This document shows positions 1 to 64,000 of a stretch of DNA of 64,000 nucleotides, piece after piece. Position numbers and translations under genes: made by a program. The DNA comes from Gottfriedia acidiceleris (GTDB lineage Bacteria > Bacillota > Bacilli > Bacillales > Bacillaceae_G): positions 62,001 through 126,000 of the forward strand of contig NZ_NESS01000006.1 in assembly GCF_002128425.1 (NCBI RefSeq). Direction: 5' to 3'. Every line of letters starts with the position of its first letter. The stretch's first letter is position 1. The notes under the pieces are model-generated. The model searched no databases, had not been told where the DNA came from, and worked only from the letters and a program-made list of their open reading frames with translations.

Positions 1-2
1 CT

Positions 3-47
3 GGTTCTACAATTGAAACTGCAGGTGCAATCGGTAAAGCACTTTAA
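3..47 (+). CDS. C-terminal end of an upstream gene (partial)
   Basis: The first bases read in one open frame to a TAA, giving a 14-residue tail, GSTIETAGAIGKAL. It ends 31 bases before the next start, so it probably belongs to the gene preceding the aromatic operon. Too little is present to assign a family. The glycine/alanine-rich ending would suit many Rossmann-type or FAD-type enzymes. Confidence 0.4.
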   Translation, partial: GSTIETAGAIGKAL

Positions 48-78
48 ATAAATTATTAGACAAAGGTAGGATACTAAG

Positions 79-1767
79 ATGAAAAATCAAGAAGAAATTG
101 TATTTACTACTGCGGATGCCGTCGTAAAAGAGTTAGTTCAAGCAGGCGTAGAAGTCGCTTTTGGAATTGTAAGTATTCACAACATGCCCATCTATGACGC
201 GATTTTAAGGGATGGAAGAATCAAACTAATCTGTTCACGTGGCGAAAGTGGAGCAGTAAATATGGCAGATGGCTATGCTCGTGCAACAGGAAAATTAGGT
301 GTTGTTATTACTAGTACAGGAACAGGAGCAGGAAACGCAGCTGGTTCATTAGTAGAAGCTTGGGCAGCCGGAGTTCCACTTCTTCATCTGACGGGAGAAG
401 TAGCATCACCTTATCTTGGAACTGGTAAAGGGTATATACATGAATGTAAAGATCAGCTTTCAATGATGAGCGGTGCATGTAAAAATGCTGTAAGACTTAG
501 AAGACCTGAACAAACAGCAGGAGTAGTAAGAAAAGCAATTGAAGAAGCATTAACTGCTCCAACAGGACCGGTTACATTAGAAATTCCAATCGATTTTCAA
601 TCAGCGATTATTGAGGATGTTTCGATTAATAAAGCACATATGGATGTTTATAAACAGCAGTTAACAACAGTTATACCGGAATCAGCAATAACTAAAATTT
701 TAGAAGCACGTCGTCCAGTTATTTGGGCTGGTGGCGGTGTTATTTCTGCTAATGCGTCAAAAGAGTTAACAAATTTGGCAGAAATTATCGGCGCAGCTGT
801 TATTACTAGTCAGTCAGGAAAAGGCTCGATACCAGAAGATCATGAGCAATGTATAGGTCATTTTGCAGCCAATGAGTCTACTAAAGAGTTTTTGAGAAAT
901 ACAGATTTATTAATCAGCGTAGGAGTACGCTTCAGAGGAAACGAAACATCAAATTGGAAAGTAACTGTCCCTGAAGAACATATCTCGATTGATGCAGATT
1001 TTAATGCAATTAATCGTAATTATAAAGCGAAAATCGGGTTAGTCGGAGATGCCAAGGATATTTTATCGGCTCTAATTAATAAAATCGATGAAAAATCAGT
1101 TTCGGTTTTACCATCTTATATAGAAGAAGTACGTAACTTAAGAAATGCAGTACGAGGACAACTTCGTAAAACACTTGGTCCGTTTGAACAATTTGTAGAT
1201 GGAATGAGAGAGATTTTACCGAGGGATACAATTTTAGTTCGAGATGTGACAGTACAAGCAAATGTATGGGGTAGCAGAATATTCGATATTTACGAACCTA
1301 GAACATCTATTCATGCATCCGGTGGAGGTATCGGTCAAGGTCTTCCTACTGCTATTGGAGCACAAGTAGGTTGCCCTCATCAAACAGTCGTACTGATGGC
1401 TGGTGATGGCGGATTTATGGTTAATGTAGGTGAAATGGTGACTGCAGCTGAAGAAAACCTGCCAATTATTATTGTGTTATTTGATGATTCAGGTTATGGA
1501 GTTCTTCGAAATATTCAAGAAGCAGCATACGGGCGCCAAGTGGCAGTGAATTTATTAAGTCCAGATTTTGTAAAACTAGCTGAGTCAATGCATTTTGAAG
1601 CAGCACGTATTGGTTCAGGAGACGAATTTGTTAATGAATTAAAGAAAGCAACTGAAAGAAGAAGACCAACAATGATCGTTGTCGATATGGAAGCAGTTGG
1701 ACCTATGGCTATACCATTTGGTGGACCTCCAGGAGCAGCTGAAAGTTTTAAGCCAAAAAAATTATAA
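79..1767 (+). CDS. Thiamine-diphosphate-dependent decarboxylase/lyase (acetolactate synthase / benzoylformate decarboxylase superfamily)
   Basis: A 562-residue protein with the three-domain layout of the ThDP decarboxylase/acetolactate-synthase superfamily. The N-terminal PYR domain carries the catalytic glutamate (Glu56, context RGESGAV). The C-terminal PP domain has the GDGGF Mg/ThDP motif near residue 442, ending in DDSGYG about 27 residues later. Family enzymes decarboxylate 2-keto acids, condense them, or cleave C-C bonds; the length fits a single-subunit enzyme. It is the first complete gene of a tight operon (12-base gap to the aldehyde dehydrogenase). That neighbour makes decarboxylation of a 2-keto acid to an aldehyde the simplest reading (inference). 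The ribosome site is AAAGGTAGG. It is unlikely to be the biosynthetic IlvB because no IlvN-like small subunit or ilv gene is nearby. Confidence 0.85.
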   Translation: MKNQEEIVFTTADAVVKELVQAGVEVAFGIVSIHNMPIYDAILRDGRIKLICSRGESGAVNMADGYARATGKLGVVITSTGTGAGNAAGSLVEAWAAGVPLLHLTGEVASPYLGTGKGYIHECKDQLSMMSGACKNAVRLRRPEQTAGVVRKAIEEALTAPTGPVTLEIPIDFQSAIIEDVSINKAHMDVYKQQLTTVIPESAITKILEARRPVIWAGGGVISANASKELTNLAEIIGAAVITSQSGKGSIPEDHEQCIGHFAANESTKEFLRNTDLLISVGVRFRGNETSNWKVTVPEEHISIDADFNAINRNYKAKIGLVGDAKDILSALINKIDEKSVSVLPSYIEEVRNLRNAVRGQLRKTLGPFEQFVDGMREILPRDTILVRDVTVQANVWGSRIFDIYEPRTSIHASGGGIGQGLPTAIGAQVGCPHQTVVLMAGDGGFMVNVGEMVTAAEENLPIIIVLFDDSGYGVLRNIQEAAYGRQVAVNLLSPDFVKLAESMHFEAARIGSGDEFVNELKKATERRRPTMIVVDMEAVGPMAIPFGGPPGAAESFKPKKL

Positions 1768-1779
1768 AGGGGATTCAGT

Positions 1780-3225
1780 ATGATTTCGACATATCCAGTT
1801 GTATCAGGAAGATATCTCATAAATGGTGAATGGAAAGAAATAAATGAAACAGCTAGTATCATTAACCCTGCAAATAAGTCGGAAGTAATCGGTAAAGTTG
1901 CGTTATGTACTGAAGAAATCGTAAACGAAGCAATTGATGCAGCATCGACAGCATTTGAAGATTGGTCACAAAGTGAAGTTGAAAATCGCGTAGAAAGAAT
2001 GAAAGTAGCGGCGAAGGAACTATCTAAAATTATTGAAGAAAATGTTTCATTATTTGTACGTGAAAATGGAAAAACACTTGTAGAAGCAAAAAAAGACTTA
2101 TTACGCTGTGTTGAAGTGATGAATGGTGGAGCAGATGAACTACTTAAATGGTGGAATCCGGAGTTACTTCCAGGAAATCAGAAAGTTCAAGTACGAAGAA
2201 GAGCTAGAGGGGTCGCGGCAGTCATTACTCCTTGGAATTCGCCAATGATTTTAACATTTAAGCGAGTGATTCCAGCAGTTTTAGCAGGGAATACAGTGGT
2301 CGTAAAACCAGCTACAAATTGTCCACTAACAATTATGACTTGTTTAAAAGTAGTGGCTGAACATTTTCCACCTGGTGTAATTAATATTGTAACAGGTTCA
2401 GGAAAAATGATTGGTGACAAGCTTTGTTCTGATTCACGAGTTCGTACGATTGCTTTTGTCGGAAGTACACAAACAGGTAAAGATATTATGAAAAAGTCTT
2501 CAGGAAATCTTCAAAAAGTTTATATGGAGCTTGGTGGGAATGACCCGGCGATTATTTTAGAGGATGCTAACTTAGATGACGAAGCAATTAAACGATTAAG
2601 AATGAGCATTTTACGAGCAGCAGGTCAAGTTTGTTCAGCTATTAAGCGCGTATATGTACATGAAACTAGATATGTTGAATTAGTAAAAAAATTAAAGAAA
2701 GAATTTGAGCGAATTGTTGTAGGTGATGGTATTCAACCTGATGTAACAATGGGCCCATTAAATAATAAAGCTCAGTATGACTATGTCAACAGATTAATCG
2801 AGCGTACTGAAAAAGCAGGTGCCAATGTAATAACAGCTGGGATTCAACTGAATCCTGAAATGTGGGATCAAGGATACTACATCTTACCAACAATCGTAAC
2901 AGGTGTTGACCAGCAAAGTGAGATCGTTCGTACAGAGCAATTCGGACCTGTCATTCCTATTTTACCTTTTTCAACGATTGACGAAGTTATCAAACTAGCA
3001 AATGACAGTGAATTTGGTTTAAGGGCTTCTGTTTGGACTGAAAATGAAGAATTAGCGGTTGAAATGGCAGATCGCTTAGAAGCAGGTGCAGTTTTTTATA
3101 ATAACCATACTATCTTTAGTGATTTAGCATTGGATTTCCCAGGGTTAAAAGAGAGTGGTGTTTCAAGAGAAACGAGACATTGTGGATTGGAATTCTTTGC
3201 AGATTCATATGGATTTGCAAATTGA
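1780..3225 (+). CDS. NAD(P)-dependent aldehyde dehydrogenase
   Basis: A full-length 481-residue ALDH-superfamily protein. It has the PWNSP oxyanion-region motif near residue 150, the general-base glutamate in MELGGND (about residue 250) and the nucleophile in GQVCSA (about Cys285). It oxidises an aldehyde to a carboxylic acid. Its position directly behind the ThDP decarboxylase suggests it takes that enzyme's aldehyde product (inference). The ribosome site AAGGGGATT lies 5-10 bases before the ATG. The 15-base gap to the next gene supports co-transcription. Aromatic-aldehyde and aliphatic-aldehyde dehydrogenases cannot be separated by eye, so the substrate is open. Confidence 0.88.
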   Translation: MISTYPVVSGRYLINGEWKEINETASIINPANKSEVIGKVALCTEEIVNEAIDAASTAFEDWSQSEVENRVERMKVAAKELSKIIEENVSLFVRENGKTLVEAKKDLLRCVEVMNGGADELLKWWNPELLPGNQKVQVRRRARGVAAVITPWNSPMILTFKRVIPAVLAGNTVVVKPATNCPLTIMTCLKVVAEHFPPGVINIVTGSGKMIGDKLCSDSRVRTIAFVGSTQTGKDIMKKSSGNLQKVYMELGGNDPAIILEDANLDDEAIKRLRMSILRAAGQVCSAIKRVYVHETRYVELVKKLKKEFERIVVGDGIQPDVTMGPLNNKAQYDYVNRLIERTEKAGANVITAGIQLNPEMWDQGYYILPTIVTGVDQQSEIVRTEQFGPVIPILPFSTIDEVIKLANDSEFGLRASVWTENEELAVEMADRLEAGAVFYNNHTIFSDLALDFPGLKESGVSRETRHCGLEFFADSYGFAN

Positions 3226-3240
3226 GGAAGGTGAATACAC

Positions 3241-4023
3241 GTGAGACTTGGTCTAATCGGGTGTGGTAATATTGGACAATTTCTTCTTCAAGCAATTAAT
3301 AAAGATGGCATGTTACCTGGCGGAAAGATTGTTTCAATTTATACACGTTGTGAAGAATCAGCGGTTCAGCTAGCTAAAGAGTTTGAAACAGAAGCTTATA
3401 CAGATGTAGATGCGCTTCTTCACTCTAATATAGATTTAGTCATTGAAGCTGCAACAGTAGAAGCAGCAGAAGAATACGCTATTAAAGTTCTTGAAGGTGG
3501 AAAAGACTTATTGTTAAGCAGCATTGGGGTAATGGCTGATTCTGTTTTTGAAGAAAGAGTTCGAGATGTTTGTACAAGATGTGGTGTAAACGTTTTCTTA
3601 CCATCAGGAGCAATCGGTGGATTGGACATTTTAAAGTCAGCAAAAGCTGTGAATGGTCTAGAGACTGTATCAATTACAACTAGAAAACCACCTGGAGCAT
3701 TATCGGGAGAAGTTTTTGCTAAAGAAACGATTTTGTTTGAAGGCTTTGCAGCTGAAGCAATTAAGCTATACCCAAGAAATATAAACGTAGCAATCGTACT
3801 ATCATTAGCTGGAATAGGCTCTAACAACACGAAAGTAAAAATTATTGCTGACCCGAATGTGATAAAAAATAGCCATACAATTGAAGCAGCTGGTGCGTTC
3901 GGAAAACTGAAACTTGAAATCGAAAATGATCCAATGCCAAATAATCCTAAAACAAGTTATTTAGCAGCGTTAAGTGTTTTGGCAAAGTTACAAAACAAAG
4001 ATAAATATGTACAAGTTGGTTAG
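3241..4023 (+). CDS. Aspartate-dehydrogenase-like (NadX/DUF108 family) oxidoreductase
   Basis: 260 residues starting at GTG behind GAGGAAGGTGA. The N-terminal Rossmann motif is GLIGCGNIG. The C-terminal part follows the L-aspartate dehydrogenase family (SGAIGGLD, TTRKPPGAL, NINVAIVLSLAG). Known members oxidise L-aspartate to iminoaspartate with NAD(P), often feeding NAD synthesis. No nadA or nadC is here; the gene sits between an aldehyde dehydrogenase and a ring-hydroxylating dioxygenase. It may therefore act on another amino or hydroxy acid in this pathway (inference). Gaps of 15 and 23 bases place it in the operon. Confidence 0.82.
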   Translation: MRLGLIGCGNIGQFLLQAINKDGMLPGGKIVSIYTRCEESAVQLAKEFETEAYTDVDALLHSNIDLVIEAATVEAAEEYAIKVLEGGKDLLLSSIGVMADSVFEERVRDVCTRCGVNVFLPSGAIGGLDILKSAKAVNGLETVSITTRKPPGALSGEVFAKETILFEGFAAEAIKLYPRNINVAIVLSLAGIGSNNTKVKIIADPNVIKNSHTIEAAGAFGKLKLEIENDPMPNNPKTSYLAALSVLAKLQNKDKYVQVG

Positions 4024-4046
4024 ATAAATGAAGGGAGAGTGTGAGC

Positions 4047-5348
4047 GTGATTAAAACAGAAAAAACTTTAGATGAATTGTCAAAAGAGCAACTAGTAAAT
4101 TACTTAAATAAAACCGTCAAACCAGATGAAGGAATCATCCCTGCATATCTTCTAGGTGATAAATCGGTTTACGAATTAGAACATGAAAAAGTATTTTTAA
4201 AAACATGGATTTTTCTAGGTCATGAATCTGAAGTCCCAAATCCGGGGGACTTTATGACACGTGAACTTGCAGGTTATTCGATCATTATCTCACGAGATAG
4301 TAATGGTGAAATCAATGCATTTTACAATATGTGCACTCACCGTGGTATGAAGCTGTGCCGTGCTGATAAAGGAAACAAGACTTTATTTACATGTCCATAT
4401 CACGGGTTTAACTTTAAAAATACAGGTGAGCTTGTTGGGGTACCGCTTCAAAAAGATATTTATGGTGAGAGACTCGACCGATCAAAAATGGGTCTTCACC
4501 AAGTGAAGCTAGAATTATATAAAGGTCTTTTATTTGGAAACTGGGACGAAAATGCAGAGCCTCTTGAAGAATTTCTCGGTGATTTTAAGTGGTATTTAGA
4601 TATTGTAGTAGGACGTGCAGAGATGGAAGTAATTGGAGCTCCGCAACGTTTTATTGTTAATTCAAACTGGAAAGTCGGTTCTGATAACTTTGTAGGTGAT
4701 TCCTACCATACGATGGTTACTCACGGTTCAATTGCCAAATTAGGTATGGTACCAAATGCAACATACTCGAAGCGTGGTTTTCAAATTCACACTGAAAACG
4801 GACATGGATTAAACCTTGGAACACCAAACCCAGACTTTGCTTTTCCTGAAGAATTAAAGGATGAATATAAAAGTAATTTGTCAGAAGAACAATATGAAGT
4901 TTTATCAAACTTAAAAAATATGATTGGTAATGCTTTTCCGAATATGTCATTTTTAATATCTCACACAAAAATTAAGGGCGAATTAATTTCGAATACTTCA
5001 ATTAGAATGTGGAGACCAATTAGTCACAATAAAATGGAAGTAATTGCTTGGATGCTAGTAGAAAAAAATGCTTCTCAGGAATGGAAGAATCGATCAAGAG
5101 ATTCCTTTATCTTAACGTTTAGCCCATCTGGTATTTTTGAGCAAGATGATACTGAAGTTTTCACAGACATAACAGAAGCTGCTCAAGGTCCAATGCCATT
5201 TCAAAAGAATTTAACTTATAACTATACAATGGGACTACATCGTGAACCTGTCGATTTTATCGGACCAGGTGTAGCCTATGATGATAAATTTACAGAAGCA
5301 AGTCAACGTAATTTCTACCAGTACTGGCTTGAATTAATGACCAAGTAA
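4047..5348 (+). CDS. Rieske [2Fe-2S] aromatic-ring-hydroxylating dioxygenase, alpha subunit
   Basis: This is the catalytic subunit of a two-component ring-hydroxylating oxygenase. The N-terminal Rieske cluster ligands are visible as CTH (about 96-98) and CPYH (about 116-119). The mononuclear iron site is D-x2-H-x4-H near residues 218-226, with the GDSYH context typical of RHO alpha subunits. It would insert both atoms of O2 into an aromatic ring to give a cis-dihydrodiol. I chose the GTG at 4047 because AAGGGAG (4031-4037) is 9 bases away; the in-frame GTG at 4041 is only 3 bases from it. The beta subunit and a diol dehydrogenase follow directly. No ferredoxin or reductase gene is next to it, so electron-transfer partners must be elsewhere. 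The substrate is not deducible from the sequence read by eye. Confidence 0.9.
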   Translation: MIKTEKTLDELSKEQLVNYLNKTVKPDEGIIPAYLLGDKSVYELEHEKVFLKTWIFLGHESEVPNPGDFMTRELAGYSIIISRDSNGEINAFYNMCTHRGMKLCRADKGNKTLFTCPYHGFNFKNTGELVGVPLQKDIYGERLDRSKMGLHQVKLELYKGLLFGNWDENAEPLEEFLGDFKWYLDIVVGRAEMEVIGAPQRFIVNSNWKVGSDNFVGDSYHTMVTHGSIAKLGMVPNATYSKRGFQIHTENGHGLNLGTPNPDFAFPEELKDEYKSNLSEEQYEVLSNLKNMIGNAFPNMSFLISHTKIKGELISNTSIRMWRPISHNKMEVIAWMLVEKNASQEWKNRSRDSFILTFSPSGIFEQDDTEVFTDITEAAQGPMPFQKNLTYNYTMGLHREPVDFIGPGVAYDDKFTEASQRNFYQYWLELMTK

Positions 5349-5367
5349 TAAAGGAGGGAGGAAGGAA

Positions 5368-5877
5368 ATGAATATTGAAAAACTATTAGCAAAATTAGAA
5401 TTTGAACAGTGGTTAATTGATGAAGCAGAATTACTTGATGATATTGAATTTGATGAATGGTTTCGTTTAATGCACTCGAATTTAATCTATCAAATGCCTG
5501 TACGCGTAAATAAAGAGGGAACACAACGCCCAGACTATTCAACTGAGATGTTTACTTTTAATGATGATATTGAATTATTAAAGCTTCGAGTAGATCGATT
5601 GAAAACCGACTATGCATGGGCTGAAATTCCTCCTTCAAGAACCCGCCGTTTTGTAAGCAATGTAAGCGTAAAAGAGTTTGTTAAAGAAGAGAAGGCAGTG
5701 GTTAATAGTTATTTACTGATCTATCGAAGCCGTAGCACAGATATTCACTATGATTTAATTTCTGGAGAACGTAAAGACGAGTTTACATATGAAGATGGGA
5801 AATGGAAGCTTTCCAAGAGGGTATTTATTGTAGATCAAACAACAATTAATACTAGAAATCTTGCAATCTTTGTTTAA
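5368..5877 (+). CDS. Aromatic-ring-hydroxylating dioxygenase, beta subunit
   Basis: 169 residues, the usual size of the small NTF2/SnoaL-like subunit of alpha3beta3 ring-hydroxylating oxygenases. Family signatures include the N-terminal acidic EAELLDD region, the Y-x-MPVRV segment, and an R-R-x-VSNV region at about 90-100. The subunit is structural, holds the alpha trimer together and has no cofactor. A very strong GGAGGGAGGAAGG ribosome site precedes the ATG, and the gene starts 19 bases after the alpha subunit. Confidence 0.88.
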   Translation: MNIEKLLAKLEFEQWLIDEAELLDDIEFDEWFRLMHSNLIYQMPVRVNKEGTQRPDYSTEMFTFNDDIELLKLRVDRLKTDYAWAEIPPSRTRRFVSNVSVKEFVKEEKAVVNSYLLIYRSRSTDIHYDLISGERKDEFTYEDGKWKLSKRVFIVDQTTINTRNLAIFV

Positions 5878-5898
5878 TAGAAGAAAGGTGGCTAAGTG

Positions 5899-6681
5899 AT
5901 GTTATTAAAAGATAAAGTAGTGTTAATTACAGGCGGCGCATCTGGAATAGGAGCAGCCGTTACGAGACGATTCGTTCAAGAGGGAGCAAAGGTAAGTATT
6001 ATAGGTCGCTCACTTGAAACACTAGAGCAAATGAAAGAAGAATTTAATGACAATCTCCTTATCATTCAAGGTGATGTAAGCAAATATGAAGACAATGAGC
6101 GAGCTGTAAAAGCGACAGTTGAACAGTTTGGTAAACTAGATGTATTTATTGCGAATGCAGGCGTTTTTGATGGCTTTGCAAAATTTGCTGATGTGACACC
6201 CGAAGCCCTTTCAGAGGCATATGACTACCTTTTAAATATAAACGTAAAAGGCTCATTTTTTGGTGCAAAAGCAGCTTTAGAGGAATTACAAAAAACAAAT
6301 GGTAATATTATTTTTACTGTATCAGGTGCAAGCTTCTACCCAGACGGTGGTGGAGTTTGGTACACGGCTAGTAAGCATGCTCAAATTGGTTTAATGCGTC
6401 AGCTTGCTTTTGAACTAGCACCAAATATACGAGTAAATGCAGTAGCACCAGGGGGAACTTTAACAGCACTAACTGTCATCCCACCTTTACGTACTTTTAC
6501 TAAATCTGTAGATAATGATACGAAAGCAAGCAATATAAAAAGAAGAAATCCACTTCAACTAGCACAAATGCCTGAAGATCATGTTGCAGCATATGTACTT
6601 TTAGCATCTGATCAGTCACGAGCGATAACTGGTGAAGTCATTTCTAGTGATGGTGGATTATCAGTTCGTGGACTTGGTTAA
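5899..6681 (+). CDS. cis-dihydrodiol dehydrogenase (short-chain dehydrogenase, BphB-like)
   Basis: About 260 residues of a classical SDR: TGGASGIG cofactor motif near the N-terminus, NAG in the middle, and a catalytic Ser with Y-x3-K (YTASK). Around the active site, SFYPDGGGVWYTASKHA and the following LAFELAPNIRVNAVAPGG closely follow the cis-2,3-dihydrodiol dehydrogenases of biphenyl/benzene pathways. It would re-aromatise the dioxygenase product to a catechol with NAD. AAAGGTGG is 7 bases from the ATG at 5899; the preceding GTG at 5896 is a less likely start. It is the last gene of the operon, followed by a terminator-like hairpin. No ring-cleavage enzyme is present in the window. Confidence 0.87.
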   Translation: MLLKDKVVLITGGASGIGAAVTRRFVQEGAKVSIIGRSLETLEQMKEEFNDNLLIIQGDVSKYEDNERAVKATVEQFGKLDVFIANAGVFDGFAKFADVTPEALSEAYDYLLNINVKGSFFGAKAALEELQKTNGNIIFTVSGASFYPDGGGVWYTASKHAQIGLMRQLAFELAPNIRVNAVAPGGTLTALTVIPPLRTFTKSVDNDTKASNIKRRNPLQLAQMPEDHVAAYVLLASDQSRAITGEVISSDGGLSVRGLG

Positions 6682-6700
6682 GGGATTATTGATAAAACAT

Positions 6701-6745
6701 AGGGTGTCTTAAAGGGGTGACTTTTTAGGGACACTCTCTTTTTTA
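6701..6745 (+). terminator. Probable rho-independent terminator of the aromatic operon
   Basis: AGGGTGTC and GACACTCT form an imperfect stem with additional pairing inside (TTAAA against TTTTTA). A run of T follows. It lies 19 bases after the diol dehydrogenase stop. Confidence 0.6.
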
Positions 6746-6872
6746 TTATTGTTAATAAAATTGTAAGGGGTTGGTAGTAGTTTAAACAGTATATATACGT
6801 TTTGGTATATAGATACCAGTTATATGATAAATCGTATGGAAGAGTTGTTACACGCTTGTTTTCATAAATACG

Positions 6873-7188
6873 CTTATCGGCAATAAAAAAAGGATCTTCA
6901 CTTGTTATTATCCCTTTATAGTAGACAGTCAAAAGAAAGGATTGTACTGTCTACTATGGAGGGGATTTTTTTATGGGGAAAATAAGAAAAACTTATTCTA
7001 AAGAAATTAAGGTGAAAGCTATTGATTTGTATTTTGAGAAGGATATGGGGATTAGATCAATAGCTAAAGAACTAGGTATAGGATTTGCGACTATTCAAAG
7101 ATGGATAACACACTACAAACGAGAAGGAATCCAAGGTTTAGAAGAAAAAAGAGGAACATCAGACAGCCTACTTAGAAGAAAAGCCAAA
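6873..7188 (+). mobile_element. Truncated copy of an IS3-family (IS150-like) element
   Basis: The left end and most of orfA are nearly identical to the intact element at 15023-16388, starting at CTTATCGGCAAT and running to AAGCCAAA at 7188. There the sequence switches abruptly to an unrelated ABC-transporter fragment. The right end and orfB are missing, so the copy is dead. Confidence 0.85.
6973..7188 (+). pseudogene. IS3-family transposase OrfA, truncated
   Basis: The first ~72 residues of the helix-turn-helix OrfA are retained (MGKIRKTYSKEIKVKAIDLY start; IRSIAKELGIGFATIQRW helix-turn-helix). The frame then runs into foreign sequence and stops at 7215. It differs from the intact copy at a few positions only. 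The zinc-free HTH would bind the element ends, but without OrfB there is no catalytic domain. Confidence 0.85.
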
Positions 7189-7192
7189 CGAG

Positions 7193-7261
7193 TGGCAGAG
7201 GCTTGGCTTTGCTAGAGCAATTATTACAAAGCCTGAAATCCTTATTTTAGATGAGCCATCA
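7193..7261 (+). pseudogene. ABC transporter ATPase remnant
   Basis: One frame reads QRLGFARAIITKPEILILD followed by EPS. This is the end of the signature region plus the Walker B motif of an ABC ATPase (compare QRLGIARA...ILDEP). Only about 23 codons remain, bounded by the IS remnant on the left and an antisense response-regulator remnant on the right. It is evidence of deletion, not a gene. Confidence 0.7.
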
Positions 7262-7482
7262 TACTTTTGGTTCTAATAATCTTTAAGCATTCCATCCCAT
7301 CAATTTTCGGAATCATAATATCAAGTAAAATTAAGTCAAAATATTGTACTTCTACTATCTGTAATGCCTCTTCACCATCAAAGACGGTGGAAACTGCATA
7401 TCCATGTTTCACCAAAGTATCCTTTATCATCTCACTAATGTAGTGATCATCTTCTACAATTAAGATTCGATTGATTATAATC
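7260..7482 (-). pseudogene. Response regulator receiver-domain remnant
   Basis: On the - strand the frame reads NRILIVEDD, then DGEEAL and DLILLDIMIPKIDGMECL. These are the acidic pocket and phospho-acceptor Asp region of an OmpR-type receiver domain. The fragment ends after about 70 residues at the junction with the ABC remnant; the rest of the receiver, the conserved Lys and the DNA-binding domain are gone. There is no in-frame ATG at the front: ATGGGATTATAA sits in the wrong frame just before NRILIV, as if one base were lost. Confidence 0.75.
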
Positions 7483-7876
7483 CCATCCTCAACTTTTATT
7501 CTGGTTTTTCATAAAAACTATATTAATACACTAAAATACTCCCAAGATAAAAATATCTAAGGAGTACTAGAATACAATATTTTACATGTAAATTTCTCCA
7601 CTTTTTGAAATCCAGTAATTTTTATTTTTTTTGATATTCTCTACATTACACATTTTGTATGTGACTATTAAAAATAGTGGAAACCCTCTTATTGAACAAA
7701 TAGTATAAAAAGACTCGACGGTTGGCTTATTAATTTTTCAGGTTCAATTTTATATAAAAAACTCTTTCACAAATACCAAACTAACATTACCACAAGTATT
7801 CAATATTTATCGGGCTTTTCCCTTCGTTAAATAGTAGACCGACATATTTAGTAGTATAAAGCTGTTACCCTTAATT
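7483..7876. other. Intergenic, no gene seen
   Basis: An AT-rich stretch of about 400 bases between two gene remnants. The only structure I see is a hairpin with ACTCC/GGAGT arms and an AGATA/TATCT core at 7538-7565, without a convincing T run on the + strand. No frame has a supported start. Confidence 0.6.
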
Positions 7877-8161
7877 CTAAGACTTTTGAAAGAGCTTCAG
7901 TTGTTTCATATAATCAATAGCTTTGGTTTTATTCTTTTTCTCAGAAACATATTCTGCTTCATTTTTAAATCTATAATAGTTATTTAATCTTACTTCTAAG
8001 AAAATGCCTTCAGAAACTGCTTTTTTAACTGCACACTTTGGCTCAGTTGTATGAGTACAGTTGGAAAACTTACATCTAATCGATAATTCCAAAAGATCTT
8101 TGAATTCATTTTCTATGTTTTCTACAGAATCTATAATTTCTGATACTTTTTTTTCGTTCAA
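7877..8161 (-). pseudogene. rsgA: C-terminal remnant of ribosome-associated GTPase RsgA
   Basis: The frame matches the zinc-binding C-terminal region of RsgA (YloQ/YjeQ). It has an IEN-x-FKDLLEL segment and then the C-x4-C-x-H-x5-C zinc knuckle (CKFSNCTHTTEPKC). These are followed by AVKKAVSEG and the R-x-NNYYRFKNE helix found at the end of that family. The GTPase and OB domains, about two thirds of the protein, are absent. The frame begins with a TTG lacking a ribosome site, immediately behind proC. It is most likely a leftover of a second rsgA copy; an essential-type rsgA is expected elsewhere in the genome. Confidence 0.75.
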
Positions 8162-8190
8162 AACGGAACAAAAAATCGCCTTTTTTTGTG

Positions 8191-9012
8191 TTACATATGT
8201 TTTATGAGACTGGATAGTTCAACAGACTTTTGCGTACAACGCTTTATAGCTGAAATGATAGCTGTTCTTAAGCCTTTTTCCTCTAATATTGCTACAGCTT
8301 CTATTGTCGTTCCACCTGGAGAACAAACCATGTCTTTCAATGCACCTGGATGTATTCCCGTTTCCAGTACCATTTTTGCAGAGCCTAATACAGCTTGAGC
8401 TGCGAATTTATATGCTTGATTTCTTGGCATACCATCTAATACAGCAGCATCTGCCATGGCTTCTATAAACATATAGACATATGCTGGCGAAGAACCACTA
8501 ACAGATGTTACAACATCCATTAATTTTTCGTTTACTATCTCTGTTTGGCCAAAACTATTAAAAATGTTTAGTATATCCTCTAAATCTTTTTCTGTAACCA
8601 TTTCATTAGGACATAACGCAGACATTCCTTCTCCAACAAGAGCAGGTGTATTAGGCATTACTCTTACAACCTTTAACTTTTTATCAAAAGCTTCCTCAGT
8701 ACTTTTAATGCTTTTTCCTGCAGCGATAGTTACGACTATAACATCGTTTTTTATCTGTTCGTTTATTTCGTTAATTACTGATGAGTATAGGTCTGGTTTG
8801 ATAGATAAAATTAAAATGTCAGCATTTTTAGCTACCTCATTGTTGTCAGTAGTTGTAGTTATACCATATTTTTTACTAGCATTTTTTAAATTTGTATGGT
8901 TTAAATCTGAACAAATTATTTTATCCGAAGGCACTATATTTTTGGTTATCATCCCTCCAATCATAGCTATCCCCATATTTCCGCATCCAATGAATCCAAT
9001 TTGTTTATCCAT
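8191..9012 (-). CDS. proC: Pyrroline-5-carboxylate reductase
   Basis: 273 residues of the P5C reductase family. The N-terminal motif is GFIGCGNMG. The RVMPNTPALVGEG loop is near residue 115, and the C-terminal signature is VSGSSPAYVYMFIEAMADAAV...GMPR with CSPGGTTIEA. It reduces 1-pyrroline-5-carboxylate to L-proline with NAD(P)H, the final step after ProB and ProA, which lie divergently 700 bases away. Start ATG at 9012 is preceded on the - strand by an AGAAGGAG site. Bacilli commonly carry several P5C reductases (proI, proG, proH), so the exact paralogue is uncertain. Confidence 0.93.
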   Translation of the reverse strand: MDKQIGFIGCGNMGIAMIGGMITKNIVPSDKIICSDLNHTNLKNASKKYGITTTTDNNEVAKNADILILSIKPDLYSSVINEINEQIKNDVIVVTIAAGKSIKSTEEAFDKKLKVVRVMPNTPALVGEGMSALCPNEMVTEKDLEDILNIFNSFGQTEIVNEKLMDVVTSVSGSSPAYVYMFIEAMADAAVLDGMPRNQAYKFAAQAVLGSAKMVLETGIHPGALKDMVCSPGGTTIEAVAILEEKGLRTAIISAIKRCTQKSVELSSLIKHM

Positions 9013-9360
9013 ATTTACTCAATTTTGCTCCTTCTAAAATAAATTATATCGGTTTGAAATTATTATTCTGAAAAAATTGATAATATCCCATGCAATATAA
9101 AAAAACATTTTAAGAGAGTACATTGTTTTTTGCAATATAAAAAAATATAGAAATCAGTTTTATTCTGTATGAAACGCGTATATTCTAAATAATTTAGTAT
9201 CTTTGTTATATATTAACTAATCAAATTTTAAATCATGTTGAAGATTAGTAATACATCACTATTAACAACGTAATGAATATAAAAAAACTTATGTTTAGAC
9301 ATGAATTTCACTTTATGCTAAGAGATGTTTAGAAAATTAATTTAATTTAAAAAATGCCTC
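9013..9360. other. Divergent intergenic region proC/proBA
   Basis: About 350 bases of very AT-rich DNA with no supported gene. The words TGCAATATAAAAAAA occur twice, at about 9092 and 9132, as a 40-base-spaced direct repeat upstream of proC. They could be regulatory or simple low-complexity sequence. The T-box leader begins just to the right. Confidence 0.5.
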
Positions 9361-9390
9361 TTGACATAAAAACGCACTATATTGCATAAT
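9361..9390 (+). promoter_or_regulatory. Sigma-A-type promoter of the proBA leader
   Basis: TTGACA at 9361 and CATAAT at 9385 are separated by 18 bases. They sit just upstream of the T-box leader, giving a start near 9397. Confidence 0.65.
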
Positions 9391-9397
9391 GTATAAA

Positions 9398-9646
9398 AAT
9401 CAAATTGAAAATCGTCGAAGGGAACTAGTACATATATCTTCTTGCGAAAGAGAGTGGAATTCACCGGCTGAAAGATTCCTCGTATAGAAAGTATCGAACC
9501 TATCCCTGAGTCTTAAACGAAAGTTTAGGCGTATACCTTCGTTATAGGTGTCAAGCGGATATATATATTTATATCAATAAAGGTGGTACCGCGGAACAAT
9601 GACTGTTTCGTCCTTTTTATTAAGGGCGAAGCGGTCATTTTTATTT
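9398..9646 (+). promoter_or_regulatory. T-box leader (tRNA-Pro-sensing) with terminator
   Basis: Visible T-box features are the stem I apical block GAAAGAGAGT...GGCTGAAAGATTCC, the conserved AGGTGGTACCGCGG T-box at 9581-9594, and a terminator at 9597-9645 (AATGACTG... against CGGTCATT followed by T). The triplet at the specifier position is CCT at 9499-9501, a proline codon, in the context GAA-CCT-ATC. That agrees with the downstream proBA genes. Uncharged tRNA-Pro would stabilise the antiterminator and switch the operon on. The specifier assignment rests on alignment by eye. Confidence 0.93.
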
Positions 9647-9720
9647 TGCTCTTTATTGCTAAATAGCATGTTAGAAGATTAATTTACAAAAAATTCGCAT
9701 TTAGAATAGGAGGGACAAAA

Positions 9721-10824
9721 GTGAAAAAACAGCGAATTGTCGTGAAAATTGGAAGCAGTTCCTTGGCAGTTAATCATGGAGGTATCTCTGAGGAACAGCT
9801 TTCTGATCATGTTGCTGCTTTGGCGCAATTGAAACAGGAAGGACATGAAGTGTTGCTGGTTACATCTGGGGCAATTGCTGCAGGTTTTTCTGCTCTTGGG
9901 TATCCAAGTCGACCTGTAACAATTAAAGGGAAGCAGGCTGCCGCGGCTGTAGGACAAAGTCTGTTAATGCAGGCGTATACGGAGGAATTCCGTAAATATG
10001 GTATCGTTACCGCGCAGCTTTTGCTGACGAGAATTGATTTTTCTAGAAAAGATCAATACAGTAATGCATATGCCACTTTAGAAGAGCTACTAAATCGTTC
10101 CTCTCTTCCAATAATCAATGAAAATGATTCAATTTCTTTAGAGGAGCTGACTTTTGGTGATAATGATATGCTGTCAGCTTTAGTGAGTGGGCTTGTTTCG
10201 GCGGATATGCTCATGATTTTTACGGATGTGAACGGTTTATATGACCAAAACCCTCAGAAAAATGCGGACGCGAAAAAGTATTATTTCCTCCCTGAGGTTA
10301 CGGAAGAAATTGCTTCTCTTGCTGAAGATGCGGGCTCAAAACTTGGGACTGGCGGTATGAAATCAAAAATCGATGCTGCAAAGACGGCACTATCTCTTGG
10401 AGTGAGTGTATTTATCGGAACAGGACGTGGACAGGAGAAGTTTTTAGATGTTTTGAAGGGTAAAGGTGATGGAACGTATATCGGTAATGCTCCTCAAAAA
10501 GTGATTAAGATGAACAAGCAATGGATCGCGCTACATTCGCTTGTTAGTGGACAAATTGAAGTAGATGCTGGGGCAGCCTCTGCCATCATTCATCATGGAA
10601 AAAGTCTTCTTCCTGCTGGTGTTACTAATGTGTCTGGGTTCTTTCGAGCGGGTGAAGTTGTGGAGGTCATCACACAACAAGGACTCTTGATAGGGAAAGG
10701 TCAATGTAGATATAGTGCAGAGGAACTACAGGATATAAAAGGGATGCAAAGTCACGTCATTCAGGCTCAAGGCGTAAGACATAGCTATGAAGTCATTCAT
10801 AGGGATAATTGGGTTTCATTTTAA
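9721..10824 (+). CDS. proB: Glutamate 5-kinase
   Basis: 367 residues. The amino-acid-kinase domain (1 to about 260) shows VVKIGSSS at the N-terminus, INENDS...FGDNDMLSA in the middle and GTGGM-x-SK. A C-terminal PUA domain follows (about 275-355). It phosphorylates L-glutamate to gamma-glutamyl phosphate, the feedback-controlled first step of proline synthesis. It starts at GTG behind AGGAGGG. The T-box leader upstream shows that its expression follows proline tRNA charging, so this is the anabolic rather than the osmotic copy (inference). Its DNA looks noticeably less AT-rich than its neighbours. Confidence 0.95.
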
Positions 10825-10990
10825 GAATAGAGAGGATCCGTTCAAGTGAAGAGGGCGGAATCCTCCGTCCTAAATCTGATTGATTCACCTAATATCTATG
10901 TAGAAGAGTCTTGGATGATCGTTCCAAGTTGTCAAAGTTAAACATGCCTCAAGTTTTTATATTTTGAATCTTTAAAAGGAGGAAATGAAG

Positions 10991-12238
10991 ATGAATGAAG
11001 TATTAGAAAAGGGACAAAAAGCGAAAAAGATAGCTGGAGAACTTGTTCTCAAATCCACAGTTCAAAAAAACAAGGCACTTGCTGCGATTGCGGATCAATT
11101 GATAATAGAAACACCCTATATTTTGGAGGAGAACAAAAGAGATATTGAAGTAGGTAAAGCAAATGGAATGTCTGCTTCTATACTTGACCGCCTTACGCTG
11201 AATGAACAGCGCATTATTGATATGACAGAGGGTATCCGGCAGCTAATTGATTTGCGTGATCCTGTTGGAGAATGTGTAACCACATGGGAAAGACCGAATG
11301 GATTGTCTATTCAAGAAATGCGTGTGCCACTAGGTGTTGTCGGGATGATTTACGAAGCGCGACCGAATGTAACTGTGGATGCGGCCACAATTTGCTTGAA
11401 AACAGGAAACGCAGTGATCTTGCGTGGCAGTTCTTCCGCTACTTATTCTAACAAAGCCATCGTAGCTGTCATTCACCGAGCTCTTAAACAAACGAGCTTG
11501 CCTCCAGAAAGCGTACAGCTCATTGAAGATACGTCACGATATAGTGCAAAGCAGCTGTTTACATTAAATGAGTATTTGGATGTTCTTATCCCAAGAGGTG
11601 GCAAACAGCTAATAGATACTGTAGTGAGAGAAGCGTCTGTTCCTGTATTGGAAACAGGTGCGGGAAATTGTCACATTTTCATTGATGAAACAGCGGATAA
11701 ACAGATGGCATTTGATATTATTATAAATGCAAAAACACAGCGACCATCTGTATGTAATGCAATTGAAACAATTATACTTCATGAGGAGTGGGCGCACCGA
11801 TTTGGTACCGAGCTCTTTTCTTCCTTAAAGGAAAAAGGAGTAGAGCTACGTGGAGATAAGAAGGCACTGGCTATCGATTCTTCTATTGTACCTGCTTCAG
11901 AAGAAGACTGGGGAACTGAATTTTTGTCTCTCACGCTGGCAGTCAAAATGGTCTCCTCTGTTGAAGAAGCTATTAACCACATCAATACTTATGGATCCAT
12001 GCATTCCGAAGCGATTATTACAGAAAGGGAAGAAAGTGTGAACAAGTTTTTCACGTCCGTAGATGCCGCGGCGCTCTACCATAATGCTTCGACTCGCTTT
12101 ACTGATGGTTTTGAATTCGGCTTTGGTGCAGAAATCGGCATCAGTACGCAAAAGCTACATGTAAGGGGACCAATGGGGCTTCCTGCATTGACTTCTACAA
12201 AATACGTGATTCGTGGAAATGGACAAATTCGGAGATAA
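10991..12238 (+). CDS. proA: Gamma-glutamyl phosphate reductase
   Basis: 415 residues of the ALDH-like ProA family. It reduces gamma-glutamyl phosphate to glutamate 5-semialdehyde with NADPH. Seen are [16 protein letters not shown] near 115, GGKQLI, and the catalytic cysteine in [10 protein letters not shown] at about 255, as well as the C-terminal [15 protein letters not shown]. The ATG at 10991 lies 8 bases behind AAAGGAGG. An ATG two codons earlier is too close to that site. A 166-base gap separates it from proB, but no other promoter is evident and the T-box should govern both. Confidence 0.94.
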
Positions 12239-12563
12239 GGAATGTAGGGAAAGAGGCAAATCCTTATGATGATCATAAACGTCAAGTAACTCCAAAATAT
12301 ACAATAAAAGTTGATTTTAGAGTTATTTTTTGTTTTCTTCACTTTTTTTCGGCACTCTGCATCTAGACAGTAAATTTGTTGACTACGGCAAGACTCTAAC
12401 AATTTCTTTTATATTATTTAAATCGGTTCTGGTGCAAATGATATGTAAATTAGAAATAGTAGTGATTCTGTTGCAAAGATTAATAAACTTGATATTAATT
12501 ATTCAAATCCTGATGGATAATTATATTTGTAGAAGTAATCCTAAAAGATTATAAAACTAATAT

Positions 12564-12588
12564 GCCATCCTTAAAAAGGGTGGCTTTC
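12564..12588 (+). terminator. Terminator-like hairpin
   Basis: GCCATCC and GGGTGGC arms around TTAAAAA, followed by TTTCC. It lies 325 bases after proA and just before the toxin-antitoxin promoter. Confidence 0.5.
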
Positions 12589-12661
12589 CTAGTATTATCC
12601 AACTTATCTAGAACACTTAATATAAAATAAGCTTCGCATATAATTAAAGTTAAACGCGAAG

Positions 12662-12692
12662 TTGTTTATTGAGTATATAAATGTGGTATAAT
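12662..12692 (+). promoter_or_regulatory. Promoter of the mntA-hepT pair
   Basis: A consensus TATAAT at 12687 is preceded by an extended -10 TGG. TTGTTT at 12662 is a weak -35 at 19 bases. It lies 37 bases before the mntA start. Confidence 0.65.
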
Positions 12693-12729
12693 GAAATATG
12701 AATTTACATAATTTAGGAGGTAAATCTGA

Positions 12730-13134
12730 ATGATCCCTCAAGAATTGCTACAAAAAATAACAGAGACATTAATCAAAAAAATTAATCCATATGCTATTTT
12801 CTTATTTGGTTCTGCAGCTCAAGATCGTATGCGACCTGATAGTGATTATGATATAGCATATCTTAGTGATTCTAAATTAAGTAATTATGAACGATTTTTA
12901 TTATCACAAGAACTAGCTAATATTATAAATTACAACGTTGATTTAATAGATTTAATCAATGCTTCAACAGTATTTCAAGCTGAAATTATACATAATGGGA
13001 AAGTAATATACTGTGCAGATGATGAACGGAGAATAAATTTTGAAATGAAAACCTTAAAGATGTACGCAAAATTGAATGAAGAAAGAATTGAAATCTTAAA
13101 AAATATCAAGAAAAGAGGTTCAATTTATGAATAA
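12730..13134 (+). CDS. MNT-domain nucleotidyltransferase antitoxin (MntA-like)
   Basis: 134 residues of the minimal nucleotidyltransferase family. The active-site pattern GS-x9-DSDYD is seen around residues 31-46 (FLFGSAAQD, then DSDYDIAYLSD). Characterised MntA proteins neutralise their HEPN partner by AMPylating a tyrosine next to its RNase motif (type VII toxin-antitoxin). The next frame overlaps by 8 bases and carries that HEPN domain, which makes the pairing firm. AGGAGG precedes the start. Confidence 0.88.
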   Translation: MIPQELLQKITETLIKKINPYAIFLFGSAAQDRMRPDSDYDIAYLSDSKLSNYERFLLSQELANIINYNVDLIDLINASTVFQAEIIHNGKVIYCADDERRINFEMKTLKMYAKLNEERIEILKNIKKRGSIYE

Positions 13135-13543
13135 TCAAGTAATTTTAAATAAAATTTCTACAATCGAACGTTGTATTTCTAGAATAAATGAAGTTTATGA
13201 AAATAACCCATTGAATCTTAATGATTTTACTAAGCAAGATTCTATTATTCTAAACATACAAAGAGCTTGTGAAGCGTGTATTGATTTAGCTATGCATTTA
13301 GTGGCGGTTAGAAAACTGGGAATTCCACAAACAAGTCGAGATGCGTTTGATTTATTAGTAGCTAACTCCCTGCTCTCTCAAGACCTTTCAACGAAATTAA
13401 AAGCAATGGTTGGATTTCGAAATATCGCTGTGCATGATTATCAAAGCGTTAACCTTGATATTGTAGAAAAAATAATTGAGAATCATCTTGTAGATTTTAA
13501 AACATTTACACAACATATCATAAAAATTTCAGACACTTTTTAA
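13127..13543 (+). CDS. HEPN-domain RNase toxin (HepT-like, DUF86)
   Basis: 138 residues. The HEPN catalytic pattern R-x4-H-x-Y is present as RNIAVHDY near residue 104. In HepT toxins this motif forms the RNase site in a dimer, and the Tyr is the target of AMPylation by MntA. The gene is translationally coupled to mntA by an 8-base overlap. It is immediately upstream of a tyrosine recombinase, a setting suited to stabilising a mobile or plastic region (inference). Confidence 0.88.
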   Translation: MNNQVILNKISTIERCISRINEVYENNPLNLNDFTKQDSIILNIQRACEACIDLAMHLVAVRKLGIPQTSRDAFDLLVANSLLSQDLSTKLKAMVGFRNIAVHDYQSVNLDIVEKIIENHLVDFKTFTQHIIKISDTF

Positions 13544-13626
13544 TCATTATATTATGTAAATAAGTATGCGTATAAAATGGATTATTTGCGAACTTTGTCG
13601 AAGAAAGTAAGATAAGGAATGATACT

Positions 13627-14763
13627 ATGCATCATATATCAAAAACACTTAAGGATATTGAGCAATTTGAAGTGAAAACGAAAAATTTACAACAAGAAAA
13701 ACATCTTCATCAATTAAAAGCTCTGCTACCTTCTCTTCCACCATACGTGTTTAAGTACTTTCAGAATAATCGTAAACGATCAGCTACTACTCTATTTAAC
13801 TATGCTAATGATTATAAGTTATTTTTCAATTTCTTAGCCGATAATACTTGGGTATTAGATAAACTAGATAAAGATGTTATCTCACCTGTTGATATACCTA
13901 TTTCGATACTAGCTGAACTTCCTCTAGAAGAAGCTGAAGAGTATCAGGGTTATCTTGATGGTAAATACGAACCAAGAACTGTTAATAGACGTATTAGTGC
14001 ACTTAAAAGTTTATTTAATTATTTAACACAAAAATCAGAGGATCCTATAACGAAAGAACCATACTTTTATCGAAATGTTTTTGCAAAAATAGAGACTACT
14101 AAAGTAAGTTCAGATCCCGCGAAACGTGCTGATTCTTTTGAACATAATATCTATAAAGGAAATGAGGATTTACGTTTTTTGGATTTTGTTGCAGCTGAAT
14201 ATGAAAAGTCCCTTTCCCCTATCCAATTAAGATTTTTCCAAAGGGATAAATATAGAGATTTGGCCATCCTATCGCTCTTTTTAGGCAGCGGATTACGATT
14301 GTCTGAATTAACATTTTTACAATTAGAAGATATAAATTTTGAGGAAAACTTATTAGGAGTTTATCGTAAGGGGCAATCAGGAAAAGTATATGTCACTGTA
14401 AGTCCAAGAGCTATGGATGAATTAAAAGAATACTTGCATACAAGAGCAGAAAATTATGGATGTGCTACCGATGAAAAACATGTATTTTTCACTAAATATA
14501 AAGGAAGTTACTCACCCCTATCTACTCGATCGATTCAGGATCTAGTAGAAAAATATTCGAAAGCATTTAATGTAAATAAACGTTTAACACCACACAAATT
14601 ACGTCATACTTTCGCAACCAAGCATTGGACAGCAAATAAAGATTTGATCGGGCTGCAAACACAATTAGGGCATACATCAAGTGAAATAACCTCTAGTTAT
14701 ACCCATGTTGGCAAGGAGAAACAACATAAAAATCTAGGGAATATGGATGAACTTGAAGAATAA
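13627..14763 (+). CDS. Tyrosine recombinase (XerS/XerC-like)
   Basis: 378 residues. The N-terminal SAM-like core-binding domain spans about 40-160. The catalytic domain carries the set R (GSGLRLSELT), K (YRKGQSGK), HKLRH, LGH and the nucleophile Tyr in SSYTHV. Length and the N-terminal LPPYVFKYF segment resemble the single-recombinase XerS group of Firmicutes. It could be a chromosome-dimer resolvase, or an integrase left by a mobile element. The dif/att site was not identified. The surrounding toxin-antitoxin pair and IS copies favour a mobile-region role (inference). Confidence 0.85.
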   Translation: MHHISKTLKDIEQFEVKTKNLQQEKHLHQLKALLPSLPPYVFKYFQNNRKRSATTLFNYANDYKLFFNFLADNTWVLDKLDKDVISPVDIPISILAELPLEEAEEYQGYLDGKYEPRTVNRRISALKSLFNYLTQKSEDPITKEPYFYRNVFAKIETTKVSSDPAKRADSFEHNIYKGNEDLRFLDFVAAEYEKSLSPIQLRFFQRDKYRDLAILSLFLGSGLRLSELTFLQLEDINFEENLLGVYRKGQSGKVYVTVSPRAMDELKEYLHTRAENYGCATDEKHVFFTKYKGSYSPLSTRSIQDLVEKYSKAFNVNKRLTPHKLRHTFATKHWTANKDLIGLQTQLGHTSSEITSSYTHVGKEKQHKNLGNMDELEE

Positions 14764-15022
14764 TAGTTCTGGAGTATAAAACTGTTAAGGGATGATTATT
14801 ATTTTCAATAACCCAATAATTTTCTAATTGCTATTTTAATCAGTTTAGATTTATCTTCTTTTTCACGATTTATCTTCGAAGCCTTTTTTAAAAGAAAGAT
14901 TTTGAAGATAATTATCATCATCATTTTTAGTGTTAACATCAATAACATTGTCATTATTGACATATATTTTAACTTCTGTATCTTTGTTTTTGTATATGAA
15001 TATCTAGTTTACATAAAGATTC
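14764..15022. other. Intergenic, no gene seen
   Basis: AT-rich sequence between the recombinase and the insertion sequence. No frame with a ribosome site and no clear terminator with a T run was found. Confidence 0.5.
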
Positions 15023-15122
15023 TTATCGGCAATTAAAAAAGGACCTTCACTTTGATATTATCCCCTTATAGTAGACAGTCAAAAGAAAGGATCGTACTGT
15101 CTATTAAGGAGGGGATTTTTTT

Positions 15123-15452
15123 ATGGGGAAAATAAAAAAAACTTATTCTAAAGAAATTAAGGTGAAAGCTATTGATTTGTATTTTAAGAAAGATATGGGG
15201 ATTAGATCAATAGCTAAAGAACTAGGTATAGGATTTGCGACTATTCAAAGATGGATAACACACTACAAACGAGAAGGAATTCAAGGATTAGATGAAAAAA
15301 GAGGAACTTCTGACAGTCTACTTAGAAGAAAAGCCAAAATAGATAATGAAAGTAATACCGAAAAAATCAATCGATTAGAAGCAGAGAATGCCTTTTTAAA
15401 AAAGCTATTAGCTGCGAAAAGGGGGCTGGTAAAAGAAGGGAAAAATCATTAG
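15123..15452 (+). CDS. IS3-family transposase OrfA
   Basis: 109 residues: an N-terminal helix-turn-helix (IRSIAKELGIGFATIQRW) and a C-terminal leucine-zipper-like heptad region (INRLEAENAFLKKLL). Near its end is the slippery heptamer A-AAA-AAG at 15398-15404. A -1 slip there enters an uninterrupted frame through to OrfB. The product is expected to be mainly the OrfAB fusion (about 397 residues), with OrfA alone acting as regulator. Confidence 0.9.
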   Translation: MGKIKKTYSKEIKVKAIDLYFKKDMGIRSIAKELGIGFATIQRWITHYKREGIQGLDEKRGTSDSLLRRKAKIDNESNTEKINRLEAENAFLKKLLAAKRGLVKEGKNH

Positions 15453-15493
15453 AATACAGAATAATTCATGAGCTAAAGAAACAATTTCCTATC

Positions 15494-16315
15494 ATGATCT
15501 TATGTAAAATAGCTGGCGTTTCAAAGAGTGGATATTATAAATGGTTAAAACGCCAAAGTAACCCTTCAAATAAGGAATTGGAAGATCAAACTATTGTATT
15601 AAAAATCATTAAATCCCAAGAAGATCCTGATATTAATTGGAGTTATGGTTACCCAAGAGTTAAAACATGGTTAAAGAAAACGTATGGTTTGAAAGTTAAT
15701 CATAAAAGACTTTATCGTTTAATGAAAAAGAATGGAATTCAAGCAAAGATAAGGAAAAAGAAGTGGAGATATTTTGGACGTAAAGAAAAATGTGTTGTTT
15801 CAGAAAACAAACTAAACAGAGAATTTTCAGCTACACGCCCTAATGAAAAATGGGTAACAGATATAACCTGTTTACAGTTTAATAGAAAGAAAATCTATTT
15901 ATCTGCCATCTTAGACCTATATAACAATGAAGTTGTGTCATACAAGATAAGTGATAGAAACGATCTAAAGCTAGTAGCTGATACTTTAAAATCAGCCATA
16001 AAAAAAAGAGATGTAAAAGGACTCCTACTACATAGCGATCAAGGATTCCAATACACCTCAATAAGATATAATCAACTATTATCAAGATACGATATAAAAG
16101 GAAGTATGTCCAGAAAAGGAAATTGTTTGGATAATGCTTGTATAGAGAGTTTTTTTAGCCAATTTAAAACTGAATGTTTTTACCGATATCGATTCAAAAC
16201 TTCAAAAGAAGTAACAGCAGCAATTAAAAAATACATGAAATTTTATAATAATAAACGTTTTCAAAAGAAATTAAGCAACCTTAGCCCCACTGAATATAGG
16301 GCTATGGCTGCTTAA
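15494..16315 (+). CDS. IS3-family transposase OrfB (DDE integrase domain)
   Basis: 273 residues from the first ATG of the frame, but the frame is open upstream to the frameshift site, so it is normally made as OrfAB. The DDE triad is visible in WVTDIT, LLHSDQGFQY and DNACIESFFSQFK, with the HTH_21-like region YGYPRVKTWL before it. It catalyses cut-and-paste via a circular intermediate in this family. All key residues are intact, so the element may be active. Confidence 0.92.
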   Translation: MILCKIAGVSKSGYYKWLKRQSNPSNKELEDQTIVLKIIKSQEDPDINWSYGYPRVKTWLKKTYGLKVNHKRLYRLMKKNGIQAKIRKKKWRYFGRKEKCVVSENKLNREFSATRPNEKWVTDITCLQFNRKKIYLSAILDLYNNEVVSYKISDRNDLKLVADTLKSAIKKRDVKGLLLHSDQGFQYTSIRYNQLLSRYDIKGSMSRKGNCLDNACIESFFSQFKTECFYRYRFKTSKEVTAAIKKYMKFYNNKRFQKKLSNLSPTEYRAMAA

Positions 16316-16397
16316 TTAGCGTACCTTTTATTTATTGTCTACTTGACAAGGATAAGACCACTTTGAAGATCCTTTTTTCTGTCTGATAAATAACGTA

Positions 16398-17033
16398 TCA
16401 AAGGTTGCTACATGCAAAATATTTAAAAACAGTTCTACAAGCAAGAGCTAGTAAAACATTAACTCCAGCTGCCCCTAAACAAACTAGTAAACTAGAAAAT
16501 TGACAAGCCCACCAAAGCGAAGAGTGATCAAGAGATAAAGTAGAAATACCATCTTTCATTGGTACTTCTTGTTTTTCAACTGTAACTGTACCTTCACGCA
16601 TATCATTAATTGTTCCATCAGAAGTTGCACGTAAGTTTCCTTCTGAATCATAAGATTTTAAAGTAAACGCATCTTGGTTATTTAAACCTTCTGACTGGAT
16701 ATGAGTAACTCTCACGATCTTTTTATCTTTTGGAGTTATAAATACTTGAACAGCATTATTTTGATCTTCACCAACTGTTCCACTTACAACAACTACGTCT
16801 TCAGGAAATTTTTCTCCTGCTTCAAATAACATAGCTTGTCCATCTTCAATTTTTTTACTAGATACATTGTTTTTATAAACATCAGATTTAGATGCTTGTT
16901 TTATGTACTCTTTAGCAACCTTATCTTGTAGAGCAGTACATTTACAATCCGTTGCTGCTGCTGTTGCATTAGGTCCTAATCCAAAACTAAAAAACATACA
17001 AATTACAGATAAAACTATCATTGCTTTTTTCAT
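16398..17033 (-). CDS. Secreted precursor with a hydrophobic Cys-containing C-terminal peptide (candidate bacteriocin)
   Basis: 211 residues. A signal peptide covers about 1-25 (MKKAMIVLSVICMFF, then ATAAA). It is followed by a CKC motif, then a soluble mid region with a beta-rich VVVVSGTVGED / VQVFITPKDKK look. The last ~42 residues are strikingly different: hydrophobic, beginning HSSLWWACQFSS, with four cysteines spaced through LVCLG, LALACR and YFACS. This precursor-plus-Cys-rich hydrophobic tail layout resembles halocin-C8-like and related secreted peptide bacteriocins (from memory of the family; not searched). A strong AGGAGATG ribosome site precedes the start. A HAAS membrane protein and PadR regulator lie just upstream and could supply immunity or control (inference). 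No dedicated exporter is present, consistent with Sec export. Confidence 0.7.
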   Translation of the reverse strand: MKKAMIVLSVICMFFSFGLGPNATAAATDCKCTALQDKVAKEYIKQASKSDVYKNNVSSKKIEDGQAMLFEAGEKFPEDVVVVSGTVGEDQNNAVQVFITPKDKKIVRVTHIQSEGLNNQDAFTLKSYDSEGNLRATSDGTINDMREGTVTVEKQEVPMKDGISTLSLDHSSLWWACQFSSLLVCLGAAGVNVLLALACRTVFKYFACSNL

Positions 17034-17129
17034 TTCTAGAAATCATCTCCTGATATAATTTTTACAACATTCTAAATACTAGTATAATAGATTACTATTT
17101 TCCATGTTTTTCCAAAAAATTGATACAAA

Positions 17130-17158
17130 AAAGGTATAACGATATCCGTTATACCTTG
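17130..17158 (-). terminator. Terminator of the padR-HAAS operon
   Basis: A near-perfect stem, AAGGTATAACG against CGTTATACCTT, is followed on the - strand by a T run. The stop codon of the HAAS gene lies inside the stem. Confidence 0.8.
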
Positions 17159-17763
17159 TAGTTCTTAGATTTTAATGTCTTATATATTATCAAATGTTGA
17201 ATAATAATTAAAATAGTTAAAGTAATCATATAGCCAATTAAGAAATAGTCTATATCATTCCTTCTAAAAAAGAAAAATAATGCTAATGGAAGACACATCC
17301 ATATTCCAATAGTTACCCATAAAAGCTGTTTAATGTTATCTTTATTCCAGTTTTTATGTCTAATTACCAAAATATTTCCAAACAAAAGCATTACCAAACC
17401 GATTATACCTAAATATACACTTAATGTTTGATCTGTTAATAATAAAGCTAACTCTGCTAATCCCATAACAATAAGCGCAGACTTATATCTAAATTTAAAA
17501 TCCATATTATCTGTTGGATCATGCGTTAATTTTTCTTGATTATTTTTTATGTAATCATGCGCAAGAACCTTAGGGTTGGGAAATTCACTTAAAGAAGATT
17601 CAATTGCAACTTGTTCTGTTACCCCCATTGCTTTTTTTTCTTCTATTAACGAAAATAGATGGTCTTCAATCTCTGTAATACAATTATTTTTTTCTTTATT
17701 AGGTAAAGAAGACAATTCTTTCTTTAAATCATTTAAAAAATTATTTACTAAAGTGCTATGCAT
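17149..17763 (-). CDS. HAAS-domain membrane protein (DUF1700-like)
   Basis: 204 residues. The N-terminal ~75 residues form a HAAS-type helical domain (FLNDLKKELSSLP, EIEDHLFSLIEE, ESSLSEFPNPKVLAHDYI). About four transmembrane segments follow, from roughly residue 95 to 195. Such proteins are regularly encoded directly behind a PadR regulator, as here with only 3 bases between them, and are thought to act in membrane or extracytoplasmic signalling. Whether it protects against the neighbouring secreted peptide is untested. Confidence 0.8.
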   Translation of the reverse strand: MHSTLVNNFLNDLKKELSSLPNKEKNNCITEIEDHLFSLIEEKKAMGVTEQVAIESSLSEFPNPKVLAHDYIKNNQEKLTHDPTDNMDFKFRYKSALIVMGLAELALLLTDQTLSVYLGIIGLVMLLFGNILVIRHKNWNKDNIKQLLWVTIGIWMCLPLALFFFFRRNDIDYFLIGYMITLTILIIIQHLIIYKTLKSKNYKV

Positions 17764-17766
17764 AAA

Positions 17767-18129
17767 TTACAACTCCCTTTCCAAAGTTAAAACAGATTCG
17801 TATACTTTCTTATAATCCTCCAACCTTTGGAATAGCAAATTTTCTCCTTCCCCAGTGATTCTGTAGTACTTTCGAGCTGGTTTACCTTCCATTTCCATCC
17901 AATAAAATGAAATTAAATTAAGAACTAGTAATCTCTTAAGTATTGGGTATATTGACGCCTGAGAAATTGAAGAAAACGGAAGCTCATTAAGACGTTTTAC
18001 TAATTCATAACCATACGAATCTTTTTTTTTCAAAATCAATAAAACATTTAATTCGAATGTTCCTTTTTTAAGTTGGTTTATCCATTGATCTTCATTTAAT
18101 GTTTTCATATTCTTAATATATATTATCAA
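17767..18129 (-). CDS. PadR-family transcriptional regulator
   Basis: 120 residues with the PadR winged helix: FELNVLLILKKKDSYGYELVKRL, then SISQASIYPILKRLL, then the ARKYYRITGEGE wing. The C-terminal helix would dimerise. It is the first gene of a two-gene operon with the HAAS protein. An 8-bp inverted repeat directly before its start is a likely autoregulatory operator. Confidence 0.9.
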   Translation of the reverse strand: MIIYIKNMKTLNEDQWINQLKKGTFELNVLLILKKKDSYGYELVKRLNELPFSSISQASIYPILKRLLVLNLISFYWMEMEGKPARKYYRITGEGENLLFQRLEDYKKVYESVLTLEREL

Positions 18130-18130
18130 A

Positions 18131-18155
18131 ACATATATTTCAATGATATATATGT
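18131..18155 (-). promoter_or_regulatory. Candidate PadR operator
   Basis: ACATATAT (18131-18138) and ATATATGT (18148-18155) form a perfect 8-bp dyad with a 9-base spacer, 2 bases upstream of the padR start. Dyads of ATGTAT type are usual for PadR repressors. Confidence 0.5.
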
Positions 18156-18247
18156 TTTTTTATTAAAACAAAAATATCCTTGTGCATTTCCTTATGAATG
18201 AAGTATGCAATTCTAGTTAACATAAAAAATCTTGACGGTAGTAAACA

Positions 18248-18284
18248 AAAAGCCAAACCCTTCTGCGGCAAGGGGTTAGCTTTT
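18248..18284. terminator. Terminator-like hairpin
   Basis: AAAAGCCAAACCCTT pairs with AAGGGGTTAGCTTTT around CTGCGGC. It has A and T flanks on both sides, so it could work in either direction. Confidence 0.6.
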
Positions 18285-18390
18285 ATGTGTTTTATCTAGC
18301 TATGCAAATTTTATACGTTGTTGATTTTTTAACATTTGTAGGGGGCAATACAACTAATGTATTCTCTTATTCTTGTATAAAATCATGCAT

Positions 18391-18452
18391 AAAAAGAGGC
18401 CAATAAAATTCCCTTTAGAAATGATTTAAAAAGAAGGAATTTTAGGCCTTTT
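18391..18452 (-). terminator. Terminator-like hairpin downstream of the 99-residue gene
   Basis: AAAAGAGGCC-AATAAAATTCCCTT pairs imperfectly with AAGGAATTTTAGGCCTTTT. It lies 37 bases beyond the stop codon of the next - strand gene. Confidence 0.6.
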
Positions 18453-18488
18453 ACTTTAAAAATATTAAAAATTACTGTCAGCAATTAA

Positions 18489-18788
18489 TTAAAACCAAAA
18501 ACGTCTTCTACTACTTTTTATCATATTCCACATTTCTCTTTGGTGAGAAGGATCTTGTGGGTTTACATTACAGTTCATTAGCCATTGAGCTGCGTTTTCA
18601 CGTTGTTCCTCAGTTATTGATGTACGACAACAATCTGATAGTCTATCAATCATATGACATGCACCTTCTCGGCTTCTTAAATCATTGCTACGATATGATC
18701 GAAGAATACTATAAATACGCGGAAAATAGCGAGGATCACAAACTTTACCACAAAATTCTCTCATTAAACTTGGGTCAAGACTTCCCAT
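18489..18788 (-). CDS. Small Cys- and Arg-rich protein of unknown function
   Basis: 99 residues, not recognised. It has six cysteines (FCGKVC, GACHM, DCCR, NCN), many arginines and an RRRFWF C-terminus, and no signal peptide or membrane segment. The cysteine pattern could bind metal. An AAGGAGTGG site lies at good distance from the ATG, which together with the downstream hairpin supports a real gene. It stands alone between the PadR operon and the cyclase gene. Confidence 0.65.
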   Translation of the reverse strand: MGSLDPSLMREFCGKVCDPRYFPRIYSILRSYRSNDLRSREGACHMIDRLSDCCRTSITEEQRENAAQWLMNCNVNPQDPSHQREMWNMIKSSRRRFWF

Positions 18789-18902
18789 AAAGCCACTCCT
18801 TTATTGTTTAAACCATAAACTTAAATGACATACACACAAATAACAATGTATTATATGCAATCAAATAAAATATGGACAAGGCGTTTAACTAGAAAGCGTT
18901 AA

Positions 18903-20744
18903 TTAGTCACTTGTCTTATACTTTTTTAGATAATGGCTTAAAGTCAATAAGGGCCAAATATAACGATAGCTATGGTAATTTATATAAAAATGGCCTGGTA
19001 ATCCTCCACCTGTTGGATAGGTCAATCGCCTATCATGGACCTTTAACCAGTTTAAAATGTTTAAAATTCCATCGTCAATTTCACTAGTAGGGTAATCGTT
19101 GATCGAAATAAGCGTATCAACTACCCATGATGTATGAACAATTGTCGAAAAGGATAGTGGGATATACTTTCTTTCTATATCGCTTTTACAAGACTCACCC
19201 CAGCCACCATCCTCATTTTTTATATTGAGTAGCCAGTTGTTAGCTTTTTGAATGCTAGCATGGCTTGAAGGGATACCGACCGATTTCATACCAGTAATTG
19301 CAGCCCATGTTCCATAAATATATGAAATTCCCCAACGACCGTACCAGGAACCATCTTCGTGTTGATGATGGATTAACCAATTAACTCCATCTTCAATTCT
19401 TGGATGAACCATATTTAATTTTAATTTAGAACCTAGAAATTCGATTGTTCGACCGGTCAAGTCCGCCGTAGATGGATCAACTGCAGTATCAACAAAATTT
19501 TGGATAGGGAAAATGAGTTTTAAGTACTTATTACTGTTTTTTTCAAATGACGCCCATCCTCCGTCTTTATTTTGCATATCAAATAACCATTTCACTCCGG
19601 CGTTCCAGGATTTTCTATAATTGACATCTATTAAGGAGATATTAGTTGTAGCTCTTAAGACTGCTTGTGTATCATCTACGTCAGGGTTTTGAGTATTGCT
19701 CTCTGAAAATCCCCATCCTCCTAAATAAATCTTATGATCTTCTTCGACTACTGTATGTTGGAGGGAGACTAAGTAGTTTGAAGCGGCCACGATTGCTCTG
19801 TCATTTATTGGTACACCTGCCTCCTGTAATGCGTAACTAGTAAGTGCTGTATCCCATATTGTTGAAGGGGAATTTTGGATATGAAGGGAATCTTCCAATT
19901 CGAATAGGAAAGATTTTATGCCTAAAACAGCATTTTGTATTACGGGAGAAGTAACTTGATAGCCTAATGAAAGAAGTGCATAAATTCCAATAAAAGTGGC
20001 GCTGGCATAACTTGATAAAGTTCCATCTCCTTCAATACTTTGAAGAATATATTGCTCAGCCTTTTTAATACCCACTTTGGATAATGACTTAATAAAAGGC
20101 ATTTTAAAATTTGGAAATTTCCTTTTTTTTCTAATCTCTTTAATTTTTTTGTTCGTGAACAAATGTTGTATAGATGGCGTCCATTTATTTTTAATCGTAA
20201 ATTTTTTATGTCCTAATAGTAAAAGTGGTGCAAAATGGAATCGAACATAAGAACTAAATTTAAAGAAGGAGAAAGGAAAAAACTTTGGTAAATTCATTAA
20301 AAGGAGAGGGACTGGAAAAAACCTGGGCCAAGGGTACAACCCATGTAATGCGAGCATAAATTTTGTTGAGACGTGTACACTCTCTAATCCCCCATTTTGG
20401 AGAATGAATTCTTCTGCTTTCTTCATTTTTTCATCAGTAATTTCTATAAAACCAGAGAATAGTAATGCAGTGTATGCCTCTACAGTTACTGATAAATTTC
20501 CTGAATCATCATCAAAAAGCTTCCAAGCACCACTTGAGTCTTGCTTTATTAATAAACGATTTACCAGTTTCATAATTAATTCTTCATCATGACATTCAAT
20601 CGTTCTTAAAATAATAATCATATAGGCATCTGTCATAGGACCGCTTTCGAAACAATATCTCCATGATCCATCATCACTCTGATCCAATTTAATTTTGTCC
20701 ATTAGACTATCTATTTCGGCTTTAACTTTCGCTGATAAATGCAT
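18903..20744 (-). CDS. sqhC: Squalene-hopene cyclase family protein (sporulenol-synthase-like)
   Basis: 613 residues of the terpenoid cyclase alpha-barrel family. Multiple QW-type repeats are seen (DDGSWRYCFE at the start, QNKDGGWASF, HEDGSWYGRWG, NEDGGWGES). The protonating D-x-D-D motif is NPDVDDTQ near residue 355. Length is close to B. subtilis SqhC, which cyclises tetraprenyl-beta-curcumene to sporulenol in spores. True squalene-hopene cyclases share the same motifs, so the substrate is not certain. The start is preceded by GGCGGTGAAG. It is monocistronic in this window. Confidence 0.85.
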   Translation of the reverse strand: MHLSAKVKAEIDSLMDKIKLDQSDDGSWRYCFESGPMTDAYMIIILRTIECHDEELIMKLVNRLLIKQDSSGAWKLFDDDSGNLSVTVEAYTALLFSGFIEITDEKMKKAEEFILQNGGLESVHVSTKFMLALHGLYPWPRFFPVPLLLMNLPKFFPFSFFKFSSYVRFHFAPLLLLGHKKFTIKNKWTPSIQHLFTNKKIKEIRKKRKFPNFKMPFIKSLSKVGIKKAEQYILQSIEGDGTLSSYASATFIGIYALLSLGYQVTSPVIQNAVLGIKSFLFELEDSLHIQNSPSTIWDTALTSYALQEAGVPINDRAIVAASNYLVSLQHTVVEEDHKIYLGGWGFSESNTQNPDVDDTQAVLRATTNISLIDVNYRKSWNAGVKWLFDMQNKDGGWASFEKNSNKYLKLIFPIQNFVDTAVDPSTADLTGRTIEFLGSKLKLNMVHPRIEDGVNWLIHHQHEDGSWYGRWGISYIYGTWAAITGMKSVGIPSSHASIQKANNWLLNIKNEDGGWGESCKSDIERKYIPLSFSTIVHTSWVVDTLISINDYPTSEIDDGILNILNWLKVHDRRLTYPTGGGLPGHFYINYHSYRYIWPLLTLSHYLKKYKTSD

Positions 20745-20807
20745 TTTTAATCTTCACCGCCAACTGATTGTGATACATATTTTTTTCACGCTAATATATG
20801 GTAAATT

Positions 20808-20914
20808 GGCAGCAGAGAATCGTACTCGACGTTATTGCCAATTTTAGGAATTAGGTATAAGTGTAACTACGCCTCTGACTTCTCCTAAAAGGATCGTCAG
20901 TCGACGAGTTTTCT
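20808..20914 (+). repeat. Dispersed ~105-bp repeat, copy A
   Basis: Nearly the same sequence occurs in the opposite orientation at 49385-49490. The core shared words are ACTCGACG, AATTTTAGGAATTA, GTATAAGTG, AACTACGCCTCTG and AGTTTTCTTT. In the other copy GACGCAGTTGCA and TGCAACTACGCC can pair, so the element is a potential long hairpin; the pairing is weaker here. It lies between the cyclase and yodT, outside any gene. Confidence 0.8.
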
Positions 20915-21143
20915 TTATATAAATATGTAAATGGCCACTGGTTGGGGCGGGCAACTATCTGTACAAATCTTTTGTTAAGAAGTTAAAGCAGTTAATTAAA
21001 TTTTTGAATACATAGGTCAAGTGAAAAAAATAAAAAGGAAGTAGCTCAAAAAGCAAGAATACTAAAAAATAGCCTCTATTTAAATTTCCAATATTTAGTA
21101 GTGTGGCTTTTTTCGTTTTATATAAAGAAGGGTGGGGAAAAAG
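20915..21143. other. Leader region of the yodT operon
   Basis: About 230 bases with no gene. No sigma-54 -24/-12 element like those elsewhere in the window was found here. I could not assign a promoter with confidence. Confidence 0.4.
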
Positions 21144-22478
21144 ATGGATCGAGATTACTTAATTAAACCATTGCTTGGCCAGCATTACCCTATGATTTCT
21201 CATGGAAAGGGTGTGTACCTATTCGATAAAGATGGAAATCGCTACATCGATGGTTCATCTGGTGCAATTACAGTAGGAATTGGTCACGGTGTTGAAGAGA
21301 TCATTGATGTGATGACTGAACAAGCGAAGCAAGTATCATTTGTTTACCGTTCACAGTTTACAAGTGAACCTGCAGAGAAGCTAGCAAAGAAGCTGAGTGA
21401 TATTACACAAGGTGATTTAAATTGGACGTTCTTTGTTAATAGCGGTACTGAAGCAACAGAAACTGCTATGAAACTAGCGATACAACATTACCAAGAAAAG
21501 GGAATGAAGGGGAAGAATAAAATCTTATCACGCTGGATGAGCTACCATGGCATAACAATTGGAGCCTTATCCATGTCGGGTCACCCTTTACGACGTCAAC
21601 GTTTTGTACCAATATTGGAGGATTACCCTTCAGTTTCACCACCGTATTGTTATCGCTGTCCTTTCGGCTTAGAACATCCATCTTGTGATTTAGCATGTGC
21701 ATCCGAATTAGAAACAGCCATTGATCGAATTGGCCCTGAACATATTGCAGCATTTATTGCTGAACCAATTATCGGTGCTGCAGGTGGTGCGATCGTACCG
21801 CCTAAAGGATATTACCAAAGAATTAAAGCTATTTGTGATAAGTACGATATTTTGCTAATTTCCGACGAGGTTATGACCGGCCTTGGACGTACCGGAAAAA
21901 TGTTTGCAATGGAGCATTGGGGTGTCCAGCCTGATATCGTAACGCTTGGAAAAGGATTAACATCTGGATATACACCGATGGCTGCAACAATTGCTAGCGA
22001 TCGAGTTATAGAACCAATTATGCAAGGTTCAAAGGTTGTAATGAGTGGACATACATTTAGTGCCAACCCACTATCAGCTGCAGTTTCATTAGCTGTTATT
22101 GAATATGTTGAGAAACATAATTTAGTACAAGCCGCAAAAGAAAAAGGTAATTACCTGATGAACAAGCTCCAAAGATTAAAAGAGGAATTTCCGTTCATAG
22201 GAGATGTTAGAGGAAAAGGTTTATTAATCGGCATTGAATTTATTCATGATATAAAGTCGAGTTCTTTTATTCAAAAAGTAATGAATAAAGGTTTACTTTT
22301 ATACCCTTCCGTTGCTGGAAAAAACGGAAAAGAAGATTGTGCTTTCATGATTGCACCACCTTTAACGATTACTTATGAAGAACTGGATGAATTGCTTCAA
22401 ATTCTTACAGAAAGTTTAAAAGAATTGGAAAGGGAACAATCCCAACTAACTTTGGCAGCTAAGGGGGAAATTGTATGA
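21144..22478 (+). CDS. yodT: Class III aminotransferase (YodT-like)
   Basis: About 444 residues of the PLP class III (omega) aminotransferase family. Seen are NSGTEATETAMKLA, the ISDEVMTGLGRTG cofactor-Asp motif and the Schiff-base lysine in TLGKGLTSGYTPM. Four cysteines around YCYRCPFGLEHPSCDLAC are a feature of this subfamily. The gene order yodT-S-R-Q-P with kamA nearby matches the B. subtilis lysine/beta-lysine cluster, so it probably deaminates a beta-lysine-derived intermediate (inference). The ATG at 21144 is 7 bases behind GGGTGGGG. The GTG at 21132 lies within that site and is rejected. It overlaps yodS by 4 bases. Confidence 0.88.
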   Translation: MDRDYLIKPLLGQHYPMISHGKGVYLFDKDGNRYIDGSSGAITVGIGHGVEEIIDVMTEQAKQVSFVYRSQFTSEPAEKLAKKLSDITQGDLNWTFFVNSGTEATETAMKLAIQHYQEKGMKGKNKILSRWMSYHGITIGALSMSGHPLRRQRFVPILEDYPSVSPPYCYRCPFGLEHPSCDLACASELETAIDRIGPEHIAAFIAEPIIGAAGGAIVPPKGYYQRIKAICDKYDILLISDEVMTGLGRTGKMFAMEHWGVQPDIVTLGKGLTSGYTPMAATIASDRVIEPIMQGSKVVMSGHTFSANPLSAAVSLAVIEYVEKHNLVQAAKEKGNYLMNKLQRLKEEFPFIGDVRGKGLLIGIEFIHDIKSSSFIQKVMNKGLLLYPSVAGKNGKEDCAFMIAPPLTITYEELDELLQILTESLKELEREQSQLTLAAKGEIV

Positions 22479-23173
22479 ATTTAGTTGAGAATACTTATAA
22501 AAAAATAACAACACTGGAACAAATCCATCAATTTTTTCATGATGAAATGACACTAATGGTTGGAGGATTTGGAGGAGTAGGTTCACCGCCAACTTTACTT
22601 CAAGCATTATTTGAAAGTGGAGTTAAGGATCTTCACTTGATTTGCAATGATACTGGATTTCCGGATATTGGTATCGGAAGGATGGTAAGGAATGAAAGGA
22701 TCAAGTCAATTGTGACATCACATATAGGATCGAATCCGTTTGCAGGAAAGTTAATGACAGAAGGTAAGCTTAATGTAGAATTTTCTCCGCAAGGTACTTT
22801 AGCAGAGCGTATCCGAGCTGGAGGAATGGGGCTTGGAGGAGTATTAGTTGATGTAGGTCTTGATAGTATGGCGGAAAACAGTAAAGAGAAAGTATCTGTA
22901 AAAGGTAAACAATTTCTAGTTGAAGAAGCACTTAAAGCAGAAGTTAGTATTATTTTTGCGAAGAAAGCTGATCCATTTGGCAATTTGTTTTTTGACAAGA
23001 GTGCAAGGAATATGAATCCTCATATGGCTATGGCAGGAGATATTACGATTGTAGAAGCGGAAGAAATCGTTCCACTTGGCTCGTTGGATCCTGAGGAAAT
23101 CGTAACTCCGGGTGTGTTTGTTGATTACATAATTTCATCAGAAGGAGTGAACTGGAAATGGGCATGGGAATAG
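22475..23173 (+). CDS. yodS: CoA-transferase subunit A (YodS-like)
   Basis: 232 residues of the family I CoA-transferase alpha subunit. The GGFGGVGSPPTLLQAL motif is near the N-terminus. The middle has GTLAERIRAGGMG, and the C-terminal part has SARNMNPHMAMAG. With YodR it forms a 3-oxoacid-type CoA-transferase that moves CoA from a donor acyl-CoA to a carboxylate. The ATG overlaps the yodT stop as ATGA, and its end overlaps yodR by 16 bases. In this locus the acceptor is presumably a lysine-derived acid. Confidence 0.9.
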   Translation: MNLVENTYKKITTLEQIHQFFHDEMTLMVGGFGGVGSPPTLLQALFESGVKDLHLICNDTGFPDIGIGRMVRNERIKSIVTSHIGSNPFAGKLMTEGKLNVEFSPQGTLAERIRAGGMGLGGVLVDVGLDSMAENSKEKVSVKGKQFLVEEALKAEVSIIFAKKADPFGNLFFDKSARNMNPHMAMAGDITIVEAEEIVPLGSLDPEEIVTPGVFVDYIISSEGVNWKWAWE

Positions 23174-23820
23174 ACTTTCGTCAAAAAATTGCAATGCGAG
23201 CTGCTAAGGAAATAAAAAACGGAATGATCGTAAATTTAGGTATCGGAATTCCATCCATTGTTCCTGATTACTTACCGGAAGATGTACATGTTATGTTTCA
23301 TGCGGAAAATGGCGTTATGGGAATTGGACCGAGTCCTGAAAAAGGAAAAGAAGATGAAAACTTATGTAATGCAGGTGGTTTCCCGATAACGATCTTAAAA
23401 GGTGCTAGCTATTTTGATAGTGCTACTGCTTTTGGCATTATACGAAGAGGTTTACTAGATTTAACAGTTCTAGGAGCATTACAAGTTAGTGAAAAAGGAG
23501 ATTTAGCTAACTGGATTGTACCTGGAAAGCGTGTACCAGGAATAGGTGGTGCGATGGATTTAGCTCAAAAAGCTAAAAGAGTAATAGTCGTTATGAATCA
23601 TACGGATAAAGCTGGGAATCCAAAAATTGTGAAAGAATGTAGTTTGCCATTAACTTCAAAATCCTGTGTAGACTTAATCATAACGGAAATGGCTGTTATT
23701 GAAGTTGTCAATGACACTTTAGTGCTTAAAGAACTAATGAGTCCATATACTGTAGAGGATGTAATCAAAAATACTGGTGCAGAACTAGAAATCAGTACGG
23801 ATTTAAAAATGTTTATATAG
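23158..23820 (+). CDS. yodR: CoA-transferase subunit B (YodR-like)
   Basis: 220 residues of the beta subunit. The catalytic glutamate sits in the ENG motif (FHAENGVMGIG, near residue 45), and GLLDLTVLGALQVSEKGDLANW is family typical. It pairs with the preceding subunit; the two genes overlap. GGAGTGA lies upstream of the ATG. Confidence 0.92.
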   Translation: MGMGIDFRQKIAMRAAKEIKNGMIVNLGIGIPSIVPDYLPEDVHVMFHAENGVMGIGPSPEKGKEDENLCNAGGFPITILKGASYFDSATAFGIIRRGLLDLTVLGALQVSEKGDLANWIVPGKRVPGIGGAMDLAQKAKRVIVVMNHTDKAGNPKIVKECSLPLTSKSCVDLIITEMAVIEVVNDTLVLKELMSPYTVEDVIKNTGAELEISTDLKMFI

Positions 23821-23835
23821 AAAAGGGTGAAGAGG

Positions 23836-25149
23836 ATGAGTCATTACAAAAAAGTTATTCAAGATTATATAAGTGAGCATAAAGCTAAAACAATTGATCT
23901 TCTTAAACAGCTAGTTATGGAAAATAGTGTCTCTGGTAACGAGAGTAAGGCACAAGCAATTGTCCTTGAAAAATTGAGAGAGCTTGAATTGGATTTAGAC
24001 GTATGGGAACCAGATCTAAAAGAAATGAAAGAGCATCCTTATTTTATTTCTACAAGAGATAGTTTTACTGGTAGTCCTAATATTGTCGCTACGCTTAAAG
24101 GAACGAGCGGAGGAAAGTCCATGATTTTAAATGGACATATAGATGTTGTTCCAGAAGGTAATATTCAGCAATGGACTTACCCACCTTACAGTGCAACCGT
24201 AGTGGATAACAAGCTTTATGGGCGCGGGGCAACTGACATGAAAGGTGGAAATGTTGCGCTAATTTTAGCAATTGAAGCAATAAAAAGAAGTGGAATTACG
24301 CTAAAAGGTAATGTCTATTTTCAAAGTGTAATTGAGGAAGAAAGTGGTGGAGCTGGTACACTTGCTACAATATTGCGAGGATATTCAGCTGATGGTGTTA
24401 TTATCCCTGAACCAACAAATATGAAGTTTTTCATTAAGCAACAAGGATCAATGTGGTTCCGTCTCAATGTAAAAGGTAAGGTAGCACATGGAGGTACTCG
24501 TTACGAAGGTGTAAGCGCTATCGAAAAAAGCGTACTCATCATTCAACAAATCCAAAAACTTGAGCAATTACGAAATGAGCGAATAGCTGATCCATTATAT
24601 GATGGAGTACCGATTCCAATACCAATTAATATAGGAACAATTCATGGGGGAACATGGCCATCTTCTGTATCTGATCTAGTTACTTTAGAAGGTAGATTTG
24701 GAGTAGCACCAAATGAAAGATTAGAAGATGCGAAAAAAGAATTTGAGAATTGGATTAGTAATATGAAAGATCTTGATGATTGGTTCGTAGAAAATCCTGT
24801 AGAAGTAGAATGGTTTGGAGCAAGATGGGTTCCTGGTACTGTTGAAGCTGATAGTGAATTAGTGCAAACTTTGCAACGAAACTACCTAGAAACAATGAAA
24901 CAAAACCCAGTAGTTGAAGCTGCGCCATGGGGAACTGATGGAGGATTATTTACACAAATTTTAAATATACCGATGATTGTCTTTGGACCAGGTGAGACAA
25001 AAGTAGCGCACTACCCAGATGAATTTATTGATTTAGATCAAATGTTTTTAGCAGCAGAAATCATTGCTTGTACATTAATTGACTGGTGTGGAGTTGAAGG
25101 CCAACAACATGAAGGTGAGGGAGCATATGAAAACGAAAAAGTATTATGA
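23836..25149 (+). CDS. yodQ: M20-family deacetylase/peptidase (YodQ-like)
   Basis: 437 residues related to acetylornithine deacetylase/succinyl-diaminopimelate desuccinylase. Metal-binding motifs are NGHIDVVPEG, GRGATDMKGG and EEESGGAGT, and a late H in VAHYPDEF. Next to the N-acetyltransferase AblB it may remove an acyl group from an acetyl-beta-lysine-type intermediate (inference from the cluster). I take ATG 23836, 6 bases behind AAAGGGTG, rather than the GTG at 23827. It overlaps the next gene by 23 bases. Confidence 0.87.
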   Translation: MSHYKKVIQDYISEHKAKTIDLLKQLVMENSVSGNESKAQAIVLEKLRELELDLDVWEPDLKEMKEHPYFISTRDSFTGSPNIVATLKGTSGGKSMILNGHIDVVPEGNIQQWTYPPYSATVVDNKLYGRGATDMKGGNVALILAIEAIKRSGITLKGNVYFQSVIEEESGGAGTLATILRGYSADGVIIPEPTNMKFFIKQQGSMWFRLNVKGKVAHGGTRYEGVSAIEKSVLIIQQIQKLEQLRNERIADPLYDGVPIPIPINIGTIHGGTWPSSVSDLVTLEGRFGVAPNERLEDAKKEFENWISNMKDLDDWFVENPVEVEWFGARWVPGTVEADSELVQTLQRNYLETMKQNPVVEAAPWGTDGGLFTQILNIPMIVFGPGETKVAHYPDEFIDLDQMFLAAEIIACTLIDWCGVEGQQHEGEGAYENEKVL

Positions 25150-25990
25150 AACAATTAAGATTCAACAGGAAAACTACTATTTCGAAGGTGCTTTGGATTA
25201 CTTTAATGAGCGAATTCGAGTTGATTTCTACTTAGGGAACGTATCGCTACTAATCGAGAGAATAGAAAAACTAGCAAAAGAAAACAAATTTACTAAGTTA
25301 ATTATTAAAGTAAGAAGTGAACATTTATATTCCTTTTTACAATCAGGATACATGATTGAATCTGCACTGAAAGGCTATTTTCAAGGTAGTGATGGTTTCT
25401 TTGTTACGAAATATGCTAGCCAGGATAGAAGAAATAGTCTTTATTGGGCTGCTGGAGATGACATTTTAGATGCTGTTTTAAAGAGTGATCGTTCAAAAGA
25501 GAAAGTAATTCCTGACGATTATGTTATACGAAGAGCTGAAAAAAATGACTCAAAAAAACTTGCTAAATTATATGGTCAAGTTTTTAAGGTATATCCTACA
25601 CCTTTAAATGAATCCACTTATGTAGAAAAGACGATGGATGAAGGGACTATTTATTGGGTTTATGAGAAAGATGGAAATATTGTAAGCGCAGCATCTGCTG
25701 AAGTTGACTTCGGACAAAGAAATGCCGAGCTTACAAATTGTGCAACACTTGAAGAGCATCGTAAGCATGGATTGATGAAGGAGTTAATGAAGAAGTTGGA
25801 ACAGGATTTAGTAAGCCAATCAGTTTATTGCTCTTATACGATCGCACGGGCATTATCATATGGAATGAATGCAGCCTTTCATCAATTAGGATATAAGTAT
25901 ACTGGAAGAATGACAAACAACTGCTATATTTTTGATAAATTAGAAGATATGAACGTATGGGTGAAGGATCTTTCAAAAGTAGTCTTTTAA
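25127..25990 (+). CDS. ablB: Beta-lysine N-acetyltransferase (AblB/YodP-like GNAT)
   Basis: 287 residues. An N-terminal region typical of AblB (YYFEGALDYFNERIRVDFY) is followed by a GNAT domain from about residue 140, with the acetyl-CoA-binding stretch in TLEEHRKHGLMKELMKKLE. Family members acetylate beta-lysine, the product of lysine 2,3-aminomutase, at N6, as in the ablAB pair of methanogens and bacilli. The ATG at 25127 follows GGTGAGGGAG. An upstream in-frame ATG inside yodQ is not supported. KamA is encoded 1.7 kb downstream, separated by a sigma-54 activator. Confidence 0.88.
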   Translation: MKTKKYYETIKIQQENYYFEGALDYFNERIRVDFYLGNVSLLIERIEKLAKENKFTKLIIKVRSEHLYSFLQSGYMIESALKGYFQGSDGFFVTKYASQDRRNSLYWAAGDDILDAVLKSDRSKEKVIPDDYVIRRAEKNDSKKLAKLYGQVFKVYPTPLNESTYVEKTMDEGTIYWVYEKDGNIVSAASAEVDFGQRNAELTNCATLEEHRKHGLMKELMKKLEQDLVSQSVYCSYTIARALSYGMNAAFHQLGYKYTGRMTNNCYIFDKLEDMNVWVKDLSKVVF

Positions 25991-26055
25991 TGTCAAACTG
26001 CCGAAAAATGAGCGTGAAATTGCCAGATTTCCGGCAGTGAAAGGATGATTATGAA

Positions 26056-27444
26056 ATGAACGCAACAATTCCAACTAATCAAATGATTAGTGCCATCTTA
26101 AACAGTATCGATGAATCAATTCACGCAGTCGACAAAAATGGAATGACGATATTTTATAATCAAGTTGCGGCTGACCATGATGGTGTATCAGTTGAAGAGG
26201 TTCTAGGAAAGCATGTACTAGAAGCTTTCCCTTCTTTAACGAAAGAAACAAGTACTTTACTGAAAGTACTAGAAACAAGGCAACCGATTATTCAACAGCC
26301 TCAACGCTATGAAAATATTAAAGGCCAATTCATTGATACAGTTAACACGACAATTCCAATCATTTTGGATGATCAACTGATCGGTGCTGTTGAAATTGCA
26401 AAGGATTATTCTACTATTAAATCACTTGGTGAGAAGGTTTTAGACTTACAAGCGAGGATTAAACCGCCAGTTAAAAAAGGAAAAGCTAAACAAGTTCATT
26501 CATATACGATTTCAGACATATTAACGGATGACCCTGCTTTAATGGCTGTTAAGAGTCAAGTTGAAAAGGTAGCAAATGCAGACTCTGCAGTACTGGTTGT
26601 TGGTGAAACTGGAACTGGAAAAGAGCTTTTTGTACAGTCAATTCACCATATATCAAATAGAAGTGAAGGCCCTTTTATTGCTCAAAACTGTGCTGCTTTA
26701 CCAGAATCATTACTGGAAAGTATATTATTTGGTACGACAAAAGGTAGTTATACTGGAGCTATCGATCGAGCAGGTTTATTTGAACTTGCAGACGGTGGAA
26801 GCTTGTTTTTAGATGAATTAAATTCGATGCCTTTAGAGCTCCAAGCCAAGCTACTAAGAGTACTAGAGGATGGAGTTGTTCGCCGAATAGGTGATCAAAA
26901 GACTCGAAAAGTTAATGTAAGGGTAATCGCTGCAATTAATGAATCACCTTTAGATTGCGTTCAGAACGGTATTATGAGACCGGATTTATATTATCGTTTG
27001 AATGTGTTTTCTTTGTTCATACCTCCGTTAAGAGAAAGGAATTATGATATAGAGTTGCTCACATCTCATTTTGTTGAGCAATTTAATGAACGCTTCTCAA
27101 AGAATATTCGAAATGTAGAACATACCGTATTTGAGCTATTTCACCAATACAATTGGCCTGGTAATGTCCGAGAACTAAAGCATACGATTGAGCATGCGAT
27201 GATTATGGCAGAAGGGCATACTCTTACGGTTAAACATCTACCAATTCAACTACAGCAGATTAAGAAAAGTACTGAGACAAAAGGAGTTCAGCCTTTACGT
27301 TCTGCAATGCAAGAAATGGAAATTTCACTTATAAAACAAGCATTGCTACAAACAAATTCCAATATTCAACAAGCCTCAGTACTACTTGAAATACCTAGGC
27401 AAACTCTTCAATATAAGATTCAAAAGTTAAATATCGTAGTATAA
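26056..27444 (+). CDS. Sigma-54-dependent activator, RocR-like
   Basis: 462 residues. An N-terminal PAS-type sensor covers about 10-120 ([17 protein letters not shown]). The AAA+ domain follows, with Walker A GETGTGKE, a GSYTGA loop in place of GAFTGA, Walker [10 protein letters not shown], and the R-finger region [12 protein letters not shown] Fis-type HTH ends the protein ([20 protein letters not shown]). The size and the substituted GAFTGA match B. subtilis RocR, which senses ornithine/citrulline. Here it sits immediately upstream of a -24/-12 promoter for kamA, so a lysine-related signal is more likely (inference). Confidence 0.92.
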
Positions 27445-27497
27445 ACTACATTTTAATCTTCTAAAAAAACTAGTTTTAGCACTTCATTCAATAGCCA

Positions 27498-27524
27498 AGC
27501 CGCCTAATTTTAGGCGGTTTTATT
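27498..27524 (+). terminator. Rho-independent terminator after the sigma-54 activator
   Basis: CCGCCTAA and TTAGGCGG form a perfect 8-bp stem followed by TTTTATTATTTTT. Confidence 0.85.
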
Positions 27525-27645
27525 ATTTTTAATTCCTCTTGGGAAGAAACCATCTTAAGATTTTAGCTTTAAAAAATAAAAAAACAGGCTGAATAGTTTG
27601 AATTTTCTATATTTGTGGCGATTTTATTAAATAATTGTAAATTTT

Positions 27646-27661
27646 TGGCACGGCTCTTGCT
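27646..27661 (+). promoter_or_regulatory. Sigma-54 (-24/-12) promoter of kamA
   Basis: TGGCAC at 27646, five bases, then TTGCT at 27657: a full match to the -24/-12 consensus. It lies about 40 bases before the kamA start. The gene for a sigma-54 activator is directly upstream. Confidence 0.92.
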
Positions 27662-27698
27662 ATATATTAAAACAAACAGTTTGAAAGGGGATGTAAGT

Positions 27699-29129
27699 AT
27701 GGTAAATGCAGTCTATGCTCCAAAAAGACATTGGAAAGAAGTTGAATTATGGAAAGATGTAACAGATGAACAATGGAATGATTGGGTTTGGCAACTTACA
27801 AATACCATCAAATCATTGGATGAGTTAAAGCAAGTAATTAACCTCACGCCAGACGAAGAAGATGGGGTACGAATTGCGACAAAAACAATTCCACTAAATA
27901 TTACCCCATATTATGCATCGTTAATGAATCCGGATGACCCACGTTGTCCAGTTCGTATGCAATCAGTTCCAATCTCTGCGGAGATTCATAAAACTAAGTA
28001 TGATTTAGAGGACCCTCTTCATGAGGATGAAGATTCTCCTGTACCAGGTTTAACACATCGTTATCCAGATCGTGTCCTATTTTTAGTAACAAATCAATGC
28101 TCAATGTACTGTCGTTACTGTACTAGACGTCGCTTCTCAGGACAAATTGGAATGGGAGTGCCAAAGAAACAACTTGATGCTGCTATTAATTACATTAGCA
28201 ACAATCCTCAAGTACGAGATGTACTTATTTCAGGTGGGGACGGTCTTTTAATTAACGATAATATTTTAGAGTATATTTTAAAAAATTTACGTGAAATTCC
28301 ACATGTGGAAATTATCCGTATTGGTACAAGGGCACCTGTAGTATTCCCGCAACGTATTACTGAAAATCTTTGTAATATCTTAAAAAAATATCATCCAGTT
28401 TGGTTAAATACTCACTTTAATACTTCAATCGAAATTACAGAGGAATCGAAACGAGCTTGCGAAATGCTTGCAAATGCTGGTGTACCTTTAGGAAACCAAG
28501 CCGTAATCTTGGCTGGAATTAACGACAGTGTACCAATTATGAAAAAGCTAATGCATGATTTAGTTAAAATCCGTGTTCGTCCGTATTACATTTATCAATG
28601 TGATTTATCAGAAGGAATTGGACACTTCCGTGCGCCTGTTTCAAAAGGTTTAGAAATTATGGAAGGATTACGCGGCCATACTTCTGGATATGCAGTACCA
28701 ACATTTGTAGTAGATGCGCCGGGTGGTGGAGGAAAAATTTCTCTTCAACCAAATTACTTAATTTCTCAAAGTGCTGATAAAGTTGTTCTTCGTAATTTTG
28801 AAGGTGTAATTACTACTTATCCAGAACCACAAAATTACGTACCAGGTAGAGCAGAAGCATACTTTAAAGAAATTTATCCTAATATGGATGAAAAACGTTC
28901 CAATGCAGGAATCGCAGGATTAATGAATGAAACAAAATTCAATCTTGTACCAGAAGGTTTACAACGTATGGAAGTTCGTAAAACATATGCAACAAACCCA
29001 GAGCATGCTTCTTTGAAAGATAAGCGCGATAAACGCGACGAATTAAAAGAAAAGAAATTCCAAGCACAGCTAACAAAAATCCAAGTTAGTGAAAAGCTAG
29101 TAGGAAGTGCACAAGGAGACGCTGAATGA
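27699..29129 (+). CDS. kamA: L-lysine 2,3-aminomutase
   Basis: 476 residues, a radical-SAM/PLP enzyme that interconverts L-lysine and L-beta-lysine. The [4Fe-4S] motif C-x3-C-x2-C is seen as CSMYCRYC near residue 140, and the PLP lysine is in APGGGGK near residue 345. The C-terminal dimer-interface zinc region is typical of KamA. The start at ATG 27699 is 8 bases behind GAAAGGGG. An upstream in-frame start at 27615 would lie before the sigma-54 promoter and is rejected. Control by sigma-54 implies induction by lysine availability or nitrogen need, unlike the sporulation-linked B. subtilis copy (known from that organism). Confidence 0.95.
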   Translation: MVNAVYAPKRHWKEVELWKDVTDEQWNDWVWQLTNTIKSLDELKQVINLTPDEEDGVRIATKTIPLNITPYYASLMNPDDPRCPVRMQSVPISAEIHKTKYDLEDPLHEDEDSPVPGLTHRYPDRVLFLVTNQCSMYCRYCTRRRFSGQIGMGVPKKQLDAAINYISNNPQVRDVLISGGDGLLINDNILEYILKNLREIPHVEIIRIGTRAPVVFPQRITENLCNILKKYHPVWLNTHFNTSIEITEESKRACEMLANAGVPLGNQAVILAGINDSVPIMKKLMHDLVKIRVRPYYIYQCDLSEGIGHFRAPVSKGLEIMEGLRGHTSGYAVPTFVVDAPGGGGKISLQPNYLISQSADKVVLRNFEGVITTYPEPQNYVPGRAEAYFKEIYPNMDEKRSNAGIAGLMNETKFNLVPEGLQRMEVRKTYATNPEHASLKDKRDKRDELKEKKFQAQLTKIQVSEKLVGSAQGDAE

Positions 29130-29407
29130 TGAAATGTCAGTGGTGTGAATCAGCTAACATAGTTGAATCAACAAATACGGTCTACTGGGAACTTCCTGAT
29201 GGTACTAAGGCAATTGAGATTAAAGAAACACCATGTATCATTTGCTTAAATTGTAAAATAACATATCAAACAGATGATACTGTTAGTGCGATTGAGGAGC
29301 AATTATACTTAATCGATACTAAGCTGCTTGGTAAATCAACTTCATATAATGGGTTGATCGAGCAAGAAAGATTACTAAAGAGGAATTATTTTGACTTTTC
29401 CAAATAA
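29126..29407 (+). CDS. yokU: YokU-family zinc-finger protein
   Basis: 93 residues with two CxxC pairs, KCQWCES at the N-terminus and CIICLNC near residue 40. This is the pattern of small YokU/YgiT-type zinc-binding proteins. It overlaps the kamA stop (ATGATG), so it is translated with it. The same gene accompanies kamA in B. subtilis. Its function is unknown. Confidence 0.85.
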   Translation: MMKCQWCESANIVESTNTVYWELPDGTKAIEIKETPCIICLNCKITYQTDDTVSAIEEQLYLIDTKLLGKSTSYNGLIEQERLLKRNYFDFSK

Positions 29408-29409
29408 GA

Positions 29410-29442
29410 AATGAGAAGCGACCATTCGCTTCTCATTTTCTC
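29410..29442 (+). terminator. Terminator after yokU
   Basis: AATGAGAAGCGA and TCGCTTCTCATT form a perfect 12-bp stem with a CCAT loop, followed by TTCTCT. The weak T run may allow some read-through to lysP. Confidence 0.75.
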
Positions 29443-29534
29443 TAATGTTCAAACTTTTCCTAAACAACCGATGGATGTTTGAAAAAAAGCAGAAAATTAT
29501 CGAATCCAAAAAACGACTGAAAAGGAGTATTTTA

Positions 29535-31013
29535 ATGAAAAATACGGTAAACACAATTACAGTCATTGATTCTGAGAATCATATTCCTTCTATGCCTCAA
29601 GAGTTAAAGCGTGGATTAAAACCACGCCATATTACAATGATTTCACTAGGAGGAACAATTGGAACAGGTCTATTTTTGGCAAGTGGAGGTGCAATCCATA
29701 ATGCAGGACCAGGTGGTGTTCTTGCGGCGTACATAGCGATTGGAATAATGGTGTACTTTTTAATGACAAGCCTTGCTGAGATGGCTACATATATGCCAGT
29801 TGCCGGATCTTTTAGTACATATGCAACAAAATTCGTTGATCCTGCACTTGGTTTTGCACTTGGTTGGAATTACTGGTATAACTGGGCAATTACTATAGCA
29901 GCTGAATTAGCTGCAGTTACAATGGTTATGAAATTCTGGTTACCACATACATCCTCACTTTTATGGAGTTCATTATTTTTAGCTATTATCTTTCTGTTAA
30001 ACTATCTGTCTGTTAAAGGTTTTGGGGAATCAGAATACTGGTTTTCTATTATAAAAGTTGTTACAGTAATCATTTTTTTAATTTCGGGATTTTTAATGAT
30101 TTTTGGCATTATTGGTGGAGAAGCAGTTGGGTTTAAAAATTTTACAGTTGGTGATGCTCCATTTCATGGTGGATTTATGGCAACGCTCGGAATTTTTATG
30201 GCAGCTGGCTTCTCTTTCCAAGGTACAGAGTTATTAGGCGTAGCAGCAGGAGAGAGTGAGGAGCCCGAGAGAAATATTCCTCGTGCGGCCCGCCAAATAT
30301 TTTGGCGTATTTTATTGTTTTACGTTTTATCTATATTTGTAATAGGTCTACTAATACCATACACAAATCATAATCTAGCAAGTGGTGACGTAGCTGTTAG
30401 TCCATTTACGCTAGTTTTTGATAAAGCTGGTATTGCATTTGCAGCGTCTGTCATGAATGCAGTTATCTTAACAGCGGTTTTATCAGCTGGAAATTCAGGA
30501 ATGTATGCTTCAGCTCGAATGCTGTGGGACATGGCTCGTCAAGGGAAAGCTCCAAAAGCATTAGGTAGGCTAAATAAAAGGGGTGTACCTGTTAATGCAC
30601 TACTGATTACAGCGGCAGTTGGTACATTAGCTTTTTTAGCATCTTTATATGGTGACGGAGTAGTTTACATTTGGTTACTTAATGCTTCAGGTATGTCTGG
30701 TTTTATTGCCTGGCTCGGCATAGCGATTTGTCATTATAGATTCCGTAAAGCTTACTTAGCACAAGGGAAGGATTTAAATGACCTACCGTATAAAGCGAAA
30801 TGGTTCCCATTCGGACCAATATTTGCATTTGTACTATGTGGAGTCGTTATTCTTGGACAAAACTATTCAGCATTTATGGGAAACACAATTGACTGGAATG
30901 GTGTACTTGTTTCATATATAGGTTTGCCATTATTCCTTGTTTTGTGGATCGGATATAAACTCATAAAAAGAACAAAAATTGTTCAGCTTAATGAGTGTGA
31001 TTTGGAGAATTGA
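29535..31013 (+). CDS. lysP: Lysine-specific APC permease (LysP-like)
   Basis: 492 residues with about 12 transmembrane segments. Sequence blocks follow E. coli LysP closely: RGLKPRHITMISLGGTIGTG at the start, FALGWNYWYNWA, GFSFQGTELLGVAAGESE, IPRAARQIFWRILLFY and TIDWNGV near the end. It imports L-lysine with protons. The ATG at 29535 follows AAAGGAG; the frame extends further upstream without a ribosome site. Its place next to kamA suggests it feeds the aminomutase pathway. Confidence 0.9.
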   Translation: MKNTVNTITVIDSENHIPSMPQELKRGLKPRHITMISLGGTIGTGLFLASGGAIHNAGPGGVLAAYIAIGIMVYFLMTSLAEMATYMPVAGSFSTYATKFVDPALGFALGWNYWYNWAITIAAELAAVTMVMKFWLPHTSSLLWSSLFLAIIFLLNYLSVKGFGESEYWFSIIKVVTVIIFLISGFLMIFGIIGGEAVGFKNFTVGDAPFHGGFMATLGIFMAAGFSFQGTELLGVAAGESEEPERNIPRAARQIFWRILLFYVLSIFVIGLLIPYTNHNLASGDVAVSPFTLVFDKAGIAFAASVMNAVILTAVLSAGNSGMYASARMLWDMARQGKAPKALGRLNKRGVPVNALLITAAVGTLAFLASLYGDGVVYIWLLNASGMSGFIAWLGIAICHYRFRKAYLAQGKDLNDLPYKAKWFPFGPIFAFVLCGVVILGQNYSAFMGNTIDWNGVLVSYIGLPLFLVLWIGYKLIKRTKIVQLNECDLEN

Positions 31014-31074
31014 GCCTGATAGATATATTTTACTAGATAAAAAAGCTTTTAATTGTAGGGACTTTAATAGTTTG

Positions 31075-31113
31075 GAGATGTAATTCGCAATTGAATTGAC
31101 ATCTCTTTTTTAT
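31075..31113 (+). terminator. Terminator after lysP
   Basis: GAGATGT and ACATCTC arms with inner TT-CAATT pairing, followed by a run of seven T. Confidence 0.75.
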
Positions 31114-31326
31114 TTTATCAGCATGACTTTATAGCACATATGCAACAGTAGTTTCGAAAGTACTCTGCCATTGCTATTTGGAATAAACTAGCAGATCAAG
31201 ATAGTAACAAATACCCTGGTATTTGTAAGTAGATAGCAATTTTATACTCTCTGAGAATCAAAAAATAAAAATTTCTTGTTTATAAATATAATATTTTTTA
31301 TAATTATCTGTATCTTATAAGTAAAA

Positions 31327-31408
31327 GGATTGTTACTGCAATGCAGGCAAAACCTAGATGATCAATGTCTTGATGTTAAACATTGATTATTTAGGTTATT
31401 TTTATTTA
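31327..31408 (+). promoter_or_regulatory. RAT antiterminator site with terminator upstream of licT
   Basis: GGATTGTTACTGC and ATGCAGGCAAAACC form a standard ribonucleic antiterminator target (31327-31354). Its 3' end overlaps a terminator (AACCTA...TAGGTT plus T run). LicT-type protein binding would allow read-through into licT, giving autoregulation. Confidence 0.9.
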
Positions 31409-31508
31409 TAGGTAAAAATGTAGTTAAATTGACCGATAAAAAGAGAAGATATAGTATAGAAATAATAAATGATTTCGAAAATAAACAGTCGCAAGAGAGG
31501 TGAGATAG

Positions 31509-32342
31509 ATGATCATCCATAAAGTGATTAATAACAATGTCGTAAGCGTATTGAATGAGAAAAATAAAGAAATGGTTGTTATGGGAAGAGGGTTGGCCTT
31601 TAAGAAAAAACCAGGCGATCCTGTTGATGAGCAACTGATTGAAAAGGTTTTCAAGTTGGAAAACAAGGATTTATCGGAGCATTTTAAGAAGCTGCTTGAA
31701 GAAATTCCTTTACAATATATGGAACTATCAGATGAAATTATCCGCTTTGCAAAAGAGACATTGGGAAAAAAATTAAGTGAAAGTATTTATGTGTCTTTGA
31801 CAGATCATATTCATTTTGCTTTATATAGACAGAAGAATGGGCTGGAAATTAAGAATCCTTTACTTTGGGAAGTAAAACGATTGTATAAGGAAGAATTTTC
31901 GGTTGGTAAACATGCATTAAATATTATTGAGCAAAAAACAGGCATTTGTTTACCTGAGGATGAAGCAGGTTTTATTGCTTTGCATGTAGTAAACGCGGAA
32001 TTGAATGAGGAAATGACAAACATTGTAAATATTACAAAGTTCATTCAAGAAATATTAACTATTGTAAAATATCATTTTAAAATCGAATTTGATGAGGAAT
32101 CTTTAAACTATTATCGGTTTGTCACACATCTAAAATTTTTTGCTCAAAGGATTTTTAGTAAAACTTATTTAAATAATGAGGAAGACTTTCTGTTTAATAC
32201 AATCAAAGAGAAATATAAAGATGCCTCTATTTGTACAGAAAAAATCAAAGATTTTGTTCTAAAAAAATATGAGTATGAATTAAGCACTGAAGAAAAACTT
32301 TATCTAACAATTCATATTGCCCGCGTTGTAAATAGAAATTAA
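31509..32342 (+). CDS. licT: BglG/LicT-family transcriptional antiterminator
   Basis: 277 residues. The N-terminal CAT RNA-binding domain (KVINNNVVSVLNEKNKEMVVMGRGLAF) spans about 1-55. Two PRD domains follow, with the phosphorylatable histidines in the SLTDHIHFAL and LHVVNAEL regions (PRD1) and in FVTHLKFFAQR and LTIHIARV (PRD2). It binds RAT hairpins and is controlled by PTS phosphorylation. Three RAT sites lie nearby: one before its own gene and two before the PTS gene. Confidence 0.93.
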   Translation: MIIHKVINNNVVSVLNEKNKEMVVMGRGLAFKKKPGDPVDEQLIEKVFKLENKDLSEHFKKLLEEIPLQYMELSDEIIRFAKETLGKKLSESIYVSLTDHIHFALYRQKNGLEIKNPLLWEVKRLYKEEFSVGKHALNIIEQKTGICLPEDEAGFIALHVVNAELNEEMTNIVNITKFIQEILTIVKYHFKIEFDEESLNYYRFVTHLKFFAQRIFSKTYLNNEEDFLFNTIKEKYKDASICTEKIKDFVLKKYEYELSTEEKLYLTIHIARVVNRN

Positions 32343-32350
32343 TTTTTTGA

Positions 32351-32387
32351 TGAAAGCGTTGACAATGTTGATTTACAGTGATAATAT
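32351..32387 (+). promoter_or_regulatory. Sigma-A promoter with overlapping cre site
   Basis: TTGACA (32359) and TAATAT (32382) are 17 bases apart. The cre-like TGAAAGCGTTGACA (32351-32364) covers the -35 box, so CcpA would block transcription of the bglP unit when glucose is present. Confidence 0.75.
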
Positions 32388-32419
32388 CAAGTTATCAATT
32401 AAATACATCCGATTTTATA

Positions 32420-32500
32420 GGATTGTTACTGGTCGTGCAGGCAAAACCTAAATTGTCGTCTCTTATGTTTTTCGAGGCGTGCAGTTTAGGTTTTTTGTTT
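32420..32500 (+). promoter_or_regulatory. RAT/terminator switch 1 upstream of bglP
   Basis: RAT sequence GGATTGTTACTGG...GCAGGCAAAACC at 32420-32448. It overlaps a terminator made of AAAACCTAAA and TTTAGGTTTTTTG. Confidence 0.9.
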
Positions 32501-32592
32501 TATAAGGACACGTTTGATCCGGACAAAGTGACTTGAGGCCGGGCCAGTTTACATATCGTTGTATTTGATTAAAAACTAAATAACAAAAATCA

Positions 32593-32682
32593 GGATTGTT
32601 ACTGGTCATGCAGGCAAAACCTAAATTACAAGTGTGTATTGTTATTTTTACATGCATCTGTAGTTTAGGTTTTTTATTTTTC
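32593..32682 (+). promoter_or_regulatory. RAT/terminator switch 2 upstream of bglP
   Basis: A second, almost identical RAT (32593-32621, one base different in the loop) with its own terminator, AAAACCTAAA against TTTAGGTTTTTTATTTTT. Two switches in series should give very tight off-state control. Confidence 0.9.
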
Positions 32683-32735
32683 TAAAATAATAATTCAAAA
32701 AAACTATAATATTTTTGGAATTTTCCATAATTTGA

Positions 32736-34610
<1,875 letters not shown>

Positions 34611-34663
34611 TTTAGAAAACGGTTCTGACTGTTGAATTTAAAGTTTGCAGTCAGAATATTTAA

Positions 34664-36133
<1,470 letters not shown>

Positions 36134-36147
36134 TTAAAGATATAAGT

Positions 36148-36190
36148 AATAACGTACATATTTGTAAATGAATATGTACGTTATTTTTAT
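36148..36190 (+). terminator. Terminator of the beta-glucoside operon
   Basis: AATAACGTACATATT and AATATGTACGTTATT form a perfect 15-bp stem followed by TTTAT. Confidence 0.9.
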
Positions 36191-36379
36191 ATTAATCTAT
36201 TATTTCCTCAACATAAAACAACCACTTTATCAATATTAATAGCATGTTTCGTAGTGAAACTAAAACGTATTAGAAAAAGAAATAAAACAAATCACTGTTG
36301 TTATGATTAACAGTTTTTTCTTATATAAGCTCTTAATAAAAATAATAAACTTTTAATTGAAAATTTTCAGAAATATTAT

Positions 36380-36430
36380 TGACTTTATGGGACTTATTCA
36401 CTAATATAATGTTATATAACGTTATTATAT
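36380..36430 (+). promoter_or_regulatory. Promoter and FrlR-type operator of the ABC/frl operon
   Basis: TTGACT (36380) and TAATAT (36403) with a 17-base spacer are followed by the palindrome-like GTTATATAACGTTAT at 36412. The block closely matches the frlB2 promoter at 42970, including the TTGACTTTATG start and the TTATATAA words. An FrlR box is therefore likely. Confidence 0.75.
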
Positions 36431-36500
36431 GTTTTGGATGGTATTAGTATTTTATGTTCGTAAAAAAAATTTAACTAAACTACTAAGGGGGAATAAAGAG

Positions 36501-37319
36501 ATGAAAAAAGCACTATTTAAAAAGGTAAGTGGGATTGCATTATCTGGTTTACTTGCAATCTCATTAACAGGTTGTGGAACAGCTGAAAAAACAGCATCAA
36601 AATCAGGATTAGAAGGAATAAAAGAAAAAGGAAAAATTGTTGTTGGTATGATGGCAGCTACACCTCCATACGAATTCCATACTGTTGATGGCGGAAAAGA
36701 TAAAATTATTGGTTCTGATATTAAATTACTAGATCAAGTATCTAAAGATTTAGGTGTTAAATATGAAATTAAAGATATGGACTTTGATGGTTTATTAGTT
36801 GCTCTACAGAGTGGGAAAATTGACATGATCATATCGGCAATGAGTCCAACAGAAGAAAGAGAAAAAAATGCTGACTTCTCAAATGTGTATTATAAGGATC
36901 GACATGTAATGATTGTTCGTAAAAGCGAATTGGACAAGTATACAACTAATGATAGTTTAAAAAATGCGAAAATTGCTGCAATTAAGTCGTCTGTACAAGA
37001 ACAAATAGTAGAAAAGCAATTTCCTAAAGCTGATTTAAAACTATTAGGAAAATCAACTGAATTAGCGATGGACTTAGCTGCTAAAAAGGTTGATGCAGTT
37101 TTAGTGGACCGTCCAACTGCTACTCTACTTGTAAAAAGTAATCCTAGCTTAGCGAAAACAGAACTTCTTTTTGATGACGATACAGCAGGTGCAGCGATCG
37201 CAATGCCTAATGGCTCAGATAAAGAAGTAATGGATGCAGTTAATAAAACGATTGAAAGAACAAAGCCAGAATATGAAAAATGGTTAACTGATGCAATGAC
37301 GAAAGTAAAACAAAATTAA
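36501..37319 (+). CDS. Amino-acid ABC transporter substrate-binding lipoprotein
   Basis: 272 residues of the family 3 solute-binding proteins. A lipoprotein signal peptide has the lipobox LTGC (about residues 20-23). SBP_bac_3 motifs follow (KGKIVVGMMAATPPYEF, GSDIKLLDQV, DMIISAMSPTEER). It probably captures a polar amino acid or, given the frl genes in the same run, fructosyl-amino acids such as fructoselysine (inference). The ATG at 36501 follows AAGGGGG. The frame extends upstream over the promoter and is not used there. Confidence 0.9.
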   Translation: MKKALFKKVSGIALSGLLAISLTGCGTAEKTASKSGLEGIKEKGKIVVGMMAATPPYEFHTVDGGKDKIIGSDIKLLDQVSKDLGVKYEIKDMDFDGLLVALQSGKIDMIISAMSPTEEREKNADFSNVYYKDRHVMIVRKSELDKYTTNDSLKNAKIAAIKSSVQEQIVEKQFPKADLKLLGKSTELAMDLAAKKVDAVLVDRPTATLLVKSNPSLAKTELLFDDDTAGAAIAMPNGSDKEVMDAVNKTIERTKPEYEKWLTDAMTKVKQN

Positions 37320-37343
37320 ACTAGCTTATAAATACGAGGCAAA

Positions 37344-37357
37344 TGAAAGCGTTTTTC
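37344..37357 (+). promoter_or_regulatory. cre-like site between the binding protein and permease genes
   Basis: TGAAAGCGTTTTTC matches 12 or so positions of the CcpA consensus but lacks the final CA. It lies in the 98-base gap inside the operon and may act as a roadblock. Confidence 0.4.
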
Positions 37358-37417
37358 TGAATTTTTAATTAAAACCGTTTATCACATATAAAACAATACT
37401 CAAAAGGGGGGAGTCGT

Positions 37418-38080
37418 TTGAATTTTTCATTCCTTGGAACCTATTATCAATTTTTTATAACAGGAATCTATATAACAATCATTCTTGCGTTGATAGCGGT
37501 TGTTTTAGGGAGTATCCTTGGCGTTGCATTAACCTTATTAAGACGTTCTAAATATAAAGTCATTAAAGTAATTGGTGATATTTATGTAGAATTCATCAGG
37601 GGTACACCTCTTCTAGCTCAAATTTACATTATTTATATTGGTGTACCTGCACTTTTTAGCGGAATGGATATACCAGACTTAGCAGTAGGTGCGATCGCTT
37701 TATCGCTTAATGCTGCAGCCTATATTTCAGAAACGATACGCTCTGGTATTGAAGCAGTTAGCAAAGGTCAAATGGAAGCAGCAAGAAGTTTAGGGATGAG
37801 TCAAAGAACCGCAATGTTTGATATTATTATGCCTCAAGCATTTAAAAATATATTACCTGCTCTAGGTAATCAATTCATTGGAAGTATTAAGGATTCTTCA
37901 ATCGTATCGGTTATTGGAGTAGCTGAGCTAATGTATGAAACGACTATTGTTAGAGGAAACACGGCATTAGGTTTAGAACCAATTCTTGTAGCTTCTCTTG
38001 GCTACCTAGTATTGACATTTACTTTGTCGAGGTTGCTAGGGACTGTTGAAAGGAGGTTGAAGACTAGTGATCGTCGTTAA
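37418..38080 (+). CDS. Amino-acid ABC transporter permease
   Basis: 220 residues of the HisMQ-type permease family with about five membrane segments. It has the [12 protein letters not shown] motif and the EAA loop [23 protein letters not shown]. It starts at TTG behind a GGGGGGAG site. Its 3' end overlaps the ATPase gene by 14 bases. Confidence 0.92.
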
Positions 38081-38789
38081 TGATTTACATAAGAGCTTTG
38101 GAAAAAGTGAAGTTTTAAAAGGAATAGATATAACAATTAATAAGGGAGAAGTAGTTGTTGTAATAGGTCCTTCTGGTTCTGGTAAAAGTACGTTCCTAAG
38201 ATGTCTCAACCTATTGGAAACACCAACAAGTGGAAACATTTTAGTAAATGATCAAGATATTACAGCTAAGAAGGTCAATATAGACAAAGTGAGAGAAAAA
38301 ATGGGAATGGTATTCCAGCAGTTTAACCTTTTTCCACATAAAAATGTTTCTCAAAATATCTGCCATGCTCCAATTAAAGTTAAGGGGTTAAAAGCGCCAG
38401 AAGCAAAGAGTTTAGCAATAGAGTTATTAAAAAAGGTAGGTCTAGAGGAGAAGATAGAAGCATATCCATCATCCTTGTCTGGCGGCCAACAGCAGCGGAT
38501 CGCCATCGCAAGAGCACTGGCAATGAAGCCAGAGGTTATGTTGTTTGATGAACCGACATCTGCCTTGGATCCAGAAATGGTTGGAGAGGTTTTGGCAGTA
38601 ATGAAAGGCCTAGCAAAAGAAGGAATGACCATGGTAGTTGTTACGCATGAAATGGGTTTTGCTAAAGAAGTGGGTGACCGTATTCTGTTCATTGATCAGG
38701 GGAAAATTTTAGAAGAAAATAACCCGAAGGAATTTTTCGAAAATCCAAAGCACCCAAGAACAATTGATTTCTTATCAAAGGTATTATAA
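38067..38789 (+). CDS. Amino-acid ABC transporter ATP-binding protein
   Basis: 240 residues, GlnQ-like. Walker A is GPSGSGKST, the signature LSGGQQQR, Walker [13 protein letters not shown], and the switch histidine is in VTHEMGF. It starts at GTG with AAAGGAGG upstream. It completes the three-component importer that opens the frl operon. Confidence 0.94.
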
Positions 38790-38799
38790 GTGAGGTTAA

Positions 38800-39645
38800 A
38801 TGATGAAAGTAATAGGCTTAGGTGACAATGTTGTAGACAAATATGAACATATTCGGACGATGTATCCTGGTGGAAATGCATTAAATTTCGCAGTATACGC
38901 GAAAAGGCTTGGTGTAGATTCAGCATTTCTAGGCGCTTTTGGAACTGACAAAGAAGCTGAACATGTGCAGGAAAGCATTAATCAAATAGGATTGGATACC
39001 AGTCATAGCAGAATTTATGAAGGTGAAAATGGTTGTGCAAGAGTTGACTTGAAAGACGGAGATCGAGTGTTTATAGGTAGTAATCGCTGCGGAGTGTTAA
39101 GAGAACAAGGATTAAATTTAACGGTTGAAGATTTAAACTATATTAAAGAATTTGATTTAGTACACTCAGGCTTATATGGATTTGCAGAAGAGGAGTTACC
39201 AAAAATTAAAGAATTAGGTGTTCCTATTGGCTTCGATTTTTCATCTGATTTTACGGAAAATAAAATAAACGAAATCGCTCCATTAGTAGATTACGCCTAC
39301 TTTTCATCTAGTCATTTAACATTAGATGAAATGCTGAATCTTATGTTAAAAGTATCAAGTTTGGGATGTAAATTGGTGCTGTGTACGATGGGAGAAAAAG
39401 GAGCTTTATTATTTAATGGAACTAAATTTTATATACAGGAACCAAAGCTTGTAAAAGCGACTGACACAATGGGAGCAGGTGATTCCTTTATTACTAGTTT
39501 CATGGTGAACTACTTAAACAAACTGAATGATGGCGTTTTAGATGAAAATCAGATCATTATTGAAAGCCTTGAAAAAGCAGCTGACTTCTCTTCAAAGCAA
39601 TGCCTAGTTGATGGTTCATTTGGATATGGGAAGGTTTATGAATAA
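38800..39645 (+). CDS. frlD: Fructoselysine 6-kinase (FrlD-like PfkB sugar kinase)
   Basis: 281 residues of the ribokinase/PfkB family. YPGGNALNFAVYAKRLG is near the N-terminus, and the catalytic signature DTMGAGDSF is near residue 225. The short N-terminus and the GDNVVDKY opening match FrlD, which phosphorylates fructoselysine at C6. The order kinase, epimerase and deglycase supports this. ATG at 38800 or 38803; the second is better spaced from GTGAGG. Confidence 0.87.
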   Translation: MMKVIGLGDNVVDKYEHIRTMYPGGNALNFAVYAKRLGVDSAFLGAFGTDKEAEHVQESINQIGLDTSHSRIYEGENGCARVDLKDGDRVFIGSNRCGVLREQGLNLTVEDLNYIKEFDLVHSGLYGFAEEELPKIKELGVPIGFDFSSDFTENKINEIAPLVDYAYFSSSHLTLDEMLNLMLKVSSLGCKLVLCTMGEKGALLFNGTKFYIQEPKLVKATDTMGAGDSFITSFMVNYLNKLNDGVLDENQIIIESLEKAADFSSKQCLVDGSFGYGKVYE

Positions 39646-40484
39646 TGGGATCAACACCATTAATAAGTAGAGAACAAATAGCCGGGATGAATATCCATTA
39701 TATGCGCTACTCATTGGATTATTTTTTGGATGCTCAAGTGAAAGCGGGAATTAAAAGCCTGGAATTTTGGACAGGTGTTCCACATTATTATTTAGATCCA
39801 ATGACTTACTCTGATTGCAAAGAACTAAAACAAAAAATTAACTCAAGGGGTTTGGAAGTAAAGGTCTTTACACCAGAAAACTGTATGTATCAATATCAGT
39901 TTGCAGCTTCCAAACCAGAAATTTTTGAAAAAAGCTTTCAATATTTTTCAAACGGAATTAAAGCAACGGCTGAATTAAGCTGTTCAATCATGCAGTGCAA
40001 TTCGGGATGGGGCTACTATGATGAAGATCGTGAAGAAGCTTGGAAACGATCAAGAGAGATGCGCTCAAGGTTAGCTGATGTAGCACAACGTGAAGGAATT
40101 ACATTAGCGTTGGAAAGCTTGCGTCCAGAAGAATCTAATCTTGTCATTACTGTAAATGATGCTAAAAGAATGTTTGATGAAATTAACCATCCTAATTTGA
40201 AGATTCTCATCGATACGACGGCAATGGGAGTAGCAGGTGAAACATTGCAGGACTGGTTTGATATTTTTGGAAGCGAAATTGTCCATATGCATTTTGTTGA
40301 TGGAAATCCTTATGGACATCTTATATGGGGTGATGGTACTCACAACTTGAAGGAATTTTTGATGACGCTTAAAAAGAACTGTTATACAGGTTGTTTAGCG
40401 CAAGAAATTACGGATGCTAGGTATTTTAAAGACCCTGCTAGTCACGATATTAGAAATATGAAGGCTTTTGAACAATTTATGTAA
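39645..40484 (+). CDS. frlC: Fructoselysine 3-epimerase-like TIM-barrel protein (FrlC-like)
   Basis: 279 residues of the sugar-phosphate isomerase/epimerase (xylose-isomerase-like TIM barrel) family. Metal ligands are suggested by LALESLRPEESN, LIDTTAM, IVHMHFVDGNPYGH and the final AQEITDARY. It likely converts psicoselysine to fructoselysine so that FrlD can act on it. Its ATG overlaps the frlD stop (TAATG). Confidence 0.85.
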   Translation: MGSTPLISREQIAGMNIHYMRYSLDYFLDAQVKAGIKSLEFWTGVPHYYLDPMTYSDCKELKQKINSRGLEVKVFTPENCMYQYQFAASKPEIFEKSFQYFSNGIKATAELSCSIMQCNSGWGYYDEDREEAWKRSREMRSRLADVAQREGITLALESLRPEESNLVITVNDAKRMFDEINHPNLKILIDTTAMGVAGETLQDWFDIFGSEIVHMHFVDGNPYGHLIWGDGTHNLKEFLMTLKKNCYTGCLAQEITDARYFKDPASHDIRNMKAFEQFM

Positions 40485-40519
40485 ATCTATAAAAATTAAC
40501 ATTATTGGAGGAGAAACAA

Positions 40520-41488
40520 GTGGAATTAAAGTACATAATTAACCAAATCCAAGAAAAACAACCAAATATAAAGAGTGTATTTTTTGTAGGCTGCGGTGCT
40601 TCAAAGGCGGACTTATACCCAGCAAAGTATTTCTTAGAAGGAAACGCGAAGCAAGTTCGCACAAGCCTATTTACAGCAAATGAGTTTAACTACGCTACTC
40701 CAGTTTCCGTTGATGAAACGAGTATCGTCATCACATGCTCATTAGGAGGCACTACTCCGGAAACTGTCACAGCCACTTCAAAAGCAAAAGAGCTAGGAGC
40801 ACATGTAATTGCGGTTACACATGTTGAAGATGCTGCTATCACGAAAGATGCTGATTATGTTGTTTACCATGGTTGGGAAGCAAACTATGCAGCTAAATTA
40901 GAAAAAATGACGAAGGTTCTTGGCCTTGCTGTTGAAATTCTTAACCAATTTGAAGGATATGAGTATTACGATAAAATGTTAGATGGCTTCTCAAAAATCT
41001 ATGCTCTAATTGAATCATCGGTAGAGACTGTCCTACCACAAGCAAAAGCATTCGCTGATGCATACAAAGATGAGCCTTATATTTATGTAATGTCTAGCGG
41101 AGCAACTTATGAAGTAGCTTACTCTTTTTCAATCTGCTTACTAATGGAAATGCAATGGATCAACTCAGGAAGCTTCCACGATGGCGAATTCTTCCACGGA
41201 CCTTTCGAAATCGTAGACAAAGATGTACCATTCCTATTATTAATGAATGACGGCCACACTAGAGCAATGGATTCAAGAGCACTAGAATTCCTAAATCGCT
41301 TCGGTGCAAAAACGACTGTTGTTGATGCAAAAGACTTCGGATTAGGCTCCCTAATTGCAAAAGAAGTAGTTGACTACTTTAACCCAATGCTAATTACTGG
41401 TGTAATCAGAACATATGCAGAACAATTATCAATTGCTCGTAATCACCCACTGACAAAAAGAAGATATATGTGGAAATTAGAATACTAA
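40520..41488 (+). CDS. frlB: Fructoselysine-6-phosphate deglycase, copy 1 (FrlB-like)
   Basis: 322 residues with two SIS sugar-isomerase domains. The first has VGCGASKADLYPAKYFL and CSLGGTTPETV; the second has MSSGATYEVAYSFSICLLMEMQW and GEFFHGPFEIVD. The C-terminus HPLTKRRYMWKLEY is characteristic of FrlB. It splits fructoselysine 6-phosphate into lysine and glucose 6-phosphate. GTG 40520 is chosen because it follows GGAGGAG and aligns with the start of the second copy. It is the last gene of the operon. Confidence 0.9.
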   Translation: MELKYIINQIQEKQPNIKSVFFVGCGASKADLYPAKYFLEGNAKQVRTSLFTANEFNYATPVSVDETSIVITCSLGGTTPETVTATSKAKELGAHVIAVTHVEDAAITKDADYVVYHGWEANYAAKLEKMTKVLGLAVEILNQFEGYEYYDKMLDGFSKIYALIESSVETVLPQAKAFADAYKDEPYIYVMSSGATYEVAYSFSICLLMEMQWINSGSFHDGEFFHGPFEIVDKDVPFLLLMNDGHTRAMDSRALEFLNRFGAKTTVVDAKDFGLGSLIAKEVVDYFNPMLITGVIRTYAEQLSIARNHPLTKRRYMWKLEY

Positions 41489-41507
41489 ACTATCATTCTA
41501 TAATAAA

Positions 41508-41544
41508 GCCAAACAGGTATCGTTTAAAGCGATGCCTGTTTGGC
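41508..41544 (+). terminator. Hairpin after frlB copy 1
   Basis: GCCAAACAGGTATCG pairs with CGATGCCTGTTTGGC (one mismatch) around TTTAAAG. The stem is long and strong, but no T run follows, so it may stabilise the 3' end rather than terminate. Confidence 0.6.
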
Positions 41545-41672
41545 ATGGTGATATGAATTGTTAAAAGCGGAAATAAAAAGCTAAAACTGCAAATAGAATT
41601 GGAAAGGTGCAAATAAAACTCCATAAAGAGTGAAGTCTTCCAACTATTGAAAAAGAAGTTGATGAACCCTTT

Positions 41673-42015
41673 ATGAGTAAGTAAATTACGTAATTTTGGT
41701 TTTATACTTACTCATGATCCTTTATGAGTAAGTTAGTTTCATAATTTTGTTTTTAAACTTACTCATGCCCCCTTTATGAGTAAGTTAGTTTCGTAATTTT
41801 GCTTTTAAACTTACTCATGCCCGCTTTATGAGTAAGTAAATTACGTAATTTTGGTATTGAACTTACTCATGCCCCCTTATGAGTAAGTTAGTTTCATAAT
41901 TTTGCGTTTAAACTTACTCATGACCCCTTTATGAGTAAGTTATTTTCGTAATTTTGCTTTAATACTTACTCATGACCCCTTTATGAGTAAGCTTCAAGCT
42001 TTTTTACTTACCCAT
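41673..42015. repeat. Tandem array of seven palindromic units, 52-bp period
   Basis: Seven units begin at 41673, 41724, 41776, 41828, 41879, 41931 and 41983. Each is about 43 bases, opening with ATGAGTAAGT and closing with ACTTACTCAT; the last unit is degenerate (ACTTACCCAT). Units are joined by 8-10-base CCCCTTT-type linkers. The inner part keeps a TAATTTTG block, and units 1 and 4 have an inner palindrome, AAATTACGTAATTT. An eighth half-unit follows near 42025. Each unit can fold as a hairpin. It lies in the untranslated gap between convergent frlB and frlR. Confidence 0.95.
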
Positions 42016-42076
42016 GACCCTTTCTTGAGTAAGTAACCATATCTGCACCAAAATTGACTATGTCATATTACAACAC

Positions 42077-42118
42077 AATAAAAACTTCTCCGTCATAAAC
42101 AGAGAAGTCTTTTTATTA
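42077..42118. terminator. Bidirectional terminator, frlR 3' end
   Basis: ACTTCTC and GAGAAGT arms with A runs on the left and T runs on the right, adjacent to the frlR stop. Confidence 0.8.
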
Positions 42119-42122
42119 CCAT

Positions 42123-42851
42123 TTACGTTGTAATTGTCAAAGCAATTAATTCAGTGCGTGTTTTAAAGTTAGAGGTATGGATCGGGATTTTATTTTCATC
42201 ATAAACGGTTTTATCAATATTAAATAATGTTTCACCAAGTTCACAATCTAAATATTCTGCTTCGAGCTTTCCAGCCGGCACTACAGTGATAACTTTGTGG
42301 GTAGTACAAGCATTCATGTCTACATTATATATTTTTTTTAGTACTTCATAAGTTGAACTATTTTGAAGGAAGTGAGTTGTTAAATTAGGGAAACGTTCCA
42401 ACGAATAGTGAGTTTCATCAAGTGTAAAAGGGTAGTCATCAATAAACATTAATCGAACGAGCCTTAGTATAGGAGTATTAATTGCAATATGTAGCGATTC
42501 TGCAATTTTAGGAGTAGCTTTTAATTCTTCACAAACAATAATTTGTTTGGAAGGATTTTTACCTAATTGTTTGTTAAAGTCTGTAAAACCATCAACCGAA
42601 ACTAATTCTCTTGCAATTTTAGATCGCATGACAAATGTTCCTTTTCCTTGTTTACGCTCTAGTAAGCCTTCATCGGTTAAGTCCTGGATGGCTCTTCTAA
42701 CTGTTATTCGGCTGACACCATAGATTTCACATAGCTCTGTTTCGTTCGGTAGTCTCTCACCTTGTTTATATACTTCTTGCAAAATGGAGTCCTTAATTAT
42801 TTGTTTTAATTGATCATATAAAGGCGTTGAAATTGAATTATTTAGTTTCAT
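42123..42851 (-). CDS. frlR: GntR/HutC-family regulator (FrlR-like)
   Basis: 242 residues. The N-terminal GntR winged helix spans about 1-70 (LYDQLKQIIKDSI, YGVSRITVRRAIQDLTDEGLLERKQGKGTFV), and the rest is a C-terminal UTRA effector domain. In B. subtilis FrlR represses the frl genes and responds to a phosphorylated Amadori intermediate. Three TTATATAA-type dyads lie before its own gene, before frlB2 and before the ABC operon. It is transcribed divergently from frlB2. Confidence 0.9.
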   Translation of the reverse strand: MKLNNSISTPLYDQLKQIIKDSILQEVYKQGERLPNETELCEIYGVSRITVRRAIQDLTDEGLLERKQGKGTFVMRSKIARELVSVDGFTDFNKQLGKNPSKQIIVCEELKATPKIAESLHIAINTPILRLVRLMFIDDYPFTLDETHYSLERFPNLTTHFLQNSSTYEVLKKIYNVDMNACTTHKVITVVPAGKLEAEYLDCELGETLFNIDKTVYDENKIPIHTSNFKTRTELIALTITT

Positions 42852-42880
42852 TTGTTATATGGTCCTTTCGAGCGATAAGT

Positions 42881-42902
42881 CATTATATAATATTATATAA
42901 TG
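42881..42902 (-). promoter_or_regulatory. Perfect 22-bp palindrome, probable FrlR operator
   Basis: CATTATATAAT followed by its exact complement ATTATATAATG, without spacer, 30 bases before the frlR start. It contains the same TTATATAA words seen at the other two frl promoters, suggesting autorepression. Confidence 0.75.
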
Positions 42903-42969
42903 AAAGTGTTTTCATGTATATAACAATTTCGCCGTATTAATTTAAGATTATTAATTTTCAGAATAGTTA

Positions 42970-43025
42970 TTGACTTTATGTGATCTAACCGTTACTATAA
43001 CGTTATATAATGTTATATAATATAT
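42970..43025 (+). promoter_or_regulatory. Promoter and operator of frlB copy 2
   Basis: TTGACT (42970), a 17-base spacer and TACTAT (42993) are followed by GTTATATAATGTTATATAAT at 43002. Sequence and spacing mirror the promoter at 36380. Confidence 0.75.
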
Positions 43026-43041
43026 ATGCGGAGGGATAAAA

Positions 43042-44010
43042 ATGGAATTGAATTATGTCATTTCTCAAATTAAAGAAAAGCAGCCAGAAATTAAAAGTGT
43101 ATTTTTTGTAGGATGTGGTGCCTCAAAGGCAGAATTATATCCAGCAAAATATTTCTTAGAGGCTAATGCAAAACAACTTCGTGTCAGTCTTTATACTGCA
43201 AATGAATTTAATTATGCAACTCCAGTATCTGTAGATGAAACAAGTATCGTTATTACTTGTTCACTAGGTGGATCAACTCCAGAAACGGTTGCTGCAACTA
43301 CAAAAGCAAAAGAATTAGGGGCACATGTAATTGCCGTTACATATGAAAAAGAATCAGCAATCACAAAAGATGCGGATTATGTAGTCTACCATGGCTGGGC
43401 AGCTAATTATGCAGCGAAAATGGAAAAAATGACAAAGGTTTTAGGTTTAGCAGTTGAAATCTTGGATCAATTTGAAGGCTACGAAAATTATTCGAAAATG
43501 CAAGTAGGATTTAACAATATATACGATTTAATCCAACAATCTGTTACTACAGCTCTTCCACAAGCACAGGCTTTTGCGGAAGCTTATAAAGACGATCAAG
43601 TGATTTATGTAATGTCTAGCGGCGCAACGCATGAAGTAGCGTACTCCTTCTCAATCTGTCTACTAATGGAAATGCAATGGATTAACTCAGGAACATTCCA
43701 CGATGGTGAGTTCTTCCATGGACCGTTCGAAATTGTAGACAAAGATGTACCATTCTTATTATTAATGAATGATGGTAGAACAAGAGACATGGATTCTCGT
43801 GCTCTTGAATTCTTAAATCGATTCGAAGCTAAAACGACTGTGGTAGATGCAAAAGATTTTGGTTTAGGTTCTGTCATTCCAACAGAAGTAGTAGATTACT
43901 TTAATCCAATTTTAATTTCTGGTGTATTACGAGTGTATGCAGAGCAACTAGCTAAAGTTAGAAATCATCCTTTAACAAAAAGAAGATATATGTGGAAGTT
44001 AGAATACTAA
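43042..44010 (+). CDS. Fructoselysine-6-phosphate deglycase, copy 2 (FrlB-like)
   Basis: 322 residues, the same length as copy 1 and mostly identical to it by eye, with the double SIS domain and the same HPLTKRRYMWKLEY end. It has its own FrlR-type promoter and is monocistronic. The differences cluster in the 105-185 region. Copy 2 may handle a different glycated amine, or simply raise dosage. GGAGGG precedes the ATG. Confidence 0.88.
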   Translation: MELNYVISQIKEKQPEIKSVFFVGCGASKAELYPAKYFLEANAKQLRVSLYTANEFNYATPVSVDETSIVITCSLGGSTPETVAATTKAKELGAHVIAVTYEKESAITKDADYVVYHGWAANYAAKMEKMTKVLGLAVEILDQFEGYENYSKMQVGFNNIYDLIQQSVTTALPQAQAFAEAYKDDQVIYVMSSGATHEVAYSFSICLLMEMQWINSGTFHDGEFFHGPFEIVDKDVPFLLLMNDGRTRDMDSRALEFLNRFEAKTTVVDAKDFGLGSVIPTEVVDYFNPILISGVLRVYAEQLAKVRNHPLTKRRYMWKLEY

Positions 44011-44030
44011 TCTACCATTTTTAATTAATA

Positions 44031-44068
44031 AAAAGCCGATCTCCACTATTAGGAGCATCGGCTTTATT
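44031..44068. terminator. Bidirectional terminator between frlB2 and the permease
   Basis: AAAGCCGAT and ATCGGCTTT arms with inner GCTCC-like pairing (CTCC/GGAG), flanked by A and T runs. Confidence 0.85.
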
Positions 44069-44079
44069 TATTACTTAAT

Positions 44080-45513
44080 TTACAAATCTAAATCTTTCTC
44101 TAAATTAATACCAATTTTACCTTCTTGTATTCTAGATCTAAATAGAGCCCAGTAAATAACAATTCCAGCAAGAAATAAATATAGGATAACCTTTGTAGTT
44201 GGTAGGAAATCTTTTGGCAGTGTTAAAATACCAACTTCAAATACTAACCAAATAATCGCAAGAATCGTAACAGGAAGTCGCCATTTTCCTAACTTAAAAC
44301 CATCTGCATCCGGTAATGTCTTAATTTTTGTAGCGTATGCGATGACAGTTATTAAGTAAATGATAGCCGGGAGTGCCGCAGACGTACCTATTAATAAAGA
44401 TAATTTTCCAAAATAAAATACAGCAATAATGCCTAGCACAGAAACTAAAATAATCGCATTGTACGGTACATTATGTTTCTTATCTACTTTTTTAAATACA
44501 TTTGAAGCGAAAAACACATTGTCTCTTGAAAGGGCGTAAATAAGTCGTGAAGCAGAAGCCATTATTATTAATCCGCAAGCAAATATCGACACAATAACTA
44601 ATGCAAGGAAGAAATCAGCAACTGCAGTGCCCAAACGTGATTGTAAAATATCAGAAATAGGAGAAGCAGAAGCCATGATTCCATTAATATCTTTAATTCC
44701 CGAAGTAACAATAATTAAGAAAACAAAACCAATTACACCTGCAAGTAACATTGAGTAAACAATAGCTTTAGGTACGGTTTTTTTAGCATCAACTGTTTCT
44801 TCTGCTAGATTTGCTGCTGCTTCAAAGCCTACTAAAGTATAAGAGCCCATTACGACTGCTAGTACAAATGCTGTAAAATAGCTTCCATTTGAACCAACCT
44901 TGTGAGCAGTATAAGTTAATAATGAAAAATCTGCTCCTTTGAAAAATAATACAAAGCTTAAAATAATAATAATCCCAATAAATCCGATTACTTCTGTATA
45001 GACAGCTGAATTGTTAATGATCGTAGCAATCCTTACACCGTAAATATTTAATAATGCTTGTATAACGATTGTAATTAATACGACGGTTGTAAGAACTGTA
45101 GTTGTACTCTTAATACCAAATAAATCAAGAAAAATCGGTGCTACACCATAATCAACGGTAGGTACAACGATAATTAAGTAACATAACGCTGCCCAACCTG
45201 TAAACCAACCAAATCCTCGATTCGTTAAACGGCTAACCCATTGGTATACATAGCCACTTAAAGGAATTTTGCTCGATAAATCTGCAAATATTAAAGCTAC
45301 AAGTAAATGTCCCACCATTACAAATGGCCATGTCCAAATTCCAGCAGGCCCGGCTGCTCCTAAAGCAAGGCTATAAGAGCTAAAAATACCAGTTGTAATT
45401 GAGATAAACGAGAACGCAACTGCAAATGAACTGAAAAATTTTAATGATCGCTGTAATTCCTGTTTGTAGTTAAACGATTGTAAAGCATCTGAATCAATAC
45501 CTTGTTTACTCAT
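44080..45513 (-). CDS. APC-superfamily amino acid permease
   Basis: 477 residues with about 12 membrane segments of the ACT/BAT1-like subgroup (SFISITTGIFSSYSLALGAAGPAGIWTWP, GFEAAANLAEETVDAKKTVPKAI). It could take up an amino acid, GABA or fructosyl-amino acid. The frl neighbourhood hints at the last, like E. coli FrlA (inference). GGAGGAG precedes the start. It is convergent with frlB2 and divergent from puuP. Confidence 0.85.
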   Translation of the reverse strand: MSKQGIDSDALQSFNYKQELQRSLKFFSSFAVAFSFISITTGIFSSYSLALGAAGPAGIWTWPFVMVGHLLVALIFADLSSKIPLSGYVYQWVSRLTNRGFGWFTGWAALCYLIIVVPTVDYGVAPIFLDLFGIKSTTTVLTTVVLITIVIQALLNIYGVRIATIINNSAVYTEVIGFIGIIIILSFVLFFKGADFSLLTYTAHKVGSNGSYFTAFVLAVVMGSYTLVGFEAAANLAEETVDAKKTVPKAIVYSMLLAGVIGFVFLIIVTSGIKDINGIMASASPISDILQSRLGTAVADFFLALVIVSIFACGLIIMASASRLIYALSRDNVFFASNVFKKVDKKHNVPYNAIILVSVLGIIAVFYFGKLSLLIGTSAALPAIIYLITVIAYATKIKTLPDADGFKLGKWRLPVTILAIIWLVFEVGILTLPKDFLPTTKVILYLFLAGIVIYWALFRSRIQEGKIGINLEKDLDL

Positions 45514-45756
45514 AAATCATCTCCTCCAAATTCAAAATTTATTAACAGAATTTTCTTATAATTAAACTCATAGTTAGTCGGACTTGATTAACTAAAAGTA
45601 TTATTATCGATCAATTACAAAATGTACATATTTTGCTCGAACCTAACATTGGGCAGAGTGATATTTTACAGTTAACAATGCAACTTCCGTGCCAGTCTAA
45701 TAGATGGTACTAATTTCAGAGATTCATAAAAAAAGAGAATTAGATCCTATGAGGTC

Positions 45757-45772
45757 TTGAATAATGTATGCA
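45757..45772 (+). promoter_or_regulatory. Candidate enhancer (UAS) for the puuP promoter
   Basis: TTGAATAATGTATGCA resembles the TTGAATAATTCATGCA motif upstream of the glutamate dehydrogenase promoter. It lies about 130 bases before the -24 element. Confidence 0.4.
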
Positions 45773-45903
45773 GGAATGAATAACAACTAGGCTGATCATA
45801 AAAGTAGATTATAGGGAAAGGAATTTCGCTTTTTCTATCAATACTTAATAATTTCAAAGCAATAGTAGGTGTTCTTTATAACGTTTACAAAAAATTAATA
45901 TTT

Positions 45904-45919
45904 TGGCATAAAACTTGCA
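45904..45919 (+). promoter_or_regulatory. Sigma-54 (-24/-12) promoter of puuP
   Basis: TGGCAT at 45904, five bases, then TTGCA at 45915. A strong AAAGGAGG follows at 45953, but the first usable start is puuP at 46041. Confidence 0.88.
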
Positions 45920-46003
45920 GTTCTAAAATAAGACTTATTTAAATATTCAAAAAAAGGAGGTTTCTGTCGGAAAAGTAAGAATTATAAGGAAGAGTATTTA
46001 TGG

Positions 46004-46017
46004 TGTAAGCGCTTAAT
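46004..46017 (+). promoter_or_regulatory. cre-like site in the puuP leader
   Basis: TGTAAGCGCTTAAT has the TGTAAGCGCTT core of a CcpA site, with two mismatches at its end. Its position about 85 bases downstream of the sigma-54 promoter would suit roadblock repression. Confidence 0.5.
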
Positions 46018-46040
46018 TTGAGACGAAGGGGATATGATAG

Positions 46041-47378
46041 GTGGAAAATAAAACACAGTTAAAAAGATCCTTAAAGTTATGGCAAGTAGTTATGATGGGG
46101 TTAGCCTATATGACCCCAATGGTTGTTTTCGACACATTTGGAATTGTATCTGATATTACTGATGGTCACGTACCGAGTGCATATATTATAGCTTTAATTG
46201 GAATGTTATTTACAGCTGTTAGCTATGGTAAATTAGTAAGAGTATTTCCTGAAGCTGGGTCTGCATATACTTACACCCAGAAAGCGATTAGTGGTCACTT
46301 AGGTTTTCTAGTAGGATGGTCATCATTACTAGATTACTTGTTCCTACCAATGGTAAATGCTTTATTAACTAAAATTTACTTAAACGCACTTTTTCCAAAT
46401 GTTCCAACTTGGATTTGGGTAGTTGGATTTGTAGGGCTAGTTACTTTCTTAAACTTAAGAAGTATAAATATGCTGGCGAATTTCAATACTTTCTTTGTAT
46501 TAATTCAGCTTGCAATTATGGTTGTCTTTATCATTCTAGTAATCCAAGGCTTACATCATGGAGAAGGATACGGTGAATTCAGTATTAAACCAATTTTTAA
46601 TGCAGGAATGCATTTTGGTTCATTAGTAACCGGTGCAACAATTCTTTGCTTCTCATTTTTAGGTTTTGATGCTGTTTCTACTTTATCAGAAGAAGCAATT
46701 AACCCTGCAAAAACAATTCCTAAAGCAATTCTATACACAGCTCTTTGGGGAGGAGTAATTTTCACAGTTACAGCATTTTTCATTCAATTATACTATCCAG
46801 ATATATCTAGATTTAAGCATCCAGATGCTGCATCACCAGAGATTGCATTATATGTAGGAGGTAAATTATTTCAGTCAATATTCTTATGCATTACCTTTAT
46901 TAATACACTTGCTTCTGCATTGGCGTCACATGCAAGTGTCTCACGTTTGTTATATGTAATGGGACGCGATAAAGTTTTCCCAGATAAATGGTTCGGATTT
47001 GTTCATCCAAAATGGAAAACACCAGCATTTAACGTAATTTTCGTTGGTGCGATTTCATTATCAGCAATCTTTTTCAACTTGGTAACTGCCACTTCATTAA
47101 TTAACTTTGGAGCATTAATGGCATTTACTTTTGTTAATTTATCAGTCATTAATCATTTTTACATTCGAGGAAAGCACAGATCTGTCAAAGGCTTCTTTTC
47201 TTATCTGATTTTGCCTTTAATCGGAGCCGCATCTGTAGCAATCCTATGGTTCAACATAGAAAAAAGCTCGTTAATAATGGGAACAATTTGGTTCGTTATT
47301 GGTTTATTATATTTAATTTATCTTACTAAGGCATTCCAAATCGGACCTCCTAAATACGAAGAAGAAGCTGCAGTGTAG
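46041..47378 (+). CDS. puuP: Putrescine/cadaverine importer (PuuP-like APC permease)
   Basis: 445 residues, about 12 membrane segments. Long stretches follow E. coli PuuP almost word for word: [73 protein letters not shown] and [19 protein letters not shown]. It imports a diamine with protons. It starts at GTG behind GAAGGGG. Sigma-54 control and the downstream catabolic genes fit use of cadaverine or putrescine as a nitrogen/carbon source. Confidence 0.92.
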
Positions 47379-47394
47379 TAAACGCACAATGAAG

Positions 47395-47431
47395 AAAAGC
47401 CACAAGGTAATTAATTTCCTTGTGGCTTATT
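47395..47431 (+). terminator. Terminator after puuP
   Basis: AAGCCACAAGG and CCTTGTGGCTT form a perfect 11-bp stem followed by ATTTGTG. Confidence 0.75.
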
Positions 47432-47484
47432 TGTGTTTGGGACCACTCCTTAATACTTTGTTCGCATTTCCCTTTTCCTAGTTC

Positions 47485-47546
47485 ATGCTTATTGAGTAAT
47501 TCAATTATGAATAATGATTAATGCAAAATTGAATAATTCATGCATT
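47485..47546 (+). promoter_or_regulatory. Candidate tandem enhancer sites (UAS) of the dehydrogenase gene
   Basis: ATGCTTATTGAGTAATTCA at 47485 and ATGCAAAATTGAATAATT plus CATGCATT at 47521 are two copies of one dyad-like motif. The second ends about 165 bases before the -24 element. An ATGCAAAATTGAATAATT word also occurs before the promoter at 52512. Confidence 0.55.
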
Positions 47547-47709
47547 TAATCATATAACCACTAAATGATCGAGTTTGGTTTTTGACGAAAAAAATGACTT
47601 ATAAGGATCATTTTAAAAAATATAAAAAGTAATTAAAGTCTAATGATTGCCTTTCTAATAAGCTTTCGTCTGTTTTATCACTTCACAAAATTATGAAATG
47701 AATTCAAGT

Positions 47710-47725
47710 TGGCACAGGAATTGCT
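47710..47725 (+). promoter_or_regulatory. Sigma-54 (-24/-12) promoter of the glutamate dehydrogenase gene
   Basis: TGGCAC at 47710, five bases, then TTGCT at 47721; full consensus. The gene starts 37 bases downstream. Confidence 0.92.
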
Positions 47726-47761
47726 ATTAACTTTTTAAAAATAACTAATGAGGTGTGTAAA

Positions 47762-49060
47762 ATGAGCTCAAATTTAACTGAAGTAGAACAAAATGAAAAG
47801 AGTAGTGAGCAAGTAGAGATAGATGATTCCCTTCAGGAGTTTAGAGAAACGTTAAATGAAGCAATCGGCATCATGAACTATCCGAACCAAGTATTTGATT
47901 TCCTTAAAACACCAATGCGATTTTTAGAATTTAGTATTCCCGTTCAAATGGATAATGGTGAGACGAAAGTATTTCAAGGATATCGAGCTCAGCATAATGA
48001 TGCACTAGGACCTACAAAAGGAGGAATCAGATTTCATCCAGATGTAACGCCAGAAGAAGTAAAAGCATTAGCAGGCTGGATGAGTTTAAAGTGTAGTATT
48101 ACTGATTTACCTTATGGAGGAGCAAAAGGTGGGGTTGTTTGTGACCCAAGACTTTTAAGTATGAATGAGCTAGAAAAATTAAGTAGAGGTTATGTAAGAG
48201 CTGTAAGCCAAATTGTAGGACCTACTAAAGATATTCCAGCACCTGATATGTATACAAACGCACAAGTAATGGCTTGGATGCTAGATGAGTATGACCATAT
48301 TAGAGAATTTGATTCGCCAAGCTTTATTACTGGTAAACCGCTAACTTTAGGAGGATCAGTAGGCCGTGAGACGGCAACATCAAAAGGAGTATTTTATGCT
48401 CTCGAGTTAATTAGTGAATTACAGAAAATCGAGATTAAAAATATGAAGGTCATTATTCAAGGTTTTGGAAATGTTGGTAGTTACTTAGCACAATACTTAC
48501 ATGAAGCTGGAGCAAAGGTTGTTGGAGTTTCAGATGTACTCGGAGCAGTTTATGATCCAAAAGGTTTAGACATTCCATATCTATTAGACAATAGAGATTC
48601 ATTTGGAGTTGTATCTAGCCTGTTTAAAAATGCGATTTCTAATCAAGAGTTATTAGAAAAAGATTGTGATGTTTTAATACCGGCAGCAATAAGTGGAGTG
48701 ATTAATAACCGTAATGCAGATAAATTAAAATGCAAGATTGTTGTAGAAGCAGCGAATGGACCGACTACTAAAGAAGCTCTAGAAATTCTTGATCAAAAAG
48801 AGATTTTAGTCGTTCCCGATATTTTAGCTAACTCAGGTGGAGTAGTTGTTTCATATTTTGAATGGTGTCAAAATATGCAAGGTTATTATTGGACTGAGAG
48901 TACTGTAGATGAGAGATTAAAAGAAAAAATGACAGATAGCTTTTTAAAAGTTTATAAAACATCACAAAAATATAATGTAAACATGAAAATAGCAGCTTAT
49001 ATCGAAGGCATTCGTAAAATCGCTGAAGCTTGCCGCTTGAGAGGCTGGGTAAAATACTAA
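47762..49060 (+). CDS. rocG: Catabolic glutamate dehydrogenase (RocG/GudB type)
   Basis: 432 residues of the hexameric Glu dehydrogenase family. GPTKGGIRFHP and the catalytic lysine in PYGGAKGG are near 95-125. The NAD fold is GFGNVGSYLA. It oxidises glutamate to 2-oxoglutarate and ammonia, which would close the transamination cycle of the aminotransferases encoded around it. B. subtilis rocG is likewise sigma-54 dependent, so this copy is RocG-like rather than GudB-like in control. I use ATG 47762, 6 bases after GAGGTG. Confidence 0.93.
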   Translation: MSSNLTEVEQNEKSSEQVEIDDSLQEFRETLNEAIGIMNYPNQVFDFLKTPMRFLEFSIPVQMDNGETKVFQGYRAQHNDALGPTKGGIRFHPDVTPEEVKALAGWMSLKCSITDLPYGGAKGGVVCDPRLLSMNELEKLSRGYVRAVSQIVGPTKDIPAPDMYTNAQVMAWMLDEYDHIREFDSPSFITGKPLTLGGSVGRETATSKGVFYALELISELQKIEIKNMKVIIQGFGNVGSYLAQYLHEAGAKVVGVSDVLGAVYDPKGLDIPYLLDNRDSFGVVSSLFKNAISNQELLEKDCDVLIPAAISGVINNRNADKLKCKIVVEAANGPTTKEALEILDQKEILVVPDILANSGGVVVSYFEWCQNMQGYYWTESTVDERLKEKMTDSFLKVYKTSQKYNVNMKIAAYIEGIRKIAEACRLRGWVKY

Positions 49061-49079
49061 AACAAAAGGAGAGATTAGA

Positions 49080-49364
49080 ATGATTGATATTATTTCTGAA
49101 TCAACTGAAAGACAGCTTGTACACCATTATTGTTTATTAACGCAGAATAATAGATATGATTTATCAATAGCCTTTTCAAGTCACTTTTATGGAAAGTCAA
49201 TGGTTACATCAATACAATCTAGTAAAATGGCGTTATTATGTTTAGAAGACATTAACTCTGAACATTATTGGGCTCCTAAATTAGGTATTGCTGAGGAGGA
49301 TATTTCAGAAATCCAAAATTTCTTTAGCATGGTTTTACCATCAAAACACATTTGTGAGTTATAA
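49080..49364 (+). CDS. DUF3055-like small protein
   Basis: 94 residues. The NRYDLSIAFSSHFYGKSMVTSIQSSKMALL core and an acidic C-terminal helix (EEDISEIQNFFSMVL) recall the DUF3055 family of Firmicutes, whose function is unknown. It follows the dehydrogenase gene by 19 bases with an AAAGGAGAG site, so it is probably co-transcribed. Confidence 0.65.
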   Translation: MIDIISESTERQLVHHYCLLTQNNRYDLSIAFSSHFYGKSMVTSIQSSKMALLCLEDINSEHYWAPKLGIAEEDISEIQNFFSMVLPSKHICEL

Positions 49365-49384
49365 TATGAGAATTTTTTTAAAAG

Positions 49385-49490
49385 AAAACTAGCCGATTCG
49401 CAAGCTTTAAGGTGAAGACAGAGGCGTAGTTGCACTTATACTTAATTCCTAAAATTTGCAACTGCGTCGAGTCACCTTCATCGCTGCAAA
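49385..49490 (-). repeat. Dispersed ~105-bp repeat, copy B
   Basis: The reverse complement matches copy A at 20808-20914 over its whole length with scattered changes. The internal arms GACGCAGTTGCA and TGCAACTACGCC (read on the - strand) can pair. It lies between two small genes of one transcription unit. Confidence 0.8.
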
Positions 49491-49529
49491 CTTATATATT
49501 CTTAATGTGCAAAAAAGGAGTGAGCTTAT

Positions 49530-49778
49530 ATGTATTATGGAGTCATTGTCAGTGACTACCATGGAACAGTTGAAGAGACTGCTATTCAGAAAGATTCAAG
49601 AATTTATGAATGGGAGCCGTTATTCTTTATTAAAACTACAGATGGAGTTACAAAGGTTATTCATCAAGGAATAAGCGGTGAAGTTGTTTCATTGGAGGTC
49701 TCAAATGGAGACAAAATAGTTCCTGGAATGGTTCTTGCGTATGTTAAAGAGGATTTGTTTGTTACCGCTAGCGATTAA
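49530..49778 (+). CDS. Small biotinyl/lipoyl-like domain protein
   Basis: 82 residues. The second half (SGEVVSLEVSNGDKIVPGMVLAYVKED) has the hammerhead pattern of biotinyl/lipoyl domains, but the usual modified lysine turn (EAMKM or TDKA) is not present. It may be a degenerate carrier fold used for binding or docking. A good AAAAGGAGTGA site precedes the ATG. It is placed between the glutamate dehydrogenase and the second sigma-54 activator. Function unknown. Confidence 0.65.
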   Translation: MYYGVIVSDYHGTVEETAIQKDSRIYEWEPLFFIKTTDGVTKVIHQGISGEVVSLEVSNGDKIVPGMVLAYVKEDLFVTASD

Positions 49779-49869
49779 GTTGGGTGTGATTAGTTTAAGA
49801 GATGTACTCAGATGACAACAAAGACTAATATTTTTTGATTTTAGTTTCGTGTTCTCTTTTCAAACAAAT

Positions 49870-49919
49870 AAAGGGGTGTCTCTTGTCAAATTGACCTAAG
49901 GGACTGCCCTTTCTTTTTG
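49870..49919 (+). terminator. Terminator before the second sigma-54 activator
   Basis: AAAGGGGTGTCTCTT pairs imperfectly with AAGGGACTGCCCTTT, followed by CTTTTTG. Confidence 0.7.
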
Positions 49920-50015
49920 TTTATTAATAAATTATAATTTTAGATTTTTACGATAAATTTAAAAATTCTGCTAAAATAGGAATGTATAATGGTTTAGACA
50001 TAAGGGGGGAAAGAA

Positions 50016-52148
50016 ATGTTATCAATTAATGAAAAACAAATAAGACCAGTCATCGCAATAGATATCGATCAATTTAAAGAAAATGATGAAATTGATTTAT
50101 CCAAAATAAATGAACCCTTTTTATTCTTACGTAAGCAAAATAAGATTGTTAGCTATGTACAATTAAATAATATTATTCAAGGTAATAATAAAAAGAAAAA
50201 TATAGCAATTTCAAAGATTACTAGTTCTTCTCAATCAATAACTAGTGTATGTCGTTTAAGTGGGCAAATTTCATTAACAGTTCTATTTCAAATTATTGGT
50301 GAGCCGATCTCGATTGTAATAGAAGAGGAAGATATGCCAGTAGGATACATACTTCGTGAAGATATATTAGCGGAGCTTTTCAAACAAGACAATAAAAGCG
50401 TGGATTTGTTGAAAAGCATTTTAACATCGATACCGATGGGAACGTTTGTAGTAGATAAAAATAAAGTTATTATTAATTGCAATGATGCTGGGTTAAAAAT
50501 GATTAAATCAACATCGGAAAAAGTAATTAATACAAAAGCAGAAACTATTTTTAGCAGTGAACAAATTGAAAATGTATTTGCTACTGGTAAAACAATTCTT
50601 AATCAACTTCAAATAAATGACGATATGGGCGTTCTTGTCGATTATAGCCCAATTTTCGTTGATAACGAGGTTGAAGGCGTTGTTATTGTCGTACAAGATC
50701 TCCCAATGGTTGAAGAAATGGCCTCTGAAATTGAATACGTAAAAGATTTAAATAAAGATTTGAATGCCATTTTATCGAGTATTTATGATGAAATACTTGT
50801 TGTAAACCATAAAGGAGAACTAATTCGTTATAGTGAGAATATAATTCCTGGATTTTGGAATGTAGATTTAAAGGAACTACTTGGAAAGAGTATATTAGAA
50901 TTCGGAAACCAAGGACTTTTTACGCCATCTGTTACAAAACTAGTTTTAGAAAAAAAGAAGAAAGTATCAATTGTTCAAGAAACAATGAATGGACGTAAAG
51001 TACTTGCAGTAGGTAATCCGGTTTTTGATGAGAAGATGGAAATCGAACGTATTATTATTGCTTCTAGAGATATTACAGAAACTTCACGCCTTAAAACGGA
51101 ATTAAAAGAAATGAAGAAGATTTCTGAGCAATATAAGAAGGAACTTGAAGATATTAAGAGTAAGGATTCTTTTGTCAAAAAACTGATTTACTGTAGTCCA
51201 AAAATGGAGCAAATCATAAATCAAGCGAAAAAAATTGCTGATTTTTCTTCAACAGTGTTACTGCATGGTGAGTCTGGTGTAGGTAAGGAAGTAATTGCAC
51301 AGGCTATTCATCAATTAGGAAATCGTTCTTCAAAACCGTTTTTAAAACTAAATTGCGGTGCAATTCCTGAAAATCTTCTGGAAAGTGAGCTTTTCGGCTA
51401 TATTAAAGGGGCATTTACAGGAGCGGATCAAAATAAAGACGGCTACTTTAAGCAAGCAGATGAAGGTGTTTTATTTTTAGATGAAATTGGTGAAATGCCA
51501 TTGCATTTACAAGTTAAATTACTTAGAGTACTTCAAGAACAAGAAGTAATTCCAGTTGGAAGTACAAAGCCAATTAAAGTAAATGTTCAAATTATTGCTG
51601 CTACAAATAAAAGATTAGAAAAAATGGTTGAAGAACGGACATTTAGAGAGGATTTGTATTATCGACTAAATGTTATACCTTTAAATATTCCACCATTAAG
51701 AGAAAGAATTGAAGATATTTCATTATTAGCCTTCCATTTCTTACAGCAATTAAATGAAAAATATAATAAGAGTTTTCATCTTACTCCAGATGCAATCAAT
51801 GTTTTAGAATTTTACTCATGGCCAGGTAATGTTAGAGAACTTCAAAACATCATAGAAAGATTAGTCGTCTCTGCTGAAGATCAAATTATTAATGCAGAGG
51901 ATGTTAATCAGTTCTTACCAAATAGCTATGATTTTAATAAATCTAAACCAGTAATTAATAAAGTAATTCCTCTTCAAGAAGCAATTGATTATGTTGAGGA
52001 GCAACTTATTGTGCTTGCGATGAAGCAATATAAAACAACGACGAAGGCTGCACAGGTTTTAGGAATTAGTCAGTCTTCCGTTAGTCGTAAGTATCAAAAA
52101 ATAATGAATGAAAAGAATATGAATAGTGACTTTATGTCATTTAAATAA
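50016..52148 (+). CDS. Sigma-54-dependent transcriptional activator with PAS domains
   Basis: 710 residues. An N-terminal CBS-like or unassigned region (1 to about 125) is followed by two PAS-like domains (about 130-235 and 245-360) and a coiled linker. The AAA+ domain (about 390-625) has GESGVGKE, GAFTGA, VLFLDEIGEM and [11 protein letters not shown] Fis-type HTH ends the protein (TTTKAAQVLGISQSSVSRKY). It is the best candidate to drive the sigma-54 promoters at 45904, 47710 and 52512, which share an upstream motif. Ligand unknown; a diamine or aminovalerate is plausible (inference). GGGGGGAAAG precedes the start. Confidence 0.93.
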   Translation: MLSINEKQIRPVIAIDIDQFKENDEIDLSKINEPFLFLRKQNKIVSYVQLNNIIQGNNKKKNIAISKITSSSQSITSVCRLSGQISLTVLFQIIGEPISIVIEEEDMPVGYILREDILAELFKQDNKSVDLLKSILTSIPMGTFVVDKNKVIINCNDAGLKMIKSTSEKVINTKAETIFSSEQIENVFATGKTILNQLQINDDMGVLVDYSPIFVDNEVEGVVIVVQDLPMVEEMASEIEYVKDLNKDLNAILSSIYDEILVVNHKGELIRYSENIIPGFWNVDLKELLGKSILEFGNQGLFTPSVTKLVLEKKKKVSIVQETMNGRKVLAVGNPVFDEKMEIERIIIASRDITETSRLKTELKEMKKISEQYKKELEDIKSKDSFVKKLIYCSPKMEQIINQAKKIADFSSTVLLHGESGVGKEVIAQAIHQLGNRSSKPFLKLNCGAIPENLLESELFGYIKGAFTGADQNKDGYFKQADEGVLFLDEIGEMPLHLQVKLLRVLQEQEVIPVGSTKPIKVNVQIIAATNKRLEKMVEERTFREDLYYRLNVIPLNIPPLRERIEDISLLAFHFLQQLNEKYNKSFHLTPDAINVLEFYSWPGNVRELQNIIERLVVSAEDQIINAEDVNQFLPNSYDFNKSKPVINKVIPLQEAIDYVEEQLIVLAMKQYKTTTKAAQVLGISQSSVSRKYQKIMNEKNMNSDFMSFK

Positions 52149-52175
52149 AAAAAACGCACTAAGTGCGTTTTTTAT
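52147..52175. terminator. Bidirectional terminator
   Basis: AAAAACGCACT and AGTGCGTTTTTT form a perfect stem with A and T runs. It serves both the activator gene (+) and the small antisense-strand gene (-). Confidence 0.88.
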
Positions 52176-52306
52176 TTCTCTAAATCCCCTATATTTTCAA
52201 CATTACTATCAATTACTTCGGTCATACTAACTTGATCCCTCGAGATACTGAATGCCATGAATATGATGATGAGTCCCACTGCAATACATGTTCCTGCAAG
52301 CAACAT
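52172..52306 (-). CDS. Small single-pass membrane protein
   Basis: 44 residues: one hydrophobic segment (MLLAGTCIAVGLIIIFMAFS) and a short acidic tail ending IGDLEK. An AGGAGG ribosome site at ideal spacing and a terminator right at the stop support a real gene despite its size. It is convergent with the sigma-54 activator and divergent from the aminoaldehyde dehydrogenase. No family recognised. Confidence 0.65.
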   Translation of the reverse strand: MLLAGTCIAVGLIIIFMAFSISRDQVSMTEVIDSNVENIGDLEK

Positions 52307-52424
52307 AATATTCCTCCTTTCATGGTGTTTTAGCCTATGCATTGAATTTTCTTAATATGTCGTTTTATAGAAATAGTTTTAAAAACGTTTAATTAACGTA
52401 GAATTTTTACGAGTTTTAAAGATT

Positions 52425-52470
52425 ATGCAAAGTGTAATAGTGTTATGCAAAATTGAATAATTATTGTACA
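52425..52470 (+). promoter_or_regulatory. Candidate enhancer sites (UAS) of the aldehyde dehydrogenase promoter
   Basis: ATGCAAAGTGTAATAGTG at 52425 and ATGCAAAATTGAATAATT at 52445. The second word is identical over 18 bases to one at 47521. It ends about 40 bases before the -24 element, closer than usual. Confidence 0.5.
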
Positions 52471-52511
52471 GGTATTGGAGTAAAACCCTTATAAATTAGG
52501 TTTATAAAAGT

Positions 52512-52527
52512 TGGCACAGTTCTTGCA
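52512..52527 (+). promoter_or_regulatory. Sigma-54 (-24/-12) promoter of the diamine operon
   Basis: TGGCAC at 52512, five bases, then TTGCA at 52523; full consensus, 42 bases before the start of the aldehyde dehydrogenase. Confidence 0.92.
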
Positions 52528-52568
52528 ATCTAATAAGTTGTTAAGAAATTAAGGAGGGTTTATATACA

Positions 52569-55504
<2,936 letters not shown>

Positions 55505-55511
55505 TCTTCTT

Positions 55512-55548
55512 GCATGTCATGACTTTAAAAATCATGACATGCTTTTAT
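55512..55548 (+). terminator. Terminator between patA and gabT
   Basis: GCATGTCATGA and TCATGACATGC form a perfect 11-bp stem followed by TTTTATT. The genes beyond may need read-through or a separate promoter. Confidence 0.88.
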
Positions 55549-55584
55549 TACAGACAAAATCGTTATAGATAGGATGGTGTAATA

Positions 55585-56955
55585 ATGGCAGATCGTAAAT
55601 TCGTTAAAATCCAAACATCAATTCCAGGACCAAAATCTCAAGAGTTGGTTGCTCGAAGAAATAAAGTGGTTCCAAAAGGGATTAGTAATAATAGTGAAGC
55701 ATTTGTAAAAAAAGCAAAGGGTGCACTAGTTGAGGATATTGATGGAAATACATTTATTGATTTTGCAGGGGCAATTGGAACGATAAATGTAGGGCATTCC
55801 CATCCTAGAGTCGTAAGGGCGCTCCAATCTCAAGCTGGTGATTATATTCATACAGGCTTTAATGTCATGATGTATGAATCTTATATTCAGCTTGCAGAAA
55901 AATTGGCGGATCTTTCACCTGGAAGTTTCGATAAACAAGTAGCGTTTTTTAATAGTGGCGCAGAAGCTGTTGAAAATGCAGTGAAAATTGCAAGAAAATA
56001 TACGAAGCGTCAAGGAATCATTTCTTTTACTAGAGGATTCCATGGTCGAACATTAATGACAATGACGATGACAAGTAAGGTTAAACCTTACAAATATGGA
56101 TTTGGACCATTTGCTCCGGAAGTGTATAAAGCACCATATCCATATGTTTATCGTCGTCCAGATCAAATGGATGAAAAAGAATATAGTAAATTCATCATCG
56201 AACAATTTGAACAGTTTCTCATTGCAGAGGTTGCACCAGAAACAATTGCTGCTGTCGTAATGGAACCAATCCAAGGTGAAGGTGGCTTTATTGTTCCTGA
56301 TATTGATTTTGTAAAAAGGGTTAGAGAAATCTGTACGCAATATGGAATATTATTTGTAGCAGATGAGATTCAAACTGGTTTTGCTAGAACAGGTAAATAT
56401 TTTGCAATTGAGCACTTTGGAATTGAGCCTGATTTAATTACAATTTCAAAGTCAATGGGTGCAGGGGTTCCTATTAGTGGCGTTATCGGTAGGAAAGAAA
56501 TTATGGAAGCTTCTGATGCTGGAGAAATAGGTGGAACATATGCTGGTAGTCCACTTGGATGTCGTGCAGCATTAGCAGTACTCGATATCATTGAAGAAGA
56601 AGGATTAAATGATCGAGCTGTTGTAATTGGCGAAAAAGTTAACGAAAAAATGCGCAGCTGGGCTAAACAGTTTGAACAAATAGGCGATATCCGTGGAATT
56701 GGTGCAATGTGTGCAATGGAGATTGTGACAAATAAGAAAGATAAAACACCAGATAAAGTGACAGTTGGAAAGATTGTAAAAGAAGCAAACAATAGAGGGT
56801 TAATGTTATTAAGTGCAGGAATCTTTGGTAATGTTATTCGATTATTAATGCCACTAACAATCACGGATGAACAGCTTGAAGAGGGACTAGATATTTTACA
56901 AGAGTCAATTGAAGCTGTATTAGTACCGGAATTTCAATTGGAGGTAAACTCATGA
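55585..56955 (+). CDS. gabT: 4-aminobutyrate / 5-aminovalerate aminotransferase (GabT-like)
   Basis: 456 residues, class III aminotransferase. VPKGISNNSEAFVKKAKGA and DIDGNTFIDFAGAIGTINVGH are at the start, the DEIQTGFARTG cofactor motif follows, and the PLP lysine is in TISKSMGAGVPISGV near residue 290. It should convert GABA to succinate semialdehyde and 5-aminovalerate to glutarate semialdehyde (DavT role). The downstream CoA-transferase and acyl-CoA dehydrogenase favour the C5 route. It overlaps the next gene by 4 bases. Confidence 0.92.
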   Translation: MADRKFVKIQTSIPGPKSQELVARRNKVVPKGISNNSEAFVKKAKGALVEDIDGNTFIDFAGAIGTINVGHSHPRVVRALQSQAGDYIHTGFNVMMYESYIQLAEKLADLSPGSFDKQVAFFNSGAEAVENAVKIARKYTKRQGIISFTRGFHGRTLMTMTMTSKVKPYKYGFGPFAPEVYKAPYPYVYRRPDQMDEKEYSKFIIEQFEQFLIAEVAPETIAAVVMEPIQGEGGFIVPDIDFVKRVREICTQYGILFVADEIQTGFARTGKYFAIEHFGIEPDLITISKSMGAGVPISGVIGRKEIMEASDAGEIGGTYAGSPLGCRAALAVLDIIEEEGLNDRAVVIGEKVNEKMRSWAKQFEQIGDIRGIGAMCAMEIVTNKKDKTPDKVTVGKIVKEANNRGLMLLSAGIFGNVIRLLMPLTITDEQLEEGLDILQESIEAVLVPEFQLEVNS

Positions 56956-58409
56956 GCCAAATTAAAGAGAAATACGAAGTCTACCCAATGTATATAGATG
57001 GTACATGGGTTGGAAATGATCATGAATATTATACGAAGGTTACCAATCCTGCAACTGGTGTAGTTGTAGGGGCAATTCCAACAGGTGGTACATATGAAGC
57101 TAAATTAGCTGTTGATGCTGCTCATACCGCCTTTAAAACTTGGTCAAAGAAGACAGCAGAAGAAAGATACCATTTATTAATGAATTGGTATCGTCTGATC
57201 GACGAAAAGAAAGAAGAAATTGCTAAATTAATGACAATAGAGCAAGGTAAACCATTAAAAGAAGCATTAGGTGAGACAGTTTATGCGAATGGTTTTATTT
57301 CTTGGTATGCAGAAGAAGGTAAACGTGTATACGGAGAAACAATTCCAGCATCACAGCCTAATAAACGAATTCTAGTTAGAAAAGAGCCTGTAGGGGTAGT
57401 GGCAGCAATTACGCCGTGGAACTTTCCTGCAGCAATGATTACTAGAAAAGTTGCTCCTGCACTTGCAGCTGGTTGTACGACAGTTATTAAACCAGCTACT
57501 CAAACACCTTTAACTGCACTAAAGCTTGCAGAGCTTGCTCATGAAGCGGGAATTCCAAAAGGTGTAATTAATGTCGTTACTGGTAAATCATCCGAAATTG
57601 GTGATGTATGGCTTAAGGATCCTAGGGTAACGAAAATTACATTCACTGGTTCGACTGAAGTTGGTAAAACGCTAATGAGAGGAGCAGCGGAGAATGTCAA
57701 AAAGGTGTCATTAGAACTTGGTGGAAATGCACCATTTATTGTCATGGATGATGCTGATTTATCAAAAGCAGCGGTTGGCCTAGTTCAGTCAAAATTCCGC
57801 AATGCAGGTCAAACTTGTATTTGTACAAATCGTATTTATGTACAAGAAAGTGTAGCCGAAGAATTTACAGCGTTATTTACAAAAGAGCTAGAAAAATTAA
57901 AAGTGGGTAATGGATTAGAAGAAGGAATTGATGTTGGCCCACTTATTGATCACGCAGCTTTAGAAAAGGTAAAAACACTAGTTGAAGATGCTACTAAAAA
58001 TGGTGGGAAAATCGTCTTTAGTGGTAATAAACCTTCAGAGGAAAATGGATATTATTATGCACCAACTATTTTAACTGGAATTACGGATGAAATGGCATGT
58101 ATGAAGGAAGAAATATTTGGTCCACTTGCACCAATTGCTACGTTTAAAACAGAAGAGGAAGTAATTGAGCGAGCAAATAATTCAAATTACGGTCTGGCTG
58201 CATATGTGTATACGGAGAACTTAAGTCGTTCTTTCCGTGTTACAGAAGCACTTGAGTACGGAATTATTGGACTAAATGATGCCCTACCTTCTGCTGTACA
58301 AGTTCCATTTGGCGGTTATAAAGAGAGTGGCCTTGGAAGAGAAGGCGGTCACTTTGGAATTGAGGAATTTTTAGAAGTTAAATATATTTCAATTGGGTTA
58401 GACATCTAA
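56952..58409 (+). CDS. gabD: Succinate/glutarate-semialdehyde dehydrogenase (GabD-like)
   Basis: 485 residues of the SSADH group: TPWNFPAAMITRK, SLELGGNAPFIV, and the nucleophile in NAGQTCICTNR with the second Cys of the GabD redox pair. It oxidises succinate semialdehyde or glutarate semialdehyde. The ATGA overlap with gabT couples their translation. In P. putida the corresponding pair is DavT/DavD in the 5-aminovalerate pathway. Confidence 0.92.
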   Translation: MSQIKEKYEVYPMYIDGTWVGNDHEYYTKVTNPATGVVVGAIPTGGTYEAKLAVDAAHTAFKTWSKKTAEERYHLLMNWYRLIDEKKEEIAKLMTIEQGKPLKEALGETVYANGFISWYAEEGKRVYGETIPASQPNKRILVRKEPVGVVAAITPWNFPAAMITRKVAPALAAGCTTVIKPATQTPLTALKLAELAHEAGIPKGVINVVTGKSSEIGDVWLKDPRVTKITFTGSTEVGKTLMRGAAENVKKVSLELGGNAPFIVMDDADLSKAAVGLVQSKFRNAGQTCICTNRIYVQESVAEEFTALFTKELEKLKVGNGLEEGIDVGPLIDHAALEKVKTLVEDATKNGGKIVFSGNKPSEENGYYYAPTILTGITDEMACMKEEIFGPLAPIATFKTEEEVIERANNSNYGLAAYVYTENLSRSFRVTEALEYGIIGLNDALPSAVQVPFGGYKESGLGREGGHFGIEEFLEVKYISIGLDI

Positions 58410-58519
58410 TAAATCTACTGTTAATACAAAGCGCAGTTGTAAGCCAGTTAAACATTCAATTCAACTATTGTAATTGATCGTTTACTGGCTTATTAACTAG
58501 ATTAATAGAGGTGGGAAAT

Positions 58520-59704
58520 TTGCCGGGTGCATTACATGGAGTAAAAATCATTGATTTAACAAGAGTACTAGCTGGGCCTTTTTGTACGATGATCCTTGGA
58601 GACTTAGGAGCGGAGATTATAAAAATAGAAAGTATAAATAATGGCGATGAAACAAGGGGATGGGGGCCACCTTTCGTTGGAGGTGAAAGCGCTTATTATT
58701 TATGTGCAAACCGCAATAAACAAGGCATTACTCTGAACTTAAAAAGTGAGCAAGGTAAAGAGATATTAAAAAAGCTAGTTTCAGAGGCTGATGTAGTTGT
58801 TCAAAATTTCAAACCTGGAACAATGACAAAATTAGGTTTTGGCTACGAGGATTTGAAAAAAATAAAAGAAGACATAATATTAGCATCTATTAGTGGGTTT
58901 GGCAGTGAAGGGCCGAATTCAAGTTTACCAGGATATGATTATATCATCCAAGCGATGTCTGGATTAATGAGCATTACTGGTGAGAAAGAATCAGAGCCAA
59001 CAAAAGTAGGTGTAGCCATTTCGGATGTTTTAACAGGTCTATTTACATGTATCGGGATTTTAGCCTCACTTTTGCATCGAGATCGTACAGGAGAAGGTCA
59101 AGAAATCGATATTTCATTGTTTGATTCTCAGCTAGCCGCTTTAGTAAATGTAGCTAGTAATTATTTATGCAGTGGAATTATACCTAAGCGAATGGGGAAT
59201 CAACACCCAAATATCGTGCCGTATCAAGTCTTTACTGCAAGTGACGGTGAATTAGTCATAGCGGTAGGTAATGATGAACAATTTAAAAGGTTTGCTTTAC
59301 TAATTGATGAACCTATTCTTTTGGAAGAAAAATTTAAGACAAATACTGTCCGTTTACAGCATCGAAAACAAATAGAGCTATTAATTCAAAATAAGTTAAA
59401 AACAAAAAGTAAAAATGAGTGGAAACAATTATTAGATCAAATTGGAATCCCAAATGGACCAATAAATAATGTGAGTGAAGCCCTACAGTCAAAACAAGCT
59501 AAATCGAGAGAAATGGTGTTAGATGTAAACCATCCTTTTATAAAGGATTTAAAATTAGTCGGATCACCGTTAAAGTTATCAAAAACACCAATTGAAGTGT
59601 TAAGACACCCACCCCTACATAGTGAGCATACAGAAGAAATAATAAGTAAGCTAGGATATTCCCGAATTGAAATAGAAGAAATGAAACGGAATAAAACAAT
59701 TTGA
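58520..59704 (+). CDS. Class III (CaiB/BaiF) CoA-transferase, probable glutarate CoA-transferase
   Basis: About 394 residues of the family III CoA-transferases. The N-terminal LDLTRVLAGPFC-like motif is seen here as IDLTRVLAGPFCTMILGDLG. The catalytic Asp is in LPGYDYIIQAMSG near residue 150. I prefer the TTG at 58520, 5-6 bases from AGAGGTGG, over the GTG at 58511 that lies in that site. With a dehydrogenase behind it and glutarate-forming enzymes before it, it probably activates glutarate using succinyl-CoA, like mammalian SUGCT (inference). Confidence 0.88.
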   Translation: MPGALHGVKIIDLTRVLAGPFCTMILGDLGAEIIKIESINNGDETRGWGPPFVGGESAYYLCANRNKQGITLNLKSEQGKEILKKLVSEADVVVQNFKPGTMTKLGFGYEDLKKIKEDIILASISGFGSEGPNSSLPGYDYIIQAMSGLMSITGEKESEPTKVGVAISDVLTGLFTCIGILASLLHRDRTGEGQEIDISLFDSQLAALVNVASNYLCSGIIPKRMGNQHPNIVPYQVFTASDGELVIAVGNDEQFKRFALLIDEPILLEEKFKTNTVRLQHRKQIELLIQNKLKTKSKNEWKQLLDQIGIPNGPINNVSEALQSKQAKSREMVLDVNHPFIKDLKLVGSPLKLSKTPIEVLRHPPLHSEHTEEIISKLGYSRIEIEEMKRNKTI

Positions 59705-59717
59705 GGAGGAAATAGTC

Positions 59718-60935
59718 ATGGATTTTTTATTATCAGAAGAACAAATTAGTGTAAGGAAAGTAGTCAGGTCATTTGTAGACAGAGAGATTATCCCTTTTAT
59801 TAAAGAATGGGATGAAAAAGGGCATTTTGAAGCTAATATTCTAAAACGACTTGCAGATTTACAACTAATGGGTGTATGTATTCCAGAACAATATGGTGGA
59901 GTAGGAATGGATTACAATACTTTAGCAATTGTCTGTGAAGAATTAGAACGTGGAGACACTGCTTTCCGTACTGCCGTTTCTGTACATACTGGTTTGAATA
60001 GTATGACATTACTACAATGGGGAACTGAAGAACAAAAGAAAAAATATTTAATACCTCAAGCAGAGGGCAAGAAAATTGGAGCATTTGGACTAACTGAACC
60101 GAATGCTGGCTCAGATGTCGTTGCAATGTCGACTACAGCTGTAAAAGATGGGGATAGCTATATTTTAAATGGTTCTAAAACATGGATATCATTATGTGAT
60201 GTAGCTGACCATTTCTTAATTTTTGCGAAAACAAATCACGACTTAAAGCATCATGGAATATCTTGTTTTATTGTAGAACGTACATTTGAAGGCGTTTCCA
60301 CAAAAGCGATCAAAGGAAAAATGGGTATTAGAGCAGGGAATACTGGTGAAGTATTTTTAGATGACGTAAGAGTACCTGCTGAAAACTTATTAGGTTTTGA
60401 AGGAGAAGGCTTTAAAATTGCCATGTCTGCGCTTGATAATGGACGATTTACAGTTGCTGCTGGAGCTTGTGGTTTAATTCAGGCTTCACTTGAAGCGAGC
60501 GTAAAATACTGCCACGAACGAAAAACATTTGGCAAAGAAATAGGAAAACATCAATTAGTTCAACAAATGATTGCAAAAATGTCTTCAAACCTTGAAATCT
60601 CACGTTTATTAGTTTACAAAGCTGGTTGGTTAAAAAATAGTGGAAAACGTAACACTCGAGAAACGTCACTAGCAAAATGGATTTCTTGTAATGCCGCAAA
60701 CGAAGCTGCAAACGATGCAGTTCAAATTCACGGGGCGTACGGATTTTCAAATGAGTTCCCAGTAGAGCGCTACTTAAGAAACTCAAAAGCACCAGTCATT
60801 TATGAAGGAACTAGAGAGATTCATACAATTATGCAAGCTGAATATGACCTTGGCTACAGAGAAGACAAAATCCTAAGAAAAATGCTTCCATCTTGGCCAT
60901 TTGAAGAAGTTACAGTTGAAACGGTGAAGTCTTAA
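59718..60935 (+). CDS. Acyl-CoA dehydrogenase, probable glutaryl-CoA dehydrogenase
   Basis: 405 residues of the FAD acyl-CoA dehydrogenase family: AFGLTEPNAGSD near 130, RMGIRAGNTGE-like segment, ERKTFGKEIGKHQLVQQMIA, and the catalytic base in VIYEGTREIH near residue 370. The enzyme would oxidise a CoA ester. After a glutarate-activating CoA-transferase the expected reaction is glutaryl-CoA to crotonyl-CoA plus CO2. Sequence alone cannot distinguish this from a short-chain acyl-CoA dehydrogenase. AGGAGGAAA lies before the ATG; it is 13 bases from the previous gene. Confidence 0.88.
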   Translation: MDFLLSEEQISVRKVVRSFVDREIIPFIKEWDEKGHFEANILKRLADLQLMGVCIPEQYGGVGMDYNTLAIVCEELERGDTAFRTAVSVHTGLNSMTLLQWGTEEQKKKYLIPQAEGKKIGAFGLTEPNAGSDVVAMSTTAVKDGDSYILNGSKTWISLCDVADHFLIFAKTNHDLKHHGISCFIVERTFEGVSTKAIKGKMGIRAGNTGEVFLDDVRVPAENLLGFEGEGFKIAMSALDNGRFTVAAGACGLIQASLEASVKYCHERKTFGKEIGKHQLVQQMIAKMSSNLEISRLLVYKAGWLKNSGKRNTRETSLAKWISCNAANEAANDAVQIHGAYGFSNEFPVERYLRNSKAPVIYEGTREIHTIMQAEYDLGYREDKILRKMLPSWPFEEVTVETVKS

Positions 60936-60967
60936 CATAGAATTTGTTAAATATCTAAATACTTTGA

Positions 60968-60993
60968 AGCTCAGCTTAGGCTGGGCTTTTTAT
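60968..60993 (+). terminator. Terminator of the glutarate operon
   Basis: AGCTCAGC and GCTGGGCT arms with a TTAG loop, followed by TTTTTAT. Confidence 0.85.
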
Positions 60994-61104
60994 AATGGAG
61001 TTTAGTTTAGACTGTTCAATAATTTATATTTGATTATTATTGGTCATATAACTTCTAACGATGTAAAGGAATTTAAGAGAAAACTGTAGAAGAAGAAAAA
61101 GATT

Positions 61105-61229
61105 GAAACGCAAGGATGCTAGACTCTTATGGGAAATGCGGGAAGCCTAAAGACCTTAGCTGGCGCGCCGAGGAGACTCAAGAATCGACCCATGGAAAGC
61201 AAGAATTCCGGAGTGGAAATCAACAACAT
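61105..61229 (+). repeat. Bacillaceae-type dispersed repetitive element
   Basis: The block runs from AAGGATGCTAGAC through GGGAAATGCGGGAAGCC, CTGGCGCGCCGAGGAG and CCATGGAAAGC to TCCGGAGTGGAAATCAAC. It matches, from memory, the GC-richer palindromic element scattered between genes of many Bacillaceae (GGAAAGCGA...GAGCGGAAATCAAC type). Its base composition stands out from the AT-rich surroundings. An open frame across it (61129-61359) is not coding. Confidence 0.65.
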
Positions 61230-61288
61230 CTTTTATAAAGCAACAAATATTAATTATCACATTCAAATAAAAGGAGTAGTTATCCAAT

Positions 61289-61726
61289 ATGAACATAACA
61301 ACAATCGGATTCTCAAAAAAATCATTAAGAACCTTCTCATCAATGCTCCAACAAAATAACGTAACTCATCTAATTGATACCCGACTACATAACACATCAC
61401 AACTAGCAGGATTTGCAAAAAAAGATGACCTTCATTTTGTAATGGATTTATTAAACATTCAATATACGCATGACACTGATTTAGCTCCAACAGAAGAATT
61501 ACTGAAAGCAATTAAGAAAAAGGAAGTCTCGTGGAATGATTTTGAAAAAGACTTTTTGTCCTTAATACAAAATCGTAAAATCGAAACAAAAATTAACGAC
61601 TTTATAAGCAACGGCGGCGTTCCATGCTTTTTGTGTAGCGAAGAAAAACCACACCATTGTCACCGCAAATTAGTTGTAGAGTATTTAAGAGAATTTGATA
61701 ACCGATTTGAAATTATTCATTTATAA
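61289..61726 (+). CDS. DUF488-family protein
   Basis: 145 residues. The family pattern is clear: TIGFSKKSLRTFSSML at the start, VTHLIDTRLHN, and the C-terminal CFLCSEEKPHHCHRKLVVEYL with closely spaced Cys and His residues. DUF488 proteins are conserved but not functionally assigned. AAAAGGAG precedes the start, and a terminator follows. It is monocistronic. Confidence 0.88.
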   Translation: MNITTIGFSKKSLRTFSSMLQQNNVTHLIDTRLHNTSQLAGFAKKDDLHFVMDLLNIQYTHDTDLAPTEELLKAIKKKEVSWNDFEKDFLSLIQNRKIETKINDFISNGGVPCFLCSEEKPHHCHRKLVVEYLREFDNRFEIIHL

Positions 61727-61732
61727 ATCCGA

Positions 61733-61762
61733 AAAGACTGTCCGTTAAAGACAGTCTTAATT
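61733..61762. terminator. Terminator after the DUF488 gene
   Basis: AAGACTGTC and GACAGTCTT form a perfect 9-bp stem with a CGTTAAA loop and TTAATTAAAT after it; it may serve both convergent genes. Confidence 0.75.
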
Positions 61763-61782
61763 AAATCCCAGCTACAGATGAA

Positions 61783-62124
61783 TTATGAACGTAAAGTAGT
61801 TTTTATTTGATGGAAAACATCGTCAACATGATCTAATTCTAAAATGATTTTATCGTATTTGTGATTGTTTAAAGTTAAAACTAAATTCCCTTTGTTAGTA
61901 CTTGTAGCAACAAAATAGTTCACGCCGTCCTTTTTAAAATAACCATATTTATTTGCACCAATTTGAGTACCGTATATTTTCCATAGAAATTGATGGAGAT
62001 CCTCTATCTTAACATCTTTAATATCACCATATCCTACTTCGATTGTATGTTTTAATCCTAAAATTGTTTCAAAACTAGAAAGTGTAATAATTAATTTATC
62101 TTCTTCAAATAAAATTGTTTTCAT
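61783..62124 (-). CDS. Uncharacterised protein, possible PH-like fold
   Basis: 113 residues, no family recognised. It is predicted largely beta (EEDKLIITLSSFETILGL, KKDGVNYFVATSTNKGNLVLTL) with a C-terminal helix (VDDVFHQIKTTL). This could be a bacterial PH-like domain. An AAGGAGGG site at good distance supports the start. No membrane segment or signal peptide. Confidence 0.7.
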   Translation of the reverse strand: MKTILFEEDKLIITLSSFETILGLKHTIEVGYGDIKDVKIEDLHQFLWKIYGTQIGANKYGYFKKDGVNYFVATSTNKGNLVLTLNNHKYDKIILELDHVDDVFHQIKTTLRS

Positions 62125-62416
62125 AAAAATCCCTCCTTAATACTTATACGACCCGGAACTTACTATCGTTCATTTTAATACAATTTAGAGGGATTCTTTT
62201 TAATGAAATAGTTTAACAACAAAACTAAACAAACGTTTAATTAAATTTAATATAATGCACCGATTTCCTTGATTTTAAAGTATACGGACTTGGGATAGTA
62301 AGCTTCGTATGAGTAAAAAACGAAAAAAATTGAACGATAAGATAATTTTTTTTCATAGCTAGTAAATGCTAGGGAATGATATCATCATATTGACTATTTT
62401 CAAAGAGGTACGTGAA
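62125..62416. other. Intergenic region, no gene seen
   Basis: AT-rich divergent spacer of about 290 bases. I see no terminator or clear promoter; a frame that extends the next gene to 62366 has no ribosome site. Confidence 0.5.
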
Positions 62417-62962
62417 ATGGATCAGAAAGTTCAAACTTATTTTGAAAACCTTGAATCAAAAGACAAGAATTTGCAATACGAAGCTTTTAACTATATTATT
62501 TCCGTTACAAAAGAGAAAGTGGATTGGTCATATGAAGTATGGGACCGTTTAAAATCGGAGCTAACTCATAAAAGTATTCACAAAAGGTCAAGAGCCGCAC
62601 AATTTCTCTCAAATTTAGCGATTAGTGATCCAGAGAAGAGGATGCTAAACGATTTTCCTGCAATTTGGCAAGTTACATATGATCCAAAATTTGTTACGGC
62701 AAGACACACTTTACAATCAATATGGAGAGTAGGTTTAGCTGGTCCAGAGCAAAGAGCAATCGTCCTTGATCATTTAGAAAAACGTTATTTAGATTGTAAA
62801 GAAGAGAAGAACCATACACTAATTCGGTACGATATCATTCAATGTATGAGAAATCTGTATGACGCGGTTAAGAATGAAGAGATTAAACATAAGGCTTTAG
62901 AATTAATTGAAACAGAAGAGGATCCAAAGTATCGAAAAAAGTATATGACAGTGTGGAAATAG
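62417..62962 (+). CDS. HEAT-repeat-like helical protein
   Basis: 181 residues, almost all alpha-helical, with repeated segments such as DKNLQYEAFNYIISVTKEK, HKRSRAAQFLSNLAI, VTARHTLQSIWRVG and KALELIETEEDPKYRKKY. These resemble the helix pairs of HEAT or phycobilisome-lyase-type repeats. Such proteins mediate protein contacts; no specific role is known. ATG 62417 follows AGAGGT. Monocistronic with its own terminator. Confidence 0.7.
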   Translation: MDQKVQTYFENLESKDKNLQYEAFNYIISVTKEKVDWSYEVWDRLKSELTHKSIHKRSRAAQFLSNLAISDPEKRMLNDFPAIWQVTYDPKFVTARHTLQSIWRVGLAGPEQRAIVLDHLEKRYLDCKEEKNHTLIRYDIIQCMRNLYDAVKNEEIKHKALELIETEEDPKYRKKYMTVWK

Positions 62963-62981
62963 AGGTCTATTTGGGACTATT

Positions 62982-63028
62982 GACAAAATGGGAAGGGAGA
63001 TTTAACTCCTTTCTCATTTTGTCTTTTA
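62982..63028 (+). terminator. Terminator after the HEAT-like gene
   Basis: GACAAAATGGGAAGGGAG pairs with CTCCTTTCTCATTTTGTC (one bulge/mismatch), followed by TTTTATA. Confidence 0.88.
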
Positions 63029-63152
63029 TAGGTTAATTCATCTTTATCAAGTGATTTATCCATGTTTTTTCTTTCGCTTGATTCCCTGCAATCTACTTAT
63101 TTTTTGTTGTCCATCTCCGCTGGTTAAACATTATAACGTTATATTTACTAGG

Positions 63153-63247
63153 TTGACTTTCTATGATATTGTGAATATATGAAAAAGAAATAGCAATTTC
63201 TTATACCTTTTCAGTTCAATGATTGAAAGCGTTTACTATATAACTTA
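63153..63247 (+). promoter_or_regulatory. Putative promoter and cre site before the PRD regulator
   Basis: TTGACT at 63153 and TATATG at 63176 are 17 bases apart. TGAAAGCGTTTACT at 63234 differs from the cre consensus at the last base. This would place the regulator under CcpA. The 470-base gap holds nothing else I can support. Confidence 0.4.
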
Positions 63248-63432
63248 AGTAACCTAAATACACATATGTATCTTTGATGGATATCTAACCCGTAATAAGT
63301 CACTTTGGCGAAAAAGTTGTGCAAACAGTAAGCTTCTCCATAAAGCTCTGAGCCATGTATTTTTACTTTTTAATAGTATATTTGCACGAAAACTTTTTAT
63401 AAGTGAAATAGATAAGAAGGGAGGGATGATGA

Positions 63433-64000
63433 ATGAGTAATATGCATCCTCGGTCAATTTTTATACTACAGGAATTTCTTAAAACAAAATCAGTAATTAA
63501 TGGAAATTACCTTTCGAAATTTGCGAACGTATCGTCTCGTACGATTCGAGCGGATATAAAAATGTTAAATGTGTTCATTCGTGAACACGGTGCGGTTATC
63601 CAATCCTATAGAGGGAATGGATATCAATTGGAAATCCTAGATGAAAATTCATTTTATTCGTTTATACAAACATACCATCAAAAGTATATCGGAAACGATT
63701 CTGATGTCCCTATCGACCAAAAAGGACGAGTTATATATATCATAAGAAGATTGCTCGGTTCTCCAGATTATATAAAGCTAGAAGACTTGGCAGAAGAAAT
63801 TTTCGTTAGCAAATCTACAGTGAATAATTTAATAAAAGATGTGAAGAAGCTATTGGGAAAATATAAATTAATGCTGGAAAAACGCCCAAACTACGGCGTA
63901 TGCGTAAAGGGTGATGAATTTAATATCCGTTCTTGCATGTCCGAGTATTATTTCAATCGCGATATCCACACACCGCTTATGCAAAATGTACAATATATGC
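63433..64000 (+). CDS. PRD-containing transcriptional regulator (BglG/MtlR/LicR type), 5' part
   Basis: 189 residues up to the window edge, still open. Two N-terminal winged-helix domains are visible: SVINGNYLSKFANVSSRTIRADIKML (about 20-45) and LEDLAEEIFVSKSTVNNLIKDVKKLL (about 115-140). The start of a PRD region follows (NIRSCMSEYYF). This is the layout of PTS-regulated activators. The regulated genes should lie to the right of the window. AAGGGAGGG is 7-8 bases before the ATG; an overlapping ATG frame at 63426 stops after four codons. Confidence 0.88.
   Translation, partial: MSNMHPRSIFILQEFLKTKSVINGNYLSKFANVSSRTIRADIKMLNVFIREHGAVIQSYRGNGYQLEILDENSFYSFIQTYHQKYIGNDSDVPIDQKGRVIYIIRRLLGSPDYIKLEDLAEEIFVSKSTVNNLIKDVKKLLGKYKLMLEKRPNYGVCVKGDEFNIRSCMSEYYFNRDIHTPLMQNVQYM

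Follow-up and report, generated by a model that had tools for sequence, protein, structure and literature searches.

Intergenic arrays of a 52-bp-period palindromic repeat in one Gottfriedia clade: candidate protein-binding sites or parasitic repeats

The window analyzed here, a 64,000-nucleotide stretch of the Gottfriedia acidiceleris genome, carries a tandem array of palindromes with a period of 52 bp that belongs to a family of intergenic arrays dispersed in this genome and among its close relatives. Because the arrays keep their spacing register and symmetric core across species while their units and other sequence are replaced, our analysis suggests an undescribed family, composed of sites for a putative protein or of parasitic repeats. 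With a probability of roughly 0.43, we read the arrays as clade-specific intergenic DNA sites, (A/C)CTCAT-N9-ATGAG(T/G), which a putative homodimer would bind on one face of the DNA, behind genes. A selfish repeat is almost as likely, and the two explanations are compatible, in that putative protein binding may be the reason why a mobile repeat was retained.

Architecture of the repeat and its gap

The window array contains six exact 43-bp units of the form ATGAGTAAGT-N23-ACTTACTCAT, with start-to-start spacings of 51, 52, 52, 51, and 52, and a seventh unit of 33 nt whose edges, ATGAGTAAGC ... ACTTACCCAT, are both inexact. An earlier note on this DNA had described seven tandem palindromic units at 41673–42015 spaced by 51 or 52 bases; these are real, except that its statement that identical ten-mers bound every unit fails for the seventh. 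Tandem Repeats Finder reports a period of 52 and 6.3 copies. The 29-bp dyad that spans the unit junction is a more conserved frame than the 43-bp unit, and the array is best framed as 29-bp dyads, ACTTACTCAT-N9-ATGAGTAAGT, separated by 23-bp T-rich spacers. In this frame the previously assigned end at 42015 is too early, as dyads run on to 42034. Given that 52 is not a multiple of three, the array is presumably a non-coding repeat. The features of the gap, in window coordinates, are as follows.

40505–41488, + strand: left neighbor, gene for a SIS-domain protein, 3' end toward the array
41508–41544, + strand: strong hairpin past the left gene, lacking a T run (-28.4 kcal/mol)
41673–42034, + strand: complete array of 52-bp period, first exact arm through final dyad repeat
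41673–41715, + strand: unit 1, arms exact (arm-pattern match)
41724–41766, + strand: unit 2, arms exact (arm-pattern match)
41757–41785, + strand: representative 29-bp dyad repeat, ACTTACTCAT-N9-ATGAGTAAGT
41776–41818, + strand: unit 3, arms exact (arm-pattern match)
41828–41870, + strand: unit 4, arms exact (arm-pattern match)
41879–41921, + strand: unit 5, arms exact (arm-pattern match)
41931–41973, + strand: unit 6, arms exact (arm-pattern match)
41983–42015, + strand: unit 7, 33 nt, both arms imperfect (read from the sequence)
42006–42034, + strand: final dyad repeat of the array, degenerate
42080–42112, - strand: intrinsic-terminator-like hairpin of the right gene
42123–42851, - strand: right neighbor, gene for a GntR/UTRA regulator, 3' end toward the array

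As previously proposed, the array occupies a convergent gap, with the forward gene at 40505–41488 facing the reverse GntR gene at 42123–42851. The best NCBIfam match of the left protein is fructoselysine-6-phosphate deglycase, at 97.1 bits far under the curated cutoff of 430, and the right protein matches GntR/UTRA at 266.9 bits against a subfamily cutoff of 269. One terminator-like stretch, AACTTACTCATGACCCCTTTATGAGTAAGTT followed by ATTTTCG, lies inside the array. Two similar deglycase-like genes flank the regulator, at 40505–41488 and 43042–44010.

Distribution and genomic placement

Across the genome of the window (G000), the exact arm pattern matched 19 times and the reversed pattern 0 times, so its recurrence is not due to chance. 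Strict dyads, allowing up to three mismatches, numbered 118 against 0 for the control. A covariance model built from 51 units returned at least 133 matches at E values up to 0.1, distributed over 26 array pieces, the weakest of these matches including two opposite-strand duplicates in one array on contig C45. All 26 pieces were examined with a Python scan, which counted 129 units in total and between 1 and 15 in each. In some cases two pieces are probably the halves of a single array divided between contigs, which brings the count to approximately 24 loci; the two sides of L090 are matched by the flanks of L070 and L072, respectively, and those of L194 by the flanks of L046 and L077 (flanks that also match L196). 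Several contigs (C2, C4, C10, C16, and C45) end in or beside 52-bp arrays, and copy numbers at those ends are therefore limited by the assembly.

Among relatives, the exact arm pattern was found in 4 of 60 genomes, all within the genus. When up to three mismatches were permitted, 11 of the 13 genomes in our genus set matched (G000 and the others, likewise designated by G numbers); the single match in G008 equals its control, leaving 10 of 13, and G001 and G004 contained zero dyads at this setting. G006 has 119 strict copies and at least 137 model matches, and 22 of its 24 array loci were taken for unit analysis (135 units), one of those omitted being a weak single match; G005 has 67 strict copies. 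A one-gene tree (654 bp), midpoint-rooted and with several open forks, groups G001, G004, and G008 with 100/100 support apart from the other ten genomes. The arrays are thus restricted to one Gottfriedia clade, occurring in 10 of 10 genomes there and in 0 of 3 in the sister clade. An order-wide scan with stricter filters matched 6 of 299 genomes, all among the eight from the genus, and 0 of the 291 others. A search of 84,980 species with the exact arm pattern retrieved 11 stretches, of which four came from two Gottfriedia-type genomes and held at least two palindromes each; the other seven were lone palindromes in other organisms, which we take to be chance. There was no match in plasmids or phages (blastn with 41640–42060 as the query), nor in IMG/VR viral contigs searched with one exact core pattern. 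The genome-wide and cross-species search suggested by the earlier note therefore reveals a dispersed family with arrays in 10 of 13 genus genomes and variable copy number.

To place the arrays relative to genes, we used the 95 that passed a stricter cut. The midpoint of none of the 95 lies inside a called gene, and the one overlap with the end of a called gene, 31 nt long, is at L200. Of these, 88 could be classified and 7 lie at contig edges. The classified arrays fall in 48 codirectional, 32 convergent, and 8 divergent gaps, against 101, 38, and 86, respectively, for background gaps of at least 100 bp at the same loci (n = 225). Divergent gaps are avoided (8/88 versus 86/225, p = 1e-7), in a comparison that uses gene calls from a simple codon-usage script and counts orthologous loci more than once. 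The window's genome by itself gives 12 codirectional, 6 convergent, and 2 divergent gaps, with 6 at edges. The median distance to a 3' end is 110 nt and that to a 5' end 224 nt; of the 48 arrays in codirectional gaps, 30 are oriented opposite to the genes and 18 the same way. Beyond the window's three, 15 sampled neighbor proteins are diverse and include an RsgA-like GTPase, LiaF, a SigJ-like sigma factor, HisJ, carbonic anhydrases, a FabH-like synthase, and a solute-binding protein; four gave no match, each against one library.

Terminator enrichment before arrays was considered and rejected, as calls were present at 42 of 112 such ends versus 72 of 211 background 3' ends (50 of 111 if hairpins of the array are counted). 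Among 61 facing 3' ends that lacked a terminator call before the array, five had one within it. A link to replication was sought with 41 model matches in two complete genomes, 10 of which were not confirmed by the stricter scan; these showed no more than a slight, non-significant deficit near the origin (KS p = 0.06). The origin was positioned by the gene that we take to be dnaA. With 27 matches oriented against the fork and 14 with it, the arrays are not clearly linked to the origin, the terminus, or the direction of the fork.

Conservation, register, and turnover of units

From 50 array consensuses, the unit reads ACTTACTCATGAACCCCTTATGAGTAACT followed by AAATTTCATCTTTTTGCTTTTTT. In these consensuses the core arms carry on average 1.76 bits of information per site, the 9-bp linker 1.32, and the spacer 1.13; the corresponding per-site differences between adjacent units are 0.044, 0.143, and 0.129. 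Dividing the difference between arrays by that within them gives a ratio of 2.17 for the core arms (left arm, 1.79; right arm, 2.92), 1.80 for the linker, and 2.61 for the spacer; with the spacer above the arms, this ratio alone is no proof of constraint. Units share one orientation in 47 of 48 array pieces from G000 and G006, three of which are single units, and only L100 is mixed.

The inner half-sites CTCAT and ATGAG are near-invariant, a single standard pair occupying each of positions 6–10 with 20–24 in 95–100 of the 101 loci, which are related by descent and hence not independent. Position 5/25 is A/T in 79 of these loci, C/G in 9, A/G in 7, and C/T in 3, so that a two-sided change from A/T to C/G is seen in 9 and a one-sided change to C or G in 10. 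The outer pairs are often mismatched, with C/C in 45 loci and C/G in 31 at position 2/28, and T/T in 23 at position 4/26. Given that the inner half-sites hardly vary and the outer pairs often fail to match, the pattern favors a double-stranded DNA site of a putative dimer over an RNA hairpin; outer pairs broken this often would hardly be expected of a selected hairpin and would be expected of a dyad read by a protein. The C/G variant at 5/25 differs among species: it makes up 11 of 14 units in G010, 17 of 42 in G005, and 5 of 20 in G011, and is rare or absent in G006 (4/134), G000 (0/128), and G007 (0/24).

Register is maintained closely. Among 208 unit lengths between 40 and 64 bp in G000 and G006, 190 are 52 bp, the others being 51 (10), 50 (3), 53 (3), 42, and 55; of the full set of 216 start distances, 26 deviate from an integer multiple of 52. 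Adjacent units (164 pairs) differ by 36 gap events versus 862 substitutions, or 1 per 23.9, and the non-coding flanks of G000 and G006 (80 windows at 7 orthologous locus pairs) by 93 versus 420, or 1 per 4.5. Insertions and deletions are thus approximately fivefold rarer in units than in flanks at the same mean divergence of 0.10 and with the same aligner (Fisher p = 5e-18 by events; p = 3e-6 by gap-free windows, 135/164 versus 42/80), in a comparison that sets paralogous units against orthologous flanks, in which neighboring pairs share units and strongly altered units may be missed. Homogenization between units could be an alternative source of the exact period. The earlier idea that sites about five helical turns apart face one side of the helix gains indirect support from the depleted insertions and deletions, but AA/TT phasing at 10.4 bp did not exceed column permutations (fraction 0.27). 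DNA curvature was likewise set aside: the arrays have an end-to-end ratio of 0.727 versus 0.845 in column-shuffled units (40 arrays), yet 21% of shuffles were as curved, in a calculation based on assumed wedge values.

Sequence turnover is extensive. In G000 and G006, unit identity is 0.90 within arrays, 0.74 between arrays, and 0.64 to 0.82 between arrays at orthologous sites (10 pairs); the earlier claim that interiors are conserved along with the arms applies within an array, and less so between arrays. Across all genomes examined, within-array identity is 0.79 (76 arrays) in a 53-bp frame with degenerate end units counted in, and the same frame yields 0.716 for orthologous-site arrays (57 pairs), 0.673 for other cross-genome comparisons (4184), and 0.684 for same-genome comparisons (809). 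Several species often have arrays at a common site, though with replaced units and a different number of copies. G000 and G006 share seven sites with both flanks aligned and six others supported by one flank or a contig end. In a set of 112 locus entries, 10 of them without an array by the Python scan, shared flanks define 19 groups, at least two of which fuse unlike sites through one-sided or paralogous flanks. One site holds 15, 2, and 7 units in different species (L078, L101, and L198), and other sites hold 2, 9, and 2 or 2, 5, and 8. Confirmed sites in the complete genomes G002 and G011 mostly have one or two units, with a maximum of five. Orientation relative to genes is constant in most shared-flank groups, the exceptions being L168, L148, and L203.

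The window's own site illustrates such turnover. The regulator has a counterpart in G005 that is 97% identical, and the other gene is matched at 91%; the orthologous gap holds no 52-bp array as far as both contig ends reach into it, and it carries instead short TGCAAATA units and the apparent two ends of a dispersed element. The assembly breaks in this gap, and an array between the two contig ends may yet exist. Any given array site therefore seems dispensable. The earlier note had regarded absence from other isolates, together with a lack of transcript or protein binding, as a sign of neutral slippage; the family is not absent, being present in 10 of 13 genus genomes and in good part at intergenic sites common to them, while the site in the window shows no array in G005, the one genome with the same gene cluster, as far as its contigs extend.

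Candidate explanations and known repeat families

In the reading that we tentatively prefer, a putative homodimeric protein would recognize the dyad in double-stranded DNA, and repeats about five helical turns apart would let several dimers load on one face behind genes. The bound candidate protein, perhaps a nucleoid protein or gyrase-like, would organize or relax DNA there, by analogy with BIME-2 arrays. We infer that unequal recombination between units could grow and shrink the arrays, replacing units as site, register, and half-sites stay. Such a binding array would explain the near-invariant inner half-sites, the symmetric change at 5/25, the register, and the persistence of sites. A more specific version, for which the odds are low, has a clade-specific candidate DNA-binding protein coating phased arrays in about two dozen gaps per chromosome and co-evolving with them; this reading stems from C/G at 5/25 being frequent across unlinked arrays in some species but scarce or missing elsewhere. 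If true, the arrays would be a dispersed, tandem, fast-turnover system of chromosomal sites, akin to small bacterial satellites under selection.

The nearly equal alternative is a selfish or neutral, non-autonomous element resembling REP or BOX, spread in the past, or still being spread, by a putative enzyme and settling where it does least harm, behind genes. Its tandem growth would come from replication slippage or unequal crossing-over, its dyad would be the recognition end of the enzyme, and its exact period would follow from tandem copying. The arrays are dispersed, intergenic, and behind genes, a location that a tolerated parasite would also fit, and such a pattern is read as a sign of parasitic repeats in PMC3049150. 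The turnover at the window's site in G005, the wide copy-number differences between species, and the short confirmed sites of G002 and G011 point the same way. Against this, no Y1 transposase (PF01797) was detected at E 0.001 in G006 or G005, with their 119 and 67 strict copies, and no longer autonomous relative was seen. Many sites are common to several species, and the depletion of insertions and deletions and the near-invariant half-sites would be unexpected of dead copies. Mobilization by a RAYT was rejected as a candidate, as PF01797 matches occur in 8 of 13 genomes and do not track copy number. Four clustered Y1-transposase-like open frames were observed in G004 (C29:292233-303620), a genome without arrays.

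A role at the RNA level, in which hairpins transcribed by read-through would stop transcription or protect 3' ends, appears improbable. Two of the 29-nt repeats give three folds (one repeat on both strands) of -9.8 to -12.7 kcal/mol, each beating 200 of 200 shuffles; the window array contains its one terminator-like stretch, arrays lie behind genes, and the symmetric change at 5/25 is also explicable by a hairpin. However, 51 aligned units display no pairing or covariation above shuffles, the outer pairs are frequently C/C or T/T, codirectional arrays more often run against the genes than with them, and no Rfam family reached its gathering score over the window array. The structured RNA suggested earlier is accordingly disfavored, and the other suggestion, a binding array or REP-type element, is consistent with our results. 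More remote still, at the margin of plausibility, is an array of CRISPR-like or recombinase sites (CRISPR, dif/Xer, or integron attC). The alternation of 29-bp, partly palindromic repeats with 23-bp spacers resembles a CRISPR layout, and the arm variant ACTTCCT resembles the left arm of dif. Unique spacers are absent, those within an array being near-copies of one another, which agrees with the earlier view that this is neither CRISPR nor simple satellite DNA. A dif/Xer site is a single 28-bp site, in contrast to the multicopy arrays, and G000 has one separate dif-like site (C12:506493-506520), one mismatch from the B. subtilis dif consensus.

By the features tested (tag, transposase, and alternating orientation), the arrays are a variant of bacterial intergenic palindromic repeats and not members of REP/BIME, although they may work like a BIME-2 or BOX array. 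With REP and BIME-2 they share short extragenic palindromes in many copies and tandem clusters. BIME-2 binds DNA gyrase according to PMC2817692. In contrast to the alternating REPs of a BIME, the Gottfriedia arrays run head-to-tail in one orientation, have a fixed 52-bp period, are confined to one clade, and occur in two copy-rich genomes (G006 and G005) that lack the Y1 transposase; the GTAG and CGTC tags are both absent from the 50-array consensus ACTTACTCATGAACCCCTTATGAGTAACT. In the main text of a survey of GTAG/CGTC REPs, the word "Firmicutes" does not occur (PMC3733652).

BOX elements of Streptococcus (boxA-boxB(n)-boxC) are likewise Firmicute intergenic repeats with a tandem middle module of varying number and are described as over-represented between convergent genes (PMC3049150). 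The Gottfriedia unit differs in being built on a dyad, and no shared end module like boxA or boxC was found at the edges of 17 loci read by eye. Neisserial intergenic mosaic elements also combine short inverted-repeat units and repeat spacers in intergenic arrays; there, according to PMC3898611, RS elements are families of 30–160 bp and dRS3 is ATTCCC N8 GGGAAT, whereas the Gottfriedia core is CTCAT N9 ATGAG with a 23-bp spacer and a fixed period, and no link to a phage integrase was seen. In the Bacillaceae, bcr1 and other Bacillus stem-loop repeats are intergenic with secondary structure, bcr1 being 147–167 bp and, judging from a title cited there, restricted to the B. cereus group (PMC2267715); the main text of that paper never uses the word "tandem". 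Among the best matches in openly licensed papers, including one query by arm letters, no title or abstract describes this array family. As a natural test case, the arrays could show whether short intergenic repeats in Firmicutes are sustained by selection, by recombination, or by a mobile enzyme, and their variable unit numbers would be potential typing markers for Gottfriedia.

Several other elements were observed in passing. A short dispersed repeat of the TGCAAATA type adjoins the window array at 41571–41640, with the same type at L207 (2330–2520), and seven more places in G005 resemble the stretch 41571–41618. Ends like GTTGATTTCCACT and GTTGATTGGAACG mark a second dispersed element, which a loose motif scan, run without a matched control, places close to 19 of the 95 arrays, for example at L107 (2320–2394), the end of L207, L045, L067, and L182; it also appears in the G005 orthologue of the window gap. 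Elsewhere in the window, positions 9406–9618 encode a T-box leader (Rfam RF00230, 107.7 bits), and the genes downstream of it, at 9721–10824 and 10985–12238, look to us like proB and proA.
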